Part shown: positions 1 to 55,262 of the stretch, one piece after another
How positions within the stretch are numbered: the stretch's first letter is position 1
How the letters are laid out: every line of letters begins with the position of its first letter
Assembly (NCBI GenBank): GCA_945860355.1
Contig: CAMARB010000005.1
Span: 1 to 55,262, forward strand
Length of the DNA: 55,262 bases
Direction: 5' to 3'
From: Chthoniobacter flavus
Lineage (GTDB): Bacteria; Verrucomicrobiota; Verrucomicrobiia; Chthoniobacterales; Chthoniobacteraceae
Position numbers and translations under genes: made by a program
Notes under the pieces: model-generated
Told to the model about the DNA's origin: nothing
Databases searched by the model: none
The model's input: the letters and a program-made list of their open reading frames with translations, nothing else

Positions 1-698
1 GACTTTCACCCGCGTGGACGCCAGATTCCCCAGCGCACACCCAAAAACGGAAGTTCCAGCGGAATGACTGAGAGGGCGAAATCACAACACTCTGGCGTTC
101 CGCACTTTCCAAAAAGCTCCCCGCGTTCTCCGCGGCTCCGCGTGAAAATAATCTCTCCCTGAAACTTCGGAGTTCGGGTTCAAAAACGCCGTCGGGGGCA
201 ACTTCTGGGATGTGCTCAGCTTCGGCTCCGGGCAGGACCTCCATTCCTCGCGCTACCAGCCCGCCCGCAACGAGCTCAACCGTTATCCGGGCCACCCGGC
301 AACGACGAGCGCGTCCAAGGATCCGGAGGTGGCCTGGAGCGCCACGCAGTCAGCCATCAAGTCCTGGTGGTACGACAACCCCGGAGGCACGTGCAAGTCC
401 GTCACCGGGGACAACCTGCGCGAACGCCCCTACTCGCACCTCTACGGACGGCTCACCACCAAGTCCAACAGCTACACCGTCCACTACCGCGTGCAGGTGC
501 TCAAAAAACGCGGGGCACTGATCCCGACCAATGGGAGGAAGGAAGGACCAGACCCTCAGCGAAGCACGCGGCTCCTCGCTCATAGAACGCTACATCGATC
601 CCAACGGCCCACTCCCGGACTTCGCCAAGGAACCCGACGCGAATCTCGATGTCTCCTACAAGTTCCGGGTGGTGGGCACCAAGAAATTTGCTCCATGA
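1..698 (+). pseudogene. Verru_Chthon cassette protein A, C-terminal part, broken
   Basis: Function of the family is unknown; it belongs to a four-gene cassette with pilin-like signals first seen in Verrucomicrobium and Chthoniobacter. The segment from about 179 reads FKNAVGGNFWDV, then FGSGQDLHSSRY, which I recognise as the conserved C-terminal part. The remainder is spread over three frames: frame 2 to about 508 (a run of six A), frame 1 for TRGTDPDQWEEG, then frame 3 from about 541 ending IERYIDPNGPLPDF and FRVVGTKKFAP with stop at 696-698. Two single-base losses in low-complexity sequence explain this; assembly error is possible. Upstream, a roughly 138 bp dispersed repeat (43-180) separates this part from a short frame-2 remnant (TFTRVDARFPSAH) and brings in-frame stops at 65-67 and 149-151. 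The 5' end lies outside the window. I treat it as a pseudogene, with the caveat that only the break at the repeat is independent of base-calling. Confidence 0.7.
43..180 (+). repeat. 140-bp dispersed element, copy 1 (inside VccA)
   Basis: First of at least six copies of a short non-coding element. It starts with CCAAAAACGGAAGTTCC, passes through TCTGGCGTTCCGCACTTTCC and a 9-nt periodic CTCCGCG tract, and ends TTCGGAGTTCGGGTT. The left end and the reverse complement of the right end match at about 15 of 20 positions (AACCC..AA...GAAGTT core), so it resembles a small element with imperfect terminal inverted repeats. In this copy the sequence directly after the right end resumes VccA coding sequence. 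Confidence 0.75.
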
Positions 699-1363
699 AC
701 CCGGCGCCCCAGTCCAGAACCCCGTCCGGGTTTTCACTCCTGGAATTGCTGGTGGTCATCGCGATCATTTTGATCCTCGCCGGGTTCATCCTCCCGAGCA
801 CAACCTCCCTCATCCAAGGCTCCCAACTGACGACCGGCGCCGACAAGACCATCGCGACCCTCAGCTTGGCACGTCAAACCGCGCTCACCAGGAACCGCCA
901 GGTCGAAGTTCGGTTCTATCGTTTCGGCGACCCTGAACATCCCGGCGAAGTCAAAAGCGATCCCGCCACCGGCGCTTACCGCGCATTCCAGATCTTCGAG
1001 ATCTCGGACACCAACACGGCCACGGCTTTCAACAAAGTGGAGCACCTCCCCGGGAGCATCATCTTTGATTCGGGCGACCCACTCTCCAGCCTCCTCGGAA
1101 GGGCGATGCCGGCGCCCGCCGCACCCACTGGCGCTCCGGGCAGCGCCATCCAGCTGCCGATCCCCCGGGCCGGCCTCGACTATCAATCGGTGGCGTTCCG
1201 CTACCTCGCCGACGGCTCCACCAACCTGCCCAAGGCCGCCACCCAATGGTTTCTCACCTTACACAGACGTATCGACGGCGACGCATTGGCAAACCCGCCC
1301 CCGAAATCCGTCACCGTCTGCATCGACCCCATCAGCGGAGGCACAAAAATCTACCGCCCCTGA
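695..1363 (+). CDS. Verru_Chthon cassette protein D, pilin-like
   Basis: 222 residues. The start ATG at 695 overlaps the TGA of the broken protein A gene in an ATGA arrangement, as expected inside the cassette. Residues around 10-30 carry a prepilin-type cleavage and methylation motif followed by a hydrophobic helix (GFSLLELLVVIAIILI), so the product should be processed by a prepilin peptidase and held at or exported across the inner membrane as a pseudopilin. The mature part is a globular domain (e.g. TTGADKTIATLSLARQTALT, then QVEVRFYRFGDPE) that fits the Verru_Chthon cassette protein D family in length and pattern. Its role in the cell is not known. It may no longer be functional as a system if protein A is truly dead, although this frame is intact. 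Confidence 0.85.
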   Translation: MNPAPQSRTPSGFSLLELLVVIAIILILAGFILPSTTSLIQGSQLTTGADKTIATLSLARQTALTRNRQVEVRFYRFGDPEHPGEVKSDPATGAYRAFQIFEISDTNTATAFNKVEHLPGSIIFDSGDPLSSLLGRAMPAPAAPTGAPGSAIQLPIPRAGLDYQSVAFRYLADGSTNLPKAATQWFLTLHRRIDGDALANPPPKSVTVCIDPISGGTKIYRP

Positions 1364-1439
1364 CTGTCGCCCCGCGCGACCGCGCTTCCCCGGAATTTGG
1401 CTCGACTCAATTCCCCTGTTCGAAACGAATTCAAACCGC

Positions 1440-2237
1440 ATGAATCTCCCCCTCCTTCACCGCCTCCGGCCCTTGATCGCACTCGCCCTCCTGGCGCTCC
1501 TGCCCCTCCCGCTTTCCGCCGAGACGGCGCCGCCCCTTGCCGATCCCAGCCGCTGGAGCGAATCATTTGAGCAGGCCGACGCCTTCGCCAAGAACTGGAC
1601 GCCTTACGGGTTCCTAGCCGTGGGGATCGATGCGCAACATCCACTGGGCACAAACGTCTCGGGCCCAAAATCGCGGCCCGACTGGTGGCAACTCGAGGAG
1701 GGCTCGCTGTGTTCCCGAAATTTCCCGGAGGAAAAACACGCCGCCGGCATCACCCACGCCGCCACAGGCGCCGACATCCGGATGCGGTGCCGGGTGAAAC
1801 TCTCCAAGGGCGGCATGGCCCAGATCACCCTCCGCGGGAACAATCCGATCGTGGAACGCAACTTCCATGTCGCGGTGCTCCGGCTCAACACCGACTCCGT
1901 GGTGGCCGCGGAGAACGACGTGATCCACCCCAAGGAATCCCCGGAGGCGGCAGCGATGAAGGCGCGCGGGGAATGGAACCGGAAGTTCTTCCTCGCAAAG
2001 ACGGAAAAACGCCCGGTGGCCCCGGAGGTGTGGCACGAGCTCACCATCGAGCTGCGGGGTAAGGAACTCACCGCGTTTGTCGACGGGGAAAAAGCGCTGA
2101 CCTACACAACCCTCTGCGGGGATGTGCCAAAAACCAGCGTCGGCCTCGCCGGCGGGCACAGCAAAAAAGAAGAGATGCGCACGTGGTTCGACGACGTGCG
2201 TTGGGAGCCCTTGGAGCCGGCGCCCGCCACCCCCTGA
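1440..2237 (+). CDS. Secreted LamG/DUF1080-like protein
   Basis: 265 residues with a clear signal peptide (hydrophobic LIALALLALLPLPLSA, cleavage near residue 28), so exported. The body has the beta-sandwich pattern of LamG or DUF1080-type domains: a W-x-L-E-E-G segment (WWQLEEGSL), repeated strand motifs, a W-H-E-L-T-I-E-L strand and a final FDDVRWEPLE strand typical of the last strand in DUF1080 (3-keto-disaccharide hydrolase / family 16-like) proteins. Such proteins usually bind or hydrolyse carbohydrates outside the cytoplasm; no catalytic residues can be assigned here. It lies 76 bases after the pilin-like gene, same strand, and may or may not be cotranscribed. ATG 1440 is chosen because it directly precedes the signal peptide. 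Confidence 0.65.
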   Translation: MNLPLLHRLRPLIALALLALLPLPLSAETAPPLADPSRWSESFEQADAFAKNWTPYGFLAVGIDAQHPLGTNVSGPKSRPDWWQLEEGSLCSRNFPEEKHAAGITHAATGADIRMRCRVKLSKGGMAQITLRGNNPIVERNFHVAVLRLNTDSVVAAENDVIHPKESPEAAAMKARGEWNRKFFLAKTEKRPVAPEVWHELTIELRGKELTAFVDGEKALTYTTLCGDVPKTSVGLAGGHSKKEEMRTWFDDVRWEPLEPAPATP

Positions 2238-2261
2238 CGCCCCGCCCGATCCCGGGGCCGG

Positions 2262-2410
2262 TTCAACCCAAAAACGGAAGCTCCAGCGGAATGACTAAAA
2301 TGACCAGAGCTCAACGCTCTGGCGTTCCTCAATTTCCAAAAAGCTCTCCGCGTTCTCCGCGCCTCCGCGCGAAAATGCGCTCTCTGTGAAACTTCGGAGT
2401 TCGGGTTGAA
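2262..2410 (+). repeat. 140-bp dispersed element, copy 2
   Basis: Copy with the clearest ends: TTCAACCC at 2262-2269 and GGGTTGAA at 2403-2410 form a perfect 8 bp inverted repeat at its boundaries. It lies between the convergent LamG-like and FG-GAP genes. The interior shares AAACGGAAGCTCCAGCGGAA, GCTCTGGCGTTCCTC and the CTCCGCGTTCTCCGCGCC tract with the other copies. Confidence 0.8.
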
Positions 2411-2416
2411 TCCCGG

Positions 2417-3676
2417 CTATTTCTGCAGAAACACGCGGGCCCCGAGTTTGTTGGAGGTGACAATGTCGGCCTTGCCGTCCTTGTTGAGGTCGCCGACCCA
2501 GAACTGGGTGCCCACGCCGCTTTCCTTGTCGATGAGGTGGGGGGTGTATTGGGCGCCGCCCTTGCCGTCGCGCTGGAGTTCAAACCAGTAAAGCACGGGG
2601 TCATCCATCGGATCGGCGTCTTTGGCGGGGCCATGGGCCCAGCGCCGTTTGCCGCAGACAATGTCGAGCAACCCGTCCCCGTTGACATCGGCCAGTTCGA
2701 CGGCGTGGATCTGGCTGAACCGGACACCGCCCACGCCCTCCTCGGGAGTCGCGCCCAAGAGTCGATGCTCGGTGAAAGAACCGTCGGCGTTTTGCTCAAA
2801 CCAACCCAACCCGTATCCGTGTGCGCTGTAGCTGGTGATCACATCGTTGCGGCCATCGCCGTTGACGTCATACACATGCATCTGAGCGCCGCCCTGTCCG
2901 AACGCGGCGGGATGAAACTTCCAGTCGCTCGCCGCTGAGAGATCCGCCGGCTGCTCGTACCAGCCCGCTTTTTCAAGGAGATCAACGCGGCCGTCGCCGT
3001 TGACGTCGCCCGCGCCGTAGCCGTGGGTGTATCGGAAGAATTTGAGGTCGTTCTCCCGGGACTTCGGTGTGATAGGGCGAAACCGCGCCTTGCCCAGCGG
3101 CTGCGCCCAGTCGATCTCGGCAAAACCCAACTGCCCGCCGCTGCGGCCCTTGCTCTCGGGCGGTTTGACCAGGTCGCTGGAATGCACCAGCAGCTCGGGT
3201 TTGCCGTCGCCGTTGATGTCCGTGAACCCGGGCGACTCGCCGTCGGCCACATCAAACACGTTGTGCTGAGCCCAGTCGGGCTCTTTTCCCTGCGGATTCA
3301 CAAACACGGAGGCGGGTTCGCCGGGCAGGCCATACACGAGAAGATCAGCCCAACCGTCTCCGTTGAAGTCGTGGCTGAACTGGACGAAGTAATCCGAGTA
3401 GCCGGAGGCCGGGTTGTAGGGCGTCTTGCTCGGGCCGGAAAAATTCACGCGTTCCGGGGTGTAACCCACGCGCGTCTGGAAGTCGGGCCCCAGCCAGAGA
3501 AAACGGCCCGCGGCGACGTCCATGTGGCCGTCTTTGTTAAAGTCCGCGACCGCGCAGCCCTCCGACACAAACGTGTCCGTGAGTGTCTGCTTTTGAAAGC
3601 GGACTTCCGCCACGGCGGGCAGTGCGTAAACCGAGGAAAACAAAACAAACAGGGGGAATCGGGAGGGCAGCAACAT
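2417..3676 (-). CDS. Secreted FG-GAP/VCBS-repeat beta-propeller protein
   Basis: 419 residues. The N-terminus (LPSRFPLFVLFSSVYALPAVA) is a signal peptide. The rest consists of repeated calcium-binding FG-GAP/VCBS units with the D-x-N-x-D-G-x-x-D signature, for example FNKDGHMDVA, FNGDGWADLL, INGDGKPELL, VNGDGRVDLL, VNGDGRNDVI, VNGDGLLDIV and LNKDGKADIV, which together should fold as a seven-bladed propeller. Proteins of this kind act outside the cytoplasm in adhesion or carbohydrate recognition; no enzyme domain is attached. It is a single-gene unit, convergent with the LamG-like gene. Family assignment is firm; the ligand is unknown. Confidence 0.85.
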   Translation of the reverse strand: MLLPSRFPLFVLFSSVYALPAVAEVRFQKQTLTDTFVSEGCAVADFNKDGHMDVAAGRFLWLGPDFQTRVGYTPERVNFSGPSKTPYNPASGYSDYFVQFSHDFNGDGWADLLVYGLPGEPASVFVNPQGKEPDWAQHNVFDVADGESPGFTDINGDGKPELLVHSSDLVKPPESKGRSGGQLGFAEIDWAQPLGKARFRPITPKSRENDLKFFRYTHGYGAGDVNGDGRVDLLEKAGWYEQPADLSAASDWKFHPAAFGQGGAQMHVYDVNGDGRNDVITSYSAHGYGLGWFEQNADGSFTEHRLLGATPEEGVGGVRFSQIHAVELADVNGDGLLDIVCGKRRWAHGPAKDADPMDDPVLYWFELQRDGKGGAQYTPHLIDKESGVGTQFWVGDLNKDGKADIVTSNKLGARVFLQK

Positions 3677-3784
3677 GGTTCGGGCAGGGGTTCTGAGGGG
3701 AGGCAGCTAAATCAGTCCGCCCCCGGGCAGCGATCAAAAAAACAAGCCATGCAATCCCGCCGACACGCCGCCTCGACAGGGCAA

Positions 3785-4120
3785 ACGCATCTAAAAATGC
3801 GCGCGGAACCCGCACGCGGGGCTCGCTACGATACCAGAGGCATCCCAGAAAGTAGCCGACGGTTGAGCGAAGCGACACCGCCGGAAGGCCGCACCCCGGG
3901 ACGGCACCCCGGTAGGGCGTGCCAGAGACCACCCGGGTAACAAATCCTCCGCCACCCCTCTGCGGGGTGGGCTGTTTTTGGGACCGCGTTCCGGAGGTGT
4001 CGCTGCGCTCCACCTCCGGCAACTCTCTCTGTTCCCTTCGGGAACAATGCCCTCAGCTTTGCCTCGCGCTCTGAGAACTTGTGCGTCCCCTCCCTCACCA
4101 CAGCTAAATTTTAGATGCGT
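3785..4120. repeat. 336-bp hairpin-rich element with 12-bp terminal inverted repeats
   Basis: The stretch between the FG-GAP gene and the LysR gene begins ACGCATCTAAAA (3785-3796) and ends TTTTAGATGCGT (4109-4120), an exact 12 bp inverted repeat. Inside are several hairpins: CACCCC..GGGGTG near 3952-3970, CCGGAGGTG..CACCTCCGG near 3990-4018 and TGTTCCC..GGGAACA near 4029-4047. A translation of the minus strand gives the VERSDTSGTRSQ string often seen where such repeats are misannotated as proteins, so I do not call a gene. The structure fits a small non-autonomous transposon or a structured-RNA repeat. The rest of the 3677-4165 gap shows nothing else. Confidence 0.6.
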
Positions 4121-4165
4121 GAACCCTGGTCGCCTCGGGAGCACCGCGCGTGGGAGTTAACGATT

Positions 4166-5167
4166 TCAGACATTCTTCCGGGACCCACGGGCCCGGGTCC
4201 GCGATCTCGCGGCGGGTTTTTTCTCCGCCACCTCTGTTTCGCGCCGGGAGGCCTCGGAGGTCCGCTTGGCCTCGCCCGCCAGCATCGCCACGGCGGGATG
4301 CTCGATCCGCCGCTCCGCGGTGATGACGTAAAGGTGAATCTCGCACTCCCGGGTCTGCCCCACCGGCACAAAGCCGTAGCGTTCGATGGCTTCGGCAATC
4401 ACCCGAGTCGGCACCACGGTCACCCCGATGCCGTCCGTCGCGACGATCTTGGCCAGCGCGGCGTCCTCAAACTCGCCCACCACCTCCGGCGTAATCCCCG
4501 TGGAACGAAACCATTTCTCGAGGTCCCGCCGCAGGGCGGTGTTCTGCGTCGGCAAAAGCATCGGCGCGCCGTCGAGATTTTTCGGGAACCGCCCCGACAA
4601 CGTCTTTGCGAGCCGCGGGGCTGCGCAAAATGTGACGCCGCAACTGCCGATGGAATGCGTGAAGGTTTTGACATGGGAACCTGCCGGGGGCGGCTCGTCC
4701 GCAAACAGAGCGTCGAGCCGGTGCGCCCCCAGCTGCCCGATCAAATCCTCAAGCTTGCCTTCCCGGCAGGTAATCTGGATCCGAGGCGCATGGGAGAACG
4801 CCGGACGCAGGATTTCCAGGCTGAGCAGCTTTGGGAAGGAATCCACGACCCCGACCTGCAGACTCACGGCCCGGGAGGAAGGGGCGCGTTTGGCGGTAGT
4901 GAGCAGTTCCCGGCCCAGGGCGAAAATCTCCTCGGCGTACCCGTAGATCACACGCCCGAAATCCGTCAGCGCAATGGAGCGCCCGCTGCGCCGGTAGAGC
5001 TTCTCGCCGAGTGCGACCTCCAACTGTTTGACCTGCGCACAAATCGACGGCTGCGACGTCCGCAACCGCTCCGAGGCCCCGCGAACACTGCCCTCCTGGG
5101 CCACTGCGTGGAAATAGCGCAGGTGATGATAGTTGAGCCACTCCGGGACCCGGTCGCTTCCTTCCAT
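4166..5167 (-). CDS. nhaR: LysR-family regulator, NhaR-like
   Basis: 333 residues. The N-terminal winged HTH (residues about 8-68: WLNYHHLRYFHAVAQEGSVR, then ASERLRTSQPSICAQVKQLE) is the typical LysR DNA-binding domain, and the WLNYHHLRYF opening is characteristic of the NhaR branch, which controls the Na+/H+ antiporter gene nhaA in E. coli. Residues about 95-290 are the periplasmic-binding-like effector domain. The tail is rich in Arg and Lys (RRETEVAEKKPAARSRTRAR), unusual for the family. No nhaA lies nearby, so the target here is unknown. Upstream on its strand is a 184 base gap to a DUF4239 gene transcribed in the same direction. Confidence 0.8.
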   Translation of the reverse strand: MEGSDRVPEWLNYHHLRYFHAVAQEGSVRGASERLRTSQPSICAQVKQLEVALGEKLYRRSGRSIALTDFGRVIYGYAEEIFALGRELLTTAKRAPSSRAVSLQVGVVDSFPKLLSLEILRPAFSHAPRIQITCREGKLEDLIGQLGAHRLDALFADEPPPAGSHVKTFTHSIGSCGVTFCAAPRLAKTLSGRFPKNLDGAPMLLPTQNTALRRDLEKWFRSTGITPEVVGEFEDAALAKIVATDGIGVTVVPTRVIAEAIERYGFVPVGQTRECEIHLYVITAERRIEHPAVAMLAGEAKRTSEASRRETEVAEKKPAARSRTRARGSRKNV

Positions 5168-5351
5168 AAAACCGAAGAGTAAATACGCGAAATCGGGTTT
5201 GTCGAACCCTCAGAACCGGTTCCCACGCGTTTCGCAATCGAACCCACGCACGGCAACCGGCCCACCGCCCTCTTTTGAGTGGGACCGGATCGACAAAAAA
5301 AGGAAACTCTTCCATGGACCGGGGCAGCCCGGCGGCGCGCCCGTAGCCGCC

Positions 5352-6128
5352 TCAATCCATGCTCTGGCGCAGCTCGACAAGGATCTGATCAAACGCCGTC
5401 ACCCGGACAAACCCCAGGCGCGGGAACTCCAGGTCGAAGATGACAAACACGGCCCCGGCAATGATGGCCGCGAAACCGAACCGATGCACGAAGCTGCGCC
5501 TTTTGCCTCCGGCCATTCCGTGTCCGGCAAGCAGGGCACTCGTCAAAGAGACCACGGCCAGCATGACAAAAATCATGGTCGGCGGGTGGGTCTTGGTCGC
5601 GGCGGCCCGGGTGGAGGCAATGTCGAACATGGCATTCAAAGCGGGCAGCAGGAGCATCGGGGCCGAGGGCGAGCCGCTCTCATTCATGGCCGCCACCGCA
5701 CGGCGCCAGATTTCCCCCTGAATCGCCTGGGACTCCGCCAGCGCGGCAAAGGCCGCTTTTTGATCCGGCATTCTGCGGTAGGCCTCGAGCCGGGAATCCA
5801 GGTACCGGCGGAACTGTTCCCGCAACTCGGCCCGGGGCCCTTCGGGCAGCAGATCCAGGCGCAGCCATGCCGTGCCGATGTCGTTTGCCTCCTCGACGAT
5901 GAGCGCGCGCCGGCAATCAAACCGCGTGGCCGCGCCGGAGAACGTGAAAGCGATGAGCAGCCCAAGCAGCCCGAACACAGCCCCCTCCACGGAGCCGACG
6001 CCTTCCTTGGCGCCGTCTGGATCCTGGGCGAGACGGCGTTTCCCCCAGCGCCAACCGGCCTCGAGGAAGGCCAGCATTCCACCGAACAAAACGGCGGCGA
6101 AAAGGCCGCCCACAAGCACTTGGTTCAT
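5352..6128 (-). CDS. DUF4239 (bestrophin-like) membrane protein
   Basis: 258 residues. Two hydrophobic helices at the N-terminus (about 5-22 and 50-66, VFGLLGLLIAFTFSGAATRF), a central soluble helical part (about 70-190, with EEANDIGTAWLRLDLLP and a charged L-R-E-Q-F-R-R-Y-L segment) and two helices at the C-terminus match the DUF4239 layout. Function is not established for the family; a channel-like role has been suggested from similarity to bestrophins. The ATG overlaps the stop of the upstream BASS transporter gene by four bases, so the two are translationally coupled. Confidence 0.7.
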   Translation of the reverse strand: MNQVLVGGLFAAVLFGGMLAFLEAGWRWGKRRLAQDPDGAKEGVGSVEGAVFGLLGLLIAFTFSGAATRFDCRRALIVEEANDIGTAWLRLDLLPEGPRAELREQFRRYLDSRLEAYRRMPDQKAAFAALAESQAIQGEIWRRAVAAMNESGSPSAPMLLLPALNAMFDIASTRAAATKTHPPTMIFVMLAVVSLTSALLAGHGMAGGKRRSFVHRFGFAAIIAGAVFVIFDLEFPRLGFVRVTAFDQILVELRQSMD

Positions 6129-6994
6129 AAGAGGGTCGATTGAGCCCGAGACGCAGCGAGGGACTCGGCCTCGCGGCGGCGGGCGTGTTTGGCGTAAAGG
6201 GCCATTACCAGCGGCGCACAAAGGGCGTAACAGGCGATAACCGGCAGCGTGTTTTTGTTGCTGAGATATTGACCCGAGATGAGAAGCGCCAGCCCCACAT
6301 GCCGATTCACGTTGCTCACCACCAGCGTCTGTACCCCCGGGGTTTTGCCGCTGAGAAGCGCCCGGCTCACCCCCAGGCAACCGCAAGCCAGGCCAAGCGC
6401 GGCGACAAAAACCCACGGGCTGATTTCCCGCAGGGTCGGGCCCAGCTTCCACAGGAGCCCCAAAATCGCCAGCGTGAGCAGGCCGTTCCCGACGACGTTG
6501 AACACCCGCCGCACACGGGTGGCGAACTCGGGCGCCCAACGCATCAACGCCATACCCGCGATCAAAGGCAGCAGCTGTTGTTTGGCGATCACCGCCAGAA
6601 GCGCCCCGGGCGGGATCCAGATTTCGCGGTCATACAGTTTGCCAGCCGCCGCGGCCAGGAGCGGGATCATCAGGGGGATCATCAAGGCGCCCCAGACCTG
6701 GTAACTGGCGGCAAGCTGCATATCGAAGCCGCGTTTCGCCACGCCCCGCGTCATCAGGGGCGCTCCGGGGGCGATGGCGATCAGGAACAAGCCGGCGGTG
6801 GTGGCCAGGGTCACGGGCAGCAAATGCCCCAGGCCGAGGGCCAGCAAAGGGGGGAGTAAAAACGTGGCAAACAAAAGGCGGGTCCAGGTTTGCCAGGTGA
6901 GCCGGCGCCAATGGGCGACCAGCGACCCGAGCTCCAAACTCATGCCGACTGAGAGCATGAGCATTAAAACAGCGATGGGGAGGAGGGCTTTCAC
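6125..6994 (-). CDS. BASS-family (bile acid:Na+ symporter-like) transporter
   Basis: 289 residues, almost entirely hydrophobic, with 8-10 predicted membrane helices. The pattern (start KALLPIAVLMLMLSVGMSLE, then LLFATFLLPPLLALGLGHLL, APGAPLMTRGVAKRGFDMQL and late SNVNRHVGLALLIS) fits the bile acid:sodium symporter / arsenite-permease-like superfamily. Substrate cannot be read from sequence; bacterial members carry organic anions. It is the first gene of a two-gene unit, overlapping the DUF4239 gene by ATGA. Confidence 0.7.
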   Translation of the reverse strand: MKALLPIAVLMLMLSVGMSLELGSLVAHWRRLTWQTWTRLLFATFLLPPLLALGLGHLLPVTLATTAGLFLIAIAPGAPLMTRGVAKRGFDMQLAASYQVWGALMIPLMIPLLAAAAGKLYDREIWIPPGALLAVIAKQQLLPLIAGMALMRWAPEFATRVRRVFNVVGNGLLTLAILGLLWKLGPTLREISPWVFVAALGLACGCLGVSRALLSGKTPGVQTLVVSNVNRHVGLALLISGQYLSNKNTLPVIACYALCAPLVMALYAKHARRREAESLAASRAQSTLL

Positions 6995-7129
6995 GGCGGT
7001 AAGAGGATCCGTCCACGAGCGGGCGGCGAGATCCCCGGGTTGCTGTATCGCTCGGCAGCGGGCCTGCCAACCCTGGAACGTCGCCAGGGCTCAAAAGTGA
7101 TGGGGGGAGCCGGGCGGGTTGCCGGCAAG

Positions 7130-7207
7130 ATGGACGCTATGGACGCTATGGACGCTATGGACGCTATGGACGCTATGGACGCTATGGACGCTATGGACGC
7201 TATGGAC
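7130..7207. repeat. 9-bp minisatellite (ATGGACGCT)x8
   Basis: Eight exact head-to-tail copies of ATGGACGCT (7130-7201) plus a six-base partial copy, in the 303 bp gap between the divergent BASS and TerC genes. Being a multiple of three it translates as MDAMDA in one frame, but no convincing gene covers it. Perfect identity between copies suggests recent slippage expansion. The rest of the 6995-7297 gap shows nothing else clear, and I see no yybP-ykoY type manganese riboswitch upstream of the TerC gene. Confidence 0.95.
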
Positions 7208-7297
7208 GAGCGCCGTCGGCGGGGGCGGCGGAACACGGGTTGCGTCAGCAGGCTTTCAACGCGACATGAAAAGCTCTAGATCCTCCTACCCAGCGCC

Positions 7298-8170
7298 ATG
7301 CCATCGTTTCCAGAAATCATCCAAGCTCTCCCGATCATTCTCTCGCTCATTATCATCGAGGGTTTGCTCTCGGTGGATAACGCGCTCGCAATCGCGGCCA
7401 TGGCGTCGCACTTGCCCGGACGCCAAAAAGTGCTCGCCCTGCGTTGGGGGATCATCGGCGCCTACGCCTTTCGCGGGGTGGCCCTGGCGTTCGCCTCTTT
7501 CATCATTCACAACCCGTGGCTGAAGATCGTCGGCGCCGCCTATCTCATCTATCTGACCGCGCACTTTTTCGCGGAAAAAGCCCGCAAATCCGCCGCCGAA
7601 GACGACGGCGGGACCGACTCGCTCAACGCAAGCGCCCTGGCCCAGAGAGGGTTCTGGGGCACGGTCGCCTCCATTGAACTGATGGACCTCAGCTTGAGCG
7701 TGGACAACGTGGTGGCGGCCGTCGCGATGAGCCCGCGGCTGTGGGTGGTCTGCACCGGGGTGTTCATCGGCATCCTAGCGCTGCGTTTTGTGGCCGGAGT
7801 CTGCATCAAACTCATCGAGCGCTTCCCCATCCTTGAGAGCTCCGCGTTTCTGCTCATCGGATACGTGGGCTGCATCCTCGTCGCTGAACTCACCGCGCAC
7901 CACGTCTTCGCACTCGCCGCCCCCCTCCACGTGTCGTCCCTCCAGAAATTCCTGGGAATCGCAATCATCCTCGCCCTCTCCATCGGGTTCTCAGAATCCC
8001 GCGCCCTGCGCACGTTTCTGAGTCCCTTTCTGAGGTTGGGTCGCACCCCGCTGATCGCTTTTGCAGCGGTCTGCAACGCCGTTTTCAAGACACTCCTCGC
8101 GCCGGTGTATTTCCTCCTGCAGCTCTTTAAGCGCAAGGAGACCGTCGCGGATCCCGGCGCCGACCTCTAG
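7298..8170 (+). CDS. TerC-family integral membrane protein
   Basis: 290 residues, seven to nine membrane helices. Two copies of the signature Asp-containing helix are visible: EGLLSVDNALAIAAMASHL (residues about 21-39) and DLSLSVDNVVAAVAMSP (about 129-145), with the paired S-V-D-N motif that defines TerC. Family members export manganese or take part in tellurite resistance and in metal loading of secreted proteins. The gene stands alone, with a small GGCGC..GCGCC hairpin just past the stop as a possible terminator. Confidence 0.88.
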   Translation: MPSFPEIIQALPIILSLIIIEGLLSVDNALAIAAMASHLPGRQKVLALRWGIIGAYAFRGVALAFASFIIHNPWLKIVGAAYLIYLTAHFFAEKARKSAAEDDGGTDSLNASALAQRGFWGTVASIELMDLSLSVDNVVAAVAMSPRLWVVCTGVFIGILALRFVAGVCIKLIERFPILESSAFLLIGYVGCILVAELTAHHVFALAAPLHVSSLQKFLGIAIILALSIGFSESRALRTFLSPFLRLGRTPLIAFAAVCNAVFKTLLAPVYFLLQLFKRKETVADPGADL

Positions 8171-8493
8171 AAATCTCTCGGCGCTCTCAGCGCCCCGGAT
8201 TTTCCAATCCCGCCGCAGCTGGGGCGTTCCGACCTGACCGGCGGCGCAAAAAAGCGGTCGGCAGATCGAGTCTCGGCCCGTTGGAGCGCTCTCGGCGCCG
8301 AACCGGGGGCCCCCCAGCGGATGTCCTACGCCTCCGGGCAGACTCCGGCCATGAACAGAAACCGGCTCATCAAGGGATCCACCGGCGGGGACAGGCCTCC
8401 AGGCGGCGGGCCGTCTGCCACAGGCGCGCCGGAGGCGGCGTTCCTTAAAATGAGGGCCCCTTTGCGCCTGCTGGGCGGACCGGGAGCGGGCTT
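8171..8493. other. Intergenic gap, no gene recognised
   Basis: GGCGC (8180-8184) and GCGCC (8190-8194) form a short hairpin ten bases past the TerC stop but are followed by only four T, so terminator activity is uncertain. The remaining sequence is GC-rich, with open frames on both strands that look like composition artefacts. I see no promoter, RNA or repeat shared with the rest of the window. Confidence 0.5.
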
Positions 8494-9534
8494 ATGAGTC
8501 GGCGGCAGCCTTTCTTTTGCGACAGGTTCTCCCGAGAGGAATACGTGGCCGTCTCCCAACTGCGACGCGGCTTCCGCCGGGGCGAACATCACCGGTTCCC
8601 CCATTACGAGCCGGTTTTATTGAATCCCGCCGCCATTTTCGGCGGCAACACGGACCTGAACCGACCGCACGACACCTCCGGCGAGGATCATGGGCGCCCG
8701 ACGATGAACGAATCCCAGGCCCTCTGGGCTTTTGCCAAACACATCTACGCGCGCGCTTTGACGGACACGCTCAAGCGCTTTTCCCGCCTGGCCTGCTTCA
8801 GTTGGCAAGAGGGCTATCCCAACTTCCGATTCCTCTCCCCGGCCCCGGATTTCGCCGCCGCCGGGGAATTCCTCATCGAACGCGCCGCCAAGCTCTGCGA
8901 CACCGTCTTCCAGACAAAACCCGGGCCGTTTAATTGGAGCGCCCTCGCCCACCTTTTCCATCGGCCCACACCGCATCAGCTCGAGCTCCTCAACTACTGG
9001 GACGCGCTGCCGCACGCGACTCCCCGGGATCTGGAGATGATCCGCCGCGTGTCCCATCTCGACGTGGAAGGCGCGTTGGCGCTGGTGGCGTCCGGCGCGA
9101 ACATCAACGCGTTTGACCGGTGCGGCAAAACGGCTCTCACCACGCTCACCCGGGCCACTGCCTGGGATCACATCCCGATGGACAAGGATTACGACCGGAA
9201 GGTCAAAGCCCTGCCGCCCCTGGCTCAGGACGAGCGGATCCGGATGATTTCAAGGCTTCTCGACGCGGGCGCCCGGATCAATCTGGTGTTCTACGAGCAA
9301 TGCGACGCGCTCACCGAGGCGGTGCTCGCCGGGGAACCCGAGACCGTGCGGTTTCTGCTCTCGGAAGGAGCCGATCCCCACTACAACCCGTGGCCGGAGG
9401 ACGCGCCCGAGGTCCTCTCCCAGGCGCTGCGTTATGCCGAGTCGCAGTGGGTCCGGGACCGAAGCGCTGACCGGGCTGAGGAAATCCGGCGCGCGCTCAA
9501 AGACGCAGGGGCTGTTGCGCTTGTGGGAGAGTGA
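8494..9534 (+). CDS. Ankyrin-repeat protein
   Basis: 346 residues if ATG 8494 is used. A second ATG at 8704 (MNESQALWAF) would give 276 residues and keeps every recognisable domain, so the true start is uncertain. Ankyrin-type helical repeats are visible in the second half: DVEGALALVASGANINAFDR followed by CGKTALTTL, then RMISRLLDAGARINL and later PETVRFLLSEGADPHYN. The N-terminal half is a helical region I do not recognise. No signal peptide or membrane helix, so probably cytoplasmic and mediating protein contacts. It lies directly upstream of the type III restriction-modification genes but is separated by a likely terminator, so no functional link is claimed. Confidence 0.65.
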   Translation: MSRRQPFFCDRFSREEYVAVSQLRRGFRRGEHHRFPHYEPVLLNPAAIFGGNTDLNRPHDTSGEDHGRPTMNESQALWAFAKHIYARALTDTLKRFSRLACFSWQEGYPNFRFLSPAPDFAAAGEFLIERAAKLCDTVFQTKPGPFNWSALAHLFHRPTPHQLELLNYWDALPHATPRDLEMIRRVSHLDVEGALALVASGANINAFDRCGKTALTTLTRATAWDHIPMDKDYDRKVKALPPLAQDERIRMISRLLDAGARINLVFYEQCDALTEAVLAGEPETVRFLLSEGADPHYNPWPEDAPEVLSQALRYAESQWVRDRSADRAEEIRRALKDAGAVALVGE

Positions 9535-9601
9535 AACATCCGGCAAACCAACCGCCAACGCCGCATCAGGGGCGAGAAGATGTGGGTTCGCGTGTCCCCG
9601 G

Positions 9602-9622
9602 ACACCCGCTCGGTGTTTTTTT
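9602..9622 (+). terminator. Possible intrinsic terminator after ankyrin gene
   Basis: ACACC (9602-9606) pairs with GGTGT (9612-9616) and is followed by a run of T to 9622. The five-base-pair stem is short but the T run is good, and the position is 68 bases after the ankyrin stop. Confidence 0.45.
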
Positions 9623-9702
9623 CATCTGAGTCCATTCGAGCCCTGCGAACGGGCGACTCGGGAATTGCCGGATGGCATTGAGAGGGTGATGATACGTGGC
9701 TC

Positions 9703-11322
9703 ATGCCGACGCTGAACTGGATAGGAAAAGATGCCGTGGTGAACCACCATTTACAGGTGCCGTTTCACCTCTTGCGCGACGTGCCCGAACTGGGCTGCGG
9801 CGAGCCGGGAGAGGGCAATCTCATCGTCGAGGGTGACAACCTCACGGCACTCAAGGCGCTGCTGCCCTATTACGCCGGGCAGGTCAAATGCATCTACATC
9901 GACCCGCCCTACAACACGGGCAACGAGGGCTGGGCCTATAACGACAACGTGAAAAGCCCGCTGATCACCGAGTGGCTGGGCAAGGTCGTGGGAAAGGAAG
10001 GCGAGACGCTCGACCGGCACGACCGTTGGCTTTGCATGATGTACCCGAGGCTCGCGCTGCTCCGGCAGTTTTTGCGCGAGGACGGCGCGATTTTTATCAG
10101 CATCGACGACAACGAAGTGCAGGCACTGCGGTATCTCATGGATGAGATATTTGGGGCGCAGAACTTCATAGCAACTGTGCTGTGGCAAAAAGTCTATTCA
10201 CCCAAGAATTCTGCGCGGCATTTCTCCGAAGACCACGACTACATCATTGTGTATGCGAAGCATGCAAACGACTGGAAGCCGAACCTCGTTCCACGCAGTG
10301 AACAGCAGGATTCAGCTTACAAGAATCGCGACAATGACCCGCGTGGACCTTGGAAAACGGGCGATCTTTCCGCGCGAAATTTTTATAGCCAAGGAACGTA
10401 CGAAATCGTTTGTCCCTCTGGCCGAGTGATTCCCCATCCGCCAAAAGGAATGTATTGGCGCGTATCCAAAGAGAAATTCGGCGAGCTTGACCGGGATAGG
10501 CGCATCTGGTGGGGAAAAAACGGAAGCGCAATCCCGCAGATCAAACGTTTTTTGTCTGACGTGAAGCAGGGTGTCGTGCCTCAAACGATGTGGTTTTATG
10601 ACGAGGTCGGACACACTCAGGACGCTAAGAAGGAACTTCTTGCGGCGCTGGATTTCCAATCGTCTGAGGACGTATTCATCACACCGAAACCGACGCGTCT
10701 GATTGAGCGCATACTGCAAATCGCCACGAATCCCGGCGATCTCATCCTCGATTCCTTTGCGGGTTCCGGCACCACGGGGCACGCGGTGTTGAAGCAGAAT
10801 CAGGCAGTGCCAGACCATGCGCCACGCCGTTTCATTCTTGTGGAAATGGAGCCGACGATCGCGCGCGATGTGACTCGGGAACGGGTGCGCCGCGTCGCCG
10901 AAGGCTACACCAACGCCAATGGCGAAGAAGTGGCCGGGCTCGGCGGCGGATTCCGCTACTGCGCGCTGGGAGAAACGCTCTTCGACGAAACGGGGAGAAT
11001 CCGTGAAAGCGTGCGTTTTGGGGAGCTGGCCCGGCACGTCTATTTCACCGAAACGGGCGAGCCGCTGCCACGCGAGCGCGTGCCGTCCTCGCCTCTCCTA
11101 GGAGTTTGCCGAGGCGTCGGGATTTACCTGCTCTACAACGGAATCCTTGGCGACAAGAGCGTCAACGGCGGAAACGTGCTCACGCGCGCAACACTGACGA
11201 AACTCCCCCCATTTGACGGTCCGAAGGTGGTCTTTTGCGCAGGATGCCTGCTCGGCGGCGACCGGCTTGATTCGGCCCAAATCACCGTGCGGCAGACTCC
11301 CTACGAAATCCGCATCTCATGA
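9703..11322 (+). CDS. mod: Type III restriction system DNA adenine methyltransferase (Mod)
   Basis: 539 residues. Methylates adenine N6 in a target recognised by its own central domain and is also the specificity subunit of the type III restriction complex. The catalytic motif IV DPPY is at residues 67-70 (IYIDPPYNTGNEGWAYND) and the AdoMet-binding motif I, DSFAGSGTTGHAV, comes later near residue 350: the order of beta-class methyltransferases. The segment between (about 140-330) is the variable target-recognition region and sets the unknown sequence specificity. The stop TGA (11320-11322) lies in the string CATGATCTC, which recurs at the start of res, so mod and res originally overlapped by ATGA before a cassette was inserted between them. 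Confidence 0.9.
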   Translation: MPTLNWIGKDAVVNHHLQVPFHLLRDVPELGCGEPGEGNLIVEGDNLTALKALLPYYAGQVKCIYIDPPYNTGNEGWAYNDNVKSPLITEWLGKVVGKEGETLDRHDRWLCMMYPRLALLRQFLREDGAIFISIDDNEVQALRYLMDEIFGAQNFIATVLWQKVYSPKNSARHFSEDHDYIIVYAKHANDWKPNLVPRSEQQDSAYKNRDNDPRGPWKTGDLSARNFYSQGTYEIVCPSGRVIPHPPKGMYWRVSKEKFGELDRDRRIWWGKNGSAIPQIKRFLSDVKQGVVPQTMWFYDEVGHTQDAKKELLAALDFQSSEDVFITPKPTRLIERILQIATNPGDLILDSFAGSGTTGHAVLKQNQAVPDHAPRRFILVEMEPTIARDVTRERVRRVAEGYTNANGEEVAGLGGGFRYCALGETLFDETGRIRESVRFGELARHVYFTETGEPLPRERVPSSPLLGVCRGVGIYLLYNGILGDKSVNGGNVLTRATLTKLPPFDGPKVVFCAGCLLGGDRLDSAQITVRQTPYEIRIS

Positions 11323-11326
11323 TCTC

Positions 11327-11498
11327 GCCAATCAGTCTCGCACGAAGCACACGGAGGACACGGAGATGGAATTGAATCACATCAGCGAAGTCATCGTGGA
11401 CGCGGCTTACCACCTTCCTTCGGAGCGCCCCGGAGTTGGGATGAAGCAAACCCTTTCAATCTTCTCCGTGAACTCCGTGCGCTCCGTGCGAACCAACC
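11327..11498 (+). mobile_element. GxxExxY cassette, internally deleted copy
   Basis: 172 bp unit bounded by CATGATCTC at 11318-11326 and 11499-11507. It has the same left end (AGTCTCGCACGAAG, ACACGGAGGACACGGAG, then the gene start at 11366) and the same right end (CTTCTCCGTGAACTCCGTGC to GCGAACCAACC) as the full copy that follows. Some 344 bases are missing: reading jumps from codon 15 of the GxxExxY gene (VDAAYH) to its last codons, leaving a 45-codon frame without the nuclease-like core. It looks like a non-autonomous deletion derivative of the neighbouring cassette. Confidence 0.7.
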
Positions 11499-11507
11499 CA
11501 TGATCTC

Positions 11508-12023
11508 ACTACTCAGTCTCGCACGAAGTACACGGAGGACACGGAGATGGAATTGAATCAAATCAGCGAAGTGATCGTGGACGCGGCTTACCATGTGCAT
11601 CGCGCGCTGGGGCCGGGCCTGCTGGAGTCGGTCTATGAAGTCATTCTCGCCGATGCGTTGCGGGCGCGGGGTCTCACGGCAGAGCGGCAGAAGCCGATAA
11701 CGATTCGCTTTGGGGGAAAGACTTTCGATGAGGGATTTCGTGCAGACCTCGTGGTTGAAGGTCAGGTTATCGTGGAACTCAAATCCGTGGAGCAGCTCGC
11801 GCGAGTGCATAAGAAACAGGTGCTGACTTACCTCAAATTATCCGGCCTTAAAATGGGGCTGCTCATCAACTTTGGCGGCGAACTTTTGAAAGGGAACATT
11901 GAACGTCTGGTGGTCGGCGACGCGCCTGACCTCAAACAATCACCCACGGAGCGCCCGGAGTTGGGATGAGGCCAACCCTTTCAATCTTCTCCGTGAACTC
12001 CGTGTGCTCCGTGCGAACCAACC
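11508..12023 (+). mobile_element. GxxExxY cassette, complete copy with terminal inverted repeats
   Basis: 516 bp unit. The left arm (11519-11547, TCGCACGAAGTACACGGAG and on to the gene ATG) and the reverse complement of the right arm (11988-12016) match at 25 of 29 positions, so the unit has imperfect terminal inverted repeats built from a 9-nt period (CACGGAGNA). It is flanked by CATGATCTC at 11499-11507 and 12024-12032, a 9 bp direct repeat that fits a target-site duplication. Removing both units and two of the three direct repeats restores an ATGA overlap of mod and res. No transposase is encoded, so movement would need a protein supplied in trans, or the GxxExxY protein itself. Confidence 0.65.
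11547..11969 (+). CDS. GxxExxY protein (PD-(D/E)xK-like)
   Basis: 140 residues. The family-defining motif is seen as GLLESVY, with Gly24, Glu27 and Tyr30. A nuclease-like site follows: Asp67 in FRADLVV and Glu77-x-Lys79 in VIVELKS, the D..ExK arrangement of PD-(D/E)xK enzymes. Known members are about 125 residues; here the last 12 or so residues (QSPTERPELG) are encoded by the right end of the cassette. Biochemical function of the family is not established. The ATG lies at the inner edge of the left inverted repeat, with GGAG a few bases upstream as ribosome-binding site. It sits between mod and res but is probably a passenger rather than a subunit of the restriction enzyme. Confidence 0.85.
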   Translation: MELNQISEVIVDAAYHVHRALGPGLLESVYEVILADALRARGLTAERQKPITIRFGGKTFDEGFRADLVVEGQVIVELKSVEQLARVHKKQVLTYLKLSGLKMGLLINFGGELLKGNIERLVVGDAPDLKQSPTERPELG

Positions 12024-12024
12024 C

Positions 12025-14712
12025 ATGATCTCCCTCAAGGACTACCAGCGCCGTGTGCTCGCCTCGTTGCGCGAGTTTCTCAACCAAGTCTCGCGTGGCG
12101 TTCCAGTGACCCAGGCATTCCAGGAAGTGCAGCTCGCCAACGACCGCCCGCCGGTGCCCTACTTCCCGGCGGTCGCGGCGGGGCTCCGGCCCGAAATGCC
12201 CTACGTCTGCCTGCGCGTCCCCACGGGCGGCGGCAAGACGCTCCTCGCCAGCCATGCGGTCGGCCTCGCAAAGAGCGAACTTCTGCGGGCGGAGCGCGCG
12301 GTCGCGTTGTGGCTGGCGCCGAGCAACACCATTCTCGACCAGACCGCCGATGCGTTGCGCGACCCTCGCCACCCCTATCGGCGGGCGCTGGAGCTTTCCT
12401 GTGGCGGGCCTGTGGACGTGGTGACCATCGACGAGGCGCTTTCTCTTCCACGAGCCACAGTGGACGGGCAGACGGTGGTGATCGTGGCGACGATCCAATC
12501 TTTCCGAGTCGAAGACACCACGGGCCGCAAGGTCTACGACCAGAACGGCGCCTTCTCCGAGCACCTGCTCAATGTGCCCGCCGACCGGTTGACGGACCTG
12601 CTCCCCGGCGCGGACGGCAAACCCAAGCCGTCGCTTGTGAACATGCTGCGTCTGCGGCGGCCCATCGTCATCGTGGACGAGGCGCACAATGCGCGGACGG
12701 AGCTTTCGTTTTCAACGCTCGGGAATGTCCTGCCATCGTGCATCATCGAGTTCACGGCAACCCCGGCCCGGACGAGGGCGCCCTCGAACGTCCTGCACCA
12801 TGTCTCGGCTGCGGAACTGAAAGCGGCAAACATGGTGAAACTGCCGCTTCGGGTGATCACACGGCACCCGAGCCAGAAGGATGCGCTCCTTGCCGACGCG
12901 CTCACTCTCCGGGCGGATTTGGAAAAAATCGCCGCCGCGGAGGCGCAGGCGACGGGGGAGTATCTGCGGCCGATCATGCTCATCCAAGCAGAGCGAGTAG
13001 ATGCTTGTGAGCCGCTGCGCGAGAGGCTGGTGACGGAATTCGGCGTCGAGCGGGACGAGGTGAAGATCTCCGTGGGCAGCAAGGACGAGTTGAAGGACGC
13101 AAAGGATATTGGCACGGCGAAGAGCGCGGTGCGTTTCATCATCACGGTGGAGAAGTTGCGCGAGGGCTGGGATTGCCCGTGGGCCTACGTGCTTTGCAGC
13201 CTCAAGGAGACGCGCTCGGCAACGGCCATCGAGCAGATCGTGGGACGCATCCTGCGGCTGCCCGGGGCGAAGGAAAAGCGGCACCCGGACCTCAATTGCG
13301 CCTACGCGTTCTCAGCGTCACCCAACATCCACGACGTGCTGGCGGAACTCCGCGATGCGTTGGAGAGCAATGGCTTTACCGCAGCGGAAGCGGAACGCGT
13401 GATCATCCCGGTCTCGCAGGGCACGCTGGCGCTCGGTGCGCAACCGAAGACTGTGACGCTTGAACCGGGCAAGGAGTTGGATGTGGCCGTGGCCCAAACG
13501 CAGGTCGCTTCGCTTGGCGGCAAGGTGCGCCTGAATCCAAACACCGGGGCGCTGACGATCCTCGTGCCGCTCGACGCTGAGGAATCCGAACGGCTGGTTT
13601 CCTGCGCGACGACACCCGAGGCGAAGCGGAAGGTAACGGAGACCGTGGCGGTCGTCCGTGAATTGGAGCGGGCGTTTGGCGGCAGTGGAGCCACGCGCCC
13701 GCCTTCGGCCTACGAGCAGCAAATCGATTTCATCGTGCCGCGTCTCTGTGTGCGAGAGGAGGGGCAACTCTTTGAGTTCGAGAGCACATTCCTTCTCGAA
13801 CACCCGTGGAAACTCAGTGCCAAGGACGCAGCGCTGGCGGCCGGCTACAACCCGCTCGAGCGCCCGGCCGGAAAAGCGGGGCTCGTAGACGTAGGCGAGG
13901 AAGGCAGGCTGACGACCGGTGTTGTGAGCGAAACCCACAGCACGGATTTTGTGGGCACGCTCCACCAGCAGGTGCTGCAGCTCGCCGGGGCCAGCGACTG
14001 GACGGCGGAGACCTTGATCGCCTGGATCGACAAGCGGATCGACCACGCGGACATTCCGTTGGGTGAGTCGGCGGGGTTTCTCCGCAAGGTGCTGAACGGG
14101 TTGATGGCGAAACACGGCATCACGGATGTGAGCGTTCTCGCGCTAGACCGATTTCGGCTGCGCGATGAAGTCGAGCGGCGGATCAGGCAGCATCGGGAGA
14201 GCGAGCGGGCGGCCGCATTCAAAGGGTGGCTCCTCCCAGAGTCGGCGCTGACGGTGACCGACGAGGGTGCGCTCAACTTCAAGACGATGACCTATGAGCC
14301 GAGCTGGCATTACGAAGGCGGCTTCCAATTCAAGAAGCATTATTTCGGAGCGAAGCCGGGGGAACTCCGCGAAAAGCGCGCAGACGGCCAGCCGACCGAG
14401 GAGTTCAAATGCGCGCAGTCTCTCGATGAACTGCCGCAGGTGAAATTTTGGGTTCGGAATCTCTCGAAGCGGGCCGGCTCCTTCCGTCTGCAAACCTCGA
14501 AAGACTGGTTCTACCCGGACTTCGTCTGCCTGCTCGACGATGGGCGCGTGCTGGTGGTGGAATACAAGGGTGCGCATCTCGTCGATGGGGCCGCTGAAAA
14601 AGCGGCGGTCGCCGCGGTATGGGCATCACGCAGCGGCGGCAAGTGCCTGTTCGTGATGCCGACGGATCAGGATTTTTCGGCGATCACGCAGGCATTGGCG
14701 GCGTCGGCGTAG
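12025..14712 (+). CDS. res: Type III restriction enzyme, Res subunit (helicase-nuclease)
   Basis: 895 residues. Forms a complex with Mod and cleaves DNA after ATP-driven communication between two sites. Visible parts: a Q-like N-terminal region, Walker A PTGGGKT near residues 66-72, DEAH-type Walker B IVDEAHNAR near 215, motif III-like FTATPART near 240, helicase motif VI as VGRILRLPGAKEKRHP near 410, and a C-terminal PD..ExK nuclease site (YPDFVCLL near 830 and VVEYKGAH near 846). All key residues seem intact, so the system could be active. ATG 12025 is chosen because MISLKDYQRRVLASL is the normal start of Res proteins and this ATG is in the ancestral ATGA overlap with mod; frames reading in from upstream run through cassette sequence. 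Confidence 0.9.
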   Translation: MISLKDYQRRVLASLREFLNQVSRGVPVTQAFQEVQLANDRPPVPYFPAVAAGLRPEMPYVCLRVPTGGGKTLLASHAVGLAKSELLRAERAVALWLAPSNTILDQTADALRDPRHPYRRALELSCGGPVDVVTIDEALSLPRATVDGQTVVIVATIQSFRVEDTTGRKVYDQNGAFSEHLLNVPADRLTDLLPGADGKPKPSLVNMLRLRRPIVIVDEAHNARTELSFSTLGNVLPSCIIEFTATPARTRAPSNVLHHVSAAELKAANMVKLPLRVITRHPSQKDALLADALTLRADLEKIAAAEAQATGEYLRPIMLIQAERVDACEPLRERLVTEFGVERDEVKISVGSKDELKDAKDIGTAKSAVRFIITVEKLREGWDCPWAYVLCSLKETRSATAIEQIVGRILRLPGAKEKRHPDLNCAYAFSASPNIHDVLAELRDALESNGFTAAEAERVIIPVSQGTLALGAQPKTVTLEPGKELDVAVAQTQVASLGGKVRLNPNTGALTILVPLDAEESERLVSCATTPEAKRKVTETVAVVRELERAFGGSGATRPPSAYEQQIDFIVPRLCVREEGQLFEFESTFLLEHPWKLSAKDAALAAGYNPLERPAGKAGLVDVGEEGRLTTGVVSETHSTDFVGTLHQQVLQLAGASDWTAETLIAWIDKRIDHADIPLGESAGFLRKVLNGLMAKHGITDVSVLALDRFRLRDEVERRIRQHRESERAAAFKGWLLPESALTVTDEGALNFKTMTYEPSWHYEGGFQFKKHYFGAKPGELREKRADGQPTEEFKCAQSLDELPQVKFWVRNLSKRAGSFRLQTSKDWFYPDFVCLLDDGRVLVVEYKGAHLVDGAAEKAAVAAVWASRSGGKCLFVMPTDQDFSAITQALAASA

Positions 14713-15217
14713 CGCCGGACCATGGGCCGCAGATCTCGGCAGCGGCCTCGCGCCGCCAGTGAGATCGCCCATTTGGCGTCGTGGTCGGGTGAGGCGTTGA
14801 TGGTTCTTGGGGCGCCGTTTTACTGCCCTGGGTTTGAAAGGTGGCACAGGCTTCCAGCCTGTGACCAGCCTGTGATCTTTGACACTCACAGCCAGGATGG
14901 CTGTGCCACTTTGGTCTCCACCGGCGGCACGCGCAGATCCCTGCACTCCCCACCCGGGGATTTCCAGAGGAGGGTATCGTCCCGAACCATCCTTCACTGG
15001 GCGCCATTCGGGACAGAGGGTGCAGCCGAGGGGCAGCAGAAGATTTGCCTTCCCCATCGCATCTTGCACCCATGACAGAGTGCCTCGCAATCGGGGGGCT
15101 CGGTTTCCTGGTGGTGTCGCTGCGCTCGACCACCCGCGTGTCCAAAAACTGTCCAAAAAATCGACTTAGATTTCTGGCGTCTTCTGCAAGTGTCTACCAT
15201 TCAAAGACTTAGAATGG
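14713..15217. other. Gene-free stretch with repeat fragments
   Basis: No credible gene. It holds a short inverted-repeat element (14837-14912, listed separately) and, near 15100-15127, GGTGGTGTCGCTGCGCTCGA, which resembles part of the 336 bp element at 3785-4120 (GAGGTGTCGCTGCGCTC). CCATTC (15197-15202) and GAATGG (15212-15217) form a hairpin immediately beyond the tRNA 3' end. The remaining sequence around 14930-15060 shows nothing recognisable. Confidence 0.6.
14837..14912. repeat. Short inverted-repeat element (GTGGCACAG..CTGTGCCAC)
   Basis: AAAGGTGGCACAGG at the left and CTGTGCCACTTT at the right form an inverted pair, with smaller CAGGCTTCCAGCCTG and CAGCCAGGATGGCTG palindromes inside each arm. 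The reading 'cacag(g)cttccagcctgtg' is a common intergenic palindrome in PVC genomes as I know them. Probably a REP-like or RNA-hairpin element; no gene. Confidence 0.6.
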
Positions 15218-15290
15218 TGACCCTAACGGGATTCGAACCCGTGTTACTCCCGTGAAAGGGGAGTGTCCTAGACCTCTGGACGATAGGGTC
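15218..15290 (-). tRNA. tRNA-Glu (anticodon TTC)
   Basis: 73 nt cloverleaf on the minus strand. Acceptor stem GACCCTA/TAGGGTC, anticodon stem CTCCC/GGGAG around the loop CTTTCAC (anticodon TTC), T-arm ACGGG/CCCGT with the GTTCGAAT loop, and discriminator A at 15218. CCA is not encoded. A CCATTC/GAATGG hairpin follows directly at the 3' side and may guide trimming or termination. No integrase or duplicated 3' end was seen. Confidence 0.95.
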
Positions 15291-15416
15291 GTTTTGCAAC
15301 GAGCGGCGGATGATGCGGAGCGAAGCCCGGAGTTGCAACCCCTTTTTCTTCAAATTTACTCGCGCCTCAAAACTGCCACTCCTCCCCCCGATTTCCCCGC
15401 CCACCCCCACCGGCTT

Positions 15417-16754
15417 TCAAACAGGTTTTCCCTCAAGAATCCGCTCGGCGGTCCGATCCGACGCGCCTTGGTGAATTTCCATCGCCGCTTTCGCGCGACT
15501 CCCCAGATCACGGCACTTGTCCGGATCCTCCAAAAGCGCCTGGAGAGTCCCGATCAACACCTCGCCGTCGGCAACCTGGACCGCGGCGTTCCGGTCCCGG
15601 AGCAGTGCCACCACCGAAGCAAAATTCTCCATGTGCGGACCGTAAACCACGGGCTTGCCGAGGGCGGCGGGCTCGGCCGGGTTTTGACCGCCCCCATCGC
15701 GGATCCCGGGCAAACTCTTGCCCACAAAAACGACGGTGGCGGTCTGATACCAATCCCGCAACTCCCCCGTGGTGTCGACCAACAGGACATCACAATCCGG
15801 CGCGCTCAGGGCGCCCAGGGCGCTGCGCAAACAAACCCGCGCGCCCGTCGACTCCAGCTCCCGGAGAAGCGCCCCGCAACGCTCCACATGCCGCGGCACG
15901 AGGATGAGAAAGAGGTTGGGGAACCGGACTCGCAATGCCCGCCACGCTTTGAGCAGCTGCATTTCCTCCGGCGCCCAGGTGCTGCCACCGAGCAGGACCG
16001 GAGCGTCGGGCGCGACCCCCGCCTTTTCCAAAAGCAGGCGAAACTCGTGGGCCGCGGCGGGATTGGCGGAGGCGGATGCCCCGTCAAACTTGATACTGCC
16101 GGTGTGCAGGATGCGCTCCGGGAGAACGCCGAGCGTCGCCCAGCGCGCGCGATCGGCGGGCTCGGGCACGAGCACGGCGTCGAGCATCCGGAAGATCGGC
16201 CCCGTCCAAGCCTTGAACCGCCGAAACCGGGCCTCGCTGCGGGGCGACAAACGGGCGTTGACCAGAGACACCGGCACATCGCGACGGCGGCATTCGGCAA
16301 GGAGGTTGGGCCAGGCCTCACCTTCCACCAGCAGCACGTGCCGGGGCCGGATCCAATCCAGCGCGGCCCGCACGACGGAGCGCAGGTCGATGGGGTTGTA
16401 GATCACCAGAATCCCGGGACCCGCGTTTTGCCGGGCCAGGGCAAAGCCGGTGGTGGTGGTGACGGAAATGACCACCGGCAGACCGGGCTGTTTGCGGCGA
16501 AGCGCGCCGGCGAGTTTGAGCGCGACGAGCGTTTCACCGACGCTGATGGAATGGATCCAAACGGGGGGCTCGGCTTGGCCCGGGAAATCCTCGCGCCGGC
16601 CCGGGTACCGGCCGAAACGCTGGCCAAACCCGTCACGGTAATTGCCCCGGCGCACCATGCGCAGCAACACGCCGGGCAACATCAGAAGAAACACCAGCGG
16701 GAAGAGCGTGTTGTAAACCCGCAGGCTCCGCGCCGCGTCGGCCGGCAGATTCAT
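15417..16754 (-). CDS. waaA: 3-deoxy-D-manno-octulosonic acid (Kdo) transferase
   Basis: 445 residues. Transfers Kdo from CMP-Kdo to lipid A precursor on the cytoplasmic face of the inner membrane; its presence implies LPS of Kdo-lipid A type. Visible features: an N-terminal membrane anchor (YNTLFPLVFLLMLPGVLLR, about 14-32), the family motif around WIHSISVGET (residues about 67-76) containing the catalytic-region acidic residue, the GILVIYNPIDL region, and the C-terminal GT-B half with GGSTWAPEE, IRDGGGQNPAEPAALGKPVV near 350-370. Start ATG 16754 overlaps the rsmD stop (ATGA). Last gene of a three-gene overlapping operon. Confidence 0.9.
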   Translation of the reverse strand: MNLPADAARSLRVYNTLFPLVFLLMLPGVLLRMVRRGNYRDGFGQRFGRYPGRREDFPGQAEPPVWIHSISVGETLVALKLAGALRRKQPGLPVVISVTTTTGFALARQNAGPGILVIYNPIDLRSVVRAALDWIRPRHVLLVEGEAWPNLLAECRRRDVPVSLVNARLSPRSEARFRRFKAWTGPIFRMLDAVLVPEPADRARWATLGVLPERILHTGSIKFDGASASANPAAAHEFRLLLEKAGVAPDAPVLLGGSTWAPEEMQLLKAWRALRVRFPNLFLILVPRHVERCGALLRELESTGARVCLRSALGALSAPDCDVLLVDTTGELRDWYQTATVVFVGKSLPGIRDGGGQNPAEPAALGKPVVYGPHMENFASVVALLRDRNAAVQVADGEVLIGTLQALLEDPDKCRDLGSRAKAAMEIHQGASDRTAERILEGKPV

Positions 16755-17323
16755 TCCGGAAAACCGGCCCCAGCGGGCCGCAGGAACGCCACCTCCGTGG
16801 CCCCGTAACGTTTCTGGCGGAAACATTCCCAGCGATCCCGAAGTGCCAGTTTCGCGCCGGGTTTGTGCTCGAGCACAAAAAGACCGTCCGGAGCGAGGGC
16901 GTTGAGAAGGGAATCGCAGGACAAGAGTTCGGGAGTGAAATCGCGGTCCCCGGGCTGTTTGGCGTACGGGGGATCGGCCAGGATGAGATCGAACGCTTGG
17001 GGCGCGGCGAACTTGTCGAGGTAGCGGAACACGTCGAACTGATGGACTGTGCCGCCCTGAACCCCGGTTTTGGCCAGGTTGCGCTCGATGACAGCCGTCG
17101 CGCGGCCGTCGCTTTCCACAAACGCGGCGGAAGCGGCGCCCCGGCTCAACGCCTCAATCCCCAGGCTGCCGCACCCGGCGAACAGGTCCATGACCCGGGC
17201 CCCCTGGATGAACTCGCCCAAGCTCGAATAGATGGCGCTTTTGACGACGTCCATCGTGGGGCGGAGATCGGTTTTTGGGGTGAAAAGGGGGATGCCCCCG
17301 GCGGAACCTGCAACAACTCTCAT
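16751..17323 (-). CDS. rsmD: 16S rRNA (guanine-966-N2)-methyltransferase
   Basis: 190 residues, usual length for the family. Methylates G966 of 16S rRNA in the 30S subunit using AdoMet. Seen: N-terminal RVVAGSAGGIPL start typical of RsmD, DLRPTMDVVKSAIYSSL, AdoMet motif I VMDLFAGCGSLGIEALSRGA (residues about 44-63), acidic post-I VESD, and catalytic motif IV LADPPYAK near residue 116. Overlaps by ATGA with the AsmA-like gene upstream and waaA downstream, so the three are translated as one unit. Confidence 0.92.
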   Translation of the reverse strand: MRVVAGSAGGIPLFTPKTDLRPTMDVVKSAIYSSLGEFIQGARVMDLFAGCGSLGIEALSRGAASAAFVESDGRATAVIERNLAKTGVQGGTVHQFDVFRYLDKFAAPQAFDLILADPPYAKQPGDRDFTPELLSCDSLLNALAPDGLFVLEHKPGAKLALRDRWECFRQKRYGATEVAFLRPAGAGFPE

Positions 17324-18771
17324 GGAAAAACAGAAGGGGCGGGCGCGGGCTCCTGGGGGGGCTGGGTCGGCTGGGCCGCGGGCGTTTTTTTCTTTTTCTT
17401 GGAATCGTCGTCCTTCTTTTTCTTCGAGCCGAACAGGCTGGAGACAAGGTTTTCGAACTGGTCGCCGAGTTTTTTGCCGACGAGTTTCTCGGCCAGATCG
17501 GTTTTGGGACGGTCGGTGCGGCCTGAGACTTTGAAGTCGATGAACGCCAAGCCGGGCGGCTCGGGCTGGGAGAGGGAATCGCGGAGGAACCCGGGCATTT
17601 TTTTGACCAGCCCCTCCTGGAGCGCCAACCGGGCGTCGAGCCCGAGTTTGCCGTCAAACCGGACCGCCCCGGCGGCGGTGAGTTTCACCTCCAATGCCTC
17701 CAGGAGCAGTTCGTCCACGGTGACTCGCTCCTCCCCGAGACGGAAAGCGGCCCGGGCGGTCTTGAGCTTGAGAGTGGAGAGTTCGTCGATCTGGAGGACC
17801 TGGCCGAGGGTTTGAAAGAAGTCGAGCTGGCGGAACTGGCCGTCCTGGAGAGAGCAGACGCCGCTGCCCTCGAGCCGCTGGATTTGGTCCATTCGCCCCC
17901 GCAAATCGATTTGGCCGCGCAGCAATCCGGCGGCCTGGCCCGGGTCCCATCCGGCTTCCGTGGTGAACCGGCCCAGGTTGACCTGATCAAAGCGCAGGCC
18001 CCCCGTGAACGGGCAGCCCCGTCCGCGGGCATCCGCCTGGAGCTGGCCTTTGAGGGTGCCGTCGGCCCAGCGCGTTTCCAGAGCCGGGAACTTGATTTGG
18101 GACGAGTCGAGTTCGAAAGGGCTGCGCAGGTCGCTGAGGAAAACCGACTCCCGCAGGGTCACCCGAGCCGCGGAGAGCTGGCCGTCGACACGGGCCGGCG
18201 CGGAAAACCGCCCGTCGATCTGCACCCCCTCACAGGCGGCGACCCGCACGCCCTTGGCATCAATCCATTCGACCGCCCCATCCAGCAACCGGACGTTCTC
18301 CAGCACGACCTTCAACCGTGGTGCCATGGGCTTCGGCGCTGCGGGTGTGTTTTCCTGGGCCACCTTGGCCACCGGAGACCGGGCAGGGAGTTCCCAGCGG
18401 CCCTTGGCGTTTTGCGGCCAAACCACCCTGGGCTGCTCCACGCGCAGCTCCGAAATCACCAGCCGCTTCTTGAGCAACGGCAAATACCGGTAGTGAGCGC
18501 TCAGACTGCGGGCCTCGACAAAAGGGGCGCTATTGGGGCTTGCAGAGTCGCCCGAGGAGACCGAGATGCCATGGACACGGATACTCCCCCAAGGGCTGAC
18601 CGCGGTGGAGGTGATCGTGAGCGGCAGTTTGAGGGTTTTGGCGAGCTCCTCCTGGATCCGGGCCTGGGTGCCCGGGGATTGGAGGTAAAGATTGGCGCCC
18701 ACCATCAACATCCCGCCGATCGAGGCCGTTGTAGCCAGCAGGATGAGAATAGCCTTGGAAACTCGATTCAC
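17320..18771 (-). CDS. AsmA-like membrane-anchored protein
   Basis: 483 residues. One N-terminal membrane helix (AILILLATTASIGGMLMVGA, about 8-27) followed by a long periplasmic region of beta-strands. AsmA/DUF748-type features are the opening LTITSTAVSPWGSIRVHGIS, repeated short strands with L-x-x-G-x-V-E-W turns, and a C-terminal AsmA-like part (VDELLLEALEVKLTAAGAVR, then DFKVSGRTDRPKTD). The far C-terminus is a Lys- and Pro-rich tail (KKKKDDDSKKKKK, then AAQPTQPPQEPAPAP) that should be disordered. AsmA relatives help move phospholipid or affect outer-membrane assembly, which fits its place at the head of the waaA operon. Exact role unknown. Confidence 0.7.
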   Translation of the reverse strand: MNRVSKAILILLATTASIGGMLMVGANLYLQSPGTQARIQEELAKTLKLPLTITSTAVSPWGSIRVHGISVSSGDSASPNSAPFVEARSLSAHYRYLPLLKKRLVISELRVEQPRVVWPQNAKGRWELPARSPVAKVAQENTPAAPKPMAPRLKVVLENVRLLDGAVEWIDAKGVRVAACEGVQIDGRFSAPARVDGQLSAARVTLRESVFLSDLRSPFELDSSQIKFPALETRWADGTLKGQLQADARGRGCPFTGGLRFDQVNLGRFTTEAGWDPGQAAGLLRGQIDLRGRMDQIQRLEGSGVCSLQDGQFRQLDFFQTLGQVLQIDELSTLKLKTARAAFRLGEERVTVDELLLEALEVKLTAAGAVRFDGKLGLDARLALQEGLVKKMPGFLRDSLSQPEPPGLAFIDFKVSGRTDRPKTDLAEKLVGKKLGDQFENLVSSLFGSKKKKDDDSKKKKKTPAAQPTQPPQEPAPAPSVFP

Positions 18772-18827
18772 GGCGCAGAAGTTACGCGCCGACTTTGGAA
18801 AGAAAAGGCCGAATCGCCCACGCCGAC

Positions 18828-19682
18828 ATGGAGGAAATCCCCGTTATTTTAAACCCCGCAGCGCGCAGCGAGAAGGCCCGGAAAGCCTGGGCTCAAATCG
18901 AGCGTCTGCCCGGATGCAGGATCCAGCCGACCGCCGGAGTGGGCGATGCCCGGGCGCTCGCCCAACGGGCGGTGGCGGAGGGTTACCGCACACTGGTCGC
19001 CGCGGGCGGCGACGGCACGGTCAACGACGTGGTCAACGGAATCGCGGGCAGCGGCGCGACCCTGGGGGTGTTGCCGGTGGGAACCATGAACGTGTTCGCC
19101 GCCGAACTGGGCATTCCCTCGCAGCTCGAGCGGGCCTGGGACGTCATCCGCGCTGGCCACACCCGGTCGGTGGATCTGGGCCAGGCCAACGAGCAGTATT
19201 TCGTGCAACTCGCCGGGGTCGGCCTGGACGCGCAGATCGTGGAAGCCACCTCCTGGGAGGCCAAAAAAAGCCTGGGGCCGCTGAGTTACCTCATTTCGGC
19301 GGCGCATGTCGCCTCGCGCAAACCGCCCCTGCTACGGGTTGAAACGTCGGAGGGACAGTATGAGGGAGCGTTTGTGCTGGTGGGGAACGGCCGTTACTAC
19401 GGCGGACCCGTGACTTTTTTCAACGAAGCGCGGCTTGATGACGGCAAACTCGACGTGCTGATTTTCAAGAACCTCGGCTACCTGGATCTGGCGCGGTATC
19501 TGGGCAGTGTGCTCATGAGGCGGCACACGCGGTTGCCGGACGTGGAGTATTTCCAGACCACCGAGGCGCGGGTTCACAGCGTGGACGGCGTGCCGGTGGA
19601 AGTGGACGGCGAGGTGACGGGCAATCTGCCGGTGACGTTTCGGATTGCGGAATCCAAACTCAGCGTGCTGGTGCCGGGTTGA
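18828..19682 (+). CDS. Diacylglycerol/lipid kinase family protein (YegS/DagK-like)
   Basis: 284 residues. The DAGK catalytic N-terminal domain shows the ATP-binding motif AAGGDGTVNDVVNGIAG (residues about 59-75) and VLPVGTMNVFAAELG; conserved later motifs are GVGLDAQIVEAT, VLVGNGRYYGG and DDGKLDVLIF. These enzymes phosphorylate diacylglycerol or related lipids at the inner membrane. Start ATG 18828 gives the normal MEEIPVILNPAA opening; the in-frame TTG at 18795 is less likely. It is divergent from the AsmA-like gene, 57 bases away. Confidence 0.85.
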   Translation: MEEIPVILNPAARSEKARKAWAQIERLPGCRIQPTAGVGDARALAQRAVAEGYRTLVAAGGDGTVNDVVNGIAGSGATLGVLPVGTMNVFAAELGIPSQLERAWDVIRAGHTRSVDLGQANEQYFVQLAGVGLDAQIVEATSWEAKKSLGPLSYLISAAHVASRKPPLLRVETSEGQYEGAFVLVGNGRYYGGPVTFFNEARLDDGKLDVLIFKNLGYLDLARYLGSVLMRRHTRLPDVEYFQTTEARVHSVDGVPVEVDGEVTGNLPVTFRIAESKLSVLVPG

Positions 19683-19798
19683 CCCCGGGCTCGAGCGTGG
19701 GGGCGCGGGGTGCCGCGCGGCGAAAGGGCCCGGAGCCGGGCCTGCGGGCGATTGTCATTTTACAACGTACCCGCTCGGACTTACTTTAAAGAACCCCC

Positions 19799-20653
19799 AT
19801 GCGTCGTTCCCGCCGCCAAACACCGTCGCTCCGACCCGGTTGGGGTCCGGCGCCGCCCAGCGCCACCGCGGTGCTGCTGGGCATCCTCGGCACGGGATGG
19901 GTGGCCCAGTGCGTCCTGGCGTTGATCCCGACCACGGGCTTGGCTGAAGGCCATTCTTATCCCGAGCTCCTGGGGCTCCACGCAGACGGCTTGGCCGCGG
20001 GACGGCTCTGGCAGCTGTTCACGTTTCCTCTGGCAGGTGCCAGCCTTTTTGAGGCGGTGCCCGCGTTCGCACTGCTCGCGTTGTTCGGACGCGCCTTTGA
20101 AAAACTGGTGGGCCGCTGGCACTTGGCCGGTGTTTACCTTGCGGGCAGCCTGCTGGCGGGGTTGGTCCACTGGAAAGTGCAACCGGACCTTCCGCTGCTG
20201 GGGGCCTGCGCCGGCGCGGCCGCCGTGCTTGCGGCCTACTCAACGGTTTTCGCCGGATGGCGGCTCCCGTGGGCGGGGTTCCTAGCAGTCCGTCTTCCGG
20301 CGGCTTCCGTGGCGGCGCTTTTTGTGGGCTGCGGCGCGGCGCTCTGGTGGCTGTGGCCCTCCCAGTTCACGCCGCCCGGAGCGCTCTGCGCGGGGGCATT
20401 TTGCGGGTGGATCTATGCCCGCGTTTTGGGCTTCGGCAGACCGCTCCCCTACCAGCGGCTCCTCTCAGAGCGGCGGGACCGAGCTCTGCGACTGGAGAAC
20501 ATGGGCGCGGCGGAGTTTGTCCGGGATCAAATTGACCCGATTTTGGAAAAGATCTCCAGGGAGGGCGTCCACCGACTGACCCGGGCGGAGCGGAAAACCT
20601 TGGAACGGGGGCGGGACAAACTCGCTCAAGCCCCCCGATCGGAATCGCCCTGA
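19799..20653 (+). CDS. Rhomboid-fold membrane protein lacking the catalytic dyad
   Basis: 284 residues with six predicted membrane helices in about residues 20-215, arranged like bacterial rhomboids: W-Q-L-F-T-F-P in the L1 region (WRLF/WQLFT is a rhomboid hallmark), then LLGACAGAAAVLAAY, where GxSG is expected. Cys137 stands at the catalytic Ser position. The helix that should carry the catalytic His reads ALCAGAFCGWIYARVLG, with Leu196 there. The C-terminal soluble tail (DPILEKISREGVHRLTRAER, about 246-265) is the short helical module often attached to PVC and Bacteroidetes rhomboids. Probably a membrane pseudoprotease or chaperone-like protein. A terminator-like hairpin follows the stop. 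Confidence 0.7.
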   Translation: MRRSRRQTPSLRPGWGPAPPSATAVLLGILGTGWVAQCVLALIPTTGLAEGHSYPELLGLHADGLAAGRLWQLFTFPLAGASLFEAVPAFALLALFGRAFEKLVGRWHLAGVYLAGSLLAGLVHWKVQPDLPLLGACAGAAAVLAAYSTVFAGWRLPWAGFLAVRLPAASVAALFVGCGAALWWLWPSQFTPPGALCAGAFCGWIYARVLGFGRPLPYQRLLSERRDRALRLENMGAAEFVRDQIDPILEKISREGVHRLTRAERKTLERGRDKLAQAPRSESP

Positions 20654-20718
20654 GCGGCGCCGCCCGGGCGGCGCCGACACAAACGTCTGCGGGTGCCGGC
20701 GGGCGCATCAAAAAATGA

Positions 20719-20748
20719 GGCCGGACCGAGTCATAACCCGGTCCGGCC
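20719..20748. terminator. Bidirectional terminator-like hairpin
   Basis: GGCCGGACCG (20719-20728) and CGGTCCGGCC (20739-20748) are a perfect 10 bp inverted repeat with a 10-base loop, placed between the convergent rhomboid-like and HTH-like genes. Upstream AAAAAAT gives a T-rich tail when read on the minus strand, so it can end transcription of the small gene from the right; on the plus strand the tail is weak. Confidence 0.7.
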
Positions 20749-20792
20749 CGCTGAGGGGGACATCTAGGAAACGCCGTCCTGCGGCGGCGCGA

Positions 20793-21179
20793 TCACACCG
20801 TGCGCTCGACGAGTTTTTGCACGGCGCGCAGGCGCTCTTTTTCGTCGAGCCGGGTGCAACGCGATTCCGCAAATTCGAGCAAAGTGAGCATCGTGTTGGC
20901 GAGTTGGAGAGCGCGTTTGGCTCTTCCGCGAACGCCGTCAATCGGGGCCATGGCGCGCAGCCCTGCGGCCGTGCGAACGGCCTCATAGTTGAATGCCAGC
21001 CATTCGATCATGCCGGCCTGACTGAGTCGGCCGCCGGAGGTTTCGCATCCCAGGTCGATGCAGAGACGGATAAACGCCGGGCTGACCCGGGCGTGCAGGC
21101 TCAACTCCTCGATCGTGAGCGGTGTGTCATCGTGCGGACGGGAGGAGGAACGCGGAGGCCGCTCGGAAGAATCATCCAT
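20793..21179 (-). CDS. Small HTH-like protein
   Basis: 128 residues if started at ATG 21179 (MDDSSERPPRSSSRPHDD). Residues about 20-60 (LTIEELSLHARVSPAFIRLC) resemble the MerR-type helix-turn-helix opening, also seen in CbpM-like chaperone modulators: LT-x-EEL followed by V-x-x-x-F-I-x-x-x-x-x-L-G. The rest is helical (RAKRALQLANTMLTLLEFAE). No function can be named; DNA or protein binding is possible. It is the only gene between the rhomboid-like gene and nrdA and lies on the nrdA strand. A hairpin GTTTTC-GCGA-GAAAAC (21226-21241) sits 47 bases upstream and could be an operator. Confidence 0.5.
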   Translation of the reverse strand: MDDSSERPPRSSSRPHDDTPLTIEELSLHARVSPAFIRLCIDLGCETSGGRLSQAGMIEWLAFNYEAVRTAAGLRAMAPIDGVRGRAKRALQLANTMLTLLEFAESRCTRLDEKERLRAVQKLVERTV

Positions 21180-21276
21180 GGATCCCGTAAAGAGCAAAGA
21201 GCGGACCCGCCGATGTGAATCCCGTGTTTTCGCGAGAAAACAGCGAGAATGACGTCCGTTTTCTCTCAAAAAGAAA

Positions 21277-21310
21277 AATGCGCCGTCTTTTTTGGAAAAG
21301 ACGGCGCATT
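21277..21310 (-). terminator. Intrinsic terminator of nrdA
   Basis: AATGCGCCGTCTTTT (21277-21291) and AAAAGACGGCGCATT (21296-21310) form a perfect 15 bp stem with a four-base loop. On the minus strand the tail reads TTTTCTTTTT, a textbook U-rich end, 40 bases after the nrdA stop. Confidence 0.92.
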
Positions 21311-21349
21311 GGCACGGCCTAAGCCGTGGAGCAAGAGGGCTTTGGGGTA

Positions 21350-24190
<2,841 letters not shown>

Positions 24191-24206
24191 GGAATACTCG
24201 GGAAAC

Positions 24207-25382
24207 TCAGATCAGATCATCTTCACTCGCGTTTTGCACACTGCCACTGGTCTGGTATTCGGTCACGCGGGTTTCAAAGAAGTTCTTCTCTTTCTTGAGG
24301 AAGATGACCTCATCAAGCCACAGAAAAGGGTTTTCCTTCACGTTGGAAAGCGTGGGCAGCCCGAGGCTGGCCAGCCGCCGGTCCGCGTTGTAGTCCACGT
24401 AACTCAGGAACTCGCCAAGGCTCATCCCCACGGCGTCCTCGGGCAGGCAGTCCCGGACAAACTCCTTCTCCAGCTCCACGCCTTCGGCCATGAACGCCAC
24501 GAGCTCCTCGCGGAACTCCGGGGTCCAGATGTCGGGGTTTTCTTTCACCAACTGCTCCAGCAAATACCGGCCCAGCGCGATGTGGTTGGACTCGTCGCGC
24601 AGGGTGTATTGGAACATCTGCCCGATCCCGGTCATTTTGTTCTGCCGATGGATCGAGAGGATCATCGCGAAAAGCGCGTAGAACTGCGTGCCCTCCATGA
24701 CCTGGGTGATTCCGAAGATGGCTTTCGCGAACTTCTGTTTGTCCACCGTCTGGGTCAAATCCATGCCCCGCTTGAGCTCGGGCATGTGACGCGTGATAAA
24801 CGCGTTCTTTTTGCGGATGCTGGGGATGTCCTGAAACTTGGCGGTCACCTCGTCGATGTCGATGTTGAGGCTGCCGATGATGTGGAGCAGGGAATCCATA
24901 TGGATGGATTCCTCGGCGATCTGCCGGAGGGAGGCGTGCTTGAGCTCCGCCGCCGTGAGGTTGTCCTCAATGACGTGGAGCACCGAGTCCCCCACAATGC
25001 CTTCCGCGGCCGAGAAATATCCCACCCCCATCTCGACGATCCAGCGCTCCTTCGGGGAGAGCGCGTCGGAGTTCCACTGGTTGCAGTCCTTGGTCATGTC
25101 GATGACGTCGGGCTCCCAGTGGTTGGCCTTCATCTGCTTATAAATCCGGTAGGCCTCGTGATACTTGAGGGGCAGCACGTTGAGCTCCGCGCTGCGTTCC
25201 CCGTTGATCACCCGCTTCCCGGCCATCCGGGCACGCGCCTTCTCTTTGTCCAGGCGGAAGGTTTTCTGGCCGATGGTGAACACGGCGTGATTGCCCTCCT
25301 CGCGCGCGCCGAATTCGGCGGAGATGTCGGAGGGAATGTCGAATTCGGCGGTTGGGTAAGATTCAAGAACGGCGGTGCTCAT
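24207..25382 (-). CDS. nrdB: Ribonucleoside-diphosphate reductase, small (beta) subunit, without radical tyrosine
   Basis: 391 residues, start ATG 25382 (MSTAVLESYPT). Houses the dinuclear metal centre that starts the radical reaction. Six carboxylate/His ligands can be placed by alignment to E. coli NrdB: Glu127 (SAAEGIVGD, where E. coli has Asp84), Glu158 and His161 (AEESIHMDSLLHII), Glu230 (QVMEGTQFYA), Glu264 and His267 (RDESNHIALG). The radical-tyrosine position, four residues after His161 in the E-x-x-H-x-x-x-Y pattern, is Leu165. Chlamydial class Ic proteins have Glu at the first ligand and Phe at this position and use a Mn/Fe centre. The C-terminus keeps the conserved FFETRVTEYQTSGS segment with the relay Tyr376. 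A cobalamin riboswitch lies in the leader. Confidence 0.93.
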   Translation of the reverse strand: MSTAVLESYPTAEFDIPSDISAEFGAREEGNHAVFTIGQKTFRLDKEKARARMAGKRVINGERSAELNVLPLKYHEAYRIYKQMKANHWEPDVIDMTKDCNQWNSDALSPKERWIVEMGVGYFSAAEGIVGDSVLHVIEDNLTAAELKHASLRQIAEESIHMDSLLHIIGSLNIDIDEVTAKFQDIPSIRKKNAFITRHMPELKRGMDLTQTVDKQKFAKAIFGITQVMEGTQFYALFAMILSIHRQNKMTGIGQMFQYTLRDESNHIALGRYLLEQLVKENPDIWTPEFREELVAFMAEGVELEKEFVRDCLPEDAVGMSLGEFLSYVDYNADRRLASLGLPTLSNVKENPFLWLDEVIFLKKEKNFFETRVTEYQTSGSVQNASEDDLI

Positions 25383-25658
25383 CAGGAATGGAGTGTGGGA
25401 TGGTGTGTGGATCGGACGCGCCCGCCACGGCGCGTTTACAGGGGCTGGCGGATGAAAAAGCAAAAATGCCTTCGCCTCACTTCCACCGCTGATTCCGCGG
25501 CGGCAGGAGTCCGAAGGCGCTGGACACTGCGGTCCCTTCACGGGTCCACAGGCCGAAACTGCTCCTCAGCATCCGTCCTGTCTTTGGCGAGACAGAACCA
25601 GCCTTCAAGAAGCCTTTTTTCCAGGCCGTCTCGGAGGCTTCGGTTTGGATTTTTACTT

Positions 25659-25830
25659 CTGCGAGCAGGTCTTCTGGCTTCGAGGTCATCCGATTCGCCT
25701 CCGCCTTCCCCGGGGCTTCGCTCCAGGTGGCTCAAATCTGAGGTTTCGTCTCTCGTTACAGCGGCGCAACCGCCCGGGATTCACACCCGGTTCCCTATTC
25801 TCCCCCGGGACAAACCAGGGGCACTCGCAG
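25659..25830 (-). promoter_or_regulatory. Cobalamin (B12) riboswitch upstream of nrdBA
   Basis: 172 nt aptamer on the minus strand. The closing stem P1 pairs CTGCGAG (25824-25830) with CTCGCAG (25659-25665). Conserved core elements in order are GTGCCCC, GGGAGAATAGGGAA, GGTGTGAATCCCGGGC, GCCGCTGTAACG and the B12 box AGCCAGAAGACCTGC (25665-25679). The nrdB start lies 276 nt downstream, leaving room for an expression platform; a GAAGCCT..AGGCTTC pair after the aptamer is one candidate but is not followed by a strong U run, so the mechanism is not clear. Expected effect is repression of nrdBA when cobalamin is present. Confidence 0.93.
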
Positions 25831-25877
25831 GAAAGCCCCTCCACCATATGTTGTGGAAGGGATAAGAACTATCGCAA

Positions 25878-25907
25878 CCAATAGTGGCGCTCGCTTCCCC
25901 ATGTCAA
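25878..25907 (-). promoter_or_regulatory. Sigma70-like promoter of the nrdBA leader
   Basis: Minus strand TTGACA (25902-25907) is an exact -35 box, followed after 18 bases by TATTGG (25878-25883) as a fair -10. Transcription would begin near 25870, about 40 nt before the cobalamin aptamer. The 240 bases from 25908 to scpA hold no other recognisable feature. Confidence 0.65.
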
Positions 25908-26147
25908 GGGTTCGAAAAGGAAGTTTCGCTTCTTTTTAAGGCATCCGCCCAAACCCCCGAAGGAAAGCGGCAGCCCCCCACTTCAGCCCCAGCAAAACCC
26001 CTCCCCTCCCGATGTCCCGCAGGGGGGTGAAGCCCGGCTCATGCCGCCCTCGGATGCCCCGGATCTCCGGGTCGGCGGCCGGACCGGGCATCTCGCTGAA
26101 CTCTCCTCTTTTCAATGCGCGCACCGGCCCCGTAGTCTGCGCGGCCC

Positions 26148-26861
26148 ATGTCCAGCGAATACAAAGTCAAACTCGAGGTCTTCGAAGGCCCCCTCGACCT
26201 GCTGCTTTACCTCATCAAAAAAGACGAGGTCGACGTGTACGACGTGTCGATTGAGAGGATCACGCAGCAGTATTTGGAGTTCATGGAAGCCTTCAAGGTG
26301 CTCGACCTTGAAGTGGCGGGCGAATTCGTGGTCATGGCCGCCAACCTCATCTACATCAAAAGCCGGAGCCTTCTGCCCGCGGCAGTGCAACCCCCGGACG
26401 AGGAAGCCGAGGAGGAGGATCCGCGATGGGAACTGGTGCGCCAGCTCGTAGAATACAAGAAATTCAAGGACGCCGCCGCGCAGCTCAGCCAGAAGGAGCT
26501 CGAGCAGTCCAAAATGTTCACCCGGCTGCCTGAGGTCGAGCCCGCCCCGGAACGGCCCCTGGGCGATGTGAGCGTGTTCGACCTCATCAACGCGTTTAAC
26601 GGGATTCTCAAACGGCTCAACCACCGGGAGGATCTCCGGGAGATCTTCGAGGAGAACTACACGGTGTCGGACAAGATCGATCTGATCATGAAAATGATGG
26701 CGAGCGAGGTGCCGTTGAAATTCACCGAGCTTTTTACCAGCGTGGCCTCGCGTGCGGAGATTGTAGTGACGTTCCTGGCGTTGCTGGAGCTCATCCGGCT
26801 CAAACAGATCAAGGCGGTGCAGGAAGACGCCTTTGGGGAAATCACGTTGCGATGCGCCTAG
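26148..26861 (+). CDS. scpA: Segregation and condensation protein A
   Basis: 237 residues. Kleisin subunit that bridges the heads of SMC and, with ScpB, forms the bacterial condensin acting on the chromosome. The N-terminal signature EVFEGPLDLLLYLIKKDEVD (residues about 9-28), the DLEVAGEFVVMAANLIYIKS segment and the C-terminal winged helix (VTFLALLELIRLKQIKAVQ, about 206-224) are all clear. First gene of a tight scpA-scpB-pheA unit, 26 bases before scpB. Confidence 0.95.
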   Translation: MSSEYKVKLEVFEGPLDLLLYLIKKDEVDVYDVSIERITQQYLEFMEAFKVLDLEVAGEFVVMAANLIYIKSRSLLPAAVQPPDEEAEEEDPRWELVRQLVEYKKFKDAAAQLSQKELEQSKMFTRLPEVEPAPERPLGDVSVFDLINAFNGILKRLNHREDLREIFEENYTVSDKIDLIMKMMASEVPLKFTELFTSVASRAEIVVTFLALLELIRLKQIKAVQEDAFGEITLRCA

Positions 26862-26887
26862 GCGCGGCGGAGTTTGTGTCTTGAATC

Positions 26888-27625
26888 ATGACGCTCAAAC
26901 AAGTCATTGAGGCCTTGGTTTTTGCCTCGCCAAAACCCATCGCCACCAAAGAGATCCTGGCCGCGCTGCGGGCGGCGGGAGAGCAAACCGAGGACCCGGC
27001 GCAGAAAGATTACGCCCGGGCCAAGGAGGATGACATCGCCGCCGCGCTCGGGGAGTTGCAGACCGACTACGAAAACACGGGACGCGCGTTTCATTTGGCC
27101 GAGCAGGTCAGCGGCTGGTCGCTGGTGAGCATCCCCGCGGCAGCCCCCTGGGTGCGTCAGCTTTACCCGGAAGCCAAACCCACCCGGCTTACCGGGCCCC
27201 AGCTCGAAACCCTCGCCATTGTCGCCTATCGCCAGCCTGTGACCCGGGCCGACATCGAGGCGGTGCGCGGGGTCGCCGTCGATGGCGTCATGCAAGTGCT
27301 GCTGGATCGCGGTCTGGTGAAAATCGCCGGGCGCGCCGAGGTGCCGGGGCGGCCCCTGCTCTACCGGACCACCGAATATTTTCTCCAACATTTCGGACTC
27401 AAAACCACCGACGAACTCCCCAACGCAGGCGAACTCAAACGGGTCCCGCTGCCCACGGCCGCCGTATTGGCCGAGGAATCCAAGCCGAAAGGCAAAAAGA
27501 GCGCAGCCGAGCCCGCTCCGGCGTCTCCCGGTGCCGAGGCTTCAACAGAACCCGCTCCGGAGCCTGTCGCCGTCGCTGCGGCAGCCGAAACCGGCCCCGC
27601 CGACACCCATTCCTCTGACGCATGA
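26888..27625 (+). CDS. scpB: Segregation and condensation protein B
   Basis: 245 residues. Partner of ScpA in the SMC condensin. Two winged-helix domains (about 3-75 and 80-170) with the family motifs QVIEALVFASPKPI, LTGPQLETLAIVAYRQPVTR and DIEAVRGVAVDGVMQVLLDR, then PLLYRTTEYFLQHFGL. The last 60 residues are an Ala/Pro/Glu-rich tail (PAPASPGAEASTEPAPEP) that should be disordered and is longer than in most ScpB. Its TGA overlaps the pheA ATG. Confidence 0.95.
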   Translation: MTLKQVIEALVFASPKPIATKEILAALRAAGEQTEDPAQKDYARAKEDDIAAALGELQTDYENTGRAFHLAEQVSGWSLVSIPAAAPWVRQLYPEAKPTRLTGPQLETLAIVAYRQPVTRADIEAVRGVAVDGVMQVLLDRGLVKIAGRAEVPGRPLLYRTTEYFLQHFGLKTTDELPNAGELKRVPLPTAAVLAEESKPKGKKSAAEPAPASPGAEASTEPAPEPVAVAAAAETGPADTHSSDA

Positions 27626-28698
27626 CGCTTCCCGAAATCCGCAAACAGATCGATGTCATCGACGAACAGCTCGTGCAGCTCTTCAACGAGCGGGCCGACC
27701 TTGTTCATGAAGTGGGCGTGGTGAAGAAGGCGGAGGGCACCGCCATCTACGCGCCGGAGCGTGAGGAACAGGTGTTGCGCGCCTTGGTGGAAAAAAACCG
27801 GGCCCGGGGGGGGCGACTCCCCGACAAGGCCATTCTCGCCATTTACCGGGAAATCATGTCGGCGTCCCTCGCGCTGGAGAAGGATTTGACGATCGCCTTT
27901 CTCGGACCGGAAGCCACGAACACCCATCAAGCGGCCCTGAGTAAATTTGGAGCCAGCGTCAATTACGCGCCCCAAGTCAACATCGCCGATGTGTTCGATC
28001 GCGTCTCCCGCGGCCAAGCCGATTACGGGGTGGTGCCGATCGAGAACTCCACCGAGGGCGCCGTCAACCCGACGCTCGACGTTTTCATGGAAAGCGATCT
28101 GCGCATCTGCGCCCAGATCCTTCTCAAGATCGAAAACAATCTGATGGCGAAAATTCCCCGGGATCAGATCCGCAAGGTCTACAGCCATCCCCAGGTGTTC
28201 GGGCAATGCCGCAACTGGCTGCACACCCACCTGCGCGGAGTCGATCTCATCGAGGTCTCCAGCACCACACGCGCGGCGGAAATGGCCGCCGCGGAGCCCG
28301 AATCCGGCGCGCTGGCCGGACACATGGCCTCCGAGGTTTACGGTTTGCAGATCCTCGACGCGTCCATTCAGGACAGCCCCAACAACACCACGCGTTTTCT
28401 CGTAATCGGGCACGCCGCGTCCCCGCCCACCGGCAACGACCGCACCTCGCTCATGTTCTGCGTCCAGGACAAACCCGGCGCGCTCTTTGCCGCGCTCGAA
28501 CCTTTTAACCGGCTCAAGATCAGCATGAGCAAAATCGAGAGCCGACCCTCCAAACGCAAAGCGTGGGAGTATTTCTTCTTTGCCGACGTGGACGGCCACG
28601 CCAACGAACCCAAACTTCGGGAGGCAATCTCCGAGCTCTCCCAGCACTGCACTTTCGTCAAAACCTTGGGCACATACCCCAGGACGCCCCTCGGTTGA
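27622..28698 (+). CDS. pheA: Chorismate mutase / prephenate dehydratase (P-protein)
   Basis: 358 residues. Converts chorismate to prephenate and then phenylpyruvate in phenylalanine synthesis. Chorismate mutase domain at about 1-88 (LPEIRKQIDVIDEQLVQLFN, AxYAPEREEQVL), prephenate dehydratase domain about 90-270 (FLGPEATNTHQAAL, VPIENSTEGAVNPTLD, and the catalytic NNTTRFLVIG), and a C-terminal ACT domain (about 276-358) with the GALF and ESRPS motifs that bind phenylalanine for feedback inhibition. The overlap ATGA with scpB couples it to the condensin genes, which is a genomic curiosity rather than a metabolic link. Confidence 0.95.
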   Translation: MTLPEIRKQIDVIDEQLVQLFNERADLVHEVGVVKKAEGTAIYAPEREEQVLRALVEKNRARGGRLPDKAILAIYREIMSASLALEKDLTIAFLGPEATNTHQAALSKFGASVNYAPQVNIADVFDRVSRGQADYGVVPIENSTEGAVNPTLDVFMESDLRICAQILLKIENNLMAKIPRDQIRKVYSHPQVFGQCRNWLHTHLRGVDLIEVSSTTRAAEMAAAEPESGALAGHMASEVYGLQILDASIQDSPNNTTRFLVIGHAASPPTGNDRTSLMFCVQDKPGALFAALEPFNRLKISMSKIESRPSKRKAWEYFFFADVDGHANEPKLREAISELSQHCTFVKTLGTYPRTPLG

Positions 28699-28861
28699 CC
28701 CTCAAATTTGGGCTTCACGGTCAGCGCGTTTGGGCGAGCAACGGCCCGAGGTCCGCATTGCGGGATGGAAGACAGCATGCAGGGCGGCCCTGCATGACAG
28801 GCCGGGTCACGCGGGCGACCTCATTTTCCCCGGACCTGTCAGGGCGAAACGACGCGGATGA

Positions 28862-28995
28862 GGTTGAACACGAACTCCGACATTGCAGAGAAAGATCTTT
28901 TTCGCGCGGAGAGCTTTTTGGAAATGACTGCACTCCAGGGCGTTGCAATTCCGTCGGTTCCGTCATTCCGCTGGAACTCCGGTTTTCAGGTTGAA
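28862..28995 (-). repeat. 140-bp dispersed element, copy 3 (inverted)
   Basis: Minus-orientation copy reading from 28995 back to 28862: TTCAACCTGAAAACCGGAGT, TTCCAGCGGAATGAC, a shortened and diverged middle, then the AAAGATCTTTCTCTG end and TCGGAGTTCGTGTTCAACC. It is slightly shorter than the others and lacks part of the CTCCGCG tract. Together with copy 4 it fills most of the pheA to dehydrogenase gap; the 163 bases before it (28699-28861) contain no gene I can see. Confidence 0.7.
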
Positions 28996-29139
28996 CCCGA
29001 AAACGTAAGTTCCAGCGGAATCACTGAAGGGGCTAAAGTAAAAAGACTTTGGGTTCCGAAATTTCCAAAAATCCCTCCGCGTTCCCCGCGCCTCCGCGTG
29101 AAAATAAACTCTCTCTGAAACGTCGGAGTTCGGGTTGAA
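28994..29139 (+). repeat. 140-bp dispersed element, copy 4
   Basis: Plus-orientation copy placed head to head with copy 3. ATTCCGCTGGAACT near 28967 and AGTTCCAGCGGAAT near 29008 are the mirrored inner segments, so the pair could fold into a long hairpin. It ends TCGGAGTTCGGGTTGAAT at 29139. The following 100 bases to the dehydrogenase stop show nothing else. Confidence 0.8.
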
Positions 29140-29239
29140 TGGATCTCCACCAGAGGAGGCGAAACACGCCCCTCAAACGAGCGCCCCCGGAGATGCCCTC
29201 CCTTTTGAGGATGGCTCACCAGCCACCCTCCCGCAGCCG

Positions 29240-30133
29240 CTACCCCCGGCCGTGACGGCCTTTGAAGGTGAGCTCCGCGATGCCGGATTTGTCGAGCTCG
29301 CCCAGGCCTTCGAAAACCATCTTGTCAAACTGCGCCTTGGTGGCCTCCGCAAGCGGCAAATCCAACCCCTTGTCGCGCGCCAAATGCAGCGCAATCCCGC
29401 TGTCTTTGGCCGCATGCGCCCCGGAAAAGAAACAGGAATGCTCGCGGTTCTGCATGTCTTCACCGTCGGTCTGAAGCACCCGCGAGGCGGCGCCTGTCTG
29501 GGAAAAAACTTCACGGACCATGGAGAGATCCAGCCCGAGCGCGTCCGCCAACCCCAGCCCCTCCGCCAAGCCCGCCGTGTTGATATTCATCACCATGTTC
29601 ACCAGCGCCTTGACCTGGGCCGCCTGGCCGCTCCCGCCTACGTAACGCAAGGAAGTGCTCACCTTCTCCAGCCACGGGCGAGCCCGCTCAAACACCTCGG
29701 GTTTGCCCCCGCACATCAGATACAGGCTGCCCTCCCTCGCTTGCGTGATGCTGGAGGCCATACAGGCTTCCAGGGAATGCGCCCCGGCATTTTCCACTCT
29801 TTCCTCGACGAGCAAATGCACCCGCGGACTTACCGTGGCGCAGTTGATGAACAGACGGCCTTCAGCCCCCGTTAACAGGGAGTCCCCCGATTCAGCAAAA
29901 ATCGACTCCATCGCCTCGTCGTCGCTGACCACGGTGAAGATCACCTCCGCAGAGGCGGTGACATCCGAGAGCCGCTCAGAAAACGATGTGCCCAGTTCCG
30001 TGGCCAAACTGCGAGCCAAGCCCGGCTGCGCATCGTAAACGGAGCCGAAAACGGCGCCCAAATCATTCAGCCGGCGCGCCATGTTGGCGCCCATCCGACC
30101 CAATCCAACAAAAGCGATTTTTCCGGAGATCAT
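29240..30133 (-). CDS. NAD(P)-dependent 3-hydroxyisobutyrate dehydrogenase-like oxidoreductase
   Basis: 297 residues from ATG 30133 (MISGKIAFVGLGRMG); an in-frame ATG at 30172 would add 13 residues that look non-conserved. Beta-hydroxyacid dehydrogenase family: N-terminal Rossmann motif GLGRMGANMARRL (about 9-21), substrate-binding segment altered from the usual D-A-P-V-S-G to LEACMASSITQAREGSLYLM, and the catalytic lysine region GSGQAAQVKALVNMVMN with Lys at about 170. Oxidises or reduces a short 3-hydroxy acid or semialdehyde; substrate not predictable. Stands alone. Confidence 0.8.
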   Translation of the reverse strand: MISGKIAFVGLGRMGANMARRLNDLGAVFGSVYDAQPGLARSLATELGTSFSERLSDVTASAEVIFTVVSDDEAMESIFAESGDSLLTGAEGRLFINCATVSPRVHLLVEERVENAGAHSLEACMASSITQAREGSLYLMCGGKPEVFERARPWLEKVSTSLRYVGGSGQAAQVKALVNMVMNINTAGLAEGLGLADALGLDLSMVREVFSQTGAASRVLQTDGEDMQNREHSCFFSGAHAAKDSGIALHLARDKGLDLPLAEATKAQFDKMVFEGLGELDKSGIAELTFKGRHGRG

Positions 30134-30269
30134 GGCAGGTAAACAAGGGGCTCTGTAGGGCAGCCGGTTCACTCCTCAGCGCCCGCGCGGATCTGAGCAG
30201 GAATCCGCACAGAACGCAAAACCTCAGACGGTCTTCTCCGGAGTAAAAAGCTCTTTTTCACGGCCCAAA

Positions 30270-30297
30270 CTCCGGCCCCCAAAAAGGGGCGCCGGAG
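30270..30297 (-). terminator. Hairpin downstream of MBL gene
   Basis: CTCCGGC (30270-30276) and GCCGGAG (30291-30297), extended by CCCC/GGGG around AAAAA, form a strong stem-loop. It lies between the MBL stop and the dehydrogenase start on the same strand, 131 bases past the MBL stop. The minus-strand tail is only TTTGGG, so activity is uncertain. Confidence 0.4.
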
Positions 30298-30427
30298 GCC
30301 CAGAGCCGGGATGACCAGCGTGTTATCCCGCCCCCGCCCGCGGCGAAGTCAGCGCGCCCGCCTGCGACTCCCGAAGCCTTGAGCGAAAACCCTCGTCGGC
30401 TCCGCCCACACAAAGCCCCCCCGAAAC

Positions 30428-31261
30428 TCAGGCAAAAAACGGGTTGTGCTGCCGCTCCTCCCCCACCGTCGTCAGCGGGCCGTGCCCGGGGCAAAGCACC
30501 GTCTCTTCAGGCAACGCCAGGATCTTTTCACGGTTGTTCCTCAGCGCATCCTCGTAAGACACCATCCCGCCCCCCATCGACCCCGCAAAAATCGCGTCCC
30601 CCACAATGGCCACCGGCCGCTGCAACCCGCGCACCCAGTAGGTGATGCCTCCCACCGAATGCCCCGAAGTCTGCAGCAGATCAATCCGCAACCCTCCCAG
30701 CTCAAAGCGCTCCTCAGAACTCAAGGCATGCGCCCCCTCCAAAGGCTCCAGAGCGCTCACATACGCCGGGGCGCCCGTCGCCGCCTTGAGCCGGTCCAGG
30801 TCGAAAATGTGATCCCCGTGGGTGTGGGTGAGCAGGATCCGGCTCAGCTTGAGTTTGTGATCCGAAAGAAAATCGAGCATCTCCGAACAATCGGCGCCCG
30901 TGTCGAACGCCGCCGCCTGCCCCGAGGCGGGATCCCACACCAGGTAGGAGTTGACGGTCATATCCTCAAAAGGCGTGTGGAACTGCACCAGCCCATCCAA
31001 GGCCACCGGCTGCGGACGCCAGGCTTTGCGCCCGGAATCCACCAACGCCCCGGCGTGTAACCCCAGCACACGGGCGATCTTGCGGGCAGCCACCTCGTTG
31101 AACTGCCCCTCGCGCAGGCGCTGCACCTCCAGCGCCGCAATGCCCGTGCGCTCCGCCACTTCACTGTCTGAAATGCGCAGCCCCCGCATGGCCTTGCCGA
31201 TAATGTCGTTGAAGCTGTCCTCAAGTGGAACCGCAGTCCCGGTCGCTGTGCTTGTCACCAT
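30428..31261 (-). CDS. MBL-fold metallo-hydrolase with N-terminal HTH
   Basis: 277 residues from ATG 31261, chosen because GAGGG stands seven bases upstream. Residues about 8-75 (DIIGKAMRGLRISDSEVAER, then TGIAALEVQRLREG and KIARVLGLHAGAL) are an XRE-like helix-turn-helix. Residues about 90-277 are a glyoxalase II-like metallo-beta-lactamase fold with the metal motif HTHGDH near residue 152, QTSGHSVGG near 205, GDAIFAGSMG near 227 and a final PGHGPLTTV. It should hydrolyse a thioester or related bond with two metal ions. The attached DNA-binding-like domain suggests binding of DNA or use of an HTH as a folding module. Confidence 0.8.
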   Translation of the reverse strand: MVTSTATGTAVPLEDSFNDIIGKAMRGLRISDSEVAERTGIAALEVQRLREGQFNEVAARKIARVLGLHAGALVDSGRKAWRPQPVALDGLVQFHTPFEDMTVNSYLVWDPASGQAAAFDTGADCSEMLDFLSDHKLKLSRILLTHTHGDHIFDLDRLKAATGAPAYVSALEPLEGAHALSSEERFELGGLRIDLLQTSGHSVGGITYWVRGLQRPVAIVGDAIFAGSMGGGMVSYEDALRNNREKILALPEETVLCPGHGPLTTVGEERQHNPFFA

Positions 31262-31366
31262 AATGCCCTCGTATAATTGCATCGGGAACGCCCTGTCGAG
31301 CGGACGCACGCGCCATGGAATTCCCGGACGGTGATCCCGCCCCCCCCGAACGTTGAACGCTCCCGA

Positions 31367-32596
31367 CTACTCCGCCACGGGCGATTCGTCCGCCGCGGGA
31401 GCGGCCCCGGGCGACACGGAGGCGATGAAAACCATGGCCACCACCAGGATGCCCGCGCTGGCCCAGAACGCGGTGCGGCCGTATTGCGACAGCGGCGCCT
31501 GAAGATCAAAGGTCAGCAACCAGAAGGCGAGCTGCGGCCCCAGGAACCGCCCCATGCTGCCGGCCGACTGCATCAGGCCCAAGACCCGGCCCTGGGCTTT
31601 GCGATGGGTGTGTTTGGAGGCCAACCCGTTGAGCATGGGCGTGACGAACCCGTTGCCGACTGCGATGCCCGCGCACACCAGGAGCAACGCCCCCATGGAA
31701 GCCGCGAGCGGCAACGCGAACATGCTCAACGCCAGGATGGCCGAACCCACCAGCGCGATTTGTTTCTCGATGGGCCGCTTTAACAACCGGCGGATGATCC
31801 CCCCTTGCACGAGAACCCCGATGACACCCACATACGCCAGGAGGCCGCCGATGGATTGCGGGTTAAACTCAAAGCGTTTGGCGCAGAACAGGGCGAAGAG
31901 GGAGGTCATCATGGAAAACCCCATGATCGACGCCAGGTAGGCGAGGATGATCATGAGGATCATCCGGGCGTGCCCCCCCTGGAACACCTCCATCAGCGAG
32001 GCCCGCTCATGGGATTGAACCCGGTGCTCGGGTCCGTGGGTTTCCGGCAGCCGGATCCAAACCAGGAGCGCGTTGAGGAAGGCGAGCCCGGCGGCGACAT
32101 AATAGGGGGTGGACAGCGAGAATGCGTGGCTCAACCAGCCGCCCAGCGCCGGCCCGATGATGAACCCCAGCCCGAACGCCACGCCGATCAACCCCATCGA
32201 CTTAGCGCGGTGCTCCGGCGGGGTGACGTCGGCGATACAGGCCTGGGCGGTGGCAATGTTTCCCCCGCTCGCGCCGTCAATGATCCGCCCCAAAAACAGC
32301 ATCCAGAGGGAGTGGGCTGCGCCAAGAATCGTGAATCCCACGGCCGTGCCCAGGATGCTGAACACCAACACCGGCTTGCGCCCCACGCGGTCCGAGATTT
32401 TGCCGAAGATCGGGGAGAACACCAGCTGCAGCAGGGAATAGATGCCCACCAACCAGCCCAGCTGCGCCGGGGTCGCGGCGAACTCAGACCCCGTGGCGTA
32501 AAGCGGCAGCACAGGAATCATGATGCCGAAACCGACCATATCGATGAAGATGGTCAGGAAGATCAGACCGATGGGGGAGCGAGCAGGCGCGGACAT
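31367..32596 (-). CDS. MFS drug-exporter-like transporter (DHA1/TetA type)
   Basis: 409 residues with twelve membrane helices. Motif A G-K-I-S-D-R-V-G-R-K-P between helices 2 and 3 and motif C GLGFIIGPALGG in helix 5 mark the proton-driven drug antiporters; the opening LIFLTIFIDMVGFGIMIPVL is very close to tetracycline-type exporters. Substrate unknown; calling it a resistance gene would go beyond the evidence. About 100 bases upstream of the MBL gene on the same strand, so cotranscription is possible. Confidence 0.85.
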   Translation of the reverse strand: MSAPARSPIGLIFLTIFIDMVGFGIMIPVLPLYATGSEFAATPAQLGWLVGIYSLLQLVFSPIFGKISDRVGRKPVLVFSILGTAVGFTILGAAHSLWMLFLGRIIDGASGGNIATAQACIADVTPPEHRAKSMGLIGVAFGLGFIIGPALGGWLSHAFSLSTPYYVAAGLAFLNALLVWIRLPETHGPEHRVQSHERASLMEVFQGGHARMILMIILAYLASIMGFSMMTSLFALFCAKRFEFNPQSIGGLLAYVGVIGVLVQGGIIRRLLKRPIEKQIALVGSAILALSMFALPLAASMGALLLVCAGIAVGNGFVTPMLNGLASKHTHRKAQGRVLGLMQSAGSMGRFLGPQLAFWLLTFDLQAPLSQYGRTAFWASAGILVVAMVFIASVSPGAAPAADESPVAE

Positions 32597-32730
32597 GGGG
32601 GCATTTAATGGAGAAACTACGGGAGCTGGGAAAGAGGATTCCGAGAGGCGCCTCCGGAAGGCACGCGTCCCCCGGGCGGCGCCCGGATCGTGGGCGGCGC
32701 CCTTTCATCGAGAGCCGGATGCGAGGGTGC

Positions 32731-32949
32731 CTAATTGTGGCAGCCGCATCCCGTGCCGCAGGAGCCGCCGCTGCCGGGCGCCGCCCCCCCGCTCTTTGCG
32801 GCGTATCCGTAGCCGCCCGTGATCACCCTGCGAATGGGTTCCCCGGTCTCGGGATGCCGGGTCAGGGGCGCGTCCTTCATGCTCTGCTGGAGCTCAAACT
32901 GGCGGGGCGGCTGGTTCGGATCGACGGTTTCGTAAATATAAGTGGCCAT
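32731..32949 (-). CDS. FmdB-like small protein without the usual zinc-ribbon cysteines
   Basis: 72 residues. Starts ATYIYETV and has RRVITGGYGYAAKSGG in the middle, which match the ends of the FmdB/zinc-ribbon family (xTYEYxC, RRLISGGxGF). The two CxxC pairs of the ribbon are missing. Instead the C-terminus is a Gly/Cys run (GGSCGTGCGCHN) that may bind metal or carry a cluster. Function unknown; small proteins of this shape recur in PVC genomes. Confidence 0.65.
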   Translation of the reverse strand: MATYIYETVDPNQPPRQFELQQSMKDAPLTRHPETGEPIRRVITGGYGYAAKSGGAAPGSGGSCGTGCGCHN

Positions 32950-33169
32950 GGCTCGGAAATCGGGCCCCGGAATCTGACGCCTCCACGGGCCGCGATCAAT
33001 GCCCGGATTCAGCCCTCCGCCCCGTCTATCGGGAGCGCCCTGCCGGGCGATGTCGCCTGGAAAAAGACGCCGGGTTCGGCCGGATCCGAGCGGAGCCTCC
33101 GCGCCGGAGCGCCGGACCAGCCGATCGCCCCGGTTGACAGTGTGGAGGACCATGGGCTAGGGCTGGGCT

Positions 33170-34423
33170 GTGACTGCCTTTCTCCCTCCCGCGCGTCGAA
33201 ACCCCTTCCGGCGCAAGGCGCTGGCTGCATCCTGCGGCTTATTACTGCTGCTCCCGGCCCAAAGCCCGGCCGACTGGTTGCATTACCGCGGCCCTCAGCT
33301 GGACGGAATCTCGGATGAAAAACTGCCCGAGCTGGTGGCCGGAAAAAGCCTCAGCCCCGCGTGGAAAAGCCAGCTGGGCACGGGCACATCGTCCATCACG
33401 GTGGCTGGAAACCGCGTGTATTCCATGGGCAACGAGGGAAACCAGGACATTGTCCGCTGCCTGGATGCCAAAACCGGCAAGGAACTCTGGCGTCACACCT
33501 ACCCCCAGGATCTCGACCGCCGGATGTTTGAGGGGGGCACCGCAGCCACACCCACCGTGGACGGCAACAAGCTCTACACCGTCAGCCATCAGGGCGACCT
33601 TTTCTGCTTGGACGCGCTCACCGGCAAACCCCTCTGGCACCGAAATTATCTGAAGGACTTCGCCGGGCGCCGCCCCGAGTGGGGTTACTCAGGGTCCCCC
33701 ACCGTCGACGGGAACCTGCTGCTTTTGGACGTGGGCGGCATCGGGACCTCGACGGTGGCGCTGAACAAAGCCACCGGGGAAACCCTCTGGAAAAGCGGCG
33801 ACGACGCCGCCGGCTACGGCTGTGTGAAACCGGCCACGCTGGAGGGCAAACGCACCGCGCTCGTTTTTAAGGCGCAGGCCATCGTGGGCCTCGACGCCAA
33901 GGACGGCCGGGAACTCTGGCGGCTTCCCTGGAAAACCAACTACGACGTCAACGCGATCACGCCCCTAGTTTTCGGGGACAAAATCTTTGTCTCCAGCGGA
34001 TACGGCACGGGCAGCGCGCTCCTGTCGGTCTCCGGCGGGAAAGTCACCGAGCTCTGGCGCAACAAGAGCCTGCGCGCCCATTTTAATACGCCGGTGTTCT
34101 GGCAGGGCCACATCTACGGGTTTGACGGCCAGGCCGACTCCCGCGGAGCCCTCGTTTGCCTGGACGCCGCGACGGGTGCCCTCCTGTGGAGCGACAAGTC
34201 CTTCCGATGCGGCTCGTTGATCCTGGCCGAGGACAAACTCATCGCCCTGAGCGAACGCGGCGAACTGATCATCGGCAAGGCGACGCCCACCGGGTTTAAG
34301 CCGCTGCTCCAATCCCCCGTCCTCGGGGGCCGTTGCTGGGTGCAACCGGCCTATTCCGGGGGCCGGATTTTTGCGCGCAACAACCAGGGCGACTTGGTTT
34401 GCGTGGATCTTTCCACCCAATAA
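33170..34423 (+). CDS. Secreted PQQ-type beta-propeller protein (1)
   Basis: 417 residues starting at GTG 33170; no ATG gives the signal peptide (RKALAASCGLLLLLPAQSPA), so GTG is preferred. The mature protein opens with DWLHYRGPQLDGIS, the start found in PVC PQQ-like proteins, and has repeated blade motifs L-D-A-x-T-G-x-x-L-W (CLDAKTGKELWRH, CLDALTGKPLWHR, LNKATGETLWKS, LDAKDGRELWRL, CLDAATGALLWSD). Should fold as an eight-bladed propeller in the periplasm. PQQ-binding residues are not assured, so enzyme activity is doubtful; a scaffold role is likely. It pairs with the next gene. Confidence 0.85.
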   Translation: MTAFLPPARRNPFRRKALAASCGLLLLLPAQSPADWLHYRGPQLDGISDEKLPELVAGKSLSPAWKSQLGTGTSSITVAGNRVYSMGNEGNQDIVRCLDAKTGKELWRHTYPQDLDRRMFEGGTAATPTVDGNKLYTVSHQGDLFCLDALTGKPLWHRNYLKDFAGRRPEWGYSGSPTVDGNLLLLDVGGIGTSTVALNKATGETLWKSGDDAAGYGCVKPATLEGKRTALVFKAQAIVGLDAKDGRELWRLPWKTNYDVNAITPLVFGDKIFVSSGYGTGSALLSVSGGKVTELWRNKSLRAHFNTPVFWQGHIYGFDGQADSRGALVCLDAATGALLWSDKSFRCGSLILAEDKLIALSERGELIIGKATPTGFKPLLQSPVLGGRCWVQPAYSGGRIFARNNQGDLVCVDLSTQ

Positions 34424-34579
34424 TCTGGGTCCCCTGCGGTTGTGCCCTCCGGAAGCGACCGCCGGGAATCCTTCGCGGATGATTTCCCCTGAGAAATAGG
34501 CGGCCTTCCGATGGCCGCTCCCCGGGGAGAAGCCCCTCCGCGGCGACCTACGCCCCTCCTCATTCCACCCATTCCTCCC

Positions 34580-35887
34580 ATGAAACTCCCCGTTGCCGCC
34601 CTGCTCCTCACCCTCCCCTCTCTGGCTCTGGCCGAAAACTGGCCGCAATGGCGCGGCCCGGCGTTCAACGGCGCCACCTCCGAGAAGGGGCTTCCTGCAA
34701 CCTGGAGCGCGACGGAGGGGGTTCTCTGGAGCCTACCTCTGCCAGGCGTCAGCGGGGCCACACCGGCCGTGTGGGAGGACTCGATTTTTGTTTCCAGCCC
34801 GGACGACAACAAAAACCTGCTCCTGCTCTGCGTGAACCGCAAAGACGGCAAGGTGCGCTGGCAGAAAGAAATCGCCACCGGCAGCAACATCGAAAAAGGC
34901 CGGGGCAACATGGCGTCGCCCTCGCCCGTGACCGACGGCAAAACGGTGTATGCGCTCTACGGCACGGGCGACATCGCGGCCCTGGATTTCAGCGGGAAGA
35001 TCCTCTGGCAACGCAACCTGGGCGCCGACTACGGCAAGTTCGCCATCATGTGGACTTACGGCGCGAGCCCCCTGCTCTTTGAGGGCAAACTCTACGTCCA
35101 AGTCCTCCAGCGCAGCCCCGCCCCCGCGGATTACCCGGGCCTCGCCGGCGCGGGCGGCGACCGGGAAAGCTACCTGCCCGCGCTGGACCCCGCCACGGGC
35201 AAGACCCTCTGGAAACAGGTCCGCTCCAGCGAGGCCAAGTTGGAGTCCATGGAAAGCTACGCCACCCCCATGCCCCACATCGGGGCCGACGGGAAAAGCC
35301 AGTTGCTGGTGGCCGGGGGCGATTGTTTGACGGGGCATGACCCGGCGACGGGCGCCGAGCTCTGGCGCGGGTACGGGATCAACCGCAAGAAAGGGGAATG
35401 GATGCGGGTGGTGACGAGTCCCGTGAGCGCCGCCGGGTTGGCCCTGGTTTCCGGGCCGAAGAAAGAGCAGCTCATCGCGTTCCGCACCGACCTCAAGGGG
35501 GACATCACCGAGAAAGGTTTGGCGTGGAGTTTCGACGAGAAAAAGACGCCCGACGTCTGCACGCCGGTGCTCTACGAGAACAAACTCTTCGTGCTCGATG
35601 GCGACTCCCAGACGCTCACCTGCCTGGACCCGAAAACCGGGGAGAAAAAATGGCAGGGCAACCTGGGGGAACGCACCGTGATCCGGAGTTCGCCGACCGC
35701 CGCCGACGGCAAAATTTACATCCTCAACGAAAAAGGCACGGTGTTCGTGTGCGAAGCCGGCGACGAGTTCAAGCTGCTCGCCACGATCCCCATGGGGGGC
35801 AAGGAAGGGGCGCGCTCCTCCATTGTGGCCTCCAACGGGCAGCTCTTTATCCGCACCACCGAGGCGCTGCACTGCGTCGGGAAATAG
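34580..35887 (+). CDS. Secreted PQQ-type beta-propeller protein (2)
   Basis: 435 residues from ATG 34580, which directly starts a signal peptide (KLPVAALLLTLPSLALA). The mature start ENWPQWRGPAFNGATSEKG is the common opening W-P-Q-W-R-G-P of secreted PVC propellers. Blades include CVNRKDGKVRWQKE, ALDPATGKTLWKQ, GHDPATGAELWRG and CLDPKTGEKKWQG. It lies 156 bases after a related propeller gene and may be a diverged tandem duplicate. No catalytic role can be read. Confidence 0.88.
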   Translation: MKLPVAALLLTLPSLALAENWPQWRGPAFNGATSEKGLPATWSATEGVLWSLPLPGVSGATPAVWEDSIFVSSPDDNKNLLLLCVNRKDGKVRWQKEIATGSNIEKGRGNMASPSPVTDGKTVYALYGTGDIAALDFSGKILWQRNLGADYGKFAIMWTYGASPLLFEGKLYVQVLQRSPAPADYPGLAGAGGDRESYLPALDPATGKTLWKQVRSSEAKLESMESYATPMPHIGADGKSQLLVAGGDCLTGHDPATGAELWRGYGINRKKGEWMRVVTSPVSAAGLALVSGPKKEQLIAFRTDLKGDITEKGLAWSFDEKKTPDVCTPVLYENKLFVLDGDSQTLTCLDPKTGEKKWQGNLGERTVIRSSPTAADGKIYILNEKGTVFVCEAGDEFKLLATIPMGGKEGARSSIVASNGQLFIRTTEALHCVGK

Positions 35888-35904
35888 ACTGCGCAAAAAC
35901 CGTA

Positions 35905-36070
35905 GTTCCAGCGCGAATCCCTGCGCATGCGTAAACCGTTGGCGGTCGGTAATCTGCAAAAAGCTCTCCGCGCCCCCCGCGCCCCCCGCGCCCCCCGCGC
36001 CCCCCGCGCCCCCCGCGCCCTCGCGTGCCCCCCGGAATCTTTGCGCTCTTGCGTTCCTTGCGGTGAAGAT
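35905..36070 (+). repeat. Degenerate 140-bp-type element with (GCGCCCCCC)x5
   Basis: Diverged relative of the 140 bp family: GTAGTTCCAGCGCGAATC at the left and GCAAAAAGCTCTCCGCGC in the middle match the consensus. The CTCCGCG tract has been replaced by five exact GCGCCCCCC units (35970-36014) and a partial sixth. It continues into TTTGCGCTCTTGCGTTCC and TTGCGGTGAAG, a motif of similar style. This and copy 5 are the only features in the gap 35888-36472. Confidence 0.6.
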
Positions 36071-36183
36071 GCACGAGGGCTTGGCCGCATGAGGATCAGA
36101 GCCCGTGGCGCTTGCGCGTTTTTCGGAACCACAAAGATCTCAAAGTGCGCAAGCTAGCAGCCTGGAACATCCGTTTTCAGGGT

Positions 36184-36329
36184 AAACCCAAAAACGGAAG
36201 TTCCAGCGAAATGACCAAAATTTTCAGAGCGAAAACCCCTGGCGTTCAGTAATTTCCCAAAATTTCTCCGCGTTCTCCGCGCCTCCGCGTGAAAATTCTC
36301 TCTCTCTGAAACTTCGGAGTTCGGGGCAG
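36184..36329 (+). repeat. 140-bp dispersed element, copy 5
   Basis: Starts AACCCAAAAACGGAAGTTCC (36184-36203) and ends AACTTCGGAGTTCGGGG. The middle has AGCGAAATGACC, CCTGGCGTTCAG and the CTCCGCGTTCTCCGCGCC tract. It lies between the second propeller gene and the IclR regulator stop. The 143 bases after it show nothing. Confidence 0.8.
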
Positions 36330-36472
36330 ATAGACAGCGCGGTGCCGCGCGCGCTTGAGAACCGCAGATCAACCCCACCCTTTCGCTCGGGTCGCGGCGA
36401 CCGGCCACCGGAGGAGCCGGCCGGGCGGCGCGCTGCGGCAACACGCGATGGACGGCTCACTGAGCGGGCCCG

Positions 36473-37294
36473 TCACTCCCGCTCGGACTGCTGGTAACCG
36501 AGTCGACGCGAGAGCGCGAGCGCCTGACTTTTCACAGCCGCGGCGAACTGCGGCAGAGTTTCCGGCGTCACACGATCCGAGGGCCCGCTGATCCACACCG
36601 CGGCCACCACCCGGTTGCGCTGATCAAACACCGGAGCGGCCGCGCAAGCGTAGGTCTCACTTTCCTCGCGGCGATCGAAGCTCACGCCCTCCCGGCGCAC
36701 CGTCTCCAGTTCGGCCCGGTAAGCAGCCGCCGAGGCGAGGGTGTTCTGGGTATGGCGGACAAACCGCATTTTCGAAATCAGGGCCTCGCGCTCCTGCGGA
36801 TCGAGAAACGCCAGGATCGCCTTGGCCGGCGCCGCTGTTTCAAGGGAGAAGGCGCATCCGATCTCCACCACCACCTTGACCGGGTGCGACGAGGGGATCT
36901 GGTCCAGAACCACCCCGTGGGCGCCGGCCAAAATCCCGATCAAAGCGGTTTCCCCGGTCGCATCGCGCAAGGCTTCAAGTGTCGGCCAAGCGGCTCTGAG
37001 AATGCTTTCAACGCCGAGAGCCGTGTGACTCAGCGCGAGCAGGCTGCGGCTGATGCGATAGATTTTTGTGGCCTCATCGCGCTCGGCATAACCGCGAAGC
37101 GCCAGAGTCGTCGCAATCCGAAAAACCGAGTTCTTGGGAGTCTTCAAGACCTCGGTCATCGCCGAGAGGGTGAGCCCCCCGGGATGCTTGGCCAGGAGCT
37201 CCAGGAGATCAATCGTGCGATCGAGGATGGGCACCCGGTAGCGGTTCAGATTGGGGGGCGTCGGGGTTTGGGATTTTTGGGAAGGCGAACTCAC
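36473..37294 (-). CDS. IclR-family transcriptional regulator
   Basis: 273 residues. N-terminal winged HTH (about 20-85: VPILDRTIDLLELLAKHPGG, LTLSAMTEVLKTPKNSVFRI) and C-terminal effector domain (about 95-265) with GVVLDQIPSSHPVKVVVEIG, TAAPAKAILAFLDPQ and the late CAAAPVFDQRNRVVAAVWIS, all typical of IclR. Such regulators control catabolic operons in response to an aromatic or sugar-acid metabolite. It is divergent from the DUF1549/1553 gene with a 142 bp spacer, so it is the likely regulator of the 37.4-43.8 kb cluster and possibly of the sulfatase too. Confidence 0.88.
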   Translation of the reverse strand: MSSPSQKSQTPTPPNLNRYRVPILDRTIDLLELLAKHPGGLTLSAMTEVLKTPKNSVFRIATTLALRGYAERDEATKIYRISRSLLALSHTALGVESILRAAWPTLEALRDATGETALIGILAGAHGVVLDQIPSSHPVKVVVEIGCAFSLETAAPAKAILAFLDPQEREALISKMRFVRHTQNTLASAAAYRAELETVRREGVSFDRREESETYACAAAPVFDQRNRVVAAVWISGPSDRVTPETLPQFAAAVKSQALALSRRLGYQQSERE

Positions 37295-37436
37295 CGGGGT
37301 GGAATTTCAAAAACTGCTCTTTTTTCAACCTAATAACCGGGGGAAAGCTTGGTTTCCTTATCGAACTGCGTTTGCCATATAAAACACCCTGCCGCCTACT
37401 CCCCGGTCCCGCCCCTCATCAAGCCAGTCCTGCGCC

Positions 37437-40364
37437 ATGAACCTTTTTCCTTTCCTCTGCCGCGGTGCGTTTCCCGCCCTGGGAGCATTTCTGTGCCTCC
37501 AGTCGCCCGCCGGGGCGCAAACGCCTGAGGCCAAAGACGCCGAGTTTTACCGCGAGAAAGTGCATCCCATCCTCAAGGCGCACTGCATCAAGTGCCACGG
37601 CGGCGGGAAGATCAAAGGCGGGCTGGTGATCACCTCCCGCGAGGACCTCATCAAAGGCGGCGAAAGCGGCGCCGCATTCAACCCGGGGGCGCCGAGCCAG
37701 AGCCTGCTGGTCGCCATGATGAGCTACAAAGATGACAGCCATCAGATGCCTCCGGCGGGCAAACGCCCGAAGGCCGAATTGGAAATCATCGAACGCTGGC
37801 TGGCCATGGGCGCCCCCTTTGACCCGCAGCTCGAGGTCGCCCCCGCCGCAATCGCCAAAGAAAAACCCGCCTCGGACTCCGGCTCGAAAGCGCGGGATGA
37901 TTGGTGGGCTTACCGGCCCGTCACACCCCCCGCGCCTCCTCAGGCGTCAGACCCCGCGTGGTCCGTGAATCCCGTGGACGCGTTCCTCCATAAAAAACTG
38001 AGCGAGAACGGGCTCAGCCCCAACCCGCCCGCCGCAAAGGAGCGCCTCGTCCGGCGCGCCTACTACGATCTCATTGGGCTGCCGCCTTCCCCTCAGGAGG
38101 TAAAACGATTTGTGGAGGACCAGGCGGCCGACGCATGGCCCCGCCTCATTGATGAGCTTCTGGCCAAACCCCAGTACGGTGAGAAATGGGCCCGGCACTG
38201 GATGGATCTGGTGCGCTACGCGGAGACCGACGGATTTGAGTACGACAGCGTCAAGCCGGGGATCTGGCTCTACCGCGACTACTTGATCGAGGCGTTCAAC
38301 ACCGATCTCCCCTACGACCAGTTTCTGACGGAGCAACTCGCCGGAGACGAACTGGAACCGCCCACCAAACGCAGCCTCATCGCCACGGGCTTTCTGCGGC
38401 TCATGCAGTGCGACTCCCAGCCGGCCGACCCCCTGCTCGCCAAATACGACATCCTGGCCGACAACGTGCAGGTCACCGCGGAAACCTTCCTCGGCATGAG
38501 CATGGGCTGCGCCCGCTGCCACGATCACAAGCGGGATCCCATCAGCCAACGGGACTACTACAACTTCATGTCCTTCTTTCACGGGCTCCAAGATTACCGG
38601 CAGACCCGGCCTCGGATGTGGGTGGACGAGAGCGAAAAGCAAAAGCTCAACACCGAACAACGGAAGCGCCTCTCGAATTTGGATGAGCGCTACCAGAAGC
38701 TCACCCGCATCCTCCTTCCCTGGTGGGAACAACAGGAGGCCCCCGCCGCGGACGCCGCCCAAGTCAGCCTGGTCGCCCCCAAACCCGGCATCGAGAACGC
38801 CTGGCTGCACTGCGCCAGCGATCCCGGTCCGAGATGGAAAGAGGAAACGTTTGAGCCAAAGGGCTGGTCCTCCGAAGCCTGCCCGGAGGCGAAAGCCGGA
38901 CAAACGGTCTGGATGCGGGCGCGCTTCGGCCTCTCCACAATTCCGAAGGAATTCGGAATCGACCTCGACGCGAGCGGCGACACGGAAGTCTTTTTGAACG
39001 GGAAACAGGTGCTCCAAGCGCTCAACCTGGACCGCAGCAGGCGGCTGCTGGATCTGAACAAGAAATTCCAGGGGCTTCTACACACCGGCTCCAACGTGAT
39101 CACGGTTCGGACACAAGCCAACCGGGACGGCAGCTTGCCCGAGATCCGTCTTTTCGAAGGCAGCTCCTCACTCGCCCAGGCGGAAGCGCTGCTGCGGGGT
39201 GATAAAAAAAGCGAGCTCGCCGGTCTGAGCCAGCAGGCCGGGGGCGACATCCTCGAGACGCTCAAACGCAACCAGTCGGCCTGGTGGGAAGAGGCCCAGC
39301 GGCCCATTGGGATTCCCCTCAACACCGTGGCCGAAAGCGGCGCCCGGCCCGCGCCCCTGGCGCTTCACCGGCGCGGCAACCCGAGAAACTTGGGGGAACC
39401 CGCCGTCCCCGCCTTTCCCACGATTCTCTCGGCCAGCCCCGAGGCGGCCCTGGCGAATGTCGTGCCGGTGGCAGACCGCTCCTCCGGACGCCGGCTTGCG
39501 CTTGCGCGCTGGATGATTCGGCCTGAGAACCCGTTGGTGAGCCGGGTGGCGGTCAACCGCGTCTGGCAGCATCATTTCGGCCGGGGCCTGGTCCCGACCC
39601 CCAACGAGTTAGGTCGTCTCGGGGAAAAGCCCACCCACCCCGAACTGCTCGATTACCTTGCCCGGACTTTCATTGAAAGCGGCTGGAGCATGAAGGCCAT
39701 GCACCGCCTGATCATGAACTCCCAGGCCTACCGGATGAGTTCAGCCGCCGCCACACCGGCTCTGGCAAAGGATCCCGACAACCAACTCCTCTGGCGGTTC
39801 TCAATGCGCAGACTCACGGCGGAAGAACTCCGGGACTCGATCCTCGCGGTTTCGGGCATGCTCAGGAAGGACACTTACGGCCCCCCGGTCTATCCCCCGC
39901 TTCCAAAGGAGGTCATGGAAACGCAGTCCCGCCCGGGCGAAGGCTGGTCCAAACAAACCACCGAACAAAGCGCCCGCCGCAGCGTTTACATCCATCTCAA
40001 ACGCGGCTTGGCCGTCCCCTTCCTGTCGGACCACGACCAAGCTCCGACCGACTCCGCCTGCGCCATGCGTTTTGTCAGCACCGTGCCCACCCAGGCTCTC
40101 GGCATGCTCAACTCCGACTTCATCAAGGAGCAGGCGCGCACCTTCGCCCGGCGCATCCAAAAAGAGTCCGGCCCGGGCCTCGACGCCCAGATCCGGCGCG
40201 GCCTCGAACTGATCTTCCAGCGGGGGCCTTCCGACCAGGAGTTCAAGCTGAGCAGGGAGGCCGCGGAAACCTTCCGGTCGCGGCTGGGGCTGAGCGAGGA
40301 GCTCGCCCTGGAACGGTTCGCCCTCATTGCGCTCAACCTCAACGAGTTCCTTTACATCGACTAA
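37437..40364 (+). CDS. Planctomycete-type cytochrome DUF1549/DUF1553 protein
   Basis: 975 residues with a signal peptide (PALGAFLCLQSPAGA). A cytochrome c-like domain comes first with the haem motif HCIKCHG (Cys50, Cys53, His54) and the possible axial Met in DDSHQMPP near 105. DUF1549 follows (about 175-400) with NPPAAKERLVRRAYYDLIGL and MGCARCHDHKRDPI near 356. A jelly-roll-like insert is seen at about 440-570. DUF1553 closes the protein (about 675-945) with RLALARWMIRPENPLVSRV, VNRVWQHHFGRGLV and LLDYLARTFIESGWSMKAMH. Proteins of this build are abundant in PVC bacteria next to DUF1501 and sulfatase genes; a role in degrading complex polysaccharides or other organics in the periplasm is inferred, not shown. 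Confidence 0.9.
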   Translation: MNLFPFLCRGAFPALGAFLCLQSPAGAQTPEAKDAEFYREKVHPILKAHCIKCHGGGKIKGGLVITSREDLIKGGESGAAFNPGAPSQSLLVAMMSYKDDSHQMPPAGKRPKAELEIIERWLAMGAPFDPQLEVAPAAIAKEKPASDSGSKARDDWWAYRPVTPPAPPQASDPAWSVNPVDAFLHKKLSENGLSPNPPAAKERLVRRAYYDLIGLPPSPQEVKRFVEDQAADAWPRLIDELLAKPQYGEKWARHWMDLVRYAETDGFEYDSVKPGIWLYRDYLIEAFNTDLPYDQFLTEQLAGDELEPPTKRSLIATGFLRLMQCDSQPADPLLAKYDILADNVQVTAETFLGMSMGCARCHDHKRDPISQRDYYNFMSFFHGLQDYRQTRPRMWVDESEKQKLNTEQRKRLSNLDERYQKLTRILLPWWEQQEAPAADAAQVSLVAPKPGIENAWLHCASDPGPRWKEETFEPKGWSSEACPEAKAGQTVWMRARFGLSTIPKEFGIDLDASGDTEVFLNGKQVLQALNLDRSRRLLDLNKKFQGLLHTGSNVITVRTQANRDGSLPEIRLFEGSSSLAQAEALLRGDKKSELAGLSQQAGGDILETLKRNQSAWWEEAQRPIGIPLNTVAESGARPAPLALHRRGNPRNLGEPAVPAFPTILSASPEAALANVVPVADRSSGRRLALARWMIRPENPLVSRVAVNRVWQHHFGRGLVPTPNELGRLGEKPTHPELLDYLARTFIESGWSMKAMHRLIMNSQAYRMSSAAATPALAKDPDNQLLWRFSMRRLTAEELRDSILAVSGMLRKDTYGPPVYPPLPKEVMETQSRPGEGWSKQTTEQSARRSVYIHLKRGLAVPFLSDHDQAPTDSACAMRFVSTVPTQALGMLNSDFIKEQARTFARRIQKESGPGLDAQIRRGLELIFQRGPSDQEFKLSREAAETFRSRLGLSEELALERFALIALNLNEFLYID

Positions 40365-40393
40365 CCCCCGTCAAACCCCGCCAACCCCCATCC

Positions 40394-41839
40394 ATGAACG
40401 CATCTCCTCTTTCCCAATTCTGCGGTAACTTCCGGCGGCGCGAATTTTTGACCACCGTCGGTGGCGGGTTCAGCCATCTGGCGCTGTGCGGGCTCCTCGC
40501 GAAGGAGGGGTTCTTTGGCCGCGATGCGCAGGGTTCGACGCCGCAGGCCCCTGCGCGGCTCCCCGGCAAAGCCAAGAGCGTCATCTTTCTCTTCATGTAC
40601 GGCGGGCCCAGCCACATCGACACGTTCGACTACAAACCCAACATGATCGGGATGGACGGAAAGAGCGTTGCGGTCGAGACCAAGGGCCGGGCGGGGACGC
40701 GGAGCCACGGCCGGATTGTCGAACCCAAGTGGAAATTCAAACAGTACGGACAGTCCGGCAAGTGGGTGTCCGATCTCTTTCCGAACATCGCGCAACACGT
40801 CGACGATCTGGCGTTCGTCCACAGCATGATCGCGGATTCCCCCCTGCACGGGTCCGCGATGCTGAAAATGAACACGGGCTCGATCCTCAACGGCAAACCC
40901 TCCCTCGGCTCGTGGGTGAACTACGGCATGGGCGCGCTCAGCCACAACCTGCCGGCCTACGTGGTCATGCTCGACAAAACCGGGGGCCCCATCTCGGGCG
41001 CCAAGAACTGGTCCTCGGGCTTTATGCCCGCCAAGTACCAGGGCACGGTGTTCCGCTCGGCGGGCGCGCCGATCCTCGACCTCCGCCCCCCAACGGACAT
41101 CACCGACGAGCAGCAGCGCCTGGTCTTGGACTCCCTCAATTCCCTCAACCAGCTCCACCTGGGAGAGCGAGCCGACAACACCCAACTCGCCGCCCGCATC
41201 GAGAGCTACGAGCTCGCGTACCGGATGCAGGCCTCCGCTCCCGAGGCCATCGACATCGAAAAGGAATCCCCGGAAACCCGGGCCCTCTACGGCCTGGACA
41301 ACCAGCGCACCGAGGATTTCGGCCGCAAATGTCTTCTGGCCCGGCGCCTCGTCGAGCGCGGGGTGCGCTTCATCCAACTCTATTCCGGAGGCGCGCACAC
41401 CGACGACAACTGGGACGCCCACGGCGACTTGGTCAAAAACCACGAGTTCCACGCGGGCAACACCGACAAACCCATTGCCGGCCTGCTTCGCGACCTCAAA
41501 CAGCGGGGGTTGCTCGACGAAACCCTCGTGGTGTGGGGGGGCGAGTTCGGCCGGCAACCCACCGCCGAATCCGCGGAGGGCACCGGGCGGGACCACAACT
41601 CCGCCGGGTTCACGATGTGGATGGCGGGCGGCGGCATCAAAGGCGGGGTGAGCTACGGGGAGACGGACGAGCTGGGAAACCGCGCCGTGGTCGATCGCTG
41701 CGAAGTCAAAGAGCTTCACGCCACAATTCTCCATCTGCTGGGAATCGACCCCAATCAGCTCTCCTTCTTCCACGGGGGGCTCGACCAAAAGCTGGTCGGC
41801 GTCGAAGGCGCCGAACCCCTGCGCGCGATCCTCGCCTGA
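40394..41839 (+). CDS. DUF1501 protein with Tat-like signal
   Basis: 481 residues. The N-terminus FRRREFLTTVGGGFSHLALC carries a twin-arginine motif and a hydrophobic stretch, so export in folded form is expected. The rest is DUF1501 (sulfatase/alkaline-phosphatase-like fold): LFMYGGPSHIDTFDYKPN near 62, LVERGVRFIQLYSGG near 320, DDNWDAHGDLVKNH, TLVVWGGEFGRQPTAE near 380 and GRDHNSAGFTMWMAGGG near 397. Always paired with DUF1549/1553 genes, here 29 bases downstream of one. The metal-site residues of the fold look present (Asp, His), but the substrate is unknown. Confidence 0.9.
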   Translation: MNASPLSQFCGNFRRREFLTTVGGGFSHLALCGLLAKEGFFGRDAQGSTPQAPARLPGKAKSVIFLFMYGGPSHIDTFDYKPNMIGMDGKSVAVETKGRAGTRSHGRIVEPKWKFKQYGQSGKWVSDLFPNIAQHVDDLAFVHSMIADSPLHGSAMLKMNTGSILNGKPSLGSWVNYGMGALSHNLPAYVVMLDKTGGPISGAKNWSSGFMPAKYQGTVFRSAGAPILDLRPPTDITDEQQRLVLDSLNSLNQLHLGERADNTQLAARIESYELAYRMQASAPEAIDIEKESPETRALYGLDNQRTEDFGRKCLLARRLVERGVRFIQLYSGGAHTDDNWDAHGDLVKNHEFHAGNTDKPIAGLLRDLKQRGLLDETLVVWGGEFGRQPTAESAEGTGRDHNSAGFTMWMAGGGIKGGVSYGETDELGNRAVVDRCEVKELHATILHLLGIDPNQLSFFHGGLDQKLVGVEGAEPLRAILA

Positions 41840-41870
41840 AACAACCCGTATCCTCCCCTTCTCTTTTCCC

Positions 41871-42815
41871 ATGCCCACAAACCCATCCGCCCAATCCTTC
41901 CCCCTCGCCTCCCACATTAAAGCGCTCGGCTGCGCGGCGCTCCTTGCCACGGAAGCCACCGCCGCCCAACAAGGCACGCCCCAGCGGCTTCTGGTGGCCA
42001 ACCAAAGCAAGATCGCCCTCATCGCCCCCGACGGCGCCATCGAACGCGAGGTGAAGGTCAACGGCCTTCATGACGGCGCACTGCTGCCCAACGGAAACAT
42101 CCTCTGCCAGGCAAACTGGACCAAGGTCATGGAGGTGAACCCCGCGGGCGCAATCGTCTGGGAATACGACGCCGCAAAGTCCAACGGCAACCAGGGCGTT
42201 CCCCTGGAGATCCATTCCTTCCAACGGCTTGAAAACGGCGACACGCTCATCGCCGAGTCCGGCCCGGGCCGGCTCATCGAGGTCGATCCCCAGGGCAAAC
42301 TCAAGCACACCATCCCGCTGACCCTCGACAAACCCAGCAAACACCGCGACACCCGGCTCGTTCGCAAGACCGCCCAAGGCACCTACCTCGTCGCCCATGA
42401 GGGCGATGGCAAGGTGCGCGAATACGACCACGATGGAAAAGTCATCTGGGAATACCAGATGCAGCCCGCGGGCGCGTTGGTCTTTTCCGCGATCCGACTG
42501 GCGAACGGCAACACCCTTATCGGCTCCGGCCACGGCAAAAGCGTCATCGAGGTCAATCCACAGGGGCAGATCGTCTGGAAATTGAGCCAGGAAGATTTGA
42601 CCGACATCAAGCTGGCCTCGGTCACCCGCGTCGAGCGACTGCCCAACGGCAACACCCGCTTCGGCAACTGCCACGCCGGCCCCAACATGCCGCTCTGCAT
42701 CGAGGTCACCCCCTCAAAACAGGTGGTCTGGTCCTACTCCGATTTCGAGCGCTTTGGAAATTACACCATCCTCGTCGACGTCGTGCCCCCCGCCGAGAAG
42801 GCGCCCTTGAATTAA
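41871..42815 (+). CDS. Secreted beta-propeller (NHL/PQQ-like) protein
   Basis: 314 residues with a signal-like N-terminus (FPLASHIKALGCAALLATEA). Repeats of the form L-x-N-G-N-x-L (LLPNGNILCQ, RLENGDTLIAE, RLANGNTLIGSG, RLPNGNTRFGN), each followed by V-x-P-x-G-x-I-V-W (VNPAGAIVWEYD, VNPQGQIVWKL), are propeller blades. The closing TPSKQVVWSYSDFERFG completes the ring. Only 31 bases after the DUF1501 gene. It may hold a ligand or a partner for the cluster; no catalytic residue is evident. Confidence 0.8.
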   Translation: MPTNPSAQSFPLASHIKALGCAALLATEATAAQQGTPQRLLVANQSKIALIAPDGAIEREVKVNGLHDGALLPNGNILCQANWTKVMEVNPAGAIVWEYDAAKSNGNQGVPLEIHSFQRLENGDTLIAESGPGRLIEVDPQGKLKHTIPLTLDKPSKHRDTRLVRKTAQGTYLVAHEGDGKVREYDHDGKVIWEYQMQPAGALVFSAIRLANGNTLIGSGHGKSVIEVNPQGQIVWKLSQEDLTDIKLASVTRVERLPNGNTRFGNCHAGPNMPLCIEVTPSKQVVWSYSDFERFGNYTILVDVVPPAEKAPLN

Positions 42816-42886
42816 ACCAGCGCACCCGCCGCCGCACGCCTCGTCCTCCGACGGCCCCAGACCGTTCCAACCTCAAGAAACCCACG

Positions 42887-43798
42887 ATGCTCGACCTTTC
42901 TCCGGCCCCTCGATTGCAGCACCCCCACGATGCGAACTCCGCCCCCGCCCTCAAGACGGGATGCGGGGAATGGGGCTTTCGCAATTTGCCCATGCTCCGG
43001 CACTTCGAAATCGCAGCCGAGTTCGGCTTTAAGGAACTCGAATTCGGCATCGGCGGGGGCCAAATCGGCCGCCTTTCCGAACAACCGACTCCGGGGGAAA
43101 TCGCGGATTTCCGGGCATTGACCACGGCTTGGGGAATCGCCACCCCGGGGAGTTGCATCGAAAACGACTTCACCCTCGCGGACACCGCACTTCACGAGGC
43201 CCAGGTCCGAAAAGCCATCGCCCAGTCCCGAGCGGCGGCGCGCTGCGGAGCCAAACAGGTCCGATTCTTTGCGGGGTTCACGCCGGTGTCTGAGATGAGC
43301 GAGCCCGTGTGGAGTCGGCTCGTCTCCGCCCTCATTGAGTGCGATGCGGAACTCGAAAAGCTGGGGCTCACCATGGCGATTGAAACGCACGGAGCCATCC
43401 GCCTCCAAAAAGACGGATCAGCCATCCACCTGCACACGGCCACCACAGAGAGGAATGCGCTCTCGAGACTGCTGGCGGAACTCCCCGAGCGCATCGGCTT
43501 TAACTACGACCCGGGCAACGTCCGCGCCGCGGATCCCGCCGACACCCGGTACGCGGTGGATCTTCTCGCGGGAAGAATCACGTATTGCCACTTAAAGGAC
43601 TGGGTCCGCACCGGCGAAGGCTGGATGCCGGCCGCCGTGGGGGACGCGGGCGGCGGAATTGATTTCAAGGCGCTGCTTCCGAAGACGAACTATCACGGCA
43701 CTTATTTGATCGAGTACGAACCGCTAACCGACACCCGGGAAGGGATCTCCCGGAGCCTCGCCCATCTCCAGTCCGCGGGATTCGCCCTCACGTTCTGA
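42887..43798 (+). CDS. Sugar phosphate isomerase/epimerase-like TIM barrel
   Basis: 303 residues. Xylose isomerase-like TIM barrel. Metal ligands expected in the family are visible: Glu in MAIETHGAI near 164, Asp in GFNYDPGNVRA near 208, His in ITYCHLKDWV near 236 and Glu in TYLIEYEPLTD near 276. Lys in HLKDW matches the usual catalytic-region Lys. No signal peptide, so cytoplasmic, which fits use of a monomer released by the exported proteins of the cluster. ATG 42887 gives an N-terminal extension of about 25 residues before the barrel starts (TGCGEWGF); a later start cannot be excluded. Confidence 0.82.
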   Translation: MLDLSPAPRLQHPHDANSAPALKTGCGEWGFRNLPMLRHFEIAAEFGFKELEFGIGGGQIGRLSEQPTPGEIADFRALTTAWGIATPGSCIENDFTLADTALHEAQVRKAIAQSRAAARCGAKQVRFFAGFTPVSEMSEPVWSRLVSALIECDAELEKLGLTMAIETHGAIRLQKDGSAIHLHTATTERNALSRLLAELPERIGFNYDPGNVRAADPADTRYAVDLLAGRITYCHLKDWVRTGEGWMPAAVGDAGGGIDFKALLPKTNYHGTYLIEYEPLTDTREGISRSLAHLQSAGFALTF

Positions 43799-44040
43799 AG
43801 TCTGGGAGCCACTCCTCGCAAAAAGCATGCGCGCGGCTCGCGCGGAAGGATGCGTGGTCCGGCGACAAAGCCGCTCGCTGGCGGCGGAATGCTCCGGCAC
43901 CCTCGCCAACGGCCTCTTCCACGCAGAAAATAAAAGCGATTGGTCCAAAAAGTTGCGCAACTCTTGGGGTCAGCGGTGTTTGATGGCGCGCTCCAGCGTA
44001 TTCACGGATACATCCCTCCCCCCCCACATCCTTTCCGCCC

Positions 44041-45447
44041 ATGAAACATCCCCTTTTTCTAGCCGTCATTTTGGCGACCTCGGCCGCGCTCGACGCATCC
44101 GAAGCCGCCAAACCCAACATCCTTTTCCTCATCGCCGATGATCTGGCAACGCGGGTGGGGTGTTACGGCGACCCGGCGGCCATCACCCCCAACATCGACC
44201 GGCTCGCAAAGGAAGGGGTCGTGTTCAACCACGCTTACGTCCAGGGAGCGGTGTGCACGCCAAGCCGGACGTCTTTCATGCTGGGATTGAACAACAAACA
44301 CGCGAAAGCCAATCACTTCATCCAACATCCGGAAACGATGACCATGGGTCGGTGGTTTCGCGAACACGGTTACCAGACCTGTTCCATCGGCAAGATTGAT
44401 CATGACGACAAGAACGACAGCTACGTGGACCCCAAGGCGTGGGATTTGCGGGTCAAACGCGAGGAGATGCCCGCGACAGCCAAGCTACAGAGAAGGTCCT
44501 TGGATGAGGACCTCGGGCTGAAGCGCAAAAACATCTCTTTCATCGGCGTCGCGGACACACCCGACGCCATTGACGACTCCATCCGCACGGATCGCGCCCT
44601 TCACTTTTTTGAAAAGGAGCGCGACGCCAAAAAACCTTTCTTCGCCGCCATCGGATTCCACACGCCGCATGTGCCCTGGAACGCGATGAGGGAGGATTTT
44701 GACAAACACGGCCAGGCCCGTTTCTCCGTGGAATCCCTCCCCGCAAACGCGACCCCGGTGCCCGCGGGTTCCATGCTCTTCGAACCCGGGGTGGAAATGA
44801 GCGAGGCGCGTCAGCGCGAGGGGATTCAGGGGTATTACGCTGCGGTGACTTTTCTCGACAAACAAATCGGGCGCCTCCTGGAGCATCTCCGCGCCAAGGG
44901 ACTGCTGGAAAACACGATCGTCGTCTTCACAAACGACCACGGCTACCACCTCGGCTGGCGCGGCCAGTGGTGCAAACACACCATCACCGAGCAGGTGATG
45001 CGCGTGCCGCTCATTGTGCGTCACCCCCGGGCGGCACACGGCGCCTCCGCGGACGGCGTCGTCGAGCTGCTCGACCTGTTTCCGAGCTTCTGCGACATGG
45101 CCGGATTACCCAGCCCCAGATCCCTGGATGGAAAGAGTTTCCTGCCCCTCCTCCTGAACCCCAAAGCCAACGGCAAAGAGGGCGCGTTCTGCCAGTTTGG
45201 AAACGGGCGCACCGTGCGGACCCTGCAGTGGCGGCTCATTGAACGCAACGACGGCTCCAACGAGCTCTACGATCACCGCAACGATCCCGACGAGTATCAC
45301 AACGTCATCTCCAACTCCGCAAACGCGCCCACGGTAAAACAACTCCACGCCCTGCTCGAGGCGGAGTTCGGCCCCAGACCCGCCCCGAGCAATAAACCCG
45401 CTTTCCCTGAGTTCCAAAAACGGCAGAAAAGCGCCGTCGCTCCCTAA
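44041..45447 (+). CDS. Secreted sulfatase (iduronate-2-sulfatase-like)
   Basis: 468 residues with a signal peptide (HPLFLAVILATSAALDASEA). Removes sulfate esters, most likely from polysaccharide, in the periplasm or outside. The formylglycine motif is VCTPSRTSF with Cys72 as the residue to be modified by a formylglycine-generating enzyme. Metal-site Asp33-Asp34 (IADDLATRVG), FTNDHGYHLGWRGQWCKHT near 300 and the C-terminal LYDHRNDPDEYHNV complete the type I sulfatase pattern, with the best overall match to iduronate-2-sulfatases. The 242-base gap before it contains no gene. It could belong to the IclR-controlled cluster but has its own spacing. Confidence 0.92.
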   Translation: MKHPLFLAVILATSAALDASEAAKPNILFLIADDLATRVGCYGDPAAITPNIDRLAKEGVVFNHAYVQGAVCTPSRTSFMLGLNNKHAKANHFIQHPETMTMGRWFREHGYQTCSIGKIDHDDKNDSYVDPKAWDLRVKREEMPATAKLQRRSLDEDLGLKRKNISFIGVADTPDAIDDSIRTDRALHFFEKERDAKKPFFAAIGFHTPHVPWNAMREDFDKHGQARFSVESLPANATPVPAGSMLFEPGVEMSEARQREGIQGYYAAVTFLDKQIGRLLEHLRAKGLLENTIVVFTNDHGYHLGWRGQWCKHTITEQVMRVPLIVRHPRAAHGASADGVVELLDLFPSFCDMAGLPSPRSLDGKSFLPLLLNPKANGKEGAFCQFGNGRTVRTLQWRLIERNDGSNELYDHRNDPDEYHNVISNSANAPTVKQLHALLEAEFGPRPAPSNKPAFPEFQKRQKSAVAP

Positions 45448-46131
45448 GCCCGCCCGGACCTGCGTCGGCAGGGGAAAATTCGGATCTCACGCCTGCAAAA
45501 CTCCAATGCGGCGCGGCAAGGCGCGGGTCCGGTGAAGGTGCGTCGGGAGAGAGAGAGGGGTTCCCAGGCGAAATTGGCATCCTCGCGAAACAGCCCTACA
45601 CGCCGCGATGCCGGAACCGGCCCGGTTTCCCGCGCTCGCACGTCGCCGCCGGGGCGCCCCGCGGACGCTCTGCCCCGTTGGGCAAAGCGGCGGCCTCCGC
45701 TTGCGACTCAACTTGAAAACGGGAGTTCCAGCGGAATGACTGAAAGGGCGAAATTACAACACTCTGGCGTTCCGCACTTTCCAAAAACCCCTCCGCGATC
45801 CCCGCGCCTTCGCGTGAAAATAATCTCTCTCTGAAACCTCGGAGTTCGGGCTCAATACACTGGCGTTGAGCCCCGCCCCTCACTCCCAGACGCCCGTTCG
45901 CGCTCCGGCCGTTTCCTGGGCGCCCGGCAGAGCCCGAAATCGAACACCTGGAGGAGACGGCCCGGTTTCCCCAAGTCCAGCTCGCTCGGCCTCTGCCTCG
46001 CCGGCCCGTGTCGCTCTTTCTCAACTCCTCCAGGCGGAGCCGCGGCCCGCCGCTGGTGTGGGAACACCAGAGACACGACGACTCCGCCACTTCCAGAGCC
46101 CAACCAACACGAGGTCATCAGGATCGAGTGC
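45448..46131. other. Gene-free gap between sulfatase and TpsA
   Basis: Holds copy 6 of the 140 bp element (listed separately). On both sides the sequence is GC-rich with only composition-driven open frames. No terminator is convincing for either convergent gene. Confidence 0.5.
45709..45857 (+). repeat. 140-bp dispersed element, copy 6
   Basis: Begins near CAACTTGAAAACGGGAGTTC and ends CCTCGGAGTTCGGGCTC. Its middle, AAATTACAACACTCTGGCGT then TTCCGCACTTTCC, is the closest match to copy 1 in the window, differing at only a few positions over about 60 bases. The CTCCGCG tract reads CTCCGCGATCCCCGCGCC. Confidence 0.8.
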
Positions 46132-49100
46132 TCAGAGCTCTGCGAACACTTTGGGCTTACGCCCCTCTCCATCAAGGATCTGCTGAAGCCTGTCCCAACG
46201 CCCGTTGATCCCCAGGCTCCGGATCACCCAGATGCCGTCCGGTCTTTCCAGCGTCTCGTCCCGGTAACCCAGGCTCCAGTTCATCAGATCAAACTGCACC
46301 GGACGCGCAAATGCTGTGCCCACAGGTACCGGGTCTTCAGGAGTCACGAGCGGAGGCGCCACAGGATCCACAATCACCGGCGGGATGACCACCGAAGGCT
46401 TCAGCGCCAAGGGCTGCAACACATAGCCATCCTCGTCCACCGAATTGAACTGCTCGGACATCCTCGCGTTTTTACCCACGCCAGATCCAGCCAACCGCGT
46501 CACGTTGTTTTTCCCCGCCACAGCGCCGTTGGCCGTGTTCCAGACCACCGTCTTCGCACCCGTCGAATTCGCCGCATACGCCAGCGTCCCGTTAAAGGTG
46601 ATCTTCGGCGACACCATGCTCAGTCCAAGGTCCTTGAGCCCCGCATTGGTGAAATCCCCGGCTTCCCGCGCCACCACTTCCAGCTGGTCCACGTTCAGGT
46701 CCATCGCAACCGACGCGGCGAGATCACCCACCACACCGCTTGCAGCTGTGATCGAGAGCGCGCCGTTGCTCACCACGAGTTTCTGGCCGGCGCCCATCAC
46801 AAACTTCACCGCCTCCAACGACACGTCCCCGCTCGGCTTCACAATCGACGAACGCCCGGAGGCCGCCGCTCGCGCCGTCGGGTTCAGCGAAAGGGTGTCA
46901 CCCGCCTTGTAACTAGCGCCCTGCAACACCAGCAAGTCACTCGCATCCAGTGTCACGTCGCCCAAAGCCTGCACGCCGCCCACTTCCACCCGGGCAGCCT
47001 TCGCGCTGAAACCCTGGAGGGCACCACTCGTCCCGGAATCCCCGGTCACAGTCACGTTTCCACTGGTCGCAAGCGAGACTGAACCCGCGCCGTCCACACC
47101 GGCGCGCAGTGTCAACGCCCCCCCGCTTGTACTGCTCAGAGCCACCGGGCCCGACACCTGCACCGCGTCCCCATAGGTCTGAGCACCGGTGGTCGTCACG
47201 TCAGCCGTGATCTCGGTCGCACCGCCCGCGTCCGTGGTCAGGCTCGCGACGTTGATCCCGCCGGCAAGCTGGGTGCCTCCCGAGGTGTTGAGCGCCAAGT
47301 CAAACTCGCCCGCCGCGCCACCCTTCAACGCCAGCGCACCGCCGCCCGTGCTGCCCAAGGTCGTCGCGCCCGTCAGCGTTGCCGCGTCGTTGTAGGTCTG
47401 CGCTCCGCGGGTCGTAATCTCCCCGCTCAGCTCCACCGTCCCGCCCGCGTCCGTCGTGATACTTCCCACGCTGATCCCGCCGCCCAACCGCGTTACGCCC
47501 GCGGTGTTGATCGCCAGTGTTTTGTCCCCCGTGGCGCCCGCGTTGATGGTCACGTCGCCGGAACCCGTGCTGGTGAGCACCGCGTCCTGGCCAAGAGTCA
47601 CCTTGCCGCCGTAAGTCTGCGCGCCGCTGGTGGTCACAGCGCTCGTGTTCAAGAGGGTCGCGCCTGTCACTCCTAGCGTGCTCACCCCGCTGACCGCGCC
47701 GTTAAACTCGGCGTTCCCGGCCACAGCGAGGCTGTTGGAGCCGCCCGCAATCGTGCTCGCGAAACTCACCGTCGTTCCGCTCAGGGCCGTGTTTCCAATC
47801 AACTCCGCCTGCTCTCCATAGCTCTGCGTACCGGTCGTCTGGATGTCGCCCGAGAGCTTCACCGTCCCGCCCGCGTCGGTTGCAATGCTGCCCACGCTGA
47901 TCCCGCCGCCCAGCTGCGTCACTCCACTCGTGTTGATCGCCAGCGCTTTGTTGCTGGTTGCCCCTCCGTTCAGCGCGATTTGGCCGCTCGCCGTGCTCGC
48001 AAGCGCGGTGTCCTGGCCCAGCGTCACTTTCCCGCCATAGGTCTGCGCGCCGCTCGTGGTCACAGCGCTCGTGTTCAGAAGGGTCGTGCCCGTCACTCCC
48101 AACGTGCTTAGCCCGCTGACCGCGCCGTTAAACTCCGCATTCCCGGTCACACCGAGGCTGTTCGAGCCGCCCGCGATCGTGTTGGCGAAGCTGACCGTGG
48201 AACCGGTCAGCGCCGCAGTGCTGCCCAGGGTCACCGCACCCGTGTAGGTTTGCGTGCCGGAGGTCGTCACCGTTCCGCCGTTGAGCGCCGTGGTCCCGCC
48301 CACAGAAAGCGTGCTCAGGCCCGTGGCCGCGCCGTTCAACACCGCGTTCCCGGTCACTCCCAGGCTGTTGGAACCGCCCGCAATCGTGTTCGCGAAACTC
48401 ACCGTCGTGCCGCTCAGGGTCGTGTTTCCAATCAACTCCGCCTGCTCCCCGTAACTCTGTGTCCCGGTGGTCTGGATGTCGCCCGAGAGTTTCACCGTTC
48501 CGCCTGTGTCGGTTGTGATGCTGCCCACGTTGATCCCGCCTCCGATCTGCGTCACGCCGGACGTGTTGATCGCCAGATCATGCGCCCCGCTGGCGCCGCC
48601 CTTGAGCGCCACCGCGCCGGCTCCCGTGCTTGTGAGCGTCGTTGCCGCACCCAACACCGCCGCGTCGTTGTACGTCTGCGCGCCGGTTGTGGTGACCAGG
48701 CCGGGCAACTCCACCGTGCCGCCCGCGTCCGTTGTGATGCTGCCCAAGTTGATCGTCCCCGCCAGACGCGTCGCGCCGGACGTGTTGATGTTCAAGGCGA
48801 ACCCGCCGCTCGCCCCGCCATTGAGCGCGATGTTGCCTGCCGCCGTGCTGGTGAGCGTTGTGTCCTTGCCCAGCGTCACGCTGCCCCCGTACGTCTGCGC
48901 CCCGGAAGTGGACACCAGCCCGCCGTTTAACGAGGTGTTCCCAGTGACCTCCAGCGTGCTGAGCGACGTGAGCGCCTTGGCAAACTGCGCATTGCCCGTC
49001 ACCTCCAGGCCGAACCCGCCGCCGCCCAGCGCCTCGTCAAACGTCACCGTCGTCCCGGTGAGCTGCGTGTCCCCGCTCAGCACCGCCTGCTCGTGGTAGA

Positions 49101-52100
49101 GCTGGGTTCCCGTCGTCGTGATGTTCGCCGCAAGCTCCACCGAGCCGCCCACGTTGGTTTCCACGCTCGCCACATTGACAGTGCTCTTGAGCCGGGTCAC
49201 CCCGGTCGTGTTGATATTGAGCGCGAACGGCCCCGTCGCCCCGGCGTTGATGTTGATGTCGCCCGCCCCGGAGCTCGTCAGTGTGGTCGCCGCACCCAGC
49301 ACCACCGCATCGTTGTAGTCCTGGAGCCCGGACGTTGTCACCGTCCCGCCGTTGAGCGCCGTGGTGCCGCCGACGTCCGTAAACACACTCGCCGCGTTCA
49401 CCGCGCCCCGGAACGTCGCCTTCCCGGTCGACAACACCGACAAATCCCCAAGCGCCGTCGTTGCGCCCAGCGCAGCCTTCGCCGTGATGGCGCCACTGCC
49501 CGAACTGAGCGTGAGCTTCTGCGCGCCGTCGAGCTGTTTGTCGATGGTCAACGCGCCGCCGCCGGTCTGGATCAATGTCTCCTGGAGCAACTCGAAGTTC
49601 TCCTTCACCGAAAGCGACCCGGTCCCGTTCGCTCGCCCGAGGACCAGCTTGTTGAAGCCGCCCAGAGCGAACTTGTCCATCTTCGCCCGGGTGAGGTCCA
49701 GTTGGTTGAGCAAACCGGTGTCGGTTTCCGAATAAAACGCCACGTTGGTCTCCGGCGTCCCGGCGCCCAGAGTCAGGACGCCCGTCCCGGTGATCGAGCC
49801 CGCGGCGCCGCTAAAGACCATCTCGTTGGCCAACAACGCCAGATCGTTGGCGCCGGCCGCGAGGGTCTGGGAAACTGTCAGAGTCCCGCCCGCCTCCAGG
49901 GTTCCGCCGCTGAGCAGCTCAACCGACTCGGAGAAAGTCTGGTTCCCGGTCGTGCGCACCGTCACCGCGGACCCGCCCAGGGAACCGATTACCGTCTTCT
50001 GAACGACGCCGGCGACGTCGGTGCCTTTAGTGATCTCGAACGACGCCAGAGCCGTTGTGGAACCGAGCGACCCAACCAACTGAGTCGTTCCAAAAGAGTT
50101 GAGGGTGAGAGTTTTGTTCCCATCGATATCACCATCAATCCTCAAGAGCCCACCCGTGCCCGCCGGGGGTATATTGGGATTGTTGTAGGTGCCCGTCGTC
50201 AGCGTGGTGTTCGTCACGAGGGACATATCCCCCGACACAATGAGGTCGCTTTTGCTGTCCGTGCGCCCGACGTAGAGGCTTCCAATACCCGAACCGAGGG
50301 CTTTACAGGAAGTTTCGCTCAGGACCAGCGCATCCCGGTTGACATACGTGTCGGCCTCCAGGAGCCGGATCGGCACATCCAGCTTGTGTTGTGCGATGGT
50401 CAGGGTGCCGACATTGGTGATGCTTCCGGGCCCGCCCAGCAGCTTGAGCTCGCTATCGGAACGCAGTGTGAGGTTGTAACCCGCTCCATCAATGGGAGCA
50501 CGGACGATCATCGAGCCATAAACCGCAGGCGAACCGATGTCCGCCTCCCGATATATCCGATTGGAACTCCGCAGCTCGGTGTTCGTCGGCAGCGTCCACT
50601 GATTGTTTGTGCCGCCCATCACCTCGATCGGCAGAGTGGAGGTGGCGGCAGCCAAATAATTGTGAGCGTAGTTGTCGAACCCGATCACCACGGAGCGGAC
50701 TGTTCCCCCGTCGATCCACGAGAGATCGCTCTCCGTCAGGTCCAGGCTGAGACTGCTCCCCGGCAGGTCTAGGTCAGCCGTTCCGTTGACCACAATTTTA
50801 CGGAGGTTTGGCAACTGGTCGCTGGGCAGCGTGTTGACATAAAAACCCGAAAGATTTGTCAGCGACTTGGGCGCGGCATCCAGCTTGTTTTCCACGTCCA
50901 CTTCCAAACCACGTGCCCAGAGCCAATAGGCCTGTCCTGCACCGTCGATCTTGCTGTGCAGCTTGATACCTGAAGACGCTTGGAGCTCCGTGTTGGCTTT
51001 GAGAGTCAACGCGCTCCCCCGGACCTCCAAGTCCCCAGTCATTCCAGCGCGCCCGAAGATAATCCCCCTAAAACCCGCACCAATTTTTGCGTATTCGTCG
51101 GCGGTGATCGTCAGATGATTCACATCGTGCGATGCCGTGCCGACAAGCATTCCCAGGTTCAACGGATTGTCAGGTTGATAACTGTTGACTACGGGGCATA
51201 TCGTCAAAGTGCCCGCCCCCTTGATTTCGGATTGGATCTCCACTTCGCGTCCGTTTAGCTCAAGGTTTTGTTTGGTCGCGGTCGCCCCCACCGAACCCAT
51301 CGTGATGGACTGGTTGACCAGCACTCTTTCCGGCGCAGTGAGTGTCAACCCGGTGATTTTCTTCCCGCTGAAGTCCAGCGAAGCGTTGATGACCACATCC
51401 CCGCCGATCATGGTATGGCCGGAGCCGAGGGTGAGTTCGCCGCTGAAGTTGCTGGCGAGGTTCAAAAGGTCGCTCCGTTTCAGCGTCAAAACGTCGGTCA
51501 ACGCCGAGCTAGGGGAGGCGCCATAAACCTCCAGACTCCTCCTGGACAATTCGCGGGCATCCGAACCCGACGGCCTAATAACGAGATCGCCCAGGCTCTT
51601 GATCAGAGAGGAAGTGCTGTTGTTGAACTCAATGTCTCCTGCTCTGATCTCAAGATTCCTTTTCCCCGCATCGATGGGGGCATTGAAGATCAACTTGCCG
51701 CCACAGCCCACCAGCACCAGTCCCGCGCTGGCATTGAGTGTTACCGGCGCAAAAAACGTAAGATTTGAGGATCGGCTCGTGTATTCATTCCCGATCTCCA
51801 GCTCTTTGCTGTTGTTACCGACGCTCTCAAGCATCTTGTTATCCAGGCGCAGAGTTCCCGGCACGGTCGCCGAGTTCCCCCCGGTTAAGGGGTTCATGTT
51901 CAGCACCTCGACGTTGCTGTTGCCGTGTTGGTAAAACGAGACCCGCCCAGTGGGCGCAGACACCCCCTTAACATTGATCACATCGCCTCTGAAAGTGACG
52001 TAGGAGGTTGAACCCGCTTGAATTTCAACATGAGAAATCACGCCGTTTGGCCCGGAATCAAAGTTGAGGGAGCGTCCGGCACCGCGGTCGATCGTCCAAG

Positions 52101-54087
52101 ACGCTCCGCCCGTGTCGCCAATGACCAGGGTGCCCGTGTAAGGGTTGGGGCCCTCTCCACCCGACCGACCGAAACTCACTCCGGTAAACCCATTGCTGAT
52201 CGCAGCCAAGTCCGTGCGTGTGATGTCCAATTGCCCCGCAGTGAGGTCATCGGCTGCGAGAACTTTTACGTTGGTCGTTAGGCTCGCCGGGCGCAGGTTC
52301 AAAAAACCCGTGCCTTTCACAGAACCCGGGCCGCCGGTCAGATTGATCTCGTCGGCGTATAGATCAAAATCAACGCGACTCTCACTCCCGGCGTTCAACG
52401 TCACAGCGCCCACCTCGATAGCCCCGGTCTGGGCGCTGCCTTTGACTTGGAACTTCGAGAGCTTGCCAACCCCGGCAGGCGACGTGCGCGTATCGATATC
52501 CCCGAAAATTTTGATCCCGTCGGTGCTGGTCGCACTCCCATGATCGACGGTCAGATTGACTCCCGCGCCTTTGGTCGTGAGCTTGCTGCCCACACCCAAT
52601 TGTATGAACCCGGTGCCGTTCTGGTCCGAGTCCGCAGTAAAATTGATCTCCCCGTTGTTGGTTGTGATCGTGAACCCGCCGTTCACCTCGATGTTGCGGC
52701 CCGCCGTCGCCGTGAGCCCCGCCCCCGCCTTGGTCATAGCAATGGATTGGCCAAACGTGATGTTGTTGGTCGCGGTGAGAATCACCGTGGCCGCAGCCGT
52801 GTTGATCACGCTCGCGTCCACCACCTGCTCGCCCGCGCCCCCGATGCTTCCGGTGCCTCCCGCCGCAATCGTCAGATTGGTCGGGTCCAACAGCCAGTTC
52901 CCCATTTTTCCCTGGGGCGATCCGGCGTCCACGCGCGCCGTCCGGCCCACGCCCAATGTCAGCTTCCCGGAGGTCTCCACTTGTCCGCCCGCCCGCCCCG
53001 CGCCAAGCCCGCGCGCCGAAATCCGCCCGTCAAACTGCGTCGCGCCGTCCGCCCAAACGACCACCTTGCCGCCCGCACCGTTTTTGACCGCGTCGGCTTG
53101 GATCACGGTCGCCGCGTCCACTGTCGTCGTCTGCGCGCGGCTCACCGTGCCTCCCCCCTGCCAGTCTCCGCCCACCAACACCTCGCCGCCGCCCTTGTCC
53201 CCGCTAGCGTCCAACTGCGCGCCCGCCAGCGCCACCGTCTCACCCGTCACCTCGATCCGGCCGCCTTTCTTCCCCTTCCCGCGCGCCGACGCGTCGATCT
53301 TGCCGCTCACCTCGACACGCCCGCCTTTCCCGCCGCGCACCGCCACTTCCTCCGCCCGAATCTCCCCGCTGTGTTGCACCGCCAACGAATAAAAATCCCC
53401 GGCGCCAAGCAACGCCTTCTTCGCCACGATTTTGCCCGTGTTGCTCACCCCGGCCTTCGAAGCCTTGCCCGGTGTCGCGGCCCCGCTCACGTACACATTG
53501 CCCCCGCGCTCTCCCACCAGCACCTCGTCCCCGGCCACCAGTGACACGAGTCCTTTGCCCGAATGGATAATCCCCGAGTTGCTCACGTGCGCGCCCAGCA
53601 GGCTCACGTCGCCCTTCGCCCGGATCGTCCCGGCGTTGTTCACCTCGCCGGTCAACTCCGTGAACCGGTTCCGGCCCGCCAGAAAATCCGCGTCGCTGAT
53701 GTTCCCCGCCGCTGCGATGATCCCGCCCACGTTCACCATCGCACCGTTCTGGAAGAACACGCCCGAGGGGTTGACCAGCGTCACCTGGCCGTTCGCCTTG
53801 AGCTGACCAAAGATCCGTGTCGGGTTGCCGTCCGTCACCCGGTTGAGCACCCGCGCCTTCGCTCCCGGCTGCACAAACGTCACCGCCTCGTTCCGGTCGA
53901 TGTTGAACCCGCGGAAGTTGATCACCGCTCGGTCCGACGCCCGGATCTCCATCCGCCCGCCGTCCCGCTTGAAGTTCGCCTTCCCGTGGGCCACGGCCTC
54001 GCCCTGGGGCAAGGCGTTCGCGCGTTGCCCGCCCATCGTGGCCAAAAGGGTCGCTATCGAGGTCGCTAGATACTGGTGTGCCTTCAT
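46132..54087 (-). CDS. Filamentous hemagglutinin-like exoprotein (TpsA)
   Basis: 2651 residues from ATG 54087, which precedes a signal-like stretch (YLATSIATLLATMGGQRANA). Residues about 28-170 are the TPS/FHA N-terminal domain: VAHGKANFKRDGG, VINFRGFNIDRNEAVTFVQP, RIFGQLKANGQVTLVNPSGV and FFQNGAMVNVGGIIAAAGN, needed for recognition by TpsB. Low-complexity beta-helix sequence follows, with a WLLDPTNLTIAAGG segment near 420 as in many FHA-like proteins. Residues about 1650-2310 contain near-identical tandem repeats. The C-terminal 200 residues are non-repetitive (TPEDPVPVGTAFARPVQFDL, then NWSLGYRDETLERPDGIW) and show no anchor. It should be exported by two-partner secretion to form a long adhesive fibre. 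It starts 50 bases after the tpsB stop. Confidence 0.9.
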   Translation of the reverse strand: MKAHQYLATSIATLLATMGGQRANALPQGEAVAHGKANFKRDGGRMEIRASDRAVINFRGFNIDRNEAVTFVQPGAKARVLNRVTDGNPTRIFGQLKANGQVTLVNPSGVFFQNGAMVNVGGIIAAAGNISDADFLAGRNRFTELTGEVNNAGTIRAKGDVSLLGAHVSNSGIIHSGKGLVSLVAGDEVLVGERGGNVYVSGAATPGKASKAGVSNTGKIVAKKALLGAGDFYSLAVQHSGEIRAEEVAVRGGKGGRVEVSGKIDASARGKGKKGGRIEVTGETVALAGAQLDASGDKGGGEVLVGGDWQGGGTVSRAQTTTVDAATVIQADAVKNGAGGKVVVWADGATQFDGRISARGLGAGRAGGQVETSGKLTLGVGRTARVDAGSPQGKMGNWLLDPTNLTIAAGGTGSIGGAGEQVVDASVINTAAATVILTATNNITFGQSIAMTKAGAGLTATAGRNIEVNGGFTITTNNGEINFTADSDQNGTGFIQLGVGSKLTTKGAGVNLTVDHGSATSTDGIKIFGDIDTRTSPAGVGKLSKFQVKGSAQTGAIEVGAVTLNAGSESRVDFDLYADEINLTGGPGSVKGTGFLNLRPASLTTNVKVLAADDLTAGQLDITRTDLAAISNGFTGVSFGRSGGEGPNPYTGTLVIGDTGGASWTIDRGAGRSLNFDSGPNGVISHVEIQAGSTSYVTFRGDVINVKGVSAPTGRVSFYQHGNSNVEVLNMNPLTGGNSATVPGTLRLDNKMLESVGNNSKELEIGNEYTSRSSNLTFFAPVTLNASAGLVLVGCGGKLIFNAPIDAGKRNLEIRAGDIEFNNSTSSLIKSLGDLVIRPSGSDARELSRRSLEVYGASPSSALTDVLTLKRSDLLNLASNFSGELTLGSGHTMIGGDVVINASLDFSGKKITGLTLTAPERVLVNQSITMGSVGATATKQNLELNGREVEIQSEIKGAGTLTICPVVNSYQPDNPLNLGMLVGTASHDVNHLTITADEYAKIGAGFRGIIFGRAGMTGDLEVRGSALTLKANTELQASSGIKLHSKIDGAGQAYWLWARGLEVDVENKLDAAPKSLTNLSGFYVNTLPSDQLPNLRKIVVNGTADLDLPGSSLSLDLTESDLSWIDGGTVRSVVIGFDNYAHNYLAAATSTLPIEVMGGTNNQWTLPTNTELRSSNRIYREADIGSPAVYGSMIVRAPIDGAGYNLTLRSDSELKLLGGPGSITNVGTLTIAQHKLDVPIRLLEADTYVNRDALVLSETSCKALGSGIGSLYVGRTDSKSDLIVSGDMSLVTNTTLTTGTYNNPNIPPAGTGGLLRIDGDIDGNKTLTLNSFGTTQLVGSLGSTTALASFEITKGTDVAGVVQKTVIGSLGGSAVTVRTTGNQTFSESVELLSGGTLEAGGTLTVSQTLAAGANDLALLANEMVFSGAAGSITGTGVLTLGAGTPETNVAFYSETDTGLLNQLDLTRAKMDKFALGGFNKLVLGRANGTGSLSVKENFELLQETLIQTGGGALTIDKQLDGAQKLTLSSGSGAITAKAALGATTALGDLSVLSTGKATFRGAVNAASVFTDVGGTTALNGGTVTTSGLQDYNDAVVLGAATTLTSSGAGDININAGATGPFALNINTTGVTRLKSTVNVASVETNVGGSVELAANITTTGTQLYHEQAVLSGDTQLTGTTVTFDEALGGGGFGLEVTGNAQFAKALTSLSTLEVTGNTSLNGGLVSTSGAQTYGGSVTLGKDTTLTSTAAGNIALNGGASGGFALNINTSGATRLAGTINLGSITTDAGGTVELPGLVTTTGAQTYNDAAVLGAATTLTSTGAGAVALKGGASGAHDLAINTSGVTQIGGGINVGSITTDTGGTVKLSGDIQTTGTQSYGEQAELIGNTTLSGTTVSFANTIAGGSNSLGVTGNAVLNGAATGLSTLSVGGTTALNGGTVTTSGTQTYTGAVTLGSTAALTGSTVSFANTIAGGSNSLGVTGNAEFNGAVSGLSTLGVTGTTLLNTSAVTTSGAQTYGGKVTLGQDTALASTASGQIALNGGATSNKALAINTSGVTQLGGGISVGSIATDAGGTVKLSGDIQTTGTQSYGEQAELIGNTALSGTTVSFASTIAGGSNSLAVAGNAEFNGAVSGVSTLGVTGATLLNTSAVTTSGAQTYGGKVTLGQDAVLTSTGSGDVTINAGATGDKTLAINTAGVTRLGGGISVGSITTDAGGTVELSGEITTRGAQTYNDAATLTGATTLGSTGGGALALKGGAAGEFDLALNTSGGTQLAGGINVASLTTDAGGATEITADVTTTGAQTYGDAVQVSGPVALSSTSGGALTLRAGVDGAGSVSLATSGNVTVTGDSGTSGALQGFSAKAARVEVGGVQALGDVTLDASDLLVLQGASYKAGDTLSLNPTARAAASGRSSIVKPSGDVSLEAVKFVMGAGQKLVVSNGALSITAASGVVGDLAASVAMDLNVDQLEVVAREAGDFTNAGLKDLGLSMVSPKITFNGTLAYAANSTGAKTVVWNTANGAVAGKNNVTRLAGSGVGKNARMSEQFNSVDEDGYVLQPLALKPSVVIPPVIVDPVAPPLVTPEDPVPVGTAFARPVQFDLMNWSLGYRDETLERPDGIWVIRSLGINGRWDRLQQILDGEGRKPKVFAEL
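47150..49140 (-). repeat. Tandem repeats in the TpsA stalk
   Basis: About 2 kb of imperfect tandem repeats encoding units built on TTSGAQTYGGKVTLG, ALNGGA..LAINTSGVT, GGISVGSITTDAGGTV and TIAGGSNSLGVTGNAEFNG. One long pair (near 47606 and 48031) repeats at about 426 bp, or 142 residues, with high identity; shorter half-units flank it. Such arrays change copy number by recombination and set fibre length. Assemblies may collapse or misjoin here. Confidence 0.85.
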
Positions 54088-54137
54088 AAAATGTCTCGTC
54101 TTTGAGTTTGAAAAAATTCGGTTTCTCCCGTCCCGCC

Positions 54138-55262
54138 CTACCAAGCCAACGTCACCGACATGTGCAGTCGGCTGTCCCCGGCGCTCACCTCCCGGCCCTG
54201 GATCTGGTCGTCGTCCCGCAGCGCGAACCCGAGGTCCGCGCGCACCGTCAGATACGCCGGGTTGTACACCTGGAACTCCAAGCCAAACCCCGCCCCCAAC
54301 AGCGTGTGATCCGCCTCCACCCCAGCCAACCGGTCGTTGTTGTGCGTCTTCCCGAAGTCAACAAACGTCCGGAACACCAGGTCCCAGTCCGCGATCGACG
54401 CCACCGTCCGGGGCCGCATCGCGAACGTGTTTCCAACGTCCCCGGCACCGCGCTGCGACGGGTTCGGCACCACCGGTTGTTTCACGCCCTTCTCCGCCTC
54501 CACCAGCGACGCCGGCTTCACAAACTGACGCGCCAGGTGGAGCCGGTATTCCGCGCTGCCAATCACCACGCTGTCGGCCGATGTGAACGACTCGTCATAC
54601 CCGCGCACCGTGTCGAACCCGCCCGCCACCGCCAAAAGCTGCGGCACCAACCGCGACCCGCCCAACGCCGCCTGGCCCCTCACCGACCCCGCCAACTCGT
54701 GCGCGCGGTTCGCTTTCCACCACACTTTCCCCTCCTCCCACTCCTTCCCGAACAACAACGGCTCCAGATACATCGATCCCTGCACGTTCCACCGCGCGAT
54801 CGTGAAATCCTTGTCCGCCCCGAACCGGCCCAGCGCCGCGAAATCCTCACGGTCCGTCCCGGCGATCCCCGCCAAGTTGGTCTCCACCTGCGCGTTGGCT
54901 AGCAAACTGTATGTCTCACGGGCCCGCTCCGTGCCGATCCCCACATACGGCAGGAAAAAGTCCGCCGAGCTCTCCACTCCCGCCGGTCCGTTGTTGACCG
55001 CCGCGTTCATCCAATACGCGCCCACCGTGAAATCCACGGGCCACCCCTTCACATACCACGGCGTCCACGTCAGCTGCGCGCCCACCGATCCCTCGTCCGA
55101 CTCGAAATCGGCAATGTTGACGCCCAGATCCTGCGCCCGCGACTGCGAGTAACCGCCGTACACCCGGCCCTTGAGATAATCCGGCGCCACCAGCGCGAAC
55201 TCGTACGAGAGTTGGCCCGCGTGGAACTTGGCGAAATCCGACGTCGCGTACTGGCCCCGGAG
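54138..55262 (-). CDS. TpsB outer-membrane transporter, C-terminal part (truncated by window)
   Basis: 374 residues seen; the frame stays open to the window edge, so the signal peptide and POTRA domains lie outside. The visible part is a 16-strand-type beta-barrel of the FhaC/ShlB/HecB family: alternating strands, a conserved GGFDTVRGYDES near the loop-6 VRGY motif that contacts the substrate path, WDLVFRTFVDFG, and the terminal LHMSVTLAW with the C-terminal aromatic of outer-membrane proteins. It secretes the adjacent TpsA. The 50 bases between the two genes hold no terminator, so they form an operon in the usual B-A order. Confidence 0.9.
   Translation of the reverse strand, partial: LRGQYATSDFAKFHAGQLSYEFALVAPDYLKGRVYGGYSQSRAQDLGVNIADFESDEGSVGAQLTWTPWYVKGWPVDFTVGAYWMNAAVNNGPAGVESSADFFLPYVGIGTERARETYSLLANAQVETNLAGIAGTDREDFAALGRFGADKDFTIARWNVQGSMYLEPLLFGKEWEEGKVWWKANRAHELAGSVRGQAALGGSRLVPQLLAVAGGFDTVRGYDESFTSADSVVIGSAEYRLHLARQFVKPASLVEAEKGVKQPVVPNPSQRGAGDVGNTFAMRPRTVASIADWDLVFRTFVDFGKTHNNDRLAGVEADHTLLGAGFGLEFQVYNPAYLTVRADLGFALRDDDQIQGREVSAGDSRLHMSVTLAW

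Follow-up and report, generated by a model that had tools for sequence, protein, structure and literature searches.

Leucine in place of the radical tyrosine in a class I ribonucleotide reductase of Chthoniobacter flavus: a probable metal-stored oxidant, a Verrucomicrobiota clade and a cobalamin riboswitch

How a class I ribonucleotide reductase (RNR) might hold its oxidant when its radical-generating subunit has leucine at the radical-tyrosine site is the question raised by an nrdB-nrdA pair in a 55,262-nucleotide stretch of Chthoniobacter flavus DNA, here called the window. All features of the window given below lie on the minus strand.

The nrdB-nrdA pair and its radical site

The nrdB gene (24207-25382; open reading frame with ATG at 25382 and stop at 24207) encodes the radical-generating subunit, a protein of 391 amino acids that matched NCBIfam PRK07209.1 (ribonucleotide-diphosphate reductase subunit beta) with 327.9 bits against a cut-off of 309, and Pfam family PF00268, of which it is the only member in its own genome. 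The nearest solved structures by sequence were Chlamydia trachomatis R2c (4d8f, E 1e-76) and the class I R2 6y2n. With a ferritin-like R2 domain, six dimetal ligands, a C-terminal radical-transfer tyrosine and an adjoining nrdA, the product is a class I RNR beta subunit, and the family matches, the structures and the neighbouring gene bear out the same assignment in an earlier note on this DNA. Alignment also placed all six ligands as that note had numbered them: Glu127 (25002-25004, codon position taken from the gene coordinates), the first ligand, which is Asp in class Ia and Ib; Glu158 and His161 in E158-S-I-H161 (24900-24911); Glu230 (24693-24695); and Glu264 and His267 in E264-S-N-H267 (24582-24593).

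The radical site lies four residues after His161. Leu165 stood opposite Phe127 of C. trachomatis R2c (FEEAVHTHTFLYI) in an alignment with 4d8f and opposite Tyr122 of E. coli NrdB (SETIHSRSYTH) in a MAFFT alignment, and codon 165 reads CTG (24888-24890). The earlier note had read Leu at this site and Glu, not Asp, as the first ligand, and had proposed an alignment as the check for a tyrosine; the alignment was run, it placed leucine and no tyrosine there, and both readings stand. A tyrosyl radical at site 165 is impossible, because the residue is leucine. The radical-transfer residues are retained together with the ligands: Trp89 (25116-25118; E. coli W48 and C. trachomatis W51 position), Tyr259 (C. 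trachomatis Y222 position), which shares 24603-24608 with Thr260 (E. coli I234 and class Id Thr position), and the C-terminal Tyr376 (24255-24257; E. coli Y356 and C. trachomatis Y338 position). In Chlamydia, the radical-transfer roles of W51, Y222 and Y338 are established.

The partner gene nrdA (21350-24190) encodes a class I catalytic subunit of 946 amino acids with all catalytic residues present (NLCTE, the active-site Cys pair, TTYYLR and a C-terminal CESC) and a single ATP-cone at residues 40-119 (Pfam 39.8 bits, cut-off 25.8); the closest solved NrdA by sequence is 5im3, of the Pseudomonas aeruginosa-type class Ia. In the window's subgroup, NrdA residues 20-60 carry an insertion in the first beta-hairpin of the ATP-cone, and the RNG motif of other NrdAs is missing, so that control by dATP may be altered. 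Of the intact NrdA with ATP-cone described earlier, the catalytic residues and the cone itself are real, and the word intact is uncertain for the cone.

A leucine clade with its own second sphere

The leucine is not a product of chance or error, since it was found in four genomes of the genus and in 66 sampled relatives from several families. It recurred across the genus (G001-G003), the family and the phylum, filling the radical-site column in 66/66 sampled members of the clade. In a phylum-wide sample of 388 genomes, 126 gave a match to NrdB; identity was 52-60% for most of the strong matches, and every strong match whose sequence was retrieved combined a Glu first ligand with Leu at the site, as did one Armatimonadota MAG (L040). 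A motif search of IMG/VR gave no viral relatives of the Leu clade, and phage matches were at most 37.7% identical. Among 163 aligned NrdBs, first ligand and site residue were Asp/Tyr in 73, Glu/Phe in 25, Glu/Leu in 64 and Gln/Leu in 1 (a degenerate paralogue), and an Asp first ligand was never combined with loss of the tyrosine. Class Id, which pairs Tyr with Glu, is the known exception to the Asp/Tyr coupling (PMC8463856); the rule therefore runs in one direction, from the absence of tyrosine to a Glu first ligand.

A tree of 58 NrdBs, built with both trait columns masked, united the Leu proteins in a single clade (support 100/99) that splits into the window's group, marked by MDSLLH, and a broader one with ADSL(L/V)Y. 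The chlamydial Phe clade joined an Asp/Tyr clade of Pseudomonadota (86/90) and the Leu clade stood apart, an arrangement that would imply either repeated loss of the tyrosine or a reversion to Asp/Tyr. The Asp/Tyr NrdBs of Pseudomonadota belong to the same broad group as the window's protein (about 40% identical), with the Asp/Tyr pair as in diiron-tyrosyl enzymes. The tree suggests an independent origin of the Leu clade, which the AU test did not establish: grouping every Glu row except 6y2n in one clade was not rejected (p-AU 0.94). The Phe/Glu protein 6y2n (PDB) itself sits inside the Asp/Tyr clade of Pseudomonadota, so that tyrosine loss may have occurred more than once, although here, too, a single all-Glu clade was not rejected (p-AU 0.19).

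The single Leu clade spans the Verrucomicrobiota and has invariant second-sphere residues of its own. About three dozen positions set it apart from the Phe and Tyr clades, being invariant or nearly so within it, among them Y122, G128, I129, D132 and H136 near E127, Q227, T232, Q233 and L237 near E230, and T260, N266 and I268 near E264/H267; the invariant positions unlike Chlamydia include G128, D132, H136, Q227, T232, Q233, L237, T260 and N266. In place of Tyr122, the Phe clade and most members of the Tyr clade have Phe. At position 260 the Leu clade has Thr and the other two clades have Ile; in the Leu clade, Tyr259 and Thr260 were each found in 65/65 members. Position 260 corresponds to Ile234 of E. 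coli, which lies in the hydrophobic pocket of the tyrosine, and, four residues before E264, it is also the position of the class Id threonine. In the class Id protein of L. blandensis, this residue, Thr294 (= Glu298-4), ties up the unused tyrosine (PMC6754362). An AlphaFold model built from 37 sequences (pLDDT 80; an earlier model with 6 sequences was poor, pLDDT 61.6) was closest in fold to Chlamydia NrdB (4m1i, TM 0.77/0.89). In the model, helix 1 is interrupted at 127-129, right after E127, where confidence is low, and this predicted break faintly recalls the unwinding seen in class Id. Because of the clade-specific residues, and since the Lys and Trp of class Id are missing, the pocket appears unlike both that of Chlamydia and that of class Id, and the metals are not to be read off Chlamydia.

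Some relatives carry additional or broken nrdB copies. In L134 (G428:C8), a second nrdB (ORF L134_+2_1432, 405 aa) lies just upstream of the Leu-type gene in the same operon; it shows the changes E127Q, H161R, E264V, H267R and Y376V, retains an acidic C-terminal tail, and may be a bacterial counterpart of yeast Rnr4, a beta-prime without metal. In L135 and L136 (G169, G259), a tandem second nrdB on a long branch keeps all ligands and the Leu, with F238 changed to His and Y259 to Asn; by its sequence, it is a duplicated and diverged Leu-type beta. A Leu-type nrdB-like match at G380:C32:10628-11592 falls into two overlapping pieces, a frameshift in the gene or in the assembly.

RNR complement and the cobalamin riboswitch

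RNR is an essential enzyme. Leu-NrdB and NrdA occurred without a class II or class III match in G041, G050, G001, G006, G020, G024, G027, G030, G032 and G034, class II being scored as TIGR02504 above cut-off and class III as PF13597, with divergent RTPR-type class II outside the search; G041 and G050 are complete (99%) single-contig genomes of 0.9 Mb, and G020 additionally carries a distant Asp/Tyr NrdB (L143). Since no other RNR was found, the Leu enzyme would have to be active in these sole-RNR genomes, G020 aside. The genome of the window (G000, 86.5% complete) has, besides the class I pair, a class II NrdJ (G000:C198, 518.8 bits) and gave no PF13597 match for a class III RNR. No PF07972 match for NrdI was found in G000 or 56 relatives, and this absence from 57 genomes argues against Ib/Ie chemistry.

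When the enzyme is used is probably indicated by a feature absent from the earlier note, a cobalamin riboswitch aptamer (RF00174) in the leader of nrdB-nrdA (25647-25843), about 264 bases upstream of nrdB, that matched model positions 1-189 of 189 with 103.7 bits (gathering 31.5, E 6e-25). Between the aptamer and the nrdB start lies a strong hairpin (25455-25518; fold -32.4 kcal/mol, z -2.75), present as a single copy in the genome and followed by AUUUUUGCUUUUU. Hairpin and U-run could be the expression platform or a terminator, and a strict terminator scan did not report them. A cobalamin riboswitch also precedes the Leu-type nrdB in L007, L012, L013, L035, L036, L037 and L115 (L013 and L035 being from the same genome). 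Ten relatives' loci without a gathering match gave no weak riboswitch at E 0.5, and a simple pattern search gave no NrdR-box-like motifs. The class II enzyme was present in 4 of 5 genomes with the riboswitch vs 9 of 27 without it (one-sided p 0.07), which is a trend only. In G018, nrdA and nrdB are on separate contigs with a cobalamin riboswitch near each (G018:C59:518129-518322 and G018:C36:84226-84421), and the NrdA match at C59 is split into two pieces.

A riboswitch before nrdB-nrdA together with a B12-dependent class II enzyme in the genome implies use of the class I enzyme when B12 is scarce: B12 would turn nrdB-nrdA down through the riboswitch, and the class II enzyme would take over at plentiful B12. 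Streptomyces, an actinobacterium, likewise has a B12-dependent class II RNR. Its nrdABS operon is a class I operon under a B12 riboswitch (Borovok 2006, as cited in PMC5962746) and resembles the window's operon in this respect, but encodes a class Ia enzyme.

The probable oxidant and its alternatives

We consider it probable (about 0.8) that the one-electron oxidant is held in the dimetal centre and not on a tyrosine, and that the enzyme is functionally class Ic. Four observations make this the best-supported reading: tyrosine is missing from the site, Glu is the first ligand (also the case in Ic and Id), the residues for radical transfer have been conserved, and no RNR besides this enzyme was found in several genomes. 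Two metals would be bound by E127, E158, H161, E230, E264 and H267 and, on reaction with O2 or a reduced form of oxygen, would give a high-valent centre. As in the class Ic enzyme of Chlamydia, that centre could then take an electron out of NrdA, whose paired tyrosines and catalytic cysteine would supply it by way of W89 and Y376; Leu165 would be a redox-inert filler, the counterpart of Chlamydia Phe127. The closest known system is the class Ic beta of C. trachomatis (4d8f, 4m1i), which likewise has Glu as its first ligand, fills the tyrosine site with a redox-inert residue and carries the equivalents W51, Y222 and Y338. The window's protein differs from it in having Leu for Phe, about 38% identity, a clade of its own and its own invariant second sphere, and its locus differs in the gene order nrdB-nrdA, the cobalamin riboswitch and the single ATP-cone in NrdA. 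The class Id betas (NrdBi of Flavobacterium johnsoniae, Leeuwenhoekiella blandensis and Facklamia ignava) share the Glu first ligand, the Thr four before the fifth ligand and an expected metal-based oxidant, but their sequences are distant (phmmer E about 1e-7 to 1e-12), and the window's protein lacks both their Tyr at the site and the Lys and Trp near ligand 1 (signature from PMC6754362).

Which metals would fill the site is a narrower matter. We lean moderately towards Mn(IV)/Fe(III) as the likeliest, Mn/Mn and Fe/Fe being the alternatives. Class Id enzymes have a Glu first ligand with two manganese ions, and a comparable dimanganese (IV/III) centre, formed by means of superoxide or peroxide, is an unlikely but live alternative here, because the second sphere differs from that of Chlamydia and Thr260, at E264-4, where the two other clades have Ile, stands in the place of class Id Thr294 (PMC6754362). 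The predicted break of helix 1 after E127, where class Id unwinds, would fit such a centre too, but the model has low confidence at 127-129. Moreover, class Id retains its tyrosine, its Lys (ligand+4) and Trp (ligand+7) are here Gly131 and Val134, and both sequence and fold are closest to Chlamydia Ic. A Glu first ligand alone does not fix Mn/Fe, as it is also found in R2lox and in diiron monooxygenases (PMC4118035).

A diiron enzyme with its stable radical on another tyrosine (Y122, Y235 or Y259) would fit the invariance of Y122 and Y259 in the Leu clade and the contrast with the Phe clade and most Tyr-clade members, which have Phe in place of Y122. We nevertheless regard it as highly improbable: class Ic and the tyrosyl enzymes of the same family have Y259 and Y235 as well, the coupled Asp-to-Glu change favours the Ic/Id type, and we know of no class I beta in which the radical has moved to another residue. 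That the protein is inactive, plays an accessory part in the manner of yeast Rnr4, or works as an R2lox-like oxidase is hardly credible. The missing radical tyrosine, taken by itself, would fit, and a ligand-less beta-prime does exist in L134; yet the window's protein retains all ligands and Tyr376, is paired with nrdA as the one PF00268 protein of its genome, belongs to a type of enzyme that is the sole RNR found in several genomes, and scored 53.5 bits with the R2lox NCBIfam, far under the cut-off of 194.

A metal-stored oxidant, as the earlier note had proposed, thus remains the best-supported reading. Its further idea of an under-studied branch is sustained by the clade's own residue signature and by the literature searched (mostly outside subscription journals), in which we found no paper on the Leu clade and no biochemical work on a Leu-type enzyme, the Chlamydia enzyme being the only class Ic RNR with a cofactor description. 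The leucine as such, however, was already on record: Leu, Ile and Val in place of Phe in R2c proteins were documented by Hogbom 2010 (as cited in PMC3824934), a Protein Science survey reported that many class Ic-like betas have a redox-inert residue, an eLife survey reported Phe or Leu in class O, and a 2021 review defined class Ic by Phe/Glu. What the present comparison of sequences appears to add is the Leu clade, its distinctive second sphere and the B12 switch. That the Leu clade is a separate, B12-controlled class I subclass with its own tyrosine loss and a metal centre or activation unlike that of Chlamydia (e.g. a dimanganese centre in a remodelled Thr260 pocket) is a tentative proposal that we hold to be doubtful, though not far-fetched.

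The Leu clade offers a large natural set of tyrosine-less enzymes, in a mostly non-pathogenic phylum and with a different pocket, and its metals bear on whether the pair of Asp-to-Glu change and tyrosine loss predicts a metal-based oxidant. For C. flavus, the locus suggests that B12 may decide whether a tyrosine-less class I or a class II RNR is used.
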